A DNA stretch of 34,519 nucleotides, from positions 1 through 34,519 of the forward strand of contig JALWZT010000333.1 in assembly GCA_027002405.1 (NCBI GenBank). The letters run 5' to 3'. A model generated the notes under the pieces. The model was not told the origin of the DNA, did no database searches, and saw nothing but the letters and a program-made list of their open reading frames with translations. This document shows positions 1 to 34,519 of the stretch, one piece after another. Position numbers and translations under genes: made by a program. This DNA comes from Anaerolineae bacterium (lineage in GTDB: Bacteria; Chloroflexota; Anaerolineae; J102). Numbering within the stretch: position 1 is the stretch's first letter; each line of letters opens with the position of its first letter.

Positions 1-1070
1 GTCGTGGAGGGGGTGGGCGTGGGGGTCGGTGCCACGGCAACCGGAGCCTGCCCTGCTGGCGTCTCTGGAACGGGGACCACCGAAGGGGTGGCCGTGGCAG
101 CCGGTGGTGCAGCCCCGGGCGGGAAGGCATTTCCCCGGTGGATCAGCCATCCCCCGACCAATGCCAGGGCCACCAGGCCCAAAAGCACGCCCAAAAGCAC
201 GTACCCCCAGAGAGGGGTCTGACGAGCCACCACAGGCTGAGCCTGGGGCGGCTTCAGGACCCGCCGTAAAGCCTGGGCAAAGGCCCCCGCGGTAGGATAG
301 CGCGCGTCGGGGTCCTTGGCCGTGGCCCGTTGCAACACAGGGGTGACCTCGGCCGGCAATTGCGGATGCACAGACCGAGGATCGGGCAAAGGCTGATGCA
401 CATGAGCCTGCAGGATGGCGCGATGGGCCTCCCCCTGAAAAGGCGGGCGGCCCGTGAGCATGTGAAAGGTCACAATCCCCAGGCTGTACACATCGCTGCG
501 GCCATCGACCGCGCGCCCCATGGCTTGTTCGGGAGACATGTATTCCGGGGTGCCCAACACGGCCGCTGCCTGTTCTGCCGGGCCCAGCCCCACCGCGTGG
601 GCGATGCCAAAATCGGTCAGGCGCACCCGTCCGTTTTCTTCCACCAGGATATTTCCTGGCTTCACATCCCGGTGCACCACCCCCCGGCGATGGGCGTAAT
701 CTAGGGCCGAAGCCACCTGAGCCACCACGCTCAGGGCAAAATCCAAAGGCAGGGGCCCTGCCACCCGGGCCAGGATATCGGCCAGGGTCTCGGCCTCCAC
801 GTATTCCATAGCCAGGTAGTGCACACCATCTACGACCCCGGCATCATAAACCGCCACGATGTTGGGGTGCTCCAGCCGGGCCGCGGCCCGAGCTTCGACC
901 AAAAATCGCTGCACCAGAGCCTGGTCTTGCTGCAGCTCGGGCCGCAGAATCTTCAACGCGACAGGGCGTTCCAGCCATTGATGATACGCGAGATAGACAA
1001 TGGCCATGCCGCCGCGGCCGATTTCTCGCTCAATGCGATAAAGGCCAAAGATATCGCCGGGAGAGAACAT
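1..1070 (-). CDS. Membrane-anchored Ser/Thr protein kinase, 3' end outside the window
   Basis: This is a Hanks-type (PknB-like) kinase read from an ATG at 1070 and still open at the window edge after 356 codons, so its C-terminus is missing. Visible features are the glycine loop GRGGMAIVY (residues 18-26), the ATP lysine K40 in VALKIL, a likely helix-C glutamate E59, catalytic HRDVKPGN (D135, K137, N140), DFG (D153) and the GTPEYMSPEQA activation segment (173-183). All key residues are present. One membrane helix follows (about 288-308), then a Pro/Thr/Ala-rich stretch that would lie outside the cell; no PASTA repeat is seen in the visible part. The gene starts 41 bp after ftsH on the same strand. 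No Shine-Dalgarno is visible, but a TACACT hexamer lies 7 nt before the ATG, so it may have its own leaderless transcript. Substrates cannot be told from the sequence. Confidence 0.93.
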   Translation of the reverse strand, partial: MFSPGDIFGLYRIEREIGRGGMAIVYLAYHQWLERPVALKILRPELQQDQALVQRFLVEARAAARLEHPNIVAVYDAGVVDGVHYLAMEYVEAETLADILARVAGPLPLDFALSVVAQVASALDYAHRRGVVHRDVKPGNILVEENGRVRLTDFGIAHAVGLGPAEQAAAVLGTPEYMSPEQAMGRAVDGRSDVYSLGIVTFHMLTGRPPFQGEAHRAILQAHVHQPLPDPRSVHPQLPAEVTPVLQRATAKDPDARYPTAGAFAQALRRVLKPPQAQPVVARQTPLWGYVLLGVLLGLVALALVGGWLIHRGNAFPPGAAPPAATATPSVVPVPETPAGQAPVAVAPTPTPTPST

Positions 1071-1077
1071 GCAGACA

Positions 1078-1083
1078 AGTGTA
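1078..1083 (-). promoter_or_regulatory. Possible leaderless -10 hexamer (TACACT) of the kinase gene
   Basis: TACACT lies 7 nt upstream of the kinase ATG and there is no Shine-Dalgarno. This is the spacing expected when transcription starts at or next to the start codon. The same arrangement recurs at four other genes in the window. No clear -35 box is seen. Confidence 0.4.
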
Positions 1084-1111
1084 CAGGATGCCGCGGGAAA
1101 TTGACAAACGG

Positions 1112-3151
1112 CTATGCCCGATTCGTGCTGGCAGGAATACCTTCTGCCCCGGGAATGGCCGGCGTGGTGCGCGCGCCTTCGGGCCGAGGCCCCAGGATGG
1201 CTTCTAACTGATGGACATCCAGGGTTTCATGTTCCAACAACGCTTGGGCCAGGGCGTCCAGCTTGTCGCGATGGCGTTGGATGAGCTCCGCGGCATACCC
1301 GTGACGCTCGTCCAGCAAACGCTGGATAGCCCGATCGATCCGGGCCGCGGTGGCTTCGCTGTAATCCCGGCCGGTGGCCAGCTCGTAGCCCAGGAAGGGC
1401 TGTTCTTCGTCACTTTGGAACGCGACCAGGCCAAGCTCGCTCATGCCCCAGCGGGTGACCATGCGTCGGGCCAGCTTGGTGGCTTCCACCAGGTCGTTTT
1501 CCGCACCCGTGGTGATCTCATCGAACACGATCTCCTCCGCGGTGCGGCCTCCCAGCATGACTGCCAGACGGGCCAGCAGATAGCTTTTGCTAAGATTGTA
1601 CTGGTCCTTCCCGGGCAATTGCTCGGTGACGCCCAGCGCGCGCCCGCGCGGGATGATGGTGACCTTAATGACCGGGTCCGCCTCCTTGGAAAACCAGGCC
1701 ACCACGGTATGCCCCCCTTCGTGATAGGCAATGACCCTGCGGTCTTCCTCACTGAGCAGCAAGGTGCGGGCCCCGCCCAGGATGATCTTATCCTGAGCCT
1801 CGTAGAAATCATTCATGGTGACCACCTGGCGATCATGTCGGGCCGCGGTCAGGGCCGCCTCGTTACAGAGATTCGCCAGGTCCGCGCCGCTGAACCCCGG
1901 TGTCGCGGCCGCGATGATGCTCAGGTCCACATCCTCGGCCACTTTCAGATGGCGGGTATGGATCTTCAAAATCTCCAGACGACCGCGATAATCGGGGAGG
2001 CCTACGGTCACCTGGCGGTCGAACCGCCCGGGGCGCAGCAAAGCCGGGTCCAACACATCGGGCCGGTTGGTCGCGGCCAACACAATCACTTCCTCATCGG
2101 CATCAAAGCCATCCATTTCCACCAGTAATTGATTCAACGTCTGCTCGCGCTCATCATTCACCGCGCCAACCCCCGCGCCTCGACGGCGTCCCACCGCGTC
2201 GATCTCATCGATGAAGATGATGGATGGGGCCGCGGCCTTGGCCTGGGCGAATAAATCTCGCACCCGGCTGGCCCCCACCCCCACGAACATCTCCACAAAC
2301 TCCGACGCGGAGATGGCAAAAAAGGGCACGTTGGCTTCCCCTGCCACCGCCTTGGCCAACAGGGTCTTCCCTGTTCCAGGCGGCCCTACCAGCAACACCC
2401 CGTGGGGGATGCGCGCGCCAATGGCATGGTATTTCTGAGGATGGCGCAGAAAATCGACCACCTCCATCAAATCTTGCTTGGCCTCCTCGGCACCGGCCAC
2501 ATCATCAAAAGTGACCCCTGTGGATTGGCCTTCATAGCGCCGCGCTCGGGCTTTGCCAAAATTAAACGCGTTCCCCACCTGCCCCATCATGCCGCGATTG
2601 GTCATCCAGGCCAAAAGCACGAAAAAGAGCAACAGGGGCAGCCATTGCACCAGCAGGCTCAGCCACACCGGGTTCGCAGGTGGTTTCACCACCACCTCCA
2701 CATCATACTCCCGGAGCAATTGCATCAACGCGTCATCCCCCACCACCGCGGGGTAGGTGGTGCGAAACGCGTGAAGCTGCATGGTGGTTTGCGTTTTATG
2801 TTGATTTGCCTCGTCAGAAGCGGGAGGGGTGGGACGATAAAAGAACTGCCATTCGCCCGAAGGGGGCGTCCAGGCCACAGGGGATTTGAACTCACCTTCA
2901 ATGCGATCCCCCTGAATCTCAACCTGGCTCACATTCCCCTTTTCCACTTGATGGATGAATTCCGAATAGGGGATGTCTGCCACGGTGGTCTTGGCGTTGC
3001 CTTGGGGCCAAAAAACAAACACATTCCAGACCAATAAGGCCAGCAACAACACCCACCAGATCCAGGCCGAAGCCGGGATGTCTTTATCGGGTTTCTTTTG
3101 AGATGAATCACCATCCGGTGGGGTGGATGGCGGAAAAAGTTTTTCGGGCAT
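1112..3151 (-). CDS. ftsH: ATP-dependent zinc metalloprotease FtsH
   Basis: FtsH is a hexameric inner-membrane AAA+ protease that extracts and degrades damaged membrane proteins and unstable regulators. The 679-residue product has two membrane helices (about 30-49 and 163-182) flanking an external domain. The AAA module follows: Walker A GPPGTGKT (256-263), Walker B IIFIDE (311-316) and the second region of homology with arginine fingers (about 360-379). The peptidase zinc site is HEGGH (477-481), with the later GAEND motif supplying the third ligand. The length is normal for the family. The ATG at 3151 is preceded by TTGGAGG about 7 nt away. The C-terminus ends in an Ala/Pro-rich tail. The gene is followed at 41 bp by the Ser/Thr kinase. 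Assignment is near certain. Confidence 0.98.
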
Positions 3152-3245
3152 GGGTTTCCTCCAAGGTGGATTTTTACTAAGTGAGCGTTCAGAAACAACT
3201 TCCTTTTTTGCCGCAACACTTGCCGAGTAAACTCGTGCCTATAGA

Positions 3246-3350
3246 GGCGCTTCGCGCCAATGGTCGCCCTTCGGCGACCCCTTTTGTTGGCGTTTTGGAC
3301 GGCGGAGGCCGTCCATTGGCCGTAGGCCTTAAGTGTTCGACTTCAGTCGA
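3246..3350. repeat. Cluster of five short stem-loops
   Basis: Five small perfect or near-perfect hairpins follow one another: GGCGC/GCGCC (3246-3258), GGTCGCC/GGCGACC with a CTTC loop (3262-3279), GGACGGC/GCCGTCC (3297-3314), GGCC/GGCC (3318-3328) and TCGAC/GTCGA with a TTCA loop (3337-3350). Most have a TTC-containing loop. None has a following T-run on either strand, so they are not ordinary terminators. They resemble short palindromic units rather than a known structured RNA. Confidence 0.7.
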
Positions 3351-3509
3351 TGAGCACAAAAACGGAAACTAATTTTTAGACGATTACTAACCATATCACA
3401 TCAGCGCTTCATAAGAAAACCCTTGGCCTTACCTTAGAATTTCATCATAAAATCGAGTACAATAATCCCAACACCTTCTCACCTTCGCTCGTATGGAAAA
3501 GACGACATC

Positions 3510-3640
3510 GAAACGTCATTCCGAGGGAGCGAAGCGACCGAGGAATCTAGCGAAGCGCAAAAGACCACCGCATGGCGCTCGCTTCGCTCGCTAGATGCTT
3601 CGCTCCCTCCGGTCGCTCAGCATGACGTAATTCGCGTGTT
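3510..3640. repeat. Palindromic repeat with GAGCGAAGC arms, copy 1
   Basis: Two long imperfect arms face each other. The left arm starts ACGTCATTCCGAGGGAGCGA and continues to AATCTAGCGAAGCG. The right arm is the reverse complement of ACGTCATGCTGAGCGACCGG and continues to ATCTAGCGAGCGAAGCG. The outer bases CGAA and TTCG continue the pairing. Related sequence occurs at 15757-15875 and as a single arm at 31374-31405. Similar GAGCGAAGC-type repeats are, from memory, common in several bacterial phyla. No transposase is associated here. Confidence 0.8.
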
Positions 3641-3686
3641 GTGAATTCCCATATGAGCGATCACCTTTCACCGTCCCCCTTCCCCT

Positions 3687-6600
3687 ATGAAAAAACGCCT
3701 GCTTCCCCTGGTTCTTTTCCTCCTTTTGGGCATCTTGCCCCCACGCGTTATCCAGGCCCAGGCCGGCCCGGTATGGCATACCTTTGATGCTCTGGATGGC
3801 ATGACCGCGTCTTGGGTATTCGACATCGCCCAAACCGCGGATGGGACCCTGTGGTTCGCCACGGATCAAGGGGTCTTCCGCTTTGATGGCACCTGGTCCC
3901 AGGTCCATGAAGGCCTGCCGTCGGGGCCCGTGCTGGTTTTGCAGGTGGATACCGAAGGATATTTGTGGGCAGGAACCCCCCATGGGGTGGCCTTGTGGCA
4001 AAATGGCGCGTGGCACATGCAGACCCAGGCCGCGGAGCTGCTCCAAACGCCCATCCACACCCTGCTGGCCCCACCCGAAGGGGGCATCTGGGCCGGAGGG
4101 GGAGGGGGGCTCTTTGCCTGGACCCTGACCGATGGCTGGCGTCGCATTGTGGAGCTCCCCACCTCCAGCGTGGATGCCGTGGTCTTGGACGCGCAAGCCC
4201 GGCCCTGGCTGGCCCGAGGTGGGCAGCTTTATTATCGCACAGGGTCTACTTGGGAAACCGTGAATCTGGGGCCCGAAAATCAGGGTTTCCAGATAACCGA
4301 CCTGGTGGCAGACCCCCAAAGGGGCGTGTGGGCAGCCACGCAAGGCCAGGGCATCGCGCATGTGGAACCGCGATCCGTCCGATGGTATGGCATGGATCAG
4401 GGGTTACCCAGCAACCGAATCCTAACCCTCACCCAGGATGCCCAGGGGACGTTGTGGGCGGGCACGCAACAGGGCATCGCCCAATGGGATGGGAGGACAT
4501 GGCAAACCCCCAAGGCCATGGCCTCCCTGCCCCACCCTGTGGTCAGTGCGGTCTTCCAGGATGCCAGTCACGCTTTCTGGTTCGGGACCCCTTTGGGCGT
4601 GACTCGTTACCATCCCACCTGGATCCCCCTGCGCCCAGGTAAAGAAGCCCCGCGTCGTCGCATTGTGGCTTTGGCCTACCAGCCTGCGGGCATCTTGTGG
4701 GCCGCGCAAGAGGATGGCACGCTCTATCGCTGGCAAGCACAAAGGTGGAAGCACGTCCCCCTGCGCCTGGGCAATAGACGTCTGACCCCCGACATCACCA
4801 CCCTGTATCTGGACGCGCAGCAGAGGCTATGGATGGGCACCCGCGACCAGGGGGTGTTGGCCTGGCATCGGCGGCGGGTGCAACAATGGACCATGGCCCA
4901 AGGGTTGGCGGAAAATTACATCACCGCCATCGCCCAAACGCCCGATGGCGCGCTCTGGTTTGGCACCCGCAGCGCGGGCCTGCAGCGCTACGATCCTCAG
5001 GCCCCCTCGCCCTGGCAGCTCTTTACCCAAAAAGATGGGCTGCCTTCGGACCAAATCACGGCCCTGCTGGCGGATGAAGGGGGGCAGTTATGGGTGGGGA
5101 CCTGGCAAGGGCTGGCCTATGGGGATGGGCATGGGTTCAAGCAGGTGAGGGATATCCCTTCCAGGGAGATCCTGGCTTTGGCACAGGATGGCCAGGGACA
5201 TCGATGGGCCGCGGTGAGCGAAGTGGGCCTGTTTCATGGGCAAGGTCAAAGCTGGGACCTGGTATCAGGCCCTTATGCTTCCGAAACCCAGCAAATCGAG
5301 GCGTTGATGGCGGTTCCTCATCAGGTGTGGATGGGATACGACCGAGGGCTTCTCGTTTATGATGGTCTTTCCTGGCAGCGCTTCGGTCGCTCGTATGGGG
5401 ATGAGGTGGACGCGGTGCATGCGCTGGCCGGAGATGCCGAACATCTCTATTTGGGACAAGATGAGGGGGTTCAATGGTTTTCTCGCGAAACCGTCCCGCC
5501 CCGTTGGCAAGGGATTGAAGTGAATGGTCAGCCCGTCTCCGAAGGGGAAGTCACCATCGATGCCAACGACAGCCCTCGCGTGACGCTTCGGGCCGGGGAT
5601 ATCCACGACGAAAATTTGCTCTATCTGGTGCAGATACCCGAACGTTCCCCCACCTGGCAAGCCCAACGGACCGGTTTCTGGTCCTTTCCACCTCTTCGTC
5701 CGGGCGATTATCATCTGCTGGCCCGAGTGCGCGACAGGCATATGAATTACGGTACGCCCATCACCATCACCTTGCACGCGCGACCGCAGCAGGCCTTGGT
5801 GACCCTGCCCGGGCTGGGTTTGCTTCCCATGACATGGGTCCTGCTGATAGGGCTCATGCTAGGCCTGATGGTGGCGATGGTGGGCTACATCGCCTGGACC
5901 ACAGGGCTCCGCTGGCACATGCGGCAACAAGCCGTGGACCAACGTTTCAATCCTTACATTGCCGGCAGCCCTGTACGCACCCGGGATATGTTCTTCGGTC
6001 GGGAAAAGCTGCTCAGCGATCTGAAAGCCAGTGTGGCCAATAACAGCATGCTCCTCTATGGCGAACGTCGCATTGGCAAAACTTCCCTCCTCTACCGCCT
6101 GCTGGATGAACTGCCGCAAATCGATGACCGGAAGTTCCGGTTTTTCCCTGTGTTTGTGGACCTGGAGGGCACGCCCGAAGAGAGTTTCTTCCATCAACTG
6201 ATGGAGGGCCTTCTGGATGCCTTGCAGGAACCGCTGGCCGACTTCCCTGCCCAAGAAAAGCTCCAATACTACCTGCTGCCGGAAAAGGCGCGTTATACGG
6301 ACCGTCACATGCGCCGGGATTTGCGGCAGATCATCGCGCATCTCAAAAAACACACCGACCGGACCCCTCGCATCCTCTTCTTGCTGGATGAAGCGGACAT
6401 CCTGAGCCAGTACAGCAGCCTGGTCCAACAGCAGTTCCGCCGCATCTTGCAAGATGTGTTTGCGCGCAATGTGGGCGCGGTGCTTTCGGGCGTGTACATC
6501 AGCAAGGCCTGGGACCGGCTGGAATCGCCCTGGTACAACATGTTCGTGGAGGTCATCGTCCCCCCCTTAAACCGCTACGAAGCGGAGCTGTTGATGCGTT

Positions 6601-6839
6601 CGCCGGTGCGAGGTTTTTATGAATGGGAGGATGACGCGGTGGCATTCGTATGGCAACGCAGCATGGGCCGGCCTCACCGCATCCAGCAATTGGCCCGGGA
6701 GGCCGTGAACCTCATGCTGGACGAAGGCCGACGCCGCATCACGCTCAAGGATGTGCGCCGGGCTTACGAGCGGGTGGTTTTTGCCGAAGGTTTCCGCATC
6801 CCCCGACCTTATGTCGAAACCCTACCGGGAAAAGAGTAA
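3687..6839 (+). CDS. Propeller sensor / transmembrane / P-loop ATPase fusion protein
   Basis: This 1050-residue protein starts with a signal peptide (MKKRLLPLVLFLLLG..., cleavage probably after about residue 25). About 580 residues of two-component-regulator-type propeller repeats follow, recognised by recurring LW.GT..G strings such as TLWFATDQGVFRFDG and RLWMGTRDQGVL. A Y_Y_Y-like beta domain (about 605-695) precedes one membrane helix (about 706-733). The cytoplasmic part is not a histidine kinase but an AAA/STAND-type ATPase: FFGREKLL, Walker A GERRIGKTS (about 792-800), Walker B ILFLLDEAD (about 896-904) and a C-terminal helical part with GRPHRIQQLAREAV that resembles an ORC/Cdc6-like lid. 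It probably senses an external ligand and switches an internal ATPase. The start has a pyrimidine-rich leader and no Shine-Dalgarno. The stop codon lies inside a repeat (6834-6865). The ligand and target are unknown. Confidence 0.88.
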   Translation: MKKRLLPLVLFLLLGILPPRVIQAQAGPVWHTFDALDGMTASWVFDIAQTADGTLWFATDQGVFRFDGTWSQVHEGLPSGPVLVLQVDTEGYLWAGTPHGVALWQNGAWHMQTQAAELLQTPIHTLLAPPEGGIWAGGGGGLFAWTLTDGWRRIVELPTSSVDAVVLDAQARPWLARGGQLYYRTGSTWETVNLGPENQGFQITDLVADPQRGVWAATQGQGIAHVEPRSVRWYGMDQGLPSNRILTLTQDAQGTLWAGTQQGIAQWDGRTWQTPKAMASLPHPVVSAVFQDASHAFWFGTPLGVTRYHPTWIPLRPGKEAPRRRIVALAYQPAGILWAAQEDGTLYRWQAQRWKHVPLRLGNRRLTPDITTLYLDAQQRLWMGTRDQGVLAWHRRRVQQWTMAQGLAENYITAIAQTPDGALWFGTRSAGLQRYDPQAPSPWQLFTQKDGLPSDQITALLADEGGQLWVGTWQGLAYGDGHGFKQVRDIPSREILALAQDGQGHRWAAVSEVGLFHGQGQSWDLVSGPYASETQQIEALMAVPHQVWMGYDRGLLVYDGLSWQRFGRSYGDEVDAVHALAGDAEHLYLGQDEGVQWFSRETVPPRWQGIEVNGQPVSEGEVTIDANDSPRVTLRAGDIHDENLLYLVQIPERSPTWQAQRTGFWSFPPLRPGDYHLLARVRDRHMNYGTPITITLHARPQQALVTLPGLGLLPMTWVLLIGLMLGLMVAMVGYIAWTTGLRWHMRQQAVDQRFNPYIAGSPVRTRDMFFGREKLLSDLKASVANNSMLLYGERRIGKTSLLYRLLDELPQIDDRKFRFFPVFVDLEGTPEESFFHQLMEGLLDALQEPLADFPAQEKLQYYLLPEKARYTDRHMRRDLRQIIAHLKKHTDRTPRILFLLDEADILSQYSSLVQQQFRRILQDVFARNVGAVLSGVYISKAWDRLESPWYNMFVEVIVPPLNRYEAELLMRSPVRGFYEWEDDAVAFVWQRSMGRPHRIQQLAREAVNLMLDEGRRRITLKDVRRAYERVVFAEGFRIPRPYVETLPGKE

Positions 6840-6865
6840 TCAGTGATCAGTTATCAGTAATCAGT
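6834..6865. repeat. Heptamer repeat (TNATCAG words), copy 1
   Basis: Four consecutive 7-bp words of the form TNATCAG begin at the stop codon of the preceding gene, so its TAA is the first word's start. The 32-bp stretch from GAG through the last CAGT is identical to 9748-9779. It separates the propeller-ATPase gene from the methyltransferase by only 41 bp. Confidence 0.85.
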
Positions 6866-6867
6866 TG

Positions 6868-6873
6868 TATCAT
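6868..6873 (+). promoter_or_regulatory. Possible leaderless -10 hexamer (TATCAT) of the methyltransferase gene
   Basis: TATCAT (5 of 6 consensus bases) lies 7 nt before the ATG at 6881, directly after the heptamer repeat. There is no Shine-Dalgarno, so a leaderless transcript is plausible. No good -35 box is seen. Confidence 0.4.
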
Positions 6874-6880
6874 CCTTCTC

Positions 6881-7618
6881 ATGCCCTCACGATTGCGACA
6901 AACCCCTGATCCCAAATCCGCGGTCATTGCCTTTTACAGCCAATGGCATGGCGAACGCACTTATGTGAATCCCCCCACGGTAGTGCGGACGCTGAAACAG
7001 CGCCGCATCCCGCCCGAGGCCCGCATTCTCGATATCGGGTTCGGCAATGGCGAAATCGCTGTGACGGTGGCGGAGGCTTTTCCCAAGGGCTGGGTGGAGG
7101 GCGTTGATCTGACGGAGAGGAATGTGAAACTGGCCTGGGCTCGGGCCCGCGGCCGGGAAGTGTCCAACGTCAGTTTCAGCGTGGCCGACGCAGAGATCTT
7201 GAAACTGCCCACGGCGCATTACGACGCCATTCTTGCCATGCAGGTGATGCAGTTCATCGCGGATCCGGACGCGCTGATCCGACGGGTGTTTCGGGCCCTG
7301 CGCCCAGGGGGAGTCTTTCTCTTCGCTACGCCCTTCCTCCCGCCTGACCCCGCGCTCCACCCCTTCTTTCTGGACGTATATGCCCGCGTCATCCCCAACA
7401 GTTTCCAGTATCGCACCGAAGACGCCTGGTACGGGAGCCTGTTCAACACGGGCTTCGAGCGCATCCACACGGCCAAGGCCCATTGGGACCCCAACGCGCA
7501 GCCTGCCCCCTGGCAGCGGGCCTATCGCCAGGCCGTGGCGGAGCACGATCTCGATTACGACACCGCGCGACGACACACTTGGGGCGGGCTCATCAGCGCC
7601 CGCAAGCCTCGAATATGA
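6881..7618 (+). CDS. Class I SAM-dependent methyltransferase
   Basis: This is a 245-residue Rossmann-fold methyltransferase. Motif I is ILDIGFGNGE (about residues 48-57). An acidic residue after strand 2 lies in VEGVDLTE, a motif II-like VADAEILKLP and a motif IV-like YDAILAMQVMQF follow, and ALRPGGVFLFATP marks strand 5. The length and fold suit a small-molecule (UbiE/Coq5-like) methylase, but the acceptor cannot be predicted. A longer frame starting at 6650 would overlap the previous gene and translate the heptamer repeat, so the ATG at 6881 was chosen. It has no Shine-Dalgarno and a -10-like hexamer 7 nt upstream. The next gene starts 91 bp later. Confidence 0.88.
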   Translation: MPSRLRQTPDPKSAVIAFYSQWHGERTYVNPPTVVRTLKQRRIPPEARILDIGFGNGEIAVTVAEAFPKGWVEGVDLTERNVKLAWARARGREVSNVSFSVADAEILKLPTAHYDAILAMQVMQFIADPDALIRRVFRALRPGGVFLFATPFLPPDPALHPFFLDVYARVIPNSFQYRTEDAWYGSLFNTGFERIHTAKAHWDPNAQPAPWQRAYRQAVAEHDLDYDTARRHTWGGLISARKPRI

Positions 7619-7659
7619 CCCGGATATGACTTCTGGCACTGGCGGATGTGACCTTCCAG

Positions 7660-7686
7660 GCGTTATGCTGAAGATGAAGATAACGC
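7660..7686. promoter_or_regulatory. Inverted repeat upstream of the LiaF-like gene, possible operator
   Basis: GCGTTAT-N13-ATAACGC is a perfect 7-bp inverted repeat 24 bp before the LiaF-like start. It contains a TATGCT hexamer that could be a -10 box. It would suit a dimeric regulator such as the response regulator at 10465. This is inference only. Confidence 0.35.
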
Positions 7687-7709
7687 TTCCCCACAGGAGG
7701 TCACATCCC

Positions 7710-8213
7710 ATGACGAAACAACCCTCTCATACCCATCCCAACAAAACTTACATCAGCGGCAGCATCCTCATTCTCATGGGGATTCTGTTCCTGGTCACCC
7801 AAGTGGTGCAGATGCCCACCCTGAGCATGTGGCTGATCCCCGCTTTGGGTATCATCTTCATCGGATGGGCCCTCTTGGTGCGCAACTTCGGCCTGCTCAT
7901 CCCCGGCGGCATTCTATTGGGGGTGGGCGCGGGGATCGTCCTGGTCGAAGCAGAGGTGCCTGGCTTCCATGAAGGCGCTGCTTTCATGATCCCCTTTGGT
8001 CTGGGCTGGCTGCTTATCACCCTGCTTTCGCCACTCACGGCCCGTCAGGTACAGTGGTGGCCGCTCATCCCGGGCGGCATCATCCTGGGCATCGGTCTGC
8101 TTATCCAGTTCCCTTGGGGTCATCCTGTCCTCGTAGCCCTCAGCTATACCTGGCCCCTGGCTTTGATCGGACTGGGCATCTATCTCATCTTCAAAAACCG
8201 CCGGAACATCTAA
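7710..8213 (+). CDS. LiaF-like small multipass membrane protein
   Basis: This 167-residue, very hydrophobic protein has a short polar N-terminus (MTKQPSHTHPNKTY). Roughly five to six membrane helices follow, in repeated G-I-L-x-G-I-G-L pairs (for example GSILILMGILFLVTQVV, LIPGGILLGVGAGIVLV, PLIPGGIILGIGLLIQFPW), ending in a basic FKNRRNI tail. This pattern resembles the LiaF/DUF5668 membrane domain. In LiaFSR systems LiaF restrains a NarL-type kinase, and such a kinase is the next gene on the same strand, which supports the reading. The start is set by a strong AGGAGG 9 nt upstream. A perfect inverted repeat lies just ahead of it. The C-terminal cytosolic beta domain of true LiaF is missing, so the function is tentative. 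Confidence 0.72.
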   Translation: MTKQPSHTHPNKTYISGSILILMGILFLVTQVVQMPTLSMWLIPALGIIFIGWALLVRNFGLLIPGGILLGVGAGIVLVEAEVPGFHEGAAFMIPFGLGWLLITLLSPLTARQVQWWPLIPGGIILGIGLLIQFPWGHPVLVALSYTWPLALIGLGIYLIFKNRRNI

Positions 8214-8351
8214 CGTGACGATCCACACCAAGTCTCTCCTGCACGAGCTCTTTAGCAGCAGTTCCGCAGGCTGTGGGATCGCCCCCACATGGTGGCCAGG
8301 GCATATCCCGGTCCAAGGGGTGAACCGCGGCAGCCCGGTATCGAGGACGCA

Positions 8352-9518
8352 ATGTCTCTTGACCGATTTCGCAGTGAATTGACCCTGGTCAGCGGGCTGG
8401 TGGCCGCGGCCGTCATCCTGGCAGTGGGGGTGGTTTTTCACTTCGACACCTCCACCCCAGCCCGTTGGTGGGCCCTGGCATGGAGCATCCTCTTCTTCGC
8501 CCTGTTCACCTTCTTATTGGGCTCGCCCTGGCCCGCACAAAAGCCCGCCCGGATGCGCATCCTCCTGGGCGGGCTCGTGGTCAATGCAGTCGCTCTGTTG
8601 GCTCTGCCTCCTCATTTCGATATTTACCTCATCCTCTTCTTTGTGCTTAGTGTCACCGCGGCCGCCACTTTCGAGGAGAATGAATGGCCCTGGTGGATCG
8701 TCACCTATGGGGTCATTGCTGTGGGGTTTCTGGTCTGGCGAGAACGCTCCTGGATGGGCTTTTTGGTCGCGTTGATCTACCTGGCCGGATTTTACTTTTT
8801 TGCCATCTTTGCCCGGGCCCTGGCCGAATCCCAAAAAGCCGAGGCCGAGATCAAGCGACTTTACGCCCAGCTTCAAGCCTTTTCTCAGCAGGCAGAGGAG
8901 CTGGCCGTCATGGAGGAGCGTCAACGCATGGCCCGGGAGATGCACGACACGGTGGGGCATCGATTGACGGTGGCCGCGGTGCAGTTGGAGGCTGCGGAAA
9001 AGCTGATGGCTCGGGACCCGGAGCGAGCAAAGGAAGTCATCGGTGTGGTGCGCCAACAGGTGGTCACCGCGCTGGATGAGCTGCGAAGCACGGTCGCGGC
9101 CCTGCGCTCCCCGGTCGAGGCTTCCCTGCCCCTGGCGACTTCGCTCCAACGGCTGACTCAGGCCTTCCAACAGGCCACGGGCATTGAAGTGACCCTCATC
9201 CTGCCCGAGAAGGTGCCCTCGGACCTCCCTGCTTCTCATCGCAAAGCCTTCTACCGGGCCGCGCAGGAGGCCCTGACCAATGTCCAAAAGCACGCCGATG
9301 CCAGCCATGTGTGGGTGCGGCTTCAGCAATCGGGCGATACCCTCACATTGACGGTGGAGGATGACGGCGTGGGGGTGGACGCGACCGCGCTGGAGACAGC
9401 GACCGGCTTCGGGCTGCAAGGTCTGCAAGAGCGGGCCCGGGCTTTGGGCGGCGATTTTCGGTTGGAGCCGCGGGCGCCACGCGGCGCGCGGGTGGTGTTC
9501 ACCGCACCGTGGCCCTGA
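8352..9518 (+). CDS. NarL-family sensor histidine kinase
   Basis: This 388-residue kinase has six predicted membrane helices in the first 155 residues and little extracellular sequence, as in intramembrane-sensing kinases. A short coiled linker leads to a HisKA_3 dimerisation helix with MEERQRMAREMHDTVGH (phospho-acceptor H198). The HATPase domain has an N box (QEALTNVQKHA, about 305-315), a G1 box (VEDDGVGVD, 335-343) and a G2 box (GFGLQGLQERA, 352-362). The ATG at 8352 was preferred to the upstream ATG at 8289 because GAGG precedes it and the extra 21 residues look non-conserved. Its likely partner is the LuxR-type regulator at 10465, normally adjacent to such kinases but here about 0.95 kb away. 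It probably acts with the LiaF-like protein in envelope stress sensing. Confidence 0.93.
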   Translation: MSLDRFRSELTLVSGLVAAAVILAVGVVFHFDTSTPARWWALAWSILFFALFTFLLGSPWPAQKPARMRILLGGLVVNAVALLALPPHFDIYLILFFVLSVTAAATFEENEWPWWIVTYGVIAVGFLVWRERSWMGFLVALIYLAGFYFFAIFARALAESQKAEAEIKRLYAQLQAFSQQAEELAVMEERQRMAREMHDTVGHRLTVAAVQLEAAEKLMARDPERAKEVIGVVRQQVVTALDELRSTVAALRSPVEASLPLATSLQRLTQAFQQATGIEVTLILPEKVPSDLPASHRKAFYRAAQEALTNVQKHADASHVWVRLQQSGDTLTLTVEDDGVGVDATALETATGFGLQGLQERARALGGDFRLEPRAPRGARVVFTAPWP

Positions 9519-9596
9519 GTAAGGGAAGCATGAATGGCTTCACCTGCGTAGTGCATGAAGTGTGGGCGATTGCCGGACGGATGCGTTTTCTACCTT

Positions 9597-9625
9597 TTGA
9601 CAGAAATGCATGACCGAGGTATGCT
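9597..9625 (+). promoter_or_regulatory. Sigma-70-type promoter of a truncated gene
   Basis: A perfect -35 TTGACA (9597-9602) and a -10 TATGCT (9620-9625) are 17 bp apart. AAGGAGG (9633-9639) and an ATG at 9647 follow at good spacing. This is the best promoter/ribosome-site pair in the window, yet it leads only to a 15-codon frame. Confidence 0.7.
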
Positions 9626-9646
9626 TTATGAAAAGGAGGCTGTATT

Positions 9647-9694
9647 ATGAACTCGTCGCAAAAAGTCATTCATCTCACGACCACTGTTCCGTAA
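9647..9694 (+). pseudogene. 15-codon gene relic cut off by a repeat
   Basis: ATG at 9647 opens a 15-codon frame (MNSSQKVIHLTTTVP) that stops at TAA 9692-9694, exactly where a TTCCGTAAATAGGAT repeat begins. The strong promoter and AAGGAGG upstream argue that a real gene once started here and lost its body when the repeat arrived. An alternative frame from ATG 9628 gives 41 codons but translates the repeat and has no ribosome site. The relic is too short to name a family. It could instead still serve as a leader peptide. Confidence 0.5.
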
Positions 9695-9747
9695 ATAGGA
9701 TCAGGATTAGGATTGAGGATTGTCAGGCCGAGGTTAGGCGCGGGCAC
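9686..9747 (+). repeat. Partial composite repeat (AGGATT block), copy 4
   Basis: TTCCGTAAATAGGATCAGGA opens a run of AGGATT-type words followed by TTGTCAGGCCGAGGTTAGGC, matching the conserved left block of the 200-bp repeat seen at 32510 and 17848. The right block is absent, and the sequence passes straight into the TNATCAG heptamers. Confidence 0.7.
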
Positions 9748-9805
9748 GAGTAATCAGTGATCAGTTATCAGTAATCAGTGTTCAGTCTTCAGTGTTCAGT
9801 GTTCA
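9748..9805. repeat. Heptamer repeat (TNATCAG / TGTTCAG words), copy 2
   Basis: Four TNATCAG words identical to 6834-6865 continue into four TGTTCAG/TCTTCAG words. The exact 7-bp period and gradual drift from one word to the next suggest slippage or copying of a 7-bp unit. Confidence 0.85.
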
Positions 9806-10029
9806 GTAGCGCCGAGGCTAGAAACAACGCCCCTGCGGGAGTAGCCGGAATTATCCGGCGCCGTTTTATAGCCCGGCGACTTCATCGCCGGGCGGGCGTG
9901 GTGGACGACACTTCGCTCGGTTAAACCACGCCAAATGTCTGAGACGCACACCGTGACCACTTGCCACGTGCCACCTGCAAACCTGCAGACTGCGTCCTAT
10001 TTTCATCGTTATGTGGTGAGCTCTCGCTC

Positions 10030-10221
10030 GTGGTGACTGTTCAAAAAAGAGGAACAATTACCCTTGACAATCTTCCCTTGCATGCAGGGGATAAGGTCGA
10101 GATCATTATTTATGAAACGGGTTCGGCCCTTGAAGTCAGATATCCGCTTCGAGGTAAACCGGTGCAATATCATGAACCCTTCAAAAGTGTCGCCGAGGAT
10201 GATTGGGAAGCTTTCCAATGA
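10030..10221 (+). CDS. Antitoxin-like protein with degenerate context
   Basis: The conserved part begins VVTVQKRGTITLDNLPLHAG and ends in YPLRGKPVQYHEPFKSVAEDDWEAFQ-type sequence. I recall this signature from small antitoxins paired with PIN toxins in Cyanobacteria and Chloroflexota. A GTG at 10030 (or 10033) gives a 63-residue protein of normal size. The ATG at 9961 would add residues translated from repeat DNA and was rejected. The stop overlaps a second start (ATGA at 10218), the classic antitoxin-toxin junction. The downstream frame runs only six codons before a MITE interrupts it, so no toxin is present. The gene lies inside the split between a histidine kinase and its regulator. Confidence 0.6.
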   Translation: MVTVQKRGTITLDNLPLHAGDKVEIIIYETGSALEVRYPLRGKPVQYHEPFKSVAEDDWEAFQ

Positions 10222-10235
10222 TTGTTAAGAAAATC
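10218..10235 (+). pseudogene. Start of a second cistron interrupted by the MITE
   Basis: ATG ATT GTT AAG AAA ATC overlaps the antitoxin stop by ATGA and runs straight into the left end of the MITE. If the element and one target copy are removed, the frame continues for only 15 codons (ending GTT GAT ACC ATT TGA). The toxin body was therefore already missing, or has been lost by a further deletion. Confidence 0.45.
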
Positions 10236-10435
10236 GTAACTATACAGCTCCTTCTGCAAGACGTTTCTACCACGCACGAAGGCACAAAGGCCCCCCTCCG
10301 GCTCCCCCCGCACGCAGGGGGAGAGGCAAAGACACGAAGAAAATGTTTATCTTTCCCTTTGTGCCTTGGTGTCCTTCGTGTCCTTAGTGGTTTTTGCCTT
10401 GCTATGAAAGGGTACGTGTATAGTTACAGAAAATC
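10228..10435. mobile_element. MITE copy A with 10-bp terminal inverted repeats and 8-bp target duplication
   Basis: The element proper (10236-10427, 192 bp) begins GTAACTATAC and ends GTATAGTTAC. It is flanked by a perfect direct repeat AGAAAATC (10228-10235 and 10428-10435). The interior is a hairpin of about 7-bp words: CACGAAG GCACAAA on the left, and CTTTGTGCCTTGGTGTCCTTC on the right as the reverse complement. A GC-rich palindromic insert (10289-10327) sits in the left arm. It encodes no protein. Its ends match copy B at 21566-21718. A GTAA terminus and an 8-bp duplication are, as I recall, typical of the IS66 family, so an IS66-type transposase elsewhere may move it. Confidence 0.9.
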
Positions 10436-10464
10436 ATTGAATACCCTTACGTTGATACCATTTG

Positions 10465-11130
10465 ATGAGTGATCAACCCATACGCCTCCTTCTTGTCGAT
10501 GATCAGCGGCTCATGCGAGATGGCTTGAAGCTGCTTTTGGAGCTGGAGCCCGACCTGACTGTCGCGGCCGAGGCCGCGGATGGAGAGCAGGCCCTGGAGG
10601 CTTACGCCCGCGTGCTCCCCGACGTCGTGCTCATGGATATCCGCATGCCGGGCATGGACGGCGTCGAAGCGACGCGGCGCATCTTGGCCCGCTGGCCCCA
10701 CGCGAAGATCATCATCCTGACCACATTCGACGACGACGAGTATGTATTCGAAGGGCTGCGCGCGGGCGCGGTGGGGTATCTGCTCAAGGCGGTCTCGGGC
10801 GAGGAGCTGGCCCGGGCCATTCGCACCGTGGCCGCGGGCGGTGCACTTATTGACCCTTCGGTGACCCGCAAGGTGGTGGAGGCGTTCACCCGCATGAAAC
10901 CCCCGACGCCTTCCCCATCTCCTTCGGCCGCGCTGGTCGAACCCCTGACTGAGCGAGAGATGGAGGTGCTGCGGCTGCTGGCAGAGGGGTTGAGCAATCG
11001 GGAGATCGCGACCCGGCTCTACCTGGCCGAAGGCACGGTCAAAAACTATGTGAGCAGCATTTTGGGCAAGCTGGGTGCGCGGGACCGCACCCAGGCCGCG
11101 CTGCGGGCCAGGGAGTTGGGGCTAATTTGA
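10465..11130 (+). CDS. NarL/LuxR-type response regulator
   Basis: This 221-residue regulator has an N-terminal receiver domain with acidic D12/D13 (VDDQ), phospho-acceptor D58 (VLMDIRMPG), a switch threonine in ILTTF and K108 (LLKAV). A linker rich in Pro/Ser leads to a LuxR-type helix-turn-helix (LTEREMEVLRLLAEGLSNREIATRLYL...). Every key residue is present. ATG 10465 was chosen over the in-frame TTG at 10462. It is the probable partner of the HisKA_3 kinase ending at 9518, giving a LiaFSR-like set, but 0.95 kb of repeats and a MITE ending 30 bp before its start separate the two. Its transcription may therefore be uncoupled from the kinase. It is convergent with the toxin gene at 11138. Confidence 0.95.
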   Translation: MSDQPIRLLLVDDQRLMRDGLKLLLELEPDLTVAAEAADGEQALEAYARVLPDVVLMDIRMPGMDGVEATRRILARWPHAKIIILTTFDDDEYVFEGLRAGAVGYLLKAVSGEELARAIRTVAAGGALIDPSVTRKVVEAFTRMKPPTPSPSPSAALVEPLTEREMEVLRLLAEGLSNREIATRLYLAEGTVKNYVSSILGKLGARDRTQAALRARELGLI

Positions 11131-11140
11131 TGCCAAATTA
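11123..11140. terminator. Small AT-rich hairpin between convergent genes
   Basis: TAATTTG-ATGC-CAAATTA is a perfect 7-bp stem that overlaps the stop codons of the response regulator and the RelE-like toxin, which end 7 bp apart. GTTTTAG follows on the plus strand. It may act as a weak bidirectional terminator. Confidence 0.4.
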
Positions 11141-11398
11141 AGGTCGTTTTAGCGTGGCGTCATGATGGCCCACATTGCGGAGCAAATACATATCCCTGTG
11201 CACCTCGAAGGTGATGCGGATGTCTCTTCCCGCCCGCATCTCCCAAATGCCTTGGGTCCCCTGGACTCGTTTGACGCGTAATCCAGGGTGAGTTCGATCT
11301 GCCAGGAGTTGGCGGACCGCCTTTTTTACCAACTCCTGCTCTCGCGACCCCAGTTTGCGATAGGCTTTCTTGAAACGCTCGGTGCGGGCGATTTTCAT
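11138..11398 (-). CDS. RelE/YafQ-like toxin
   Basis: This 86-residue basic protein has the RelE/ParE pattern: an N-terminal helical region (RTERFKKAYRKLGSREQEL), then strands ending in GIWEMRAGRDIRITFEV and YLLRNVGHHD. The C-terminal His pair fits the YafQ-type mRNA interferase active site. Its ATG overlaps the antitoxin stop by ATGA, so the two are translationally coupled. The partner is an AbrB/MazE-type swapped-hairpin antitoxin rather than the usual RelB or DinJ, a mixed pairing that is known but less common. It looks intact. It is the last gene of a minus-strand toxin-antitoxin cluster. Confidence 0.88.
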   Translation of the reverse strand: MKIARTERFKKAYRKLGSREQELVKKAVRQLLADRTHPGLRVKRVQGTQGIWEMRAGRDIRITFEVHRDMYLLRNVGHHDATLKRP

Positions 11399-11685
11399 GC
11401 GTCTGGCGTTCCCTCATCCAGATCAGTGAAAAAATCGTCGATGGAGTCGAAGATTTCGATCCGCCCTGCGCGAATATCTTCTTCCGCCTCCCGTTCCCCT
11501 TCCTGCCAGGCGTCAGTCCAGAAATAAGTTTGCTCTTTGTTAATAAGCTGCTTGGGGATCAAAATCAGGTAGCCCTCAGCCTGGCGAATCTCCATATAGT
11601 CGCCTTCTTCGAGGTGCAGCTCCTTTCGCAGAGTGGCCGGAATGGTAATCTGGCCTGAGCGCGTCAGCTTGACAAGTTGTGTCAT
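11395..11685 (-). CDS. AbrB/MazE-type antitoxin
   Basis: This 96-residue protein has an N-terminal SpoVT/AbrB DNA-binding hairpin (VKLTRSGQITIPATLRKELHL...GDYMEI). An acidic C-terminal tail (FDSIDDFFTDLDEG) probably wraps the toxin. Two adjacent ATGs exist; the second (11685) has the better distance from TTAGGAGA. It should repress its own operon by binding just upstream, where a short direct repeat (AGTAATTT twice, about 11703-11722) and a TTGCGG-17-TAAAGT promoter-like pair are visible. It overlaps the toxin by 4 bp. Confidence 0.87.
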   Translation of the reverse strand: MTQLVKLTRSGQITIPATLRKELHLEEGDYMEIRQAEGYLILIPKQLINKEQTYFWTDAWQEGEREAEEDIRAGRIEIFDSIDDFFTDLDEGTPDA

Positions 11686-11752
11686 CATGGTCTCCTAAAA
11701 TAGGAAATTACTAAATTACTTTACCACATTATGTGCAATACCGCAAAAGTTG

Positions 11753-11914
11753 CTAATAGTCCTTCCCATCGGATAACACCTGACTGCTGATCACGCCCGC
11801 GCCTGAGGACACCAACTCATCAATCAATGTCAACGCCTGCCGCTGCTTGTGAGGCTCCGAGCGATCGTAAGCATAAACGAGCACATTGGTATCGACAAAA
11901 CGTTCACCGATCAT
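11753..11914 (-). pseudogene. Truncated PIN-domain (VapC) toxin
   Basis: This 53-codon frame begins MIGERFVDTNVLVYAYDRSE, a clear PIN N-terminus with catalytic D8 in VDTNVL. It runs through ALTLIDEL and VISSQVL and then stops after SDGKDY. Intact PIN toxins are about 130 residues with further acidic residues, so this one cannot be active. The tail LSDGKDY resembles the region near the end of some PIN proteins, which would mean an internal deletion rather than simple truncation; that is unproven. It overlaps the end of the ribbon-helix-helix antitoxin gene by 11 bp, the usual vapBC arrangement. Confidence 0.75.
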
Positions 11915-12161
11915 AAAGGTCCTCACGACGCCAGGTGCGTTGGCCTTTGACGGCTCCCTGTTTCATCAACGATTGGATAAAGGCTTTCTCTTCCTCCCAT
12001 GCCTTCAGATCACGAGGGGGGAGGCGCTCGGCGCGTACGTACGCATCGATGGCTTGCCGAATAATCTCGGCTTCCGAGTCTGCCCGCATCCGGGCCAGGC
12101 GCTTGATGAGTTGGTTTTGGTGGGGTTCGATATAAATTTGCTTACGTACTTTGATGGGCAT
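11904..12161 (-). CDS. Ribbon-helix-helix (VapB-like) antitoxin
   Basis: This 85-residue protein begins MPIKVRKQIYIEPHQNQLIK, the beta strand and first helix of a ribbon-helix-helix domain. ADSEAEIIRQAIDAYV forms the second helix, and a charged C-terminal arm ends RREDLYDR. Its ATG (12161) follows CAGGAGA at 5 nt; an earlier in-frame start at 12191 lacks a ribosome site. Its partner PIN toxin is truncated, so it is now an antitoxin without a working toxin. It may still repress its own promoter or neutralise a related toxin elsewhere. Confidence 0.82.
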   Translation of the reverse strand: MPIKVRKQIYIEPHQNQLIKRLARMRADSEAEIIRQAIDAYVRAERLPPRDLKAWEEEKAFIQSLMKQGAVKGQRTWRREDLYDR

Positions 12162-12189
12162 AACCGTCTCCTGATGGCATATACATTGC

Positions 12190-12202
12190 ATTATACATTA
12201 TA
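12190..12202 (-). promoter_or_regulatory. Two overlapping -10-like TATAAT boxes of the vapB-like gene
   Basis: Read on the minus strand, TATAATGTATAAT lies about 30 nt upstream of the antitoxin start in an AT-rich stretch unlike the GC-rich surroundings. No convincing -35 box is present. Direct repeats around it could bind the antitoxin. Confidence 0.4.
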
Positions 12203-12256
12203 TTCCATTTGCACAGAAACAAAATAACAAACACGCTTTCAGTTACCCCAAATGTT

Positions 12257-12532
12257 TTAATACACCTCCCCATGGGAACCGATATCCACCAGCAGAATTT
12301 CCCGTTCGCGAATTTCCAGCACCAGGGTGATGCGATATTGCAAATTGATAGAAACCGCATGGAGCCCGGTGAGGCGGCCCTTGAGGGAATGCAGACGCAG
12401 GGATGGGTGAAAGGGATCCGTCTCTAGCAGCGCCAGGGTCTTGTGATAACGGTTGCGGAGATCGGGATGCCTTTTGAGAAAGCGCTTTTCTGCCTTCTCG
12501 TAGGTAGGCGTGAAGAGGAGCTTATACGTCAT
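12257..12532 (-). CDS. RelE/ParE-type toxin
   Basis: This 91-residue protein begins MTYKLLFTPTYEKAEKRFLK, has a helical middle (HPDLRNRYHKTLALLETDP) and ends in strands (YRITLVLEIREREILLVDIGSHGEVY), the RelE/YoeB/ParE fold. A longer frame from 12664 was rejected because it reads backwards through the antitoxin gene. It overlaps the Phd/YefM-type antitoxin by 11 bp. The terminal SHGEVY resembles the GSHDEVY-type end of the RelE-like (YafQ/HigB) groups. It appears intact, so this is one of two complete toxin-antitoxin pairs here. Confidence 0.85.
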   Translation of the reverse strand: MTYKLLFTPTYEKAEKRFLKRHPDLRNRYHKTLALLETDPFHPSLRLHSLKGRLTGLHAVSINLQYRITLVLEIREREILLVDIGSHGEVY

Positions 12533-12797
12533 TTTCGGCTTCGAGTTCGGCCAGAATGCGGACCATATGTTCATCCGCGGTCTCGGCGCGGGCTTTGCCT
12601 TCCTCCATCTCTCGACGGGCCTGCATCCAGGCGGCTTCGATCTCGCTTTCACGCAGGCGCTCATAGGTCTCGATATCCATCACCACATAACGCGGCCTCC
12701 CCCGTACGCTGATGATGACTTCCTCCGATGCTTCCATCGCTCTGGCAATGCCGGAGACGCCCTCGATTTTGAGTTGGTTGGCTGTAATCGTAATCAT
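12522..12797 (-). CDS. Phd/YefM-type antitoxin
   Basis: This 91-residue protein begins MITITANQLKIEGVSGIARA. The segment VIISVRGRPRYVVMDIETYERLRE is typical of the Phd/YefM fold, and a long acidic/basic helix forms the toxin-binding tail. The ATG at 12797 was chosen because the conserved domain starts there; the longer frame to 12968 reads into the promoter. A good promoter (TTGATT-17-TATAAT) lies 49-77 bp upstream. The aconitase gene starts divergently 205 bp away. Confidence 0.86.
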   Translation of the reverse strand: MITITANQLKIEGVSGIARAMEASEEVIISVRGRPRYVVMDIETYERLRESEIEAAWMQARREMEEGKARAETADEHMVRILAELEAENDV

Positions 12798-12845
12798 ACG
12801 GATTTCCGTTAATGAAGCGTGCCGTTTGTCGTATTCTTTGTGGAT

Positions 12846-12874
12846 ATTATAACCTGTTTTGGGCGCAAAATCAA
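12846..12874 (-). promoter_or_regulatory. Promoter of the yefM-relE-like operon
   Basis: On the minus strand TTGATT (12869-12874) and a perfect TATAAT (12846-12851) are 17 bp apart. This gives a leader of about 40 nt to the antitoxin ATG. Confidence 0.65.
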
Positions 12875-12928
12875 TGCCACGCCCGCCCAAATGGGGTCTT
12901 TCTTTCCGACGGCGACGGGGGTGCGTGC

Positions 12929-12934
12929 TATAAT
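12929..12934 (+). promoter_or_regulatory. -10 box upstream of aconitase
   Basis: TATAAT lies 68 nt before the aconitase start. The -35 region (around TTTCCGAC) is weak. The promoter is back to back with that of the toxin-antitoxin operon. Confidence 0.5.
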
Positions 12935-13002
12935 GAAAGACAAAACGCCTTCTCTCACCGATGGCCACGCCGTCGTGGCCTCATCTCAATGGAGTAGCCA
13001 TC

Positions 13003-15708
<2,706 letters not shown>

Positions 15709-15720
15709 GCTCACGCCCAG

Positions 15721-15917
15721 GCGCCTAGTACAGCGTTGCATAAATCCCTTCCGGATGACGTCATGCTGAAGGAGCGAAGCGACTGAAGCATCTACCGAGC
15801 GAAGCGAGCGCACGCCCAGGCCAAGCCAAGCGCTTCGCTAGATTCCTCCGCCCCTCCGAGGCTCGGAATGACGTTCTCAATCTCGGAACGTATTTGTGCA
15901 ATCCAGTACTTAGGCGC
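15721..15917. mobile_element. Palindromic element with about 25-bp imperfect terminal inverted repeats
   Basis: The left end GCGCCTAGTACAGCGTTGCA and the reverse complement of the right end GCGCCTAAGTACTGGATTGC match with few differences. Both continue into (T/C)AAAT. Inside are the GAGCGAAGC-type arms also found at 3510-3640 (CGTCATGCTGAAGGAGCGAA on the left; AATGACG preceded by GGCTCGG on the right). It has no coding capacity and no directly abutting target duplication. It occupies most of the 328-bp gap after acnA, the rest being the terminator at 15939-15963. It is probably an old, decayed MITE. Confidence 0.75.
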
Positions 15918-15930
15918 AAAGCTCATCGAC

Positions 15931-15963
15931 AAAAAGAAGCCCCCGCCCATTTTCGGCGGGGGC
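15931..15963 (-). terminator. Rho-independent terminator of the cytochrome c gene
   Basis: GCCCCCGCC-loop-GGCGGGGGC is a perfect 9-bp stem. On the minus strand CTTCTTTTTG follows it, which fits termination of the cytochrome gene ending at 16037. It could also block read-through from acnA. Confidence 0.8.
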
Positions 15964-16036
15964 CTTGCTTTCTGTGCCACGGTCGAGGCAAAGCAATCGT
16001 GCTCAAAGACGCAGATTGGCTTTCCGTCCAGGCATG

Positions 16037-16960
16037 CTACTGCATGATGCCCGCCTCGACCAAGCGATCGTGAATATCCACAAAGGCGTCGGCTTGCTCC
16101 TGAGTGATCTCGCCCGACTTCACCAGCGCGTCCAGCATAGCCTGCTGCATCTCCTCGGGATTGCCCATAAAGCTGCGCAGCTCATCCATATGGGCTCCTT
16201 TGTAAGCATCGAGTTTATCATGTACCTCGGCAAAAAGGTCCGCTTCGTCCTGCGTGATAACACCCTGCTTCACGCCCGTGGCTAGCATCTCCGCGTGCAT
16301 CTGGGCTTCGGCGTGGGGGTCTATGGCCTGGCCCCCCACGTGGTGGCGGGGCTTTACTTCACCCGAACCAAGCGCCCGAACATAATTGATGACATCCCAT
16401 ATCTCATCCTCGCTAAGGATGCCCTTGTAGGGAATCATGGCGGTGTTGAACTGGGCACCTCCCTCGCTGATGCGCCAGAAAAGATAACTGTCGCTGAGCA
16501 TCTGGCTGGTGTGGGCAATGGGGGCGGGAGCGGGATCAAGCCCCTGCCCGGCAGGACCGTCGCCCATGCCGCCATCACCGTGACAGGTGGCGCACTGTTG
16601 GACATAGATGGCTTCACCGCGGGCCAGCGAGGCTTCATCTGCAGGGATCGGACTGGTCTTACCCTGATATGCAGCGGGAATAGGCGCCTGATGCCGCTCA
16701 CGCATGCCTTTGGGCGGGCCGCCCATGCCCATACCCTTGCCGTGCCCCTGATGACCATGTCCATGCTGCTCCTCCTTACCTTGGCCATGTCCCTTGGTGG
16801 GCCCAGGTGTGGTGTAGGAGGTCATGGCCTCGGCCATCTCGGCGGGTGAAGTGGGCGCAGAAGTAGGTACGATCGTCGCCTGGGGAGTGGAACAGGCCGC
16901 GAAGAGAAGGAGAGTTGCTGTGAAGAGTGCGGTCGAAAGGATGAACTTACGGAATTTCAA
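16037..16960 (-). CDS. Cytochrome c lipoprotein with His-rich linker and duplicated C-terminal unit
   Basis: The protein of 307 residues has a lipoprotein signal (MKFRKFILSTALFTATLLLF, lipobox ending at C23). A low-complexity linker rich in His, Gly and Met (about 57-90) follows. One cytochrome c domain has haem motif CATCH (C123, C126, H127) and a likely axial methionine M175. The C-terminal part repeats a unit: GVITQDEADLFAEVHDKL (233-250) and GEITQEQADAFVDIHDRL (283-300) lie exactly 50 residues apart. The start is a TTG with GAGGAGG 5 nt upstream; the longer ATG frame reads through the ribosome site. It should be anchored on the outer face of the membrane and carry electrons, or act as a metal-responsive redox protein. 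No oxidase genes are adjacent. The His/Met linker might bind copper; that is inference. Confidence 0.85.
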   Translation of the reverse strand: MKFRKFILSTALFTATLLLFAACSTPQATIVPTSAPTSPAEMAEAMTSYTTPGPTKGHGQGKEEQHGHGHQGHGKGMGMGGPPKGMRERHQAPIPAAYQGKTSPIPADEASLARGEAIYVQQCATCHGDGGMGDGPAGQGLDPAPAPIAHTSQMLSDSYLFWRISEGGAQFNTAMIPYKGILSEDEIWDVINYVRALGSGEVKPRHHVGGQAIDPHAEAQMHAEMLATGVKQGVITQDEADLFAEVHDKLDAYKGAHMDELRSFMGNPEEMQQAMLDALVKSGEITQEQADAFVDIHDRLVEAGIMQ

Positions 16961-17006
16961 AGGAACCTCCTCGATGGGTGGTATGATAGGATGAATGTCT
17001 ACATGC

Positions 17007-17012
17007 ATTGTA
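17007..17012 (-). promoter_or_regulatory. Possible -10 box (TACAAT) of the cytochrome c gene
   Basis: TACAAT lies 46 nt upstream of the TTG start. Two TGTGGAG words 11-12 bp apart (about 17022-17039) lie just upstream and could be an operator. A -35 box is not evident. Confidence 0.35.
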
Positions 17013-17113
17013 GCAAAACAATGTGGAGAAATTGTGGAGGTTCCTCAGGAAATAGTTGGCCGCCTGTGAAACTGTAGACCTGAAGAGTCCGACTTCTATC
17101 GGTGGGATCAAAA

Positions 17114-17135
17114 GGGGAACTAATTTTAAATAGTT
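17114..17135 (-). terminator. Hairpin after the orphan antitoxin gene
   Basis: GGAACTA-N8-TAGTTCC is a perfect 7-bp stem directly after the stop codon of the antitoxin at 17138. On the minus strand it is followed by CCCTTTTG. It is a plausible weak terminator. Confidence 0.45.
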
Positions 17136-17137
17136 CC

Positions 17138-17356
17138 TTATCTCCCTTCGCGCGACTCGCGGATGGCAGCCAGAATATCCTCGGTGGTGGCGTCAGTTTC
17201 CACTCCGGGCACGTCGAAAGGAGAGCGGGCCGGTTTTTCATACACAATGCGGAACCTTTCTCCGGAACGACGCTTGATGATAACTTCCTGGGTGCGGGCT
17301 AAATCCAACACTTTCGAAAATTTCTGTCGCGCTTCAGAAAAAGTGAATACGTACAT
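17138..17356 (-). CDS. Orphan Phd/YefM-like antitoxin
   Basis: This 72-residue protein begins MYVFTFSEARQKFSKVLDLA and continues TQEVIIKRRSGERFRIVYE, the pattern of the Phd/YefM antitoxin fold. The C-terminal tail contains acidic VETDATTEDILAAIRESREG. The ATG at 17356 follows GAGGTG at 5 nt. No toxin gene follows, since a hairpin sits right after the stop. Immediately upstream, in another frame, is the N-terminal end of a PIN-domain gene (17417), so the locus looks like the join of two damaged toxin-antitoxin modules. Confidence 0.75.
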   Translation of the reverse strand: MYVFTFSEARQKFSKVLDLARTQEVIIKRRSGERFRIVYEKPARSPFDVPGVETDATTEDILAAIRESREGR

Positions 17357-17417
17357 CAGGACACCTCGACAATAAAACAATGGCCAGGTAAATGTTCGTG
17401 TCGGCGACGATTTTCAG
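17334..17417 (-). pseudogene. PIN-domain toxin N-terminal relic
   Basis: On the minus strand the frame reads LKIVADTNIYLAIVLLSRCP and stops after 27 codons, inside the start of the antitoxin gene. KIVADTNIYLA is the hallmark first strand of PIN toxins, with the catalytic Asp. The codon where Met is expected is CTG, not ATG. The rest of the domain is absent. It is too short to be functional, and chance similarity cannot be excluded. Confidence 0.45.
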
Positions 17418-17429
17418 AGGTACAATGGT

Positions 17430-17640
17430 ACGTTAAGTTGTCTTCCCTGTCAACACGCAAGCCCATTTCCATCTCCCCGCAAGGGGGCGAGAACAGCCAG
17501 CGCCGGGGGATAATTCCCCCGGCTAAAAAACAGCGCCCCTGCGGGGCTAGCCGGAATCATCCGGCTAGAGGCTGTTATGCACTTTGCTTCCCTCAAAGCT
17601 CAGGATCGCCGCATCGGAGGTTGGAATTGGCCGCGGATAA
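17430..17640. other. Palindrome field between antitoxin and composite repeat
   Basis: No gene is seen. Short hairpins follow one another: CCGGGGGA/TCCCCCGG (about 17504-17522), GCCCCTGCGGGGC (about 17536-17548) and TAGCCGGA/TCCGGCTA (about 17549-17569). Outer arms ACAGC/GCTGT enclose the last two. A related set lies at about 9830-9862. Confidence 0.6.
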
Positions 17641-17647
17641 CGCGGAT

Positions 17648-17848
17648 AAAGCAGTCATCACGAACGGCAGTTCGCCGATACGAATGAAAACGTCTCGCGG
17701 CCAGGCTGGCGCGGGAAGCCGATTTCGTCAAGCGTCAAACGTCATGCGTCATGAGTTGACGTTTCACGTTTTACGTTTGACGTTCGTTGGTGCCTCGCTC
17801 AACGTTGTCCTGATGATCTCAATCCTAATCCTGATCCGAATCCTATTT
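17648..17848 (-). repeat. Composite repeat of about 200 bp, copy 1
   Basis: Read on the minus strand it has three parts. A left block starts AAATAGGATTCGGATCAGGA and runs to GTTGAGCGAG. A central imperfect palindrome is made of CGTCAAA/CGTGAAA words. A right block starts CGGCTTCCCGCGCCAGCCTG and runs to GATGACTGCTTT and includes the hairpin CGGCGAACTGCCG. Left and right blocks are nearly identical to those at 32510-32711, but the centre differs. It encodes nothing credible. Confidence 0.9.
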
Positions 17849-17922
17849 ACAAAGCAGGTTCTAGCCCTGCAGGGGCTTTGTACGCGTAGCCCGAGGGTTC
17901 AGCCTCGGGCACTTCTTCAACA
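17849..17922. repeat. Short hairpins after the aminotransferase gene
   Basis: AGCCCTGCAGGGGCT and GCCCGAGG-GTTCAG-CCTCGGGC lie just downstream of the aminotransferase stop. The second is a strong 8-bp stem, but no T-run follows on the minus strand. A Rho-independent terminator is therefore possible but not convincing. Confidence 0.5.
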
Positions 17923-19095
17923 CTATCCCCCCCGGCGCTGCATGAGTTTTTCGATGCGGGCCACGGCCCGTTTCAGTTCCTCCATGGAGGTGGCAATGGA
18001 AAAGCGCACATGCCCCTCGCCAGCCTGCCCGAAGGCAATGCCGGGCGTACCCGCGATCTCGGCCTCCTCCAACAGGATATTGGCCAGTTCCATGGAATCG
18101 GTACCCAAGCCCGGGAAACGCACGAAAAGATAGAAAGCCCCCTGGGGCGGATCACACGCAACCCCCGGGATCCCGTTTAACGCATCCACCATGTAATCTC
18201 GCCGGGCTTTGTAAGCCAGACGCATGCGCTCCACCTCATCCTGCGGCCCGTTGAGCGCCTCGGCCCCGGCCGCCATGGTGAAAGACGCGGCCGAAGTCAC
18301 CGTCTGACTTTGCAGCTTGGCCATGAGACCGATAATTTCGGCCGGGCCCACGGCCCAGCCCAACCGCCATCCCGTCATGGCATAGGCCTTGGAATGCCCA
18401 TTCACCGTGATGGTGCGCTCCGCCATCCCCGGCAGCGAGGCCAGGTTGATATGCTCCCCCTCAAAAATCAACTTCTCATAAATCTCGTCGGAGATCACAT
18501 AGAGATCATGCTTCAACGCCAAATCCCGCACCAGTGCGGCCTCTTCCTGCGAAATCACATGACCGGTGGGGTTGCTGGGCGAATTCACCAACATGGCTTT
18601 GGTGCGCGGGGTGATGGCCGCCTCCACCTCCGGCGTGATCCGAAACCCCTCAGCCGGGTCCAGACTCACGGTGACAGGCGTTCCCCCTGCCAAAATCACC
18701 ATGGGCACATACGAAACCCAATAAGGCTCGAACACGATCACCTCATCGCCCGGATTCAACAACGCGGTCAGAGCCGCGTAAATGAGGAACTTCGCGCCCG
18801 GGCTCACCAGCACCTGGGTGGCAGGGTCCACTTCCAACCCATACTCCCGGGCCATCTTGCCCGCGATAGCCCGACGGATGGCCATGGTCCCGCGGGAAGG
18901 GGGATAATGGGTGTCCCCCGCGTCCAGGGCAGCCTTGGCCGCGGCCACAATATGCGCGGGCGTGTCAAAATCGGGGTCGCCCCCGGCCAGGGAGATCACG
19001 TCCCGGCCCGCGGCCTTCAGAGCTTTGGCTTTATCATTCACCGCGATGGTGGCAGAGGGTGGGATGCTTTGCAAACGTTGCGAAAGAGATTTCAT
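17923..19095 (-). CDS. PLP-dependent aminotransferase (aspartate aminotransferase-like, class I)
   Basis: This 390-residue fold-type I enzyme transfers amino groups between amino acids and 2-oxoacids. The PLP lysine is K236 (NGHSKAYAMTGWRLGW). Other cofactor residues are N175 (SPSNPTG), D203 and Y206 (ISDEIYE), and the substrate carboxylate arginine is R364 (VRFSIATS). The string THYPPSRG is typical of the AAT Ib group found in thermophiles and many non-enteric bacteria, which act on aspartate and sometimes aromatic or prephenate substrates. ATG 19095 follows GGAG at 9-10 nt; the longer frame to 19245 reads through a repeat. It is not in an operon. Confidence 0.93.
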   Translation of the reverse strand: MKSLSQRLQSIPPSATIAVNDKAKALKAAGRDVISLAGGDPDFDTPAHIVAAAKAALDAGDTHYPPSRGTMAIRRAIAGKMAREYGLEVDPATQVLVSPGAKFLIYAALTALLNPGDEVIVFEPYWVSYVPMVILAGGTPVTVSLDPAEGFRITPEVEAAITPRTKAMLVNSPSNPTGHVISQEEAALVRDLALKHDLYVISDEIYEKLIFEGEHINLASLPGMAERTITVNGHSKAYAMTGWRLGWAVGPAEIIGLMAKLQSQTVTSAASFTMAAGAEALNGPQDEVERMRLAYKARRDYMVDALNGIPGVACDPPQGAFYLFVRFPGLGTDSMELANILLEEAEIAGTPGIAFGQAGEGHVRFSIATSMEELKRAVARIEKLMQRRGG

Positions 19096-19150
19096 TGATG
19101 GCGCTCCATGGGTTAAAAAGCTGTGGAAGATAGCCTGATTTGGTCTTGAA

Positions 19151-19348
19151 AACGTCTTGCCACGAAGGCTCGAAGGAACGAAGACAATGCAGGTTTGCAG
19201 GTCTGCAAGTCGCAAGTGGCAAGTCCTTCTACCTTCTAGCAGCAACGCTTTTCACCTGCCACCTGCCACTTTTCCCCTTCGTGCCTTCGCCTCTCCCTCG
19301 CGTGCGGGAAAGCCGGAGGGGGCTGTCGTGGCTTTTGACCTTGCTACG
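19151..19348. repeat. Hairpin element of the CACGAAG family without intact ends (copy C)
   Basis: The interior resembles MITE copies A and B: CTTGCCACGAAGGCTCGAAG on the left, and CTTCGTGCCTTCG plus CGTGGCTTTTGACCTTGCTA on the right. Nested inside are GCAGGTTTGCAGG/CACCTGCCACC words forming an inner hairpin, and a GC-rich module (19289-19323) shared with copy A. The GTAACTATAC ends are missing. It fills the 324-bp gap between the aminotransferase and the ABC ATPase. Confidence 0.75.
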
Positions 19349-19407
19349 TTAGTAGTCACCTATTGTACCGGCTCCCATCCCATTCGCCAAACTCCCCCTC
19401 CTTGTCG

Positions 19408-19413
19408 TATGAT
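19408..19413 (+). promoter_or_regulatory. Possible leaderless -10 hexamer (TATGAT) of the ABC ATPase gene
   Basis: TATGAT lies 6 nt before the ATG at 19420. No Shine-Dalgarno is present at usable distance. The layout suggests transcription starting at the start codon. Confidence 0.42.
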
Positions 19414-19419
19414 CCAGGT

Positions 19420-20496
19420 ATGACCTTTCTCGCCATCGAGCATATCAGCAAACACTTCGATGACACCCCGGCCTTGCAAGGAGTCAGCCTGGAGGTGGCC
19501 CGGGGGGAGATCCTATGCCTGCTGGGGCCCAGTGGCTGTGGCAAGACCACCCTGCTCCGCATCATTGCCGGGCTGGAACAGCCCGATACGGGCCGCATCC
19601 TCTTCCAGGGCCAGGATGTCACCGCCATCCCCAGCCACCGCCGGGGCGTGGGGCTCATGTTCCAGGATTATGTTCTCTTCCCCCACATGACCGTGGGCGA
19701 AAACATCGCGTTCGGCCTGAAAATGCAAGGGTGGTCTCGCCAGGCCATCGCGCACAGGGTGCAGGAACTTTTGCAGCTTGTGGCTATGCCCGGGTACGAG
19801 GATCGTCGCGTGTATGAACTCAGCGGGGGCCAACAACAACGGGTGGCTCTGGCCCGCAGCCTGGCCCCCAGCCCCCAGCTCCTGATGCTGGATGAACCCC
19901 TGGGCGCGCTGGACCGCACCTTGCGCGACCAGCTTCTTCTGGAGCTGCGAGATATCCTCAAGCATCTGGGCCAGACCGCGATCTATGTCACCCATGATCA
20001 GGTCGAAGCCTTTGCCGTGGCCGATCGGGTGGCGCTGATGCGCGCGGGACGCATCGAACAGATCGACACGCCCGAAGGCCTCTACCTGCGGCCCGCGTCC
20101 CCCTTCGTGGCCCGCTTCCTGGGCATGACCAACATCCTCTCTGGCGAACTCCTTCAGCGGGAGCCCCCTCAGGTCCGCACCCCTCTCGGCCTTTTGCACC
20201 TGGCTCAGGTCCCTGGGGCCTTTCGGCCCGGGGATTCTTTGACCCTGGTCATTCGTCCCGAAAGTGCGCGGCTGGGTCGCGCGCCCTTCCCCGGGCCCAA
20301 CGCCCTGGTAGCCACCTTGCTCACCCGTTCCTTTCGCGGGGCTCACACCCTGATCCAGCTTCTGGGGCCCGACCAGCAGACCCGGCTCACCTTCGAAATC
20401 CCCGGTCCGCGGTGCATGGCCCAGCCGGGCGAAAGGGTCTATGTCCACCTCGATCCCGACGGCATCGTGGCTCTGGCGCAGGAACAAGAATTATAG
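19420..20496 (+). CDS. ABC transporter ATP-binding protein (PotA/FbpC/CysA type)
   Basis: This 358-residue ATPase energises an import ABC transporter. It shows Walker A GPSGCGKTT (36-44), Q-loop FQDYVLFPHMTV (Q82), signature LSGGQ (134-138), Walker B LLMLDEP (154-160) and H-loop H192. A C-terminal TOBE-like domain (about 240-358) is typical of the polyamine, iron, sulfate and sugar importers. No permease or binding-protein gene is nearby, so the substrate cannot be assigned and it may serve permeases elsewhere. ATG 19420 was chosen because the conserved domain begins there; the 19-residue upstream extension looks non-coding. Confidence 0.92.
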   Translation: MTFLAIEHISKHFDDTPALQGVSLEVARGEILCLLGPSGCGKTTLLRIIAGLEQPDTGRILFQGQDVTAIPSHRRGVGLMFQDYVLFPHMTVGENIAFGLKMQGWSRQAIAHRVQELLQLVAMPGYEDRRVYELSGGQQQRVALARSLAPSPQLLMLDEPLGALDRTLRDQLLLELRDILKHLGQTAIYVTHDQVEAFAVADRVALMRAGRIEQIDTPEGLYLRPASPFVARFLGMTNILSGELLQREPPQVRTPLGLLHLAQVPGAFRPGDSLTLVIRPESARLGRAPFPGPNALVATLLTRSFRGAHTLIQLLGPDQQTRLTFEIPGPRCMAQPGERVYVHLDPDGIVALAQEQEL

Positions 20497-20515
20497 GCGG
20501 TGAACCATGCCCGAA

Positions 20516-21520
20516 TTATATTTCAGGCAGGAAGCGACGCATCACCGCCAGATTTTCGATGGCTTTGCCCGCGCCCAGGGCCACCGCGGCAAGGGGATTC
20601 TCCCCCACATAGCAGGGCACGCCGGTCTCTTTGGTGAGCAGATTGTCGATATTGCGCAACTGAGCCGACCCGCCGGTGAGCACAATCCCCTGGTCAATGA
20701 TATCCGACGCCAGCTCGGGCGGCGTCTTTTCCAGGGTCTGCTTCACGGTACTCACAATCTGGCGCAGCGGCTCGGTCATGGCCTCCATCACCTCTTCCGA
20801 AGTCACGGTAATGGTCTTGGGCAGCCCTGTCACCTGGTTTCGCCCCTTGATCTCCAGACTCAATTCATCCTCCAGAGGCAAGGCAGAACCGATCTGGATT
20901 TTCAGTTCCTCCGCGGTCTGATCCCCAATAATCAGGTTATACTTCTTGCGAATATAATTCACAATAGCCTGGTCCAGCCGATTCCCTCCCACGCGGATGC
21001 TGCTCCAGACCACAATATCATTCATAGAAACCACCGCGGCCTCGGTGGTCCCCCCGCCGATATCCACCACCATATTGCCCGTAGGCGTGTGGATGGGCAG
21101 TCCCACACCATACGCCGCGGCCAGAGGCTCGGGAATCAGATAAGCTTCCTTGGCCCCCGCGCTGATAGCGGCATCGTACACCGCGCGGCGCTCCACGCTG
21201 GTGATCCCTTTGGGAGAACTCATCATCACCTGGGGCCGGAAAAGGGGATTCCGTCCCACCACCCGGCGGATAAAATGACGCAGCATGGAGGTGGTCACGA
21301 AATAATCGGCAATCACACCATCGCGCACTGGCCGGAAAACACGAATGCTTTCGGGCACCCGGCCGATCATATCCGCTGCGTCCCGGCCCACTGCCACGAT
21401 TTTGTTATCCCGGGCCGAGATGGCCACCACACTGGGCTCTTGCAGCACAATTCCTTTGCCCGAAACATAGACCAGGATATTCACAGTGCCTAAATCGATG
21501 CCAATTTGTTTTTCGAACAT
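20516..21520 (-). CDS. mreB: Rod shape-determining actin homologue MreB
   Basis: MreB forms membrane-bound filaments that direct lateral wall synthesis. The 334-residue protein begins [20 protein letters not shown] (phosphate 1 motif). It contains PSVVAI, the phosphate 2 motif [12 protein letters not shown], and the adenosine motif [15 protein letters not shown]. Length and motifs are normal. ATG 21520 was chosen because the conserved N-terminus starts there; GAGG lies about 9 nt upstream. No mreC or mreD follows, so it is a lone mreB/mbl-like gene. A MITE (copy B) sits 38 bp upstream of the ATG, so transcription must start within or very near the insertion, or come through it from the distal side. 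Confidence 0.96.
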
Positions 21521-21557
21521 ATAATAAAGCCTCAATGGGAAAATAGCGACTACGAAC

Positions 21558-21726
21558 GTAGCAAGGTAACTATACAGGTATCCCACCCAACGCTTTGCCA
21601 CGAAGGCTCGAAGCTTTTCGAAGACACGAAGAGAACATTTTATTTTCTCCTTCGTGCCTTTGTGCCTTCGTGTCTTCGTGGTTTTCTCCTTGCTTTGGAA
21701 GGGTAGGCGTATAGTTACGTAGCAAG
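21558..21726. mobile_element. MITE copy B with 10-bp terminal inverted repeats and 8-bp target duplication
   Basis: The element proper (21566-21718, 153 bp) starts GTAACTATAC and ends GTATAGTTAC. It is flanked by perfect direct repeats GTAGCAAG (21558-21565 and 21719-21726). The interior is a long hairpin of CACGAAG-type words: TTTGCCACGAAGGCTCGAAG on the left and CTTCGTGTCTTCGTGGTTTT on the right. The right terminal 35 bp closely match copy A, but copy B lacks its GC-rich insert. The pre-insertion site reads GACTACGAACGTAGCAAG and resembles the end of copy C, so it may have landed in older repeat DNA. It lies in the promoter region of mreB. Confidence 0.92.
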
Positions 21727-21782
21727 ATAAAGCTATCAGGATTATAGTGCAAAACCAGGTGGAGCAAAAATTCCCTCGGCAC

Positions 21783-21810
21783 GAAAAAGCCGGACGTAGA
21801 AACGCCCGGC
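21783..21810 (-). terminator. Rho-independent terminator of the ATP synthase operon
   Basis: On the minus strand GCCGGGCG-TTTCTA-CGTCCGGC forms an 8-bp stem with one G-T pair, followed directly by TTTTTCG. It lies 31 bp after the atpC stop. Confidence 0.85.
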
Positions 21811-21840
21811 AAAATGGGTATGGTCGCGTCAAAGGAACCT

Positions 21841-22329
21841 CTAGGAAGACGCTTCCTCCTGGGATTCCTGCTGGGGCGGGAAAGCACTTCGTTCCGCACC
21901 GCGAGCGCGCACGGCCGCGCGTTTGCGGGCTACCTTCATGCGGGCCAGAGAGCGACGCAACGCGGCTTCCATAGCCAGCCGCCGCTCGATATCCCGTTCC
22001 TTTTCAGGACTGCGCAGGTATTCCTGGGCCCGACGCAGGGCTTCTTCCGCGCGCTGGATATCAATCTCCTCCGCGGCTTCGGCCGAACGCGCCAGCACAA
22101 TGACCTCGTCGGGCCGCACTTCGACGAAACCGCCGCCCACTGCAAAGAAACGGTCCTCTTCGCCTTCTTTGCGCACCATGATCTCACCCGGCTGCAAAGT
22201 GGCCATCAAAGGGGCGTGCTTCGACATGGCCGCAAACACCCCCGAAGACCCGGGCAGGAGGACCATATCCACATCGTCTTCGTAAACAATGCGGTCTTGG
22301 GCAATGAGGGAAAAATGGGTTTTTGCCAT
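21841..22329 (-). CDS. atpC: ATP synthase epsilon subunit
   Basis: The epsilon subunit caps the central stalk and inhibits ATP hydrolysis. The 162-residue product has the N-terminal beta sandwich ([60 protein letters not shown]) and the C-terminal helical pair ([20 protein letters not shown]). A further basic helix and a Ser/Gln/Glu-rich tail make it about 25 residues longer than typical. ATG 22329 starts the conserved part; an in-frame GTG at 22341 is possible. No clear ribosome site is seen. It is the last gene of the operon and is followed by a terminator. Confidence 0.95.
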
Positions 22330-22398
22330 GATGGAAATCACATCAAAGAGGGGATGGGAACTGGATGAGCAGGAAGAACGGGCCGTATGGCAAAGGGC

Positions 22399-23844
<1,446 letters not shown>

Positions 23845-23902
23845 TTATGTTAGTCGCTGGCGGGAAAACATCGCCAGATGATATGTTGCGTGAGATGAAA
23901 GG

Positions 23903-23958
23903 GGATTAGGATTGGGATTGGAGAAATGCATACAGATATTCCAAATCCTGATCCTATT
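23903..23958. repeat. AGGATT-word hairpin at the atpG-atpD junction
   Basis: GGATTAGGATTGGGATTGGA (23903-23922) pairs with TCCAAATCCTGATCC (about 23940-23954) around a loop of about 17 nt. The TAG stop of atpG is part of the repeat word AATAGGAT. In the mRNA it would form a stem directly after atpG. Confidence 0.8.
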
Positions 23959-24862
23959 TTTCCAGCGCCGTCACTGCGCCTGCGATGTCCAGCAAGGCCA
24001 TGGTGATGGAATGCTGACGGGCTTTGTTGTAGGAAAGGGTGAGATCACTGATGAGATCATTGGCCGCGTCCGTGGCGTTGCGCATGGCCACCATCCGGGC
24101 CGAATGCTCGCTGGCGATAGCCTCGAACAGAGCCTGCAGGATCTCGATCTCCAACAGGCTTTGCAGGATCTGCCCCAATACCGTTTCCGCGTCCGGCTCG
24201 AAAATATAATCGATGGCCATGTCAGGGGGCGCGGTCTCATCAGGGATAATGGGCAGAAGCTGTTCCACCACGGGCTCCTGCTTCACCGTGTTGATGAAGC
24301 GGGTGTAGGCCACATAAACCGCATCATAACGTTCCGCGGTGAAATCATCCATCAAGACCCGGGATATCGGCCCAACCTCGGTGGTGGCACGGGTGCGGAA
24401 TCGGGCCTGCAAATACCGGCTGGCCGGGCGGTCGCCCACGCCCACAAACTCCGCCCGAATGGGCGGGCCGTACTTGCGCATCCAATCCCGGCCTTTCTTC
24501 CCAACCGTGACCAGCTCCACCGACTTGCCCGCTTGCTCCCACGCCCGGATCTGCTTGGCCGCGTGCATGATCATGGTATGATTCAAACCGCCAGCCAAGC
24601 CCCGATCCGCGGTAATGAGGAGCATGCCCACGCGGCGTTCCTCCCGTTGCTGCAACAAAGGCTGCGAGGACGCGTACGCGGGGCGAATGCGGGCCAAAAA
24701 TGCCAGCACATCCCTGGCTTTGCGCGCATAAGGCCGTGTCGCCTGGACCTGTTCCTGCGCGCGACGCATCTTCGAAGCCGACACCGCCTCCATGGCCTTG
24801 GTCACCTGGGCGATGTTCTTCACGCTTCGGATACGTCGCTTGATCTCACGTGTGGTAGCCAA
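23954..24862 (-). CDS. atpG: ATP synthase gamma subunit
   Basis: Gamma is the rotor shaft inside the alpha3beta3 ring. The 302-residue product begins MATTREIKRRIRSVKNIAQV with the conserved TKAMEAVSASKMRRAQ, and ends NDLISDLTLSYNKARQHSIT plus ALLDIAGAVTALEK, both diagnostic. The start codon is TTG (24862) with AAGGAG about 6 nt upstream; no ATG fits. A TTG start may lower its translation relative to alpha and beta, which are needed in three copies. Its stop codon lies inside a repeat. Confidence 0.96.
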   Translation of the reverse strand: MATTREIKRRIRSVKNIAQVTKAMEAVSASKMRRAQEQVQATRPYARKARDVLAFLARIRPAYASSQPLLQQREERRVGMLLITADRGLAGGLNHTMIMHAAKQIRAWEQAGKSVELVTVGKKGRDWMRKYGPPIRAEFVGVGDRPASRYLQARFRTRATTEVGPISRVLMDDFTAERYDAVYVAYTRFINTVKQEPVVEQLLPIIPDETAPPDMAIDYIFEPDAETVLGQILQSLLEIEILQALFEAIASEHSARMVAMRNATDAANDLISDLTLSYNKARQHSITMALLDIAGAVTALEK

Positions 24863-24875
24863 TGGGAACTCCTTG

Positions 24876-24954
24876 GAGTTGAGGATTGAGGATTCAGGAT
24901 CAGGATTTTCGCGTTACTCTGCTTTTCTCAATCCTGATCCTATTCCTGGTCCTA
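24876..24954. repeat. AGGATT-word hairpin at the atpA-atpG junction
   Basis: TTGAGGATTGAGGATTCAGG and following words (about 24879-24910) face their reverse complement TCAATCCTGATCCTATTCCT (about 24928-24947, extending to 24953). It begins at the TGA of atpA and ends just before the AAGGAG of atpG, filling the entire 92-bp gap. It could mask or space the atpG ribosome site. Confidence 0.82.
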
Positions 24955-26460
<1,506 letters not shown>

Positions 26461-26535
26461 AGGTTTTTTCCTCAATTTGAAATAGGATGCCGTTCCATCG
26501 GGCTTTTTCATAAAAAGCCGTTCGGTGGAACCAGC

Positions 26536-26606
26536 CGTGAAACGTGAGACGTGAAACGTGAAAGGGAACTTTGCGGCGTCGCACGTTTCACGTTTTACGG
26601 TTCACG
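26536..26606. repeat. CGTGAAA-word hairpin at the atpH-atpA junction
   Basis: CGTGAAACGTGAGACGTGAA (26536-26555) and the following words pair with CACGTTTCACGTTTTACGGT (26582-26601, extending to 26606) around a 20-nt loop. Only one base separates it from the TGA of atpH. The words have an exact 7-bp period. Confidence 0.85.
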
Positions 26607-26607
26607 A

Positions 26608-27129
26608 TCAGGATACGCCGAGCTTCTGGCGCAAGGACTGCAACCGCCCGCGGACGCTGTCGTCGATGAGCTTGTCGCCCACCTGCACGATCACACCGCC
26701 CAGGATCTCCGGGTCCACCTGGTAGACAAACTCCAGGTTGGGGCCGAAAGCCTCGATCAAACGCGCTTCCAATTGTTCCCGTTCCTGGTCCGAAAGCGCC
26801 ACAGCGGTGGTGATCACGGCCTTTTGCGGCCCAGCCGCTTCCTGGGTGAGCACCCGAGCCAAGGACTCGAGGATGTCATCCAACAGGCCGAAATCATTGT
26901 GGGTGAGCAAAACGCCAAGGAACTTACGCAGCTCGGGCGGCGCGCCTTCGGGCAGACGCCCTTCCAGAAGCGCCAGCTTATCCTTAATCTCAACGGTGGG
27001 ATTGTTCAGGGTTTCCCGAAGCCCGGCGTCGGTGGCATAAGCCGAATGAACCGCGGTGAGCCCATCCAGCCAGGGCTCCAGCGCAATAGCCAGGATACTT
27101 CGGGTATAGGCTTCGGGCGTTCGTTCCAT
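26608..27129 (-). CDS. atpH: ATP synthase delta subunit
   Basis: Delta (OSCP) links F1 to the peripheral stalk. The 173-residue product has the helical N-terminal domain (AYTRSILAIALEPWLDGLTA, LLTHNDFGLLDDILESLARV) and the conserved C-terminal PEILGGVIVQVGDKLIDDSVRGRLQSLRQ-type end. ATG 27129 is used; an in-frame TTG at 27135 overlaps atpF. It starts 2 bp after the atpF stop, so the two are probably translationally coupled. A hairpin repeat follows the stop. Confidence 0.95.
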   Translation of the reverse strand: MERTPEAYTRSILAIALEPWLDGLTAVHSAYATDAGLRETLNNPTVEIKDKLALLEGRLPEGAPPELRKFLGVLLTHNDFGLLDDILESLARVLTQEAAGPQKAVITTAVALSDQEREQLEARLIEAFGPNLEFVYQVDPEILGGVIVQVGDKLIDDSVRGRLQSLRQKLGVS

Positions 27130-27131
27130 GA

Positions 27132-27623
27132 TCAATTCAAGCTCACTTGAGACAAGAAGTCCTCGATGATCTTATGCTGGGTGGCTTCATCCAGCCCTTC
27201 CCGCACCACGCGCTCCGCGGCCAGAAGAGCCAGCTCCGCGATCTGCTTGTGCGCCTCGGCCAGGATGCGCTGCTTTTCAGCTTCGGCTTCCTCAACGGCC
27301 CGGGTGCGGATCGCTTCGGCCTCACGACGAGCCTGCGCCAAAATCTCTTCGCGCACCTTTTCCGCTTGCGCGGACGCGGCTGCCACGCGCTTTTGTGCTT
27401 CTGCCCGCTCTGCTTCAAGCTGAGCCATCAACCGCTTGCGTTCCTCTTCGGCCTCGCGGCGGGCCACATCGGCCGCGGCCAGGCCCTCGGCAATTCGCTT
27501 CTTGCGGTCTTCCAGCATCTGCGAAACCGCAGGGAAAACGAATTTTTTCAACAGAATGTAGAGCAGGAAGAAGTTGACAATATACGATATGAGATAATTT
27601 AAATTCAGGCCTAACGACGCCAT
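27132..27623 (-). CDS. atpF: ATP synthase b subunit
   Basis: The b subunit forms the peripheral stalk. The 163-residue product has one N-terminal membrane helix (about 9-28, LISYIVNFFLLYILL) and a very long charged coiled coil rich in Glu, Ala, Arg and Gln. A single b gene is present (no b'). AAGGAGG lies about 7 nt before the ATG. It is positioned between atpE and atpH as usual. Confidence 0.96.
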   Translation of the reverse strand: MASLGLNLNYLISYIVNFFLLYILLKKFVFPAVSQMLEDRKKRIAEGLAAADVARREAEEERKRLMAQLEAERAEAQKRVAAASAQAEKVREEILAQARREAEAIRTRAVEEAEAEKQRILAEAHKQIAELALLAAERVVREGLDEATQHKIIEDFLSQVSLN

Positions 27624-27673
27624 ACATCAACCTCCTTGAGCTGTCAGGGGCGGATTGGATTAAGTCCGGGGTC

Positions 27674-29006
<1,333 letters not shown>

Positions 29007-29045
29007 CAGGGAGTTTCTCCTTCGGGGATTTGTCAATGACGAACG

Positions 29046-29324
29046 TCAAATAGCGTCCTGAGTGGCTTTGTTTGCGCCATCTTCATCCGACTCATCCAAT
29101 GGCGCCAAGGTCAGATAACGCGCCTGAATCGTTCGGATGACCAGGATGGTCGCCAAAAAAATACCCAAGAGCATGCCGAACAGCGTGCCCAAGGGCGCAG
29201 AATCCGCAAAAAGATCGAACACCACGCCCACAAAGAGCGGGAGGAAAAGGGATAGCCCCACCAGAATGACCAGTTTAACGGTCAGCGGGGTCCAGTCAGA
29301 ATGCTTCATTGCATGCTGAGCCAT
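29046..29324 (-). CDS. AtpI/AtpZ-like small membrane protein, first gene of the atp operon
   Basis: This 92-residue protein has two membrane helices (about 14-36 and 45-66) separated by a short loop, and an acidic C-terminal tail (LDESDEDGANKATQDAI). Position and topology match the AtpI/AtpZ proteins that precede atpB and are thought to help c-ring assembly or Mg2+ supply. ATG 29324 or the internal ATG at 29309 could be the start, and neither has a good ribosome site. A promoter lies 75 bp upstream. Confidence 0.8.
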   Translation of the reverse strand: MAQHAMKHSDWTPLTVKLVILVGLSLFLPLFVGVVFDLFADSAPLGTLFGMLLGIFLATILVIRTIQARYLTLAPLDESDEDGANKATQDAI

Positions 29325-29398
29325 AGCACGGCATCAAACGACGCGAGGAAAGCGCGTCAGCTAACAAGCAACGGCGAGAACCTGCTCGAACGGGCTTG

Positions 29399-29428
29399 AG
29401 TATACCCCAAAATCCCCTTTTGCGCCAA
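29399..29428 (-). promoter_or_regulatory. Promoter of the ATP synthase operon
   Basis: On the minus strand TTGGCG (29423-29428) and TATACT (29399-29404) are 18 bp apart. Transcription would begin near 29391, giving a leader of about 65 nt before the first gene. Confidence 0.6.
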
Positions 29429-29435
29429 ATTGCAC

Positions 29436-29453
29436 AAACCTCCAAAATGGAGG
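29436..29453 (-). terminator. Weak hairpin terminator after the membrane-protein gene
   Basis: CCTCCA-TTT-TGGAGG followed by TTTGTG on the minus strand lies 10 bp after the stop at 29464. It separates that unit from the atp promoter. Confidence 0.5.
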
Positions 29454-29463
29454 GCAACATACA

Positions 29464-29931
29464 CTACTCGGCCAGAGCCTGGGCCACGCCTCCCCCGAGC
29501 ATCCCCACCACCCCACCGAAAAACCAGGCCCCACCACAGAACAACACGGCAAAAAACACACTCCCGCCTACCGTGTTCATTTGCATCACATCCACGCCCA
29601 GAGAAAGCAGATAGGTGACGATGGGACGAGGCAGAAGCAGCAACCCTTCGATCTGATTCCCTGCCAGCTTAAACGCCAGAGGCGCCAGGAAAATATTCGC
29701 AACCCCATCCATCAGGCCCGCGATAACCCCTGCCGCCATGCCCGCGGCCACGCCACCCGACCCCGCCCCCTGGGCGATGGCAATGCGCCCGGCCAGATAC
29801 CCGGCCACGGCCCAGGCCAAAATCCGCAAGGGGAAAGCAAAAAAGCCGCAAATGGGGATGATCCCCAAAACTGAAAAAGCCACAGCCAGCAGACCGCCAG
29901 CCAAGCCTCCTCGAAAAATACCTCGGGACAT
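29464..29931 (-). CDS. Small multipass membrane protein of unknown function
   Basis: This 155-residue protein is dominated by Gly/Ala-rich membrane helices, about four or five (for example LAGGLLAVAFSVLGIIPICG, ILAWAVAGYLAGRIAI, GGVAAGMAAGVIAGLMDGVA, TVGGSVFFAVLFCGGAWFFG). The glycine zippers resemble small DUF-type proteins common in Chloroflexota, but I do not recognise the family. It starts 24 bp after the M50 protease fusion on the same strand, so the two are probably co-transcribed. No ribosome site is evident. It could be a partner or substrate of the protease; nothing in the sequence proves it. Confidence 0.65.
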   Translation of the reverse strand: MSRGIFRGGLAGGLLAVAFSVLGIIPICGFFAFPLRILAWAVAGYLAGRIAIAQGAGSGGVAAGMAAGVIAGLMDGVANIFLAPLAFKLAGNQIEGLLLLPRPIVTYLLSLGVDVMQMNTVGGSVFFAVLFCGGAWFFGGVVGMLGGGVAQALAE

Positions 29932-29955
29932 AGCGCGAAATGTTTACGATGACAG

Positions 29956-31290
29956 CTACAAGTGGAAGAAAGAGAAAAACTGTTGAAAGCCCAAGGAAGC
30001 CATGATGGCCGCCTCGGAACTCAACGCGTCCATAATCAACCAGATCGATTGCCCCACCCAATCCCCAAAGGGGGTGTAGGCGAACAGCAAAAAGAAAAGA
30101 AAAATCCCCATTCCCCCCAGCATGTACGCGTATTGCAAAATGTGGGGAGGAAGCCAGGGTTCCAGGATACCAAAACCATCCAACCCAGGCCAGGGGATGA
30201 GATTCAGCACGAACGCGAAAATCTGGAAAAACGCCAGGAGTGCCAGCGCGGCCCAGAAAGACGCATGGGCCCGCAGGGCCATCTCATTCAGCCCCACCAC
30301 AAAAGGCAACAACAAAAGCAAACCAAAAAACAAGGTCATCAAAGGCCCGGCCGCAGAAACCGCGCTGCGCATCCAGGGTTTGCGGATCGCGCCCCGTTGA
30401 ATATACACCGCCCCCCCAGGCAATGGAATCCCTCCCAACAGCAAAAAGATGATAGGCAGAAGGATGCTCAACATGGGGTGCGTGTACTTCAGGGGATTCA
30501 ACGTGAGATACCCGTGATGCACCACACTCTCATCCCCGCCCCAGTAGGCCACCAGGGCATGCCCGAATTCATGCAACGACACCGCCAGCACCCATCCCAC
30601 CAACACAAAACCAAAGGTCAGCGCGTTGGGGTTTCCGATATTCAGGTACAACATGGCCCCCAGGCCCGCGAAGATAGCCACCAGCAACAAAAACACCGGG
30701 CTAATGGGCCATTCCCAATTTGAAGACCGGGCCGATGGTCGGGCAACAGGCCCCATCCCTCGCGTGCGTGGGACAGGCGCCCGTCGTGCGGGACGGGATG
30801 AGGCAGTTTCCGCGCGCAAGCGCCCGGCCCGAGTTCGAAACGTATCGGCATCGATCTCGAACTGCCGGAGGATCTCCCCGGCCTCGGTCTCTGGGCTCCG
30901 CAACATGCCCAAAATCAAAACCCGGGAATCGATGGCCGCGAGACCATACGCTTCCCCCTCGGCCACCGCCTCTGCCATGGCCTGGGCGCCATCCTCGGTC
31001 AGGGCAAAGCCGAAGAATTCCCCTCCGTAGGGCTCTTCCTGATTGGCCCCCAGCCGCACGTACGCCCATAGCCGGGTCTTCATCTGATCCAGCTTCAAGG
31101 GGAACTGCTCCAACACCTGCGTTCCCAAACTCCCGGGCGTTTCCAGAATCCCCAACAAAATGTGAAGGGAATTCAGCATGGTGTGGCCATGGCCCGCGGC
31201 AATGGCCCGAGCCGTGATCAACGCGTTCAAACCATCCTGAGCCAGCATCAAAGGCCGGCGTGACGTCTGGGAAGAAGAAACCTGGCTCAT
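29956..31290 (-). CDS. Clp N-terminal domain fused to an M50 (site-2-type) intramembrane protease
   Basis: The 444-residue protein begins with a Clp-N double repeat (about 13-160): NALITARAIAAGHGHTMLNS, HILLGILETPGS, then ALTEDGAQAMAEAVAEGEAY and DSRVLILGMLRSPETEAGEI. ClpA/ClpC use this domain to bind adaptors. A basic Pro/Arg/Ser linker (about 163-190) leads to a membrane zinc protease. HEFGH (240-244) lies in the second of about six helices, and the second motif NLIPWPGLDG (363-372, D371) provides the third ligand. The protein should therefore recognise something through the Clp-N domain and cut membrane proteins. No PDZ or CBS domain is present. A TATCCT hexamer lies 7 nt before the ATG and no ribosome site is seen. 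An alternative start at residue 15 cannot be excluded. Confidence 0.87.
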   Translation of the reverse strand: MSQVSSSQTSRRPLMLAQDGLNALITARAIAAGHGHTMLNSLHILLGILETPGSLGTQVLEQFPLKLDQMKTRLWAYVRLGANQEEPYGGEFFGFALTEDGAQAMAEAVAEGEAYGLAAIDSRVLILGMLRSPETEAGEILRQFEIDADTFRTRAGRLRAETASSRPARRAPVPRTRGMGPVARPSARSSNWEWPISPVFLLLVAIFAGLGAMLYLNIGNPNALTFGFVLVGWVLAVSLHEFGHALVAYWGGDESVVHHGYLTLNPLKYTHPMLSILLPIIFLLLGGIPLPGGAVYIQRGAIRKPWMRSAVSAAGPLMTLFFGLLLLLPFVVGLNEMALRAHASFWAALALLAFFQIFAFVLNLIPWPGLDGFGILEPWLPPHILQYAYMLGGMGIFLFFLLFAYTPFGDWVGQSIWLIMDALSSEAAIMASLGFQQFFSFFHL

Positions 31291-31297
31291 GCAGGCA

Positions 31298-31303
31298 AGG
31301 ATA
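31298..31303 (-). promoter_or_regulatory. Possible leaderless -10 hexamer (TATCCT) of the Clp-N/M50 gene
   Basis: TATCCT lies 7 nt upstream of the ATG at 31290 with no Shine-Dalgarno. The spacing is the same as at the kinase gene. Confidence 0.4.
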
Positions 31304-31333
31304 CCATAAACCTGCGGAAGAGGGAATTCTGCC

Positions 31334-31440
31334 GCTGTTCCGTAAAATAGGATTAGGATTAGGATTAGGATTAGGGATGCTTCGCTCCCTCCGGTCGCTC
31401 AGCATGACGAACTTCTGCGTCAATCTGCGTTGCGAAGCAT
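31334..31440. repeat. AGGATT tandem words and single-arm GAGCGAAGC repeat
   Basis: CTGTTCCGTAAAATAGGATT starts a run of five 6-bp TAGGAT words (to about 31374), the same opening as the partial repeat at 9686. It passes directly into GATGCTTCGCTCCCTCCGGT and CGCTCAGCATGACG, one arm of the palindrome at 3510-3640. Two repeat families are thus joined in the 219-bp divergent gap between the M50 fusion and the epimerase. Confidence 0.75.
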
Positions 31441-31494
31441 CTGAGGCATCAGCGTCCCCATTCTCTTTACTTGGCTTCCCCTTCATCCCTGGAT

Positions 31495-31500
31495 TACAAT
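31495..31500 (+). promoter_or_regulatory. -10 hexamer (TACAAT) of the epimerase gene
   Basis: TACAAT lies 9 nt before the ATG at 31510, with a weak TTGGCT 18 bp upstream. Transcription would start at or within a few bases of the ATG. Confidence 0.45.
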
Positions 31501-31509
31501 ACCCAGGTT

Positions 31510-32559
31510 ATGGACTACCTGCGTTTTTATCAGCAACGCCCGGTGCTCATCACCGGCGGCATGGGCTTCATCGGCTCGAACCTGGCCCATCGTCTCGTGG
31601 CATTGGGGGCCAAGGTGACCCTCATCGATAACCTCCTCCCCGACACCGGCTGGCACCCCGCCAACATCGCGGACCTGCAAGGCCGGGTGCGGCTCATCAT
31701 CGGCGATATCGGTCACCCCGAAACCGCCCGAGACGCGGTGATGGGACAAGCCGTCATCTTCAACCTGGCGGGCTCCATCAGCCACATCGACTCCATGCGT
31801 CACCCCCTCATGGACCTGGAGGCCAACGCCCGGGCCCATCTGGTCCTGCTGGAAGCCGTGCGCCAGTACAACCCGCAAGCCGTGGTCATCTATGCCGGCA
31901 CCCGACAACAGTATGGCACCCCCCAATATCTGCCCGTGGATGAAGCCCACCGCAACCTGCCCAACGACATCAATGGCATCAACAAACTCGCGGGGGAATG
32001 GTACCACCGGGTGTACCACCGGGCCTACGACATCAAAACCTGTTCCTTGCGCCTGACCAACACCTACGGCCCCCGCCAACTGATCCGCCATCCCCGCCAG
32101 GGCTTCATCGGCTGGTTTGTGCGCCAGGCCATCCTGGGCGAAACCATCACCGTGTTCGGGGATGGTCAACAACGCCGGGATCTGGTAGAAATCACCGATG
32201 TGGTGGATGCCTTCCTGCGGGCCGGGGCCAACCCCCAGGCCTGGGGCCATGTGTTCAACCTGGGCAGCGAGCCCGCCACCCTGCTGGAGATCGCGGAACT
32301 ATGCGTGGCCATCGCGGGTTGCGGCCGGGTCACCCTCGCCCCCTGGCCCGAAGAACGGGCCCGCATCGATATCGGTGACGTCTATTGCAGCTACCAACGG
32401 GCCCGGGAAACCCTGGGCTGGGAGCCCAAAACCCCCTTGCGCCCGGGCCTGCAACGCATGATCGACTTCTACCAACGCCACGCCGAGGTTTACCTGACGC
32501 CTGCTATGGAAATAGGATTCGGATCAGGATTAGGATTGAGGTCGTCAGGCCGACGTTGA
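31510..32559 (+). CDS. NAD-dependent epimerase/dehydratase (extended SDR)
   Basis: This 349-residue nucleotide-sugar enzyme has the Rossmann motif GGMGFIGS (about 16-23), a D-pair in LIDNLL and GDIGH for NAD binding, and typical strings YAGTRQQYGTPQY, LRLTNTYGPRQL, GFIGWFVRQA and FGDGQQRRDLVEITDVVDA. The usual YxxxK active site appears as NGINK in DINGINKLAGEWYHRVY: the lysine is kept but the tyrosine position is Asn. I recall the GINKLAGE variant from a whole SDR subgroup, so it is probably not a mutation. The substrate is unknown. ATG 31510 starts the conserved part. The last 14 or so residues (EIGFGSGLGLRSSGRR region) are translated from the composite repeat that begins at 32510, so the original C-terminus has been replaced. 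Confidence 0.88.
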   Translation: MDYLRFYQQRPVLITGGMGFIGSNLAHRLVALGAKVTLIDNLLPDTGWHPANIADLQGRVRLIIGDIGHPETARDAVMGQAVIFNLAGSISHIDSMRHPLMDLEANARAHLVLLEAVRQYNPQAVVIYAGTRQQYGTPQYLPVDEAHRNLPNDINGINKLAGEWYHRVYHRAYDIKTCSLRLTNTYGPRQLIRHPRQGFIGWFVRQAILGETITVFGDGQQRRDLVEITDVVDAFLRAGANPQAWGHVFNLGSEPATLLEIAELCVAIAGCGRVTLAPWPEERARIDIGDVYCSYQRARETLGWEPKTPLRPGLQRMIDFYQRHAEVYLTPAMEIGFGSGLGLRSSGRR

Positions 32560-32711
32560 GCGAGACGGCAACGGACGTGATGCGTGAAAGCGTGAAACGT
32601 GAGGTCATTACGCATCACGCATTACGCATCACGTACTCGGCTTCCCGCGCCAGCCTGGCCGCGAGGCGTTTTCATCCGTATCGGCGAACTGCCGTTCGTG
32701 ATGACTGCTTT
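32510..32711 (+). repeat. Composite repeat of about 200 bp, copy 2
   Basis: The left block starts AAATAGGATTCGGATCAGGA, followed by TTAGGATTGAGGTCGTCAGG and CCGACGTTGAGCGAG. The centre is an imperfect palindrome of GTGATGCGTGAAA / TTACGCATCACGCAT words. The right block starts CGGCTTCCCGCGCCAGCCTG and ends CGTTCGTGATGACTGCTTT. The first 50 bp overlap the end of the epimerase gene. Flanks match copy 1 at 17648-17848 almost base for base, but the centre uses different words. Confidence 0.92.
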
Positions 32712-32914
32712 GAAAATAGCATGATCGTCGGCTGCGGAAGGATCGCCAGGCCGACGTTGGGCGAGGCTGCAACGGGCGTGATGCGTGAAACGTAAAACGT
32801 GAGAGCCTTACGCATCACGCATCACGTTTCACGACCGCCAGCCTGGCCGCGAAGCGCTTTCATTCGTATCGGCGAATAGCCGTTCGTGGCGCTACATCCT
32901 CTCTTCATCCCCCC
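32712..32914 (+). repeat. Composite repeat copy 3 (tandem, diverged) and spacer before the amidohydrolase
   Basis: From about 32738 the sequence repeats the same layout: GATCGCCAGGCCGACGTTGG, a palindrome of GATGCGTGAAACGTAAAACG / TTACGCATCACGCATCACGT words, then CGCCAGCCTGGCCGCGAAGC and CGGCGAATAGCCGTTCGTGG (ending about 32889). The first AGGATT words are missing. The last 25 bp before the amidohydrolase ATG hold no clear promoter or ribosome site. Confidence 0.85.
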
Positions 32915-34519
32915 ATGCCCGACCTCATCCTCCACCACGCCCGCATCTACACCCAATGGCCCGACCAGCCCTGGGCCCAGGCCATTGCTATCCAAAAGGG
33001 CCGTATCATCGCCCTCGGTGACAACGACACCATCCTGGCCCTGGCCCGACCTCACACCCGCCGTTTCCACGGCCAGGGCCGGCTCGCGCTCCCTGCCTTC
33101 ACCGACGCCCACATCCATCTCTTCGATCTGGCCCGGCGCCGCGGGCAGGTCGCGCTCTACGACGCGACCAGCCTGGAAGACATGCTGGCCCGGGTGCGCG
33201 CTCACGCCCGTCAGCTCCCCCCCGATGCCTGGGTCCTGGGCTATGGCTGGAACGAAAGCACCTGGCCCGAGCGGCGTTTCCCCACCCGCCACGATTTGGA
33301 CGCTGTCACCGGCGGTCGGCCCGCGGTCCTCTGGCGCACCGATCTGCACGCGGCCGTGGCCAACAGCGAAGCCCTGCGCCGCGCGGGCATCCACGCCCAC
33401 ACGCCCGATCCCCCCTCCGGCGTCATCGACCGGGACGAACGCGGCCAGCCCACGGGCGTGCTGCGTGAACTCGCCATCAACCTGGTGCGCCAGGTCATCC
33501 CGCCCATGACCGAAGCCCAGGCCGCGGCCAATTTGCAAGCTGTAGCCCGGGACCTCCATGCCCTGGGCGTCGTCGCGGCCCACGACCAGCGCATGAAGGA
33601 CCATACGGAAGAAGGCCCCGAAGCCCTGCGCCTTTACCAGCGCCTGGCCGCACGAGGGGAACTGCCCCTGCGCATAAGCTGCAACCTGGAAGCCGCGCAT
33701 CTGGATGAGATCATCGAGCTGGGATTGCAGAGCGGCTTTGGGGATGCATGGGTGCGGTTCGGGCATGTGAAACTCTTCGCGGACGGCTCCCTGGGCGCAC
33801 GCACCGCCTGGATGTTGGCGCCCTATGAAAACGACCCCCACAACAGGGGCATGTTCCTCACCCCGCCCGAAGAAATGGCCGCCATCATCCAGAAAGCCCA
33901 TCGCCACGGCATCGCCATCTCCATCCACGCCATCGGCGACCGGGCCAATCGCACCGTCCTCGACATCTTCGCAGAAGCCATCGCCAGTGGCAGCGACGCG
34001 CCCCCTCTCATCCCCCATCGCATCGAACACGTCCAGACCATCCAGCCCGAAGACCAGCCCCGGCTGGCAAAGCTGAAGATCACCGCCTCGGTGCAGCCCA
34101 TCCATTGCACCGACGACATCCCCAACACCGACCGGCTGTGGGGCGCCCGCGGGCGCAACACCTATCCCTTCCGCAACCTGCTCAACGCCCGCACCTTGCT
34201 CGCCTTTGGCTCCGACGCGCCCGTAGCCAGCCCCAACCCCTGGTGGGGCATCCACGCCGCGGTCACCCGCCAGCGCCGGGACGGCACCCCTGCGGGCGGC
34301 TGGTATCCAGACCAGCGACTGACCGTACAGGAAGCTGTTTGGGCCTACACCCTGGGCCCGGCCGCGGCCATGGGCCAGGCCCACCAGCAAGGCCGCCTCG
34401 CACCCGGCTACCTGGCCGACCTCATCCTGCTGGACCGGGACATCTTCACCATCCCACCCCACGACCTCCCCCACACCCGCGTCCTCCTCACCCTCCTGGG
34501 CGGCGAGCCCGTCCATGAA
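32915..34519 (+). CDS. YtcJ-like metal-dependent amidohydrolase, 3' end outside the window
   Basis: The reading frame is open for 535 codons from ATG 32915 to the window edge. It belongs to the amidohydrolase superfamily (Amidohydro_3, YtcJ group). An N-terminal beta sandwich is followed by a TIM barrel with DAHIHL (H66, H68), HVKLFADGSLGAR (K286, possible carboxylated lysine), SIHAIGD (H338), HRIEHVQ (H368, H372) and FGSDAP (D434). These are the expected metal ligands and catalytic Asp. The C-terminal GYLADLILLDRDIF is the usual return to the sandwich domain, so only a few residues are probably missing. The family hydrolyses C-N bonds in varied substrates, and this one's substrate cannot be told. 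No Shine-Dalgarno is visible. It follows two tandem repeats. Confidence 0.92.
   Translation, partial: MPDLILHHARIYTQWPDQPWAQAIAIQKGRIIALGDNDTILALARPHTRRFHGQGRLALPAFTDAHIHLFDLARRRGQVALYDATSLEDMLARVRAHARQLPPDAWVLGYGWNESTWPERRFPTRHDLDAVTGGRPAVLWRTDLHAAVANSEALRRAGIHAHTPDPPSGVIDRDERGQPTGVLRELAINLVRQVIPPMTEAQAAANLQAVARDLHALGVVAAHDQRMKDHTEEGPEALRLYQRLAARGELPLRISCNLEAAHLDEIIELGLQSGFGDAWVRFGHVKLFADGSLGARTAWMLAPYENDPHNRGMFLTPPEEMAAIIQKAHRHGIAISIHAIGDRANRTVLDIFAEAIASGSDAPPLIPHRIEHVQTIQPEDQPRLAKLKITASVQPIHCTDDIPNTDRLWGARGRNTYPFRNLLNARTLLAFGSDAPVASPNPWWGIHAAVTRQRRDGTPAGGWYPDQRLTVQEAVWAYTLGPAAAMGQAHQQGRLAPGYLADLILLDRDIFTIPPHDLPHTRVLLTLLGGEPVHE

What the first reader, a model, noticed from the sequence alone, without database searches (positions are those of the whole stretch)
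21558..21726. A real MITE (copy B) with 8-bp target duplication in the mreB promoter region
The sequence shows GTAACTATAC...GTATAGTTAC ends directly flanked by GTAGCAAG on both sides. That is the signature of transposition, so the hairpin is mobile DNA rather than a random palindrome. It lies 38 bp before the mreB ATG and must affect or supply its transcription or leader. The ends read outward as TATAGT, a -10-like hexamer. GTAA ends plus an 8-bp duplication are what I recall for the IS66 family, suggesting an IS66-type transposase acts in trans.
Basis: partly seen in the sequence, partly recalled or inferred. Interest (0 to 1): 0.82.

Follow-up and report, generated by a model that had tools for sequence, protein, structure and literature searches.

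The report
IS66-type MITE in mreB leader
A 153-bp piece of "hitch-hiker" mobile DNA, one of at least 50 related copies in this uncultured Anaerolineae bacterium, has jumped into the untranslated leader of the cell-shape gene mreB and was almost certainly moved by an IS66-family transposase whose own ends it carries; it is a new family of an ordinary kind of element, not a new promoter.

Summary
GTAACTATAC...GTATAGTTAC ends bound a 153-bp hairpin (21566-21718) flanked by GTAGCAAG on both sides. It is a MITE. The same genome holds 117 exact copies of the 10-bp end (2 for the reversed control) and 50 paired elements; 24 of the 47 typical ones have perfect 8-bp flanking duplications, none at 5-7 or 9-12 bp. 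The IS66 guess holds: eight contigs stop about 125 bp inside a longer element with identical ends encoding the start and end of an IS66 transposase, and four copies re-pair across contigs by 8-bp duplications. A sister species carries nearly all of that element: one ORF, PF03050/NF033517, ISBst12 group. The promoter reading does not hold: the mreB -10 conserved in seven genomes of the genus lies upstream of the insertion, so the MITE sits in the 5' leader. Four relatives have short leaders (38-41 nt) without it. Predicted ribosome-site accessibility is unchanged. Beyond the finding, the inner palindrome (CACGAAG core) is shared by MITEs with other GTAACT ends and occurs without such ends in distant Chloroflexota, suggesting ends change around a conserved core. 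Overall: a new member of a known kind.

The parts
21558..21565 (.). Target-site duplication GTAGCAAG, left copy
21566..21718 (.). MITE copy B, 153 bp; ends GTAACTATACAGGTAT (left) and GTAACTATACGCCTAC (right, reverse complement); inner palindrome with CACGAAG core
   Evidence: nearest copies 95-96% identical in the same genome
21719..21726 (.). Target-site duplication GTAGCAAG, right copy
21741..21746 (-). Conserved mreB -10 box (TATAAT within TGC[A/T]CTATAAT); upstream of the insertion with respect to mreB
   Evidence: columns TGC and CTATAAT invariant in 7 genomes of the genus
21789..21810 (-). Intrinsic-terminator-like hairpin after the ATP synthase epsilon gene
   Evidence: hairpin also seen in several relatives
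20516..21520 (-). mreB (starts [14 protein letters not shown]); the ORF list extends it to 21832 only because the MITE happens to be open in this frame
10228..10235 (.). Target-site duplication AGAAAATC of copy A, left
10236..10427 (.). MITE copy A, 192 bp, same family
10428..10435 (.). Target-site duplication AGAAAATC of copy A, right; 26 bp before the response-regulator ORF at 10462
19338..19357 (.). Remnant end of a related MITE with different ends (ACCTTGCTACGTTAGTAGTC); copy B's target (CTTGCTACGTTCGTAGTC) is 17/18 identical to it

Best explanation
Copy B is a non-autonomous MITE of an IS66-family (ISBst12-group) insertion sequence. Its outer 10-16 bp are those of the IS, so the IS transposase is inferred to bind them, cut and insert the hairpin, making an 8-bp target duplication. 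It landed between the conserved mreB promoter and the mreB start codon, so it is inferred to be transcribed as a stable hairpin in the mreB leader. Shown here: the family, the ends, the 8-bp duplications, the IS66 transposase coding at both ends of the partner element, and short leaders without the element in four relatives. Inferred: that this transposase moved it, and that its effect on mreB is small because the promoter is intact and ribosome-site accessibility is predicted unchanged.
For: 117 exact 10-bp ends in the 4.32-Mb genome against 2 for the reversed control. 50 distinct paired elements; of 47 typical ones, 24 have exact flanking repeats at 8 bp, none at 5-7 or 9-12, and 0 of 200,000 mismatched flank pairings match 8/8. 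Eight contigs end about 125 bp inside a longer element with the same ends; four copies re-pair across contigs by 8-bp duplications: C354/C12 TAGTCTTT, C115/C120 CCAGCAGG, C178/C331 GACTGATT, C145/C308 CACTGATC. C107 shows the IS inserted into its own left end at TTTACTGC, and the other copies are uninterrupted there. The own-genome C-terminal 40 aa hit NF033517 transpos_IS66 (E 4e-4), and 39 of 40 residues match the sister species (my count). Sister species G001 carries a single ORF matching PF03050 (2e-45), zf-IS66 and NF033517 (284 bits, cut-off 180), with the same left end; its right end on another contig pairs by duplication TTGCGAAA. MITE B shares 16 bp with the IS right end (GTAACTATACAGGTAT). 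Leaders of G001, G006, G005 and G008 are 38-41 nt without the element, against 220 nt here. Conserved -10 upstream. Unpaired probability around the mreB start 0.58 with and 0.56 without the element.
Against: The transposase body is not in this genome's contigs (PF03050 finds none); only its ends are, presumably because the identical copies collapsed in assembly. Only about half of the typical elements keep a perfect duplication; the rest are decayed or have lost the match. No relative is close enough to show the exact undivided CTTGCTAC target at mreB. No transposition or expression data exist.
Confidence: 0.94

Rival explanations
1. The MITE brings an outward promoter (TATAGT in its end) that now drives or boosts mreB.
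For: TATAGT matches 5 of 6 positions of the -10 consensus. Known MITEs such as Correia carry promoters (PMC10969869).
Against: No promoter-like site is found at the element's ends in either direction. The native -10 is conserved in seven genomes and remains in place upstream.
Confidence: 0.07
2. The inserted hairpin has become a real leader regulator of mreB, for example a processing site, protein-binding site or attenuator, and is kept by selection.
For: It lies in the predicted transcribed leader and folds at -59.9 kcal/mol. G007 and G002 also have long leaders with an unrelated palindromic insert. A Correia element downstream of the mtrCDE promoter is regulatory (PMC10969869).
Against: Among the relatives examined it is present at this site in this genome only. 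Ribosome-site accessibility is predicted unchanged, and the scan finds no intrinsic terminator at the end of the element on the mreB strand. The family lies next to many unrelated genes.
Confidence: 0.12
3. An ordinary REP/BIME-like palindrome or terminator; the flanking repeat is coincidence.
For: Strong palindrome; mostly intergenic (37 of 47 by a rough ORF call). The CACGAAG core occurs without GTAACT ends in distant Chloroflexota.
Against: Two dozen elements with perfect 8-bp duplications in exactly one register; shared ends with an IS; about 10 of 47 lie inside rough ORF calls.
Confidence: 0.01
4. A MITE moved by a transposase of another family that happens to use the same ends.
For: The IS66 body is missing from this assembly.
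Against: The same ends bound both termini of an IS66 transposase gene in this genome and in a sister species.
Confidence: 0.03

Closest known systems
ISBst12 group of the IS66 family, e.g. ISDge4 of Deinococcus geothermalis (PMC12898284)
   Same: Single transposase ORF; GTAACT-type ends (ISDge4 GTAACTGCTCAGCA); 8-bp duplication (CCTCGATG) seen on transposition.
   Different: The ends here read GTAACTATACAGGTA. Copy B itself has no transposase gene, and the partner IS is known only from its ends in this genome and nearly whole in a sister species.
Classical IS66 (tnpA/tnpB/tnpC), e.g. Frankia IS66 (PMC11946415)
   Same: GTAA ends, 8-bp duplications, DDE_Tnp_IS66 domain.
   Different: Classical ends begin GTAAGCG. 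The sister-species element has one ORF and no tnpA or tnpB between its ends.
Correia elements (NEMIS) of Neisseria
   Same: Short palindromic MITE of high copy number near gene starts; one lies just downstream of the mtrCDE promoter (PMC10969869).
   Different: Different ends and, from general knowledge, a TA duplication; Correia elements carry known promoters, none is indicated here.
Other MITEs in this genus with ends GTAACTGCT/GTAACTACT
   Same: Same CACGAAG inner palindrome and 8-bp duplications.
   Different: Different ends; in G007 an IS66 left end (GTAACTACTAAGGTAGCCCGATTCG) matches that MITE's end.

Membership tests
MITE | Short, with terminal inverted repeats and no transposase gene | tested here: met
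   153 bp, perfect 10-bp inverted ends; no transposase in the element
MITE | Many dispersed copies | tested here: met
   50 paired copies, 117 ends
MITE | Fixed-length target duplication | tested here: met
   8 bp in 24 of 47; none at 5-7 or 9-12
MITE | Ends shared with an autonomous IS | tested here: met
   10-16 bp shared with the IS66-type element
MITE | Demonstrated mobility in trans | not testable with these tools
   Needs a transposition assay
IS66 family (partner IS) | DDE_Tnp_IS66 transposase | tested here: met
   Sister species G001: PF03050 2e-45, NF033517 284 bits. Own genome: C-terminal 40 aa only
IS66 family (partner IS) | Ends starting GTAA | tested here: met
   GTAACTATACAGGTA at both ends
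IS66 family (partner IS) | 8-bp target duplication | tested here: met
   Four copies re-paired across contigs, plus one pair in G001
ISBst12 group | Single ORF, no tnpA/tnpB | tested here: met
   G001: ORF starts 52 bp from the left end and runs to the right end (stop inside the terminal repeat), read over two contigs. Not directly seen in the own genome
REP/BIME | Intergenic palindromes without target duplication or IS ends | tested here: not met
   Duplications and IS ends present

The most novel reading that the evidence does not exclude
The CACGAAG inner palindrome is a mobile 'cargo' module in its own right. It exists without transposon ends in distant Chloroflexota and has been captured repeatedly, or kept while the ends evolved, by different IS66 lineages. 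Each MITE subfamily would then wear the ends of its local transposase around one conserved core, implying selection on the core or repeated end exchange.
Probability: 0.3. Interest if true: 0.6.

Novelty: new member of a known kind. Interest (0 to 1): 0.4.

Why it matters
It ties a high-copy hairpin repeat of an uncultured Anaerolineae lineage to a specific transposase family, and it is an IS66/ISBst12 MITE family, a kind the 2024 review of prokaryotic MITEs does not mention (0 mentions of IS66). It shows that the shape gene mreB tolerates a 161-bp insertion in its leader, and it corrects the tempting promoter reading. The shared core under different ends gives a testable case of end exchange and transposase matching.

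Tried and rejected
Direct search for an IS66 transposase in the own genome: none; resolved by finding that contigs break inside the element. Outward-promoter idea: no support. Terminator role: no terminator-like site at the end of the element on the mreB strand. Rfam: no family; only a sub-threshold chance hit. Empty site for copy A by DNA search: swamped by a repeat family just upstream. Genome-collection scan for the paired ends: besides Anaerolineae it returned Bacteroidota and Butyrivibrio records with the same 10-bp ends but unrelated interiors and no matching 8-bp flanks, so the 10-bp end alone is not diagnostic. Literature: no paper prints the core sequence, and no IS66-linked MITE was seen in the papers found.

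Full report
Observation. The ends and duplications are exactly where stated, with a second copy, A, at 10236-10427 flanked by AGAAAATC. Chance is excluded within the window (4 sites against 0.23 expected), and the strand folds with z = -6.4.

Family. The window lies in a 4.32-Mb draft genome of 363 contigs. The 10-bp end occurs 117 times exactly, and its reversed control twice. After fetching the sites I paired 50 distinct elements, mostly 144-155 bp or 184-197 bp. For the 47 between 120 and 300 bp, exact flanking repeats occur at length 8 in 24 cases, at 5, 6, 7, 9, 10, 11 and 12 in none, and at 4 in two; random re-pairing of flanks gave 0 in 200,000. Copy B's nearest relatives are 95-96% identical over the full 153 bp. 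Named records with the same element, including perfect 8-bp duplications, belong to Anaerolineae metagenome-assembled genomes.

Transposase. PF03050 finds nothing in the genome. However, contigs C12, C107, C115, C120, C141, C145, C178 and C354, among others, stop about 125 bp inside an element with the same ends, as expected where identical repeats break an assembly. One end encodes MNLLQENRRLKQENAELRERLQ, the other ...EQFCTIRSYTSTMRKQGVNAWTALGSVFAGDLLLPETIPV*; the latter matches the end of the IS66 model NF033517 (E 4e-4). Four insertions re-pair across contigs by 8-bp duplications, and one IS copy is nested in another at TTTACTGC. In sister species G001 the left end is followed by one ORF with DDE_Tnp_IS66, zf-IS66 and NF033517 matches, and its right end on another contig carries the paired duplication TTGCGAAA. 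A single ORF between GTAACT ends with 8-bp duplications is the ISBst12 arrangement; ISDge4 (ends GTAACTGCTCAGCA, 8-bp repeat) is a published active example (PMC12898284).

Site. Gene order on the mreB strand is: ATP synthase epsilon gene, terminator-like hairpin, TGCACTATAAT, MITE, mreB. TGC and CTATAAT are invariant across seven genomes of the genus. The distance from TATAAT to ATG is 38-41 nt in G001, G006, G005 and G008, and 220 nt here, of which 161 are the MITE plus one duplication. The insertion is therefore in the predicted leader, and the -10 is intact. G007 (188 nt) and G002 (208 nt) carry an unrelated palindromic insert in the same leader, so the site tolerates insertions. The MITE RNA folds at -59.9 kcal/mol, but unpaired probability around the start codon hardly changes (0.58 with, 0.56 without). 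My reading is a nearly neutral leader insertion; effects on mRNA stability are possible and untested.

Core and ends. In the same genome a second set of MITEs has ends GTAACTGCTAACGTA/GTAACTACTAAGGT, the same CACGAAG palindrome, and perfect 8-bp duplications in at least ten cases. In G005, G007 and G008 a third set has GTAACTGCTCAGGTAGCC/GTAACTACTAACGTAGCAAGG ends, and in G007 an IS66 left end closely matches that end type. The core motif CTTCGTGTCTTCGTGG is patchy in the phylum: 7 of 400 sampled genomes, 53 exact copies in one of them; in the two distant genomes richest in it, the sites inspected show no GTAACT ends with a duplication. The simplest account is one MITE lineage whose ends follow changing transposases. 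A core that moves between transposons is more novel but not shown.

Own knowledge, not tested: Correia TA duplications and the general behaviour of repeats in short-read assembly.

Noticed in passing
10236-10435: Copy A lies 26 bp before a LuxR-type response-regulator ORF (10462) and has a perfect 8-bp duplication.
   Followed up: yes
19338-19357 and 21548-21565: Copy B's target sequence (CTTGCTACGTTCGTAGTC) is 17/18 identical to the end of a different, decayed MITE at 19338; B may have inserted into an old MITE end.
   Followed up: partly
9683-10056: A stretch of about 370 bp just upstream of copy A recurs at 78-100% identity at about 40 places in the genome, a separate large intergenic repeat family.
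   Followed up: partly
L190, L193, L199, L201-L203, L205, L206, L208, L209 (own genome): Second MITE subfamily with GTAACTGCT/GTAACTACT ends, the same inner core and perfect 8-bp duplications.
   Followed up: partly
L211-L226 (two distant Chloroflexota genomes): The CACGAAG core occurs in up to 53 exact copies per genome without GTAACT ends or duplications at the sites inspected.
   Followed up: partly
L124, L128 (mreB leaders of G007 and G002): An unrelated palindromic repeat (GTAATGCG/CGCATTAC type) sits in the same mreB leader; similar repeats are in the window near 17737 and 32588.
   Followed up: no
20516-21832: A mechanical ORF call extends mreB through the MITE in frame, so automatic annotation may give MreB a false N-terminal extension.
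   Followed up: yes
L137, L142, L144: Elements with the same 10-bp ends but unrelated interiors in Butyrivibrio and Saprospiraceae records.
   Followed up: no

Follow-up and report, generated by a model that had tools for sequence, protein, structure and literature searches.

What does a Clp_N double domain do when it sits on a site-2-type intramembrane protease rather than on an AAA+ protein? The question is raised by one reading frame in a contig of an Anaerolineae bacterium (Chloroflexota; JALWZT010000333.1 of assembly GCA_027002405.1), whose full 34,519 nucleotides are referred to here as the window. The accessory domains of known bacterial site-2 proteases (S2Ps) are either PDZ (subfamily 1) or CBS (subfamily 3) and influence substrate access (PMC6242693, PMC11486902). 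The PDZ part of RseP appears to serve both as a size filter and as a contact for trimmed substrate (PMC6242693), and the CBS domain of SpoIVFB helps, together with its linker, to position pro-sigmaK, the role of CBS in S2Ps having been termed enigmatic (PMC11486902). A search of open-access full text, with most subscription papers outside its reach, returned no earlier description of a Clp_N-M50 fusion.

Architecture and predicted topology of the fusion

The fusion is encoded at positions 29956-31290 of the minus strand, as are all of its parts described below, by a 444-aa reading frame with an ATG start and without an internal stop. The first-pass annotation had recognized a Clp_N double domain and an M50 protease in this one protein, an assignment on which Pfam, the predicted folds and the complete motifs agree. 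Pfam detects two stretches of Clp_N (PF02861, E 1.8e-11) as well as Peptidase_M50 (PF02163, E 1.7e-7), each above its gathering cut-off, so that the N-terminal part does score as Clp_N in a profile search, and phmmer against solved structures matches solely Clp-type N-domains (best E 0.0017). NCBIfam gives sub-threshold echoes only (ClpB, daptide metalloprotease). No AAA+ domain is detected in the protein by Pfam or NCBIfam, and neither PDZ nor CBS is detected by Pfam in it or in nine further full-length fusions. An AlphaFold2 model of the whole fusion, built with 36 relatives, reaches a pLDDT of 89.1 and a pTM of 0.71, with low confidence solely at residues 1-7 and 165-189.

The N-terminal half contains two tandem Clp_N repeats, at residues 16-81 (31048-31245; best Pfam stretch 27-77) and 99-160 (30811-30996; second Pfam stretch), both with structural matches. 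Residues 12-165 align to the N-domains of ClpC1, ClpB and ClpA with VIA Z scores of 20.9 to 17 and rmsd of 1.7-3.6, at 17-20% identity to solved N-domains, and the best match (ClpC1 NTD, Z 20.9) covers 145 residues. The segment between the repeats, residues 82-98 (30997-31047), contains PYGGEFFGFAL and is a predicted beta-hairpin with AlphaFold2 strands at 88-92 and 95-98; among members of the genus, segments of this type are the best conserved stretch in the N-terminal half. The fused domain therefore shares its fold and two-repeat layout with the N-domains of ClpC, ClpA and ClpB (Z 20.9-17), but differs from them in its replaced pocket glutamates and its predicted inter-repeat hairpin, as well as in not being carried by an AAA+ protein. 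In this last respect it resembles mycobacterial ClpC2 and plant ClpT1/T2, Clp_N double domains without AAA+ modules whose structures also match (8ad9, 8b9o, 4y0c, 4y0b), although these have other partners and roles and neither is fused to a protease.

The Clp_N part is followed by a disordered Arg-rich linker (residues 161-196, 30703-30810; pLDDT below 50 at 165-189), a first transmembrane (TM) helix beginning ISPVF, N-terminal to the protease core (residues 197-220, 30631-30702; AlphaFold2 helix 198-215, in agreement with hydropathy), and the M50 core itself, assigned by Pfam, fold and structural alignment (residues 221-444, 29959-30630). The zinc motif HEFGH (residues 240-244, 30559-30573) lies inside helix 221-250, and N363 together with LDG (residues 370-372, 30175-30183) makes up an NxxPxxxLDG-type motif for a further metal ligand. 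H240, E241, the F and H244 of HEFGH, N363 and D371 do not vary among 36 aligned proteins, some with Clp_N and others lacking it, and a second alignment of relatives confirmed this for H, E, H, N and D. When residues 190-444 were folded alone (pLDDT 92.7, pTM 0.90), the model aligned to RseP (Z 10.4), M. jannaschii S2P (mjS2P, 9.1) and pro-sigmaK-bound SpoIVFB (8.2), after which Z dropped to 5.5 for an unrelated structure; Foldseek ranked mjS2P first, at a weak E-value of 0.028. By every feature testable here the protein is a member of M50, belonging to neither the PDZ nor the CBS subfamily, and its protease is probably active.

The active sites of characterized S2Ps lie towards the cytosol. 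The fusion has a single TM helix (197-220) ahead of the HExxH helix, as does mjS2P (model residues 4-223 aligned on chain residues 8-196), and analysis of charges found the linker preceding this helix to be rich in Arg; taken together, the positive-inside rule and the alignment of TM1 and core with mjS2P place the N-terminus, and with it the Clp_N part, on the predicted cytosolic side. SpoIVFB and mjS2P (subfamily 3) thus offer the closest parallel in layout, with the same core, the extra TM helix before the HExxH helix and a linker-joined accessory domain, predicted to be cytosolic in the fusion, the difference being that their accessory module is a C-terminal CBS domain and that of the fusion an N-terminal Clp_N double domain. 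Judged by predicted side and position, the Clp_N part would be an analogue of the cytosolic CBS, with another fold and at the opposite end of the chain. RseP (subfamily 1) shares the protease core fold (Z 10.4, 10.1) and the HExxH and LDG motifs, whereas the fusion lacks PDZ and carries its accessory domain on the predicted cytosolic rather than the periplasmic side; moreover, the alignment with RseP begins only at model residue 30-35, which leaves the TM helix ahead of the core without an RseP equivalent in that region.

Distribution, descent and selective constraint

The fusion is present in each of the eight further genomes sampled from the genus; it is intact in seven and divided between the ends of two contigs in the eighth. 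Across the class it was recovered, complete or broken by contig ends, from 20 of 396 genomes, in families f1, f21, f33, f41, f46 and f56, and a match in f38 that is cut by a contig end retains what appears to be the last part of the Clp_N sequence. Another Chloroflexota class has it in f74 (5 genomes) and f77 (8 genomes), and so do two named Anaerolineales metagenome-assembled genomes (MAGs). The Clp_N part exceeds the Pfam cut-off in nine of nine further fusions, the lowest score, a marginal 21.1 bits, being that of the diverged copy L084. The fusion is spread over at least eight families and at least two classes of Chloroflexota, widely but patchily. A sequencing join of two genes, which the first-pass annotation had named as a possible artifact, is rejected, because the frame is open in seven independent same-genus assemblies and in other families.

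The protease also occurs in Chloroflexota without Clp_N, in families f27 (about 216-220 aa), f94, f50 and f15, and the domain is therefore dispensable in some lineages. The possibility that the fusion is limited to Chloroflexota holds in our sample, which covers two other phyla. The protease is found in 11 of 199 Planctomycetota genomes and the fusion in none of the 199, and 145 genomes from the phylum of a Lentisphaeria MAG gave no match at 1e-40, in a search that had no positive control there. Two Planctomycetota matches with long upstream frames (434 aa) were set aside, since Clp_N is absent from these frames, which look like read-through ahead of the gene. In plasmid records, tblastn located the protease in Rhizobium, Methylobacterium, Bosea, Nocardia and Amycolatopsis (Alphaproteobacteria, Actinomycetota), and the four copies inspected (Rhizobium, Methylobacterium, Nocardia, Amycolatopsis) have no Clp_N.

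A tree of the protease core requires six changes of the fusion label (four to seven in bootstraps, at least two forced, that is, required by well-supported branches), which indicates that Clp_N was gained or lost more than once; f50 and f15 sit inside a fusion group of this tree, and one of its rows labelled as lacking the fusion (L061) is a contig-truncated copy and probably a fusion. The Clp_N tree separates the fused domains from 40 ClpC/ClpB-type N-domains of this phylum at a cost of two label changes, one of them forced. This separation means that no lineage recently took its Clp_N from its own ClpC, and recent capture of a host ClpC N-domain is accordingly not supported. One old fusion followed by later losses may account for both trees, several gains being the alternative.

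Within the genus, median dN/dS is lowest in the inter-repeat hairpin (0.09), followed by M50 (0.11) and Clp_N (about 0.16), and highest in the linker (0.69); these values are rough, the two main domains having yielded 22-26 usable pairs, and as dS is near saturation only their ranking is firm. Identity within the genus runs in the same direction, at 80% for the inter-repeat segment and 28% for the linker. Clp_N is kept by purifying selection almost as strictly as the protease, and so is not dead weight, while the linker is almost unconstrained. We conclude that the Clp_N-M50 architecture is real, old and selected, and that it is a new combination on a known kind of protease.

Other proteins of the phylum also carry Clp_N in unusual settings. 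One genome of f46 that has the Clp_N-M50 fusion additionally encodes a 654-aa protein joining Clp_N to a TCAD9/APH-like phosphotransferase domain (L189:385-2346, G332:C36). Two further proteins without AAA+ modules consist of four Clp_N stretches alone (L191:848-1732) and of three Clp_N stretches ahead of weak TPR-like sequence (L193:829-2244), and a stand-alone Clp_N protein (L195:636-1190) lies just upstream of a full-size Clp protein (878-aa frame). The occurrence of Clp_N alone, in four copies, and with TPR-like or TCAD9/APH parts indicates that Clp_N serves this phylum as an independent module. Family f21 encodes Clp-like AAA+ proteins of 728-731 aa (L190:1048-3240, L197:1106-3289), in which the first AAA module appears degenerate by eye.

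Pocket and groove positions of the Clp_N part and genomic neighbourhood

ClpC binds phospho-arginine (pArg) in two pockets with E32 and E106, which are also taken by MecA, and has a hydrophobic groove that serves as the binding site for substrates and MdfA (PMC12583610). The window protein has L42 at the site equivalent to E32, in repeat 1, and R123 at that equivalent to E106, in repeat 2. Glutamate is found at the E106 site in 0 of 29 fusions and at the E32 site in 8 of 29. The host genome encodes one full ClpC and two ClpB-type proteins, all three of which keep Glu at both sites. ClpS was not detected in this genome by a search that was positive in 5 of 14 control genomes, and the McsB arginine kinase gave no match in the host genome or in any control genome, a negative that carries no weight. 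With the pocket glutamates mostly lost and no ClpS found, docking of canonical adaptors or pArg by the fused Clp_N is unlikely. Positions equivalent to those of the groove are hydrophobic (V13 and L88 in 29/29 fusions, V12 in 26/29, F80 in 21/29); mapped by sequence alignment, their character may reflect packing alone, and it would allow, without proving, the binding of hydrophobic segments.

As the fusion lies on the minus strand, the downstream membrane protein proposed as a partner in the first-pass annotation is the 155-aa frame at 29464-29931, which begins 24 bp past the fusion on the same strand. It adjoins the fusion in the window and at seven loci of the genus, has no Pfam or NCBIfam match, and is not beside the fusion in other families within the flanks examined; being a neighbour in this genus only, it is not a general partner. 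The only neighbour conserved across families is a pyruvate-kinase-type gene common to f21 and f77, and in the absence of a widely conserved neighbour synteny names no partner. This gene encodes about 470-490 aa and is found one or two genes downstream from the fusion at L136 and L121 (f21) and at L129, L130, L132 and L134 (f77), its sequence being that of a pyruvate kinase in L136 and L130; its recurrence across two classes possibly reflects old shared synteny, not function. In the window, the fusion and the 155-aa gene are immediately followed by F-type ATP synthase genes (24955-29324, same strand), an arrangement that does not recur in other members of the genus within the flanks examined. 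Short GGATTA-like runs occur at 31345-31377, between the fusion and a divergent epimerase gene, and again at 32515-32540, towards the 3' end of the epimerase frame.

Proposed client recruitment and alternative roles

A true Clp_N domain, predicted to be cytosolic and kept by selection, on a protease with complete M50 motifs makes recruitment the natural reading, and we regard recruitment of a cytosolic client or partner through the Clp_N groove as the most likely mechanism, with an even chance of being correct. Held at the cytosolic face by its flexible linker, the Clp_N groove would bind hydrophobic or unfolded stretches exposed by proteins in or associated with the membrane or, alternatively, one dedicated cytosolic partner through the same hydrophobic surface. 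The tether would raise the local concentration of the client at the protease, which would then cleave it, independently of ATP, inside the membrane close to the cytosolic face. Clp_N would in this way be a module for recruitment or selectivity, comparable to the RseP PDZ or the SpoIVFB CBS domain but built on another fold. Of the recruitment idea in the first-pass annotation, the capture of substrates or partners thus stands as the likeliest role, while ordinary Clp adaptor docking does not, given the lost glutamates and the failure to find ClpS. Recruitment can tentatively be extended, with a modest chance of being right, to ATP-independent membrane quality control, where Clp_N, freed from the AAA+ motor and from pArg and adaptor recognition, would act as a membrane-tethered client receptor for an intramembrane protease, as part of a wider reuse of Clp_N in Chloroflexota.

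S2P cleavage is coupled to Clp proteolysis in E. coli, where the RseA fragment passes to ClpXP, and this precedent counts for a role in which the fused Clp_N contacts the host ClpC hexamer or its adaptors and either hands cut fragments to ClpCP or brings ClpC to the membrane. The host does have a full ClpC and two ClpB-type proteins as potential contacts, and since the N-domain of resting ClpC contacts its own AAA1 and M-domains (PMC12583610), a foreign Clp_N could in principle compete. These resting-state contacts, however, use the pArg1/2 sites (PMC12583610), whose glutamates are lost here, and the lack of a detected ClpS and the distance of the fused Clp_N from ClpC, both in identity to solved N-domains and in the tree, further argue that such a hand-off is unlikely. 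We consider it quite unlikely that Clp_N binds no client and is instead a steric or oligomerizing gate, excluding folded cytosolic domains until they are trimmed: the long, disordered and unconserved linker would suit a tethered bulky gate, and the PDZ of RseP appears to be a size-exclusion filter in vivo (PMC6242693), but the conservation of segment 82-98 points to a specific contact, for which a pure size filter has no need.

The Clp_N-like domain of ClpC2 sequesters a ClpC1-targeting peptide (PMC10030653), and as this characterized non-AAA+ Clp_N protein is also a structural match (8ad9, 8b9o), the fused domain might be imagined as a membrane-tethered sponge or decoy for a ligand; this is very improbable, since it would offer no reason why the domain is joined to a protease whose catalytic residues are invariant. 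Related proteases without Clp_N do exist, as would be expected if the fusion were a functionless accident or an assembly join, yet its recovery from independent assemblies and at least eight families under purifying selection leaves that explanation a negligible probability.

To PDZ and CBS, the known bacterial accessory domains, Clp_N adds a further one that may bear on how S2Ps choose their substrates. The presence of one protease family with and without Clp_N in neighbouring lineages constitutes a natural experiment, through which the contribution of the domain is testable by deletion and swap. If recruitment is indeed its role, Clp_N, which is familiar chiefly for bringing clients to ATP-driven unfoldases, would be able to work for a protease that needs no ATP.

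Follow-up and report, generated by a model that had tools for sequence, protein, structure and literature searches.

What kind of process keeps the two ends of a repeat almost constant while its palindromic core is spelled in different words from one copy to the next? The question is posed by a composite repeat near the end of the window, the whole 34,519-nucleotide stretch of Anaerolineae DNA analysed here, taken to come from an uncultured species (it is contig 333 in a genome of 4.32 Mb and 363 contigs). The preliminary description took the pattern to suggest that some process is rewriting or expanding the core. The repeat is real, abundant and orderly, and known kinds of process mostly explain it. 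It probably represents a non-autonomous mosaic interspersed repeat family, the copies of which were transposed and the blocks of which were swapped between copies by recombination. The cores have the look of old subfamily blocks that copies have exchanged, rather than of sequence rewritten arm by arm, because copy-by-copy covariation of the arms is absent and flank alleles are shared across the core types.

The unit is ~203 bp long, is assumed from its length to be non-coding, and consists of a left end, a second block, a heptamer hairpin core, a linker, and a right block with a terminal hairpin. The window contains the following features of the family:

9692-10040, forward strand: module sharing the left block and having a related right end, in which an AGTNATC-type interior replaces the CGTGAAA core; the end is approximate.
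17648-17857, reverse strand: repeat unit with a C-type core (CGTCAAA words).
17726-17782, reverse strand: C-type core palindrome, arms 17726-17751 and 17757-17782.
26536-26606, strand not assigned: stand-alone heptamer palindrome without unit flanks.
31336-31375, forward strand: left-end fragment (CTGTTCCG TAAAATAGGATTAGGATT...).
32501-32712, forward strand: repeat unit 1, with a GGATT left end, a G-type core, CTGCTATG at the start and CTGCTTTG at the end.
32576-32602, forward strand: left arm of the unit 1 core, heptamer words CGTGATG CGTGAAA(G) CGTGAAA CGTGA.
32603-32607, forward strand: loop of the unit 1 core, GGTCA.
32608-32633, forward strand: right arm of the unit 1 core, TTACG CATCACG CATTACG CATCACG.
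32682-32698, forward strand: right-end terminal hairpin, CGGCGAACTGCCGTTCG, with compensatory changes among copies in stem B.
32705-32712, forward strand: CTGCTTTG junction common to units 1 and 2, followed by [TA]AAATAG of the next module.
32713-32889, forward strand: repeat unit 2, with a GTCGG left end and a shorter G-type core plus linker, in tandem with unit 1.

As first described, the flanks of the copies at 17648 and 32510 are nearly identical (32501-32712 against 17648-17857: left 38/40, right 74/78). The next block matches at 25/32 positions, and the core, at 45/62, differs yet is self-complementary in both copies. Folded as single-stranded DNA, the core hairpins reach -21.4 kcal/mol (z -6.4) and -17.5 (z -5.2), neither of which was equalled by any of 200 shuffles. 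The right block folds slightly above chance (z -2.0; 7/200 shuffles as good) and the left block does not fold beyond chance (z 0.0). Unit 2 had been described as a third copy with the same constant ends, but it matches 32501-32712 at only 20/40 positions of the left end and 48/78 of the right part, as against 52/62 of the core. It is most like unit 1 in the core and next block and divergent at both ends; its left-end allele is a different one (GTCGGCTGCGG), and it follows unit 1 head to tail through the common CTGCTTTG. Unit 1 has no terminal inverted repeat, its first 60 and reverse-complemented last 60 bases sharing only 5-base matches. The unit ends are direct, with CTGCTWTG on both sides.

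The abundance of the repeat is far above chance. With up to 3 mismatches, the right-end pattern has 106 + 110 = 216 matches in this genome and the reversed-reading pattern 1 + 0. All eight other members of the genus match, with 2 to 26 matches each when 13 candidate places were scored per genome; among those listed, the G001 match is to the core alone. At 68 loci of relatives, picked by similarity to the window unit, 57 two-flank units were read in six of the eight genomes (G007 23, G005 12, G008 11, G002 9, G003 1 and G004 1), and zero in G006 and G001. Beyond the genus, the hits among the matches listed are centred on the heptamer core. In this genome, 112 units having both inner blocks were collected from 88 stretches totalling 238 kb; since these stretches were selected for similarity to the window copies, the type frequencies given below are biased. 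Units occur singly or head to tail, with 25 adjacent pairs. The tandem arrays are unidirectional, joined at CTGCTTTG followed directly by TAAATAG, and a unit block is inverted in 1 of 105 multi-block clusters. A unit is often trailed by another module, starting TAAATAGAGTAATCAGTGATCAG, after the same CTGCTTTG junction. The uniformity of the junction is partly a selection effect because the left-end pattern required a CTG-like neighbour.

The core words do differ between copies, as had been claimed, but not freely: the 112 units fall into four discrete core types, G (72 units, CGTGATG), C (23, CGTCAAA), T (15, CGTATTG/C) and S (2, AGTGTTC), the last being fused to the neighbouring module. The type of the left arm agrees with that of the right in 112/112 units, an arm being scored G when no other type fits. 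Genome-wide, with up to 3 mismatches, the C left arm has 87 matches, of which 67 are exact, and the T left arm has 249. The arms are separable, but rarely, because recombinant cores with a C left arm and a G right arm exist (at least 4 of the 87 C-like left arms, all among the inexact ones). An exact-core survey, in which 60 loci were fetched (30 of the 87 C matches and 30 of the 249 T matches), yielded 63 different places; at the 30 C places the right arm is C-type in 29 and lost in 1. The C type is also found in G003 and the T type in G002, so the core types are older than these species. Among the G005 and G008 cores (L165-L184), CGTAATT/AATCACG words stand in both arms of some copies and in the right arm only of others.

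If the core were rewritten in place, a hairpin-templated process, such as fold-back template switching or reverse-transcriptase- or telomerase-like synthesis, would write new heptamers into both arms and keep the loop and flanks. Such a process would be consistent with the common frame of about 26-5-26 bases in G, C and T cores, and with the loop alleles GCTCA and GGTCA, each of which is found in G-type as well as C-type cores even though both arms differ. Arm covariation, which the preliminary description had proposed as the test, holds between the old types: G, C and T differ jointly in both arms within the same frame, and covariation at this subfamily level is real. Copy by copy it fails. 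In a fixed-frame test that dropped length-changed cores, 108 of 169 remained, with 36 distinct cores from six genomes among them. Pairing of own arms reached 19.89 of 26 positions versus 19.57 +/- 0.20 when permuted, and 326 of 5000 permutations were as high. Within the G type, own arms score 18.62 versus 18.78 permuted in this genome (13 distinct cores), 19.57 versus 19.57 in G002 (7 distinct) and 21.57 versus 21.31 in G005 (7 distinct; 1524/5000 as high), groups small enough that weak covariation could be missed. An earlier score had given own arms an edge (13.9 versus 12.7 permuted for 88 distinct cores, 0/5000; 13.71 versus 12.97 for the G type of this genome, 0/5000). It was rejected because its split point maximised each unit's own arm match, favouring own arms, and the edge vanished in the fixed frame. 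The types are, moreover, few, nearly uniform and common to several species, which also argues against rewriting. The palindrome at 26536-26606 has an orthologous counterpart in G007 and G002 and is missing in G008 and G005, where 48 bp stand instead of 134; judged by eye, its arms look independently drifted, which counts against rewriting. Taken with the evidence from stand-alone palindromes given below, rewriting of the core in place is unlikely.

Exchange of blocks between copies accounts better for the mosaic. Left-end, right-middle and right-hairpin alleles are each seen with more than one core type, the right-hairpin alleles being common to G, C and T cores. At right-arm sites separating G from C, agreement with the left-arm type is complete (Cramer's V 1.0, e.g. 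alignment columns 140, 145 and 154), whereas the G-versus-C association is weak at right-flank sites (V 0.01-0.39) and reaches up to 0.61 in the left blocks. Of the core-changing processes proposed earlier, whole-core exchange of the gene-conversion kind fits this contrast between arm and right flank, and rewriting in place is left unsupported. Four-gamete conflicts, scored even when a combination was seen in one copy, are frequent between regions (left-right 462/520 site pairs, left-core 775/1040, core-right 582/800) and within them (right-right 152/190, left-left 132/325, core-core 131/780). Exchange between copies gives such conflicts, and recurrent mutation may contribute. Distance alone fails to order them because the figure within the right flank is high. 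Block exchange is not free: the T type is tightly linked to the block that opens the right flank, where V over all types is 0.93 at the first site and 0.68 at the second, and this linkage and the within-flank conflicts count slightly against the shuffling of blocks. One left-block allele stands with C in 14/14 copies and another with T in 9/9, and one right-block allele stands with a T core in 13/15. The interior can also be another module altogether. The stretches read contain 171 right ends, 139 of them with a recognisable left end, and 120 of these enclose a G, C or T core; a few of the left-end-to-right-end intervals span two modules. The other 19 of 139, the window module at 9692 among them, have different interiors (AGTNATC, ATCTGCG, GAGCGAAGCG) between [TA]AAATAG and the related hairpin-GACTG end.

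The terminal hairpin of the right end behaves differently from the core arms. In stem B, the pair 6-15 changes from A-T to C-G and is paired in 38 of 53 distinct ends versus 24.2 in shuffles (0/2000), and the pair 7-14 changes from A-T to G-C (46/53 versus 40.7; 4/2000), these shuffles treating copies as unrelated. Covariation of pair 6-15 is repeated in relatives (22/32 versus 13.2, 0/2000); that of pair 7-14 is not (677/2000). The remaining seven pairs of the hairpin, stem A included, show no covariation.

Transposition with exchange between copies could proceed as follows: i) the element would spread when a single-stranded hairpin form of it transposes; ii) an enzyme would recognise the common ends, [TA]AAATAG on the left and the hairpin plus GRYGACTGCTTTG on the right; iii) insertion would take place beside a sequence like the element's own end, and would therefore give head-to-tail arrays; and iv) homologous exchange between copies, by gene conversion or unequal crossing-over, would swap blocks, leaving constant ends around different cores. 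In HUH-type systems, enzymes act on single-stranded hairpins, and by analogy an enzyme of this kind would fit the one-direction arrays and the position beside a copy of the own end. The old core types may have diverged while keeping the hairpin, or may have been captured from stand-alone heptamer fold-backs. Most likely, the elements behave as parasites of the genome found at some points of rearrangement, rather than as host-function genes.

Fold-backs of paired heptamers exist independently of the unit. The pattern was found in at least 108 stretches of the species collection, 81 of which are stand-alone by eye. Among the 80 matches listed, 78 are Chloroflexota by name (some assigned from general knowledge), 1 is Nitrospirae and 1 is an uncultured bacterium. 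The locus labelled Nitrospirae, L275 (QIDP01000095.1), has two heptamer fold-backs and could be mislabelled or transferred. Viral contigs gave one heptamer fold-back (L326, an IMG/VR contig). The fold-back centres differ between loci of one genome in the 11 groups compared. This genome has four stand-alone C-type fold-backs, in which nearly identical arms (alignment score 0.85-0.96 per base) enclose unrelated loops of 16-38 bp:

L395 (L408), L402 (L407), L411 and L397: stand-alone fold-backs with nearly identical arms and unrelated loops.

At L395 and L397, the fold-back by eye apparently fills the space from a stop codon to the next start. Across the phylum, the two arms share words outside the search pattern at 19 of 62 loci versus 8.6 permuted (0/10000 as high), a test that omitted 27 of the 108 loci judged by eye to be genus-type units. 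This sharing would favour rewriting of the core in place, but when words were permuted within a genome only, the figure became 7/39 versus 4.8 (697/5000; 39 loci, 11 groups), which is not significant and counts against it. With its significance lost under the within-genome permutation, the phylum-wide sharing was dropped as evidence. A dedicated repeat-synthesising or template-switching activity might make the Chloroflexota fold-backs on site, with a shared arm vocabulary and locus-specific centres, and the ~203-bp units would then be a mobile family with an early-captured fold-back; this is rather doubtful.

A nested insertion of unrelated repeats had been named as the case that would undo the idea of a diversified core. 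The core would then be a stand-alone Chloroflexota heptamer palindrome, a different one inserted in different copies of the larger unit. Such palindromes are present in many Chloroflexota and in this genome (26536; L395, L397, L402), and unit interiors are replaceable by other modules such as the AGTNATC arrays. However, the main core types stand at the same place and in the same frame, and all 63 places of exact C or T cores have at least one unit flank (both flanks at 57, one at 6, of which 4 lie at an edge and 2 have lost the flank), leaving 0 of the 63 examined with a core free of any unit flank. The clusters also contain no core-less unit, the shortest gap from block 2 to block 3 being 57 bases. 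Repeated nesting is thus improbable as the source of the different cores; a single ancient insertion of the core is possible.

The genomic surroundings fit a mobile repeat. An epimerase-family gene (window 31471-32559) overlaps unit 1 with its 3' end, so that its C-terminus runs into the repeat, and by eye its last codons differ from the ends in G002 and G008. The gene after unit 1, taken from its start to be amidohydrolase-like, is preceded by other genes in G007 and also in G002, G008 and G006, so that gene order is broken where the repeat stands. For a full unit, the relatives yielded no clean empty site or target duplication, because the neighbours of the window units are rearranged there; the only clean absence is that of the stand-alone palindrome. 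Should the unit instead be a transcribed structured RNA or transcription-ending signal under host selection, the compensatory changes would come from RNA function; the strong core hairpins, the compensatory change in the terminal hairpin, and the intergenic position of the window units, with unit 1 reaching into a gene end, would all agree with that. No Rfam covariance model matched 31000-34000 at E values up to 1, however, and the tandem arrays, ~200 copies, unrelated interiors and gene-order breaks suit mobile repeats better, which makes a host RNA quite improbable. That the mosaic is an artefact of repeat assembly in a metagenome-assembled genome of 363 contigs, several of which end inside units, is very improbable, since core and flank lie tens of bases apart, probably within usual single reads, the separate G007 assembly has the same four-gamete conflicts (122/171, 23 units), and the core types recur in other assemblies.

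A link to a reverse transcriptase or RAYT-like gene, which the preliminary description proposed to look for, was not found. One match to PF00078 was found, a 388-aa frame which, by its motifs, we take to resemble a group II intron protein, and no tie of this reverse transcriptase to the repeat was seen. Two near-identical tandem Y1 transposase genes lie on contig 199 of this genome (G000; L120/L121). A left-block fragment, with no right block, lies ~270 bp from one of them, which is unremarkable because the repeat density is about one copy per 20 kb. Across nine genomes, Y1 gene counts have no clear relation to repeat abundance: there are 2 genes here, none in G002 (many copies, though only 72% complete) and 4 in G001 (few copies). 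A search for IS91-like Y2 genes gave no match here and was likewise silent in the control genomes. No transposase tied to the unit ends was found among the Y1, Y2 and reverse transcriptase families searched. The integron attC core site is GTTRRRY; it was not visible at the junctions, which read CTGCTTTG and then TAAATAG.

The best reading, by analogy, is that the family works like BOX, BIME or REPIN elements, a likeness in working and not a claim of membership. The phylum of the present host, Chloroflexota, also includes T. roseum, to which one of these comparisons returns. According to PMC3049150, BOX elements in Streptococcus pneumoniae and S. suis have end modules round variable interiors, clusters, nested insertions and predicted stem-loops, together with terminal inverted repeats and target duplications. 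The likeness, tested and found here, is that of a composite modular repeat whose end modules enclose exchangeable or variable inner modules. The present repeat differs in its host, which is of another phylum, in its core, a palindrome of heptamer words, and in that no terminal inverted repeat was found in unit 1, the comparison being one of layout, not sequence. REPs and BIMEs with RAYT transposases are, in PMC3116915, PMC3733652 and PMC2817692, high-copy extragenic palindromes in mosaic arrays, and to that extent the family is like them. Unlike them, its units are ~203 bp and run in one direction, alternating orientation being limited to the one inverted block in 105 clusters. GTAG-type REPs are mentioned for T. 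roseum in PMC3733652. For REPINs, PMC3116915 describes conserved ends around a middle that is less conserved but can still form a hairpin, with compensatory changes on either side. The stand-alone heptamer fold-backs resemble this arrangement, their arms being conserved and their loops unrelated. The unit is unlike a REPIN in that its ends are not inverted copies, its arms are heptamer arrays, core arms do not covary copy by copy, and no RAYT gene is tied to the heptamer arms among the Y1 genes searched. A MITE with an internal minisatellite is described for Porphyromonas gingivalis in PMC4596501. Both are small mobile-like elements with a short tandem array inside, but a terminal inverted repeat was not found here and the array is inverted on itself. 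More generally, the family has the small size and high copy number of MITEs (~203 bp, 216 right-end matches), and unit 1 lacks the terminal inverted repeats that MITEs share with an autonomous transposon. Cyanobacterial heptameric short tandem repeats consist of seven-base words in non-coding DNA and form direct arrays, not fold-backs. The present repeat is like them in word length and non-coding location and differs in forming fold-backs and in using other words.

Mosaic repeats shape bacterial intergenic DNA, and the rules by which they exchange their parts are hard to see. A large family with discrete block alleles allows transposition, recombination between copies and compensatory evolution to be separated. 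The hairpin constraint falls on the right-end terminal hairpin, which gives a testable lead to the enzyme behind mobilisation, and the work draws attention to heptamer fold-backs as a class present in many Chloroflexota. No prior description of the family or of the heptamer fold-backs was found in open-licence PubMed Central text, subscription journals being outside that scope. The window also holds other repeats. A dispersed palindromic repeat with GAGCGAAGCGACCGAGGAATCT-like words occurs in the window at 3513-3634, 15752-15858 and 31376-31415, and elsewhere inside common-end modules. Arrays of CTTCGTGCCTTCGTG-like words lie in the window at 21644-21680, 19271-19290, 10351-10370 and 29014-29033.
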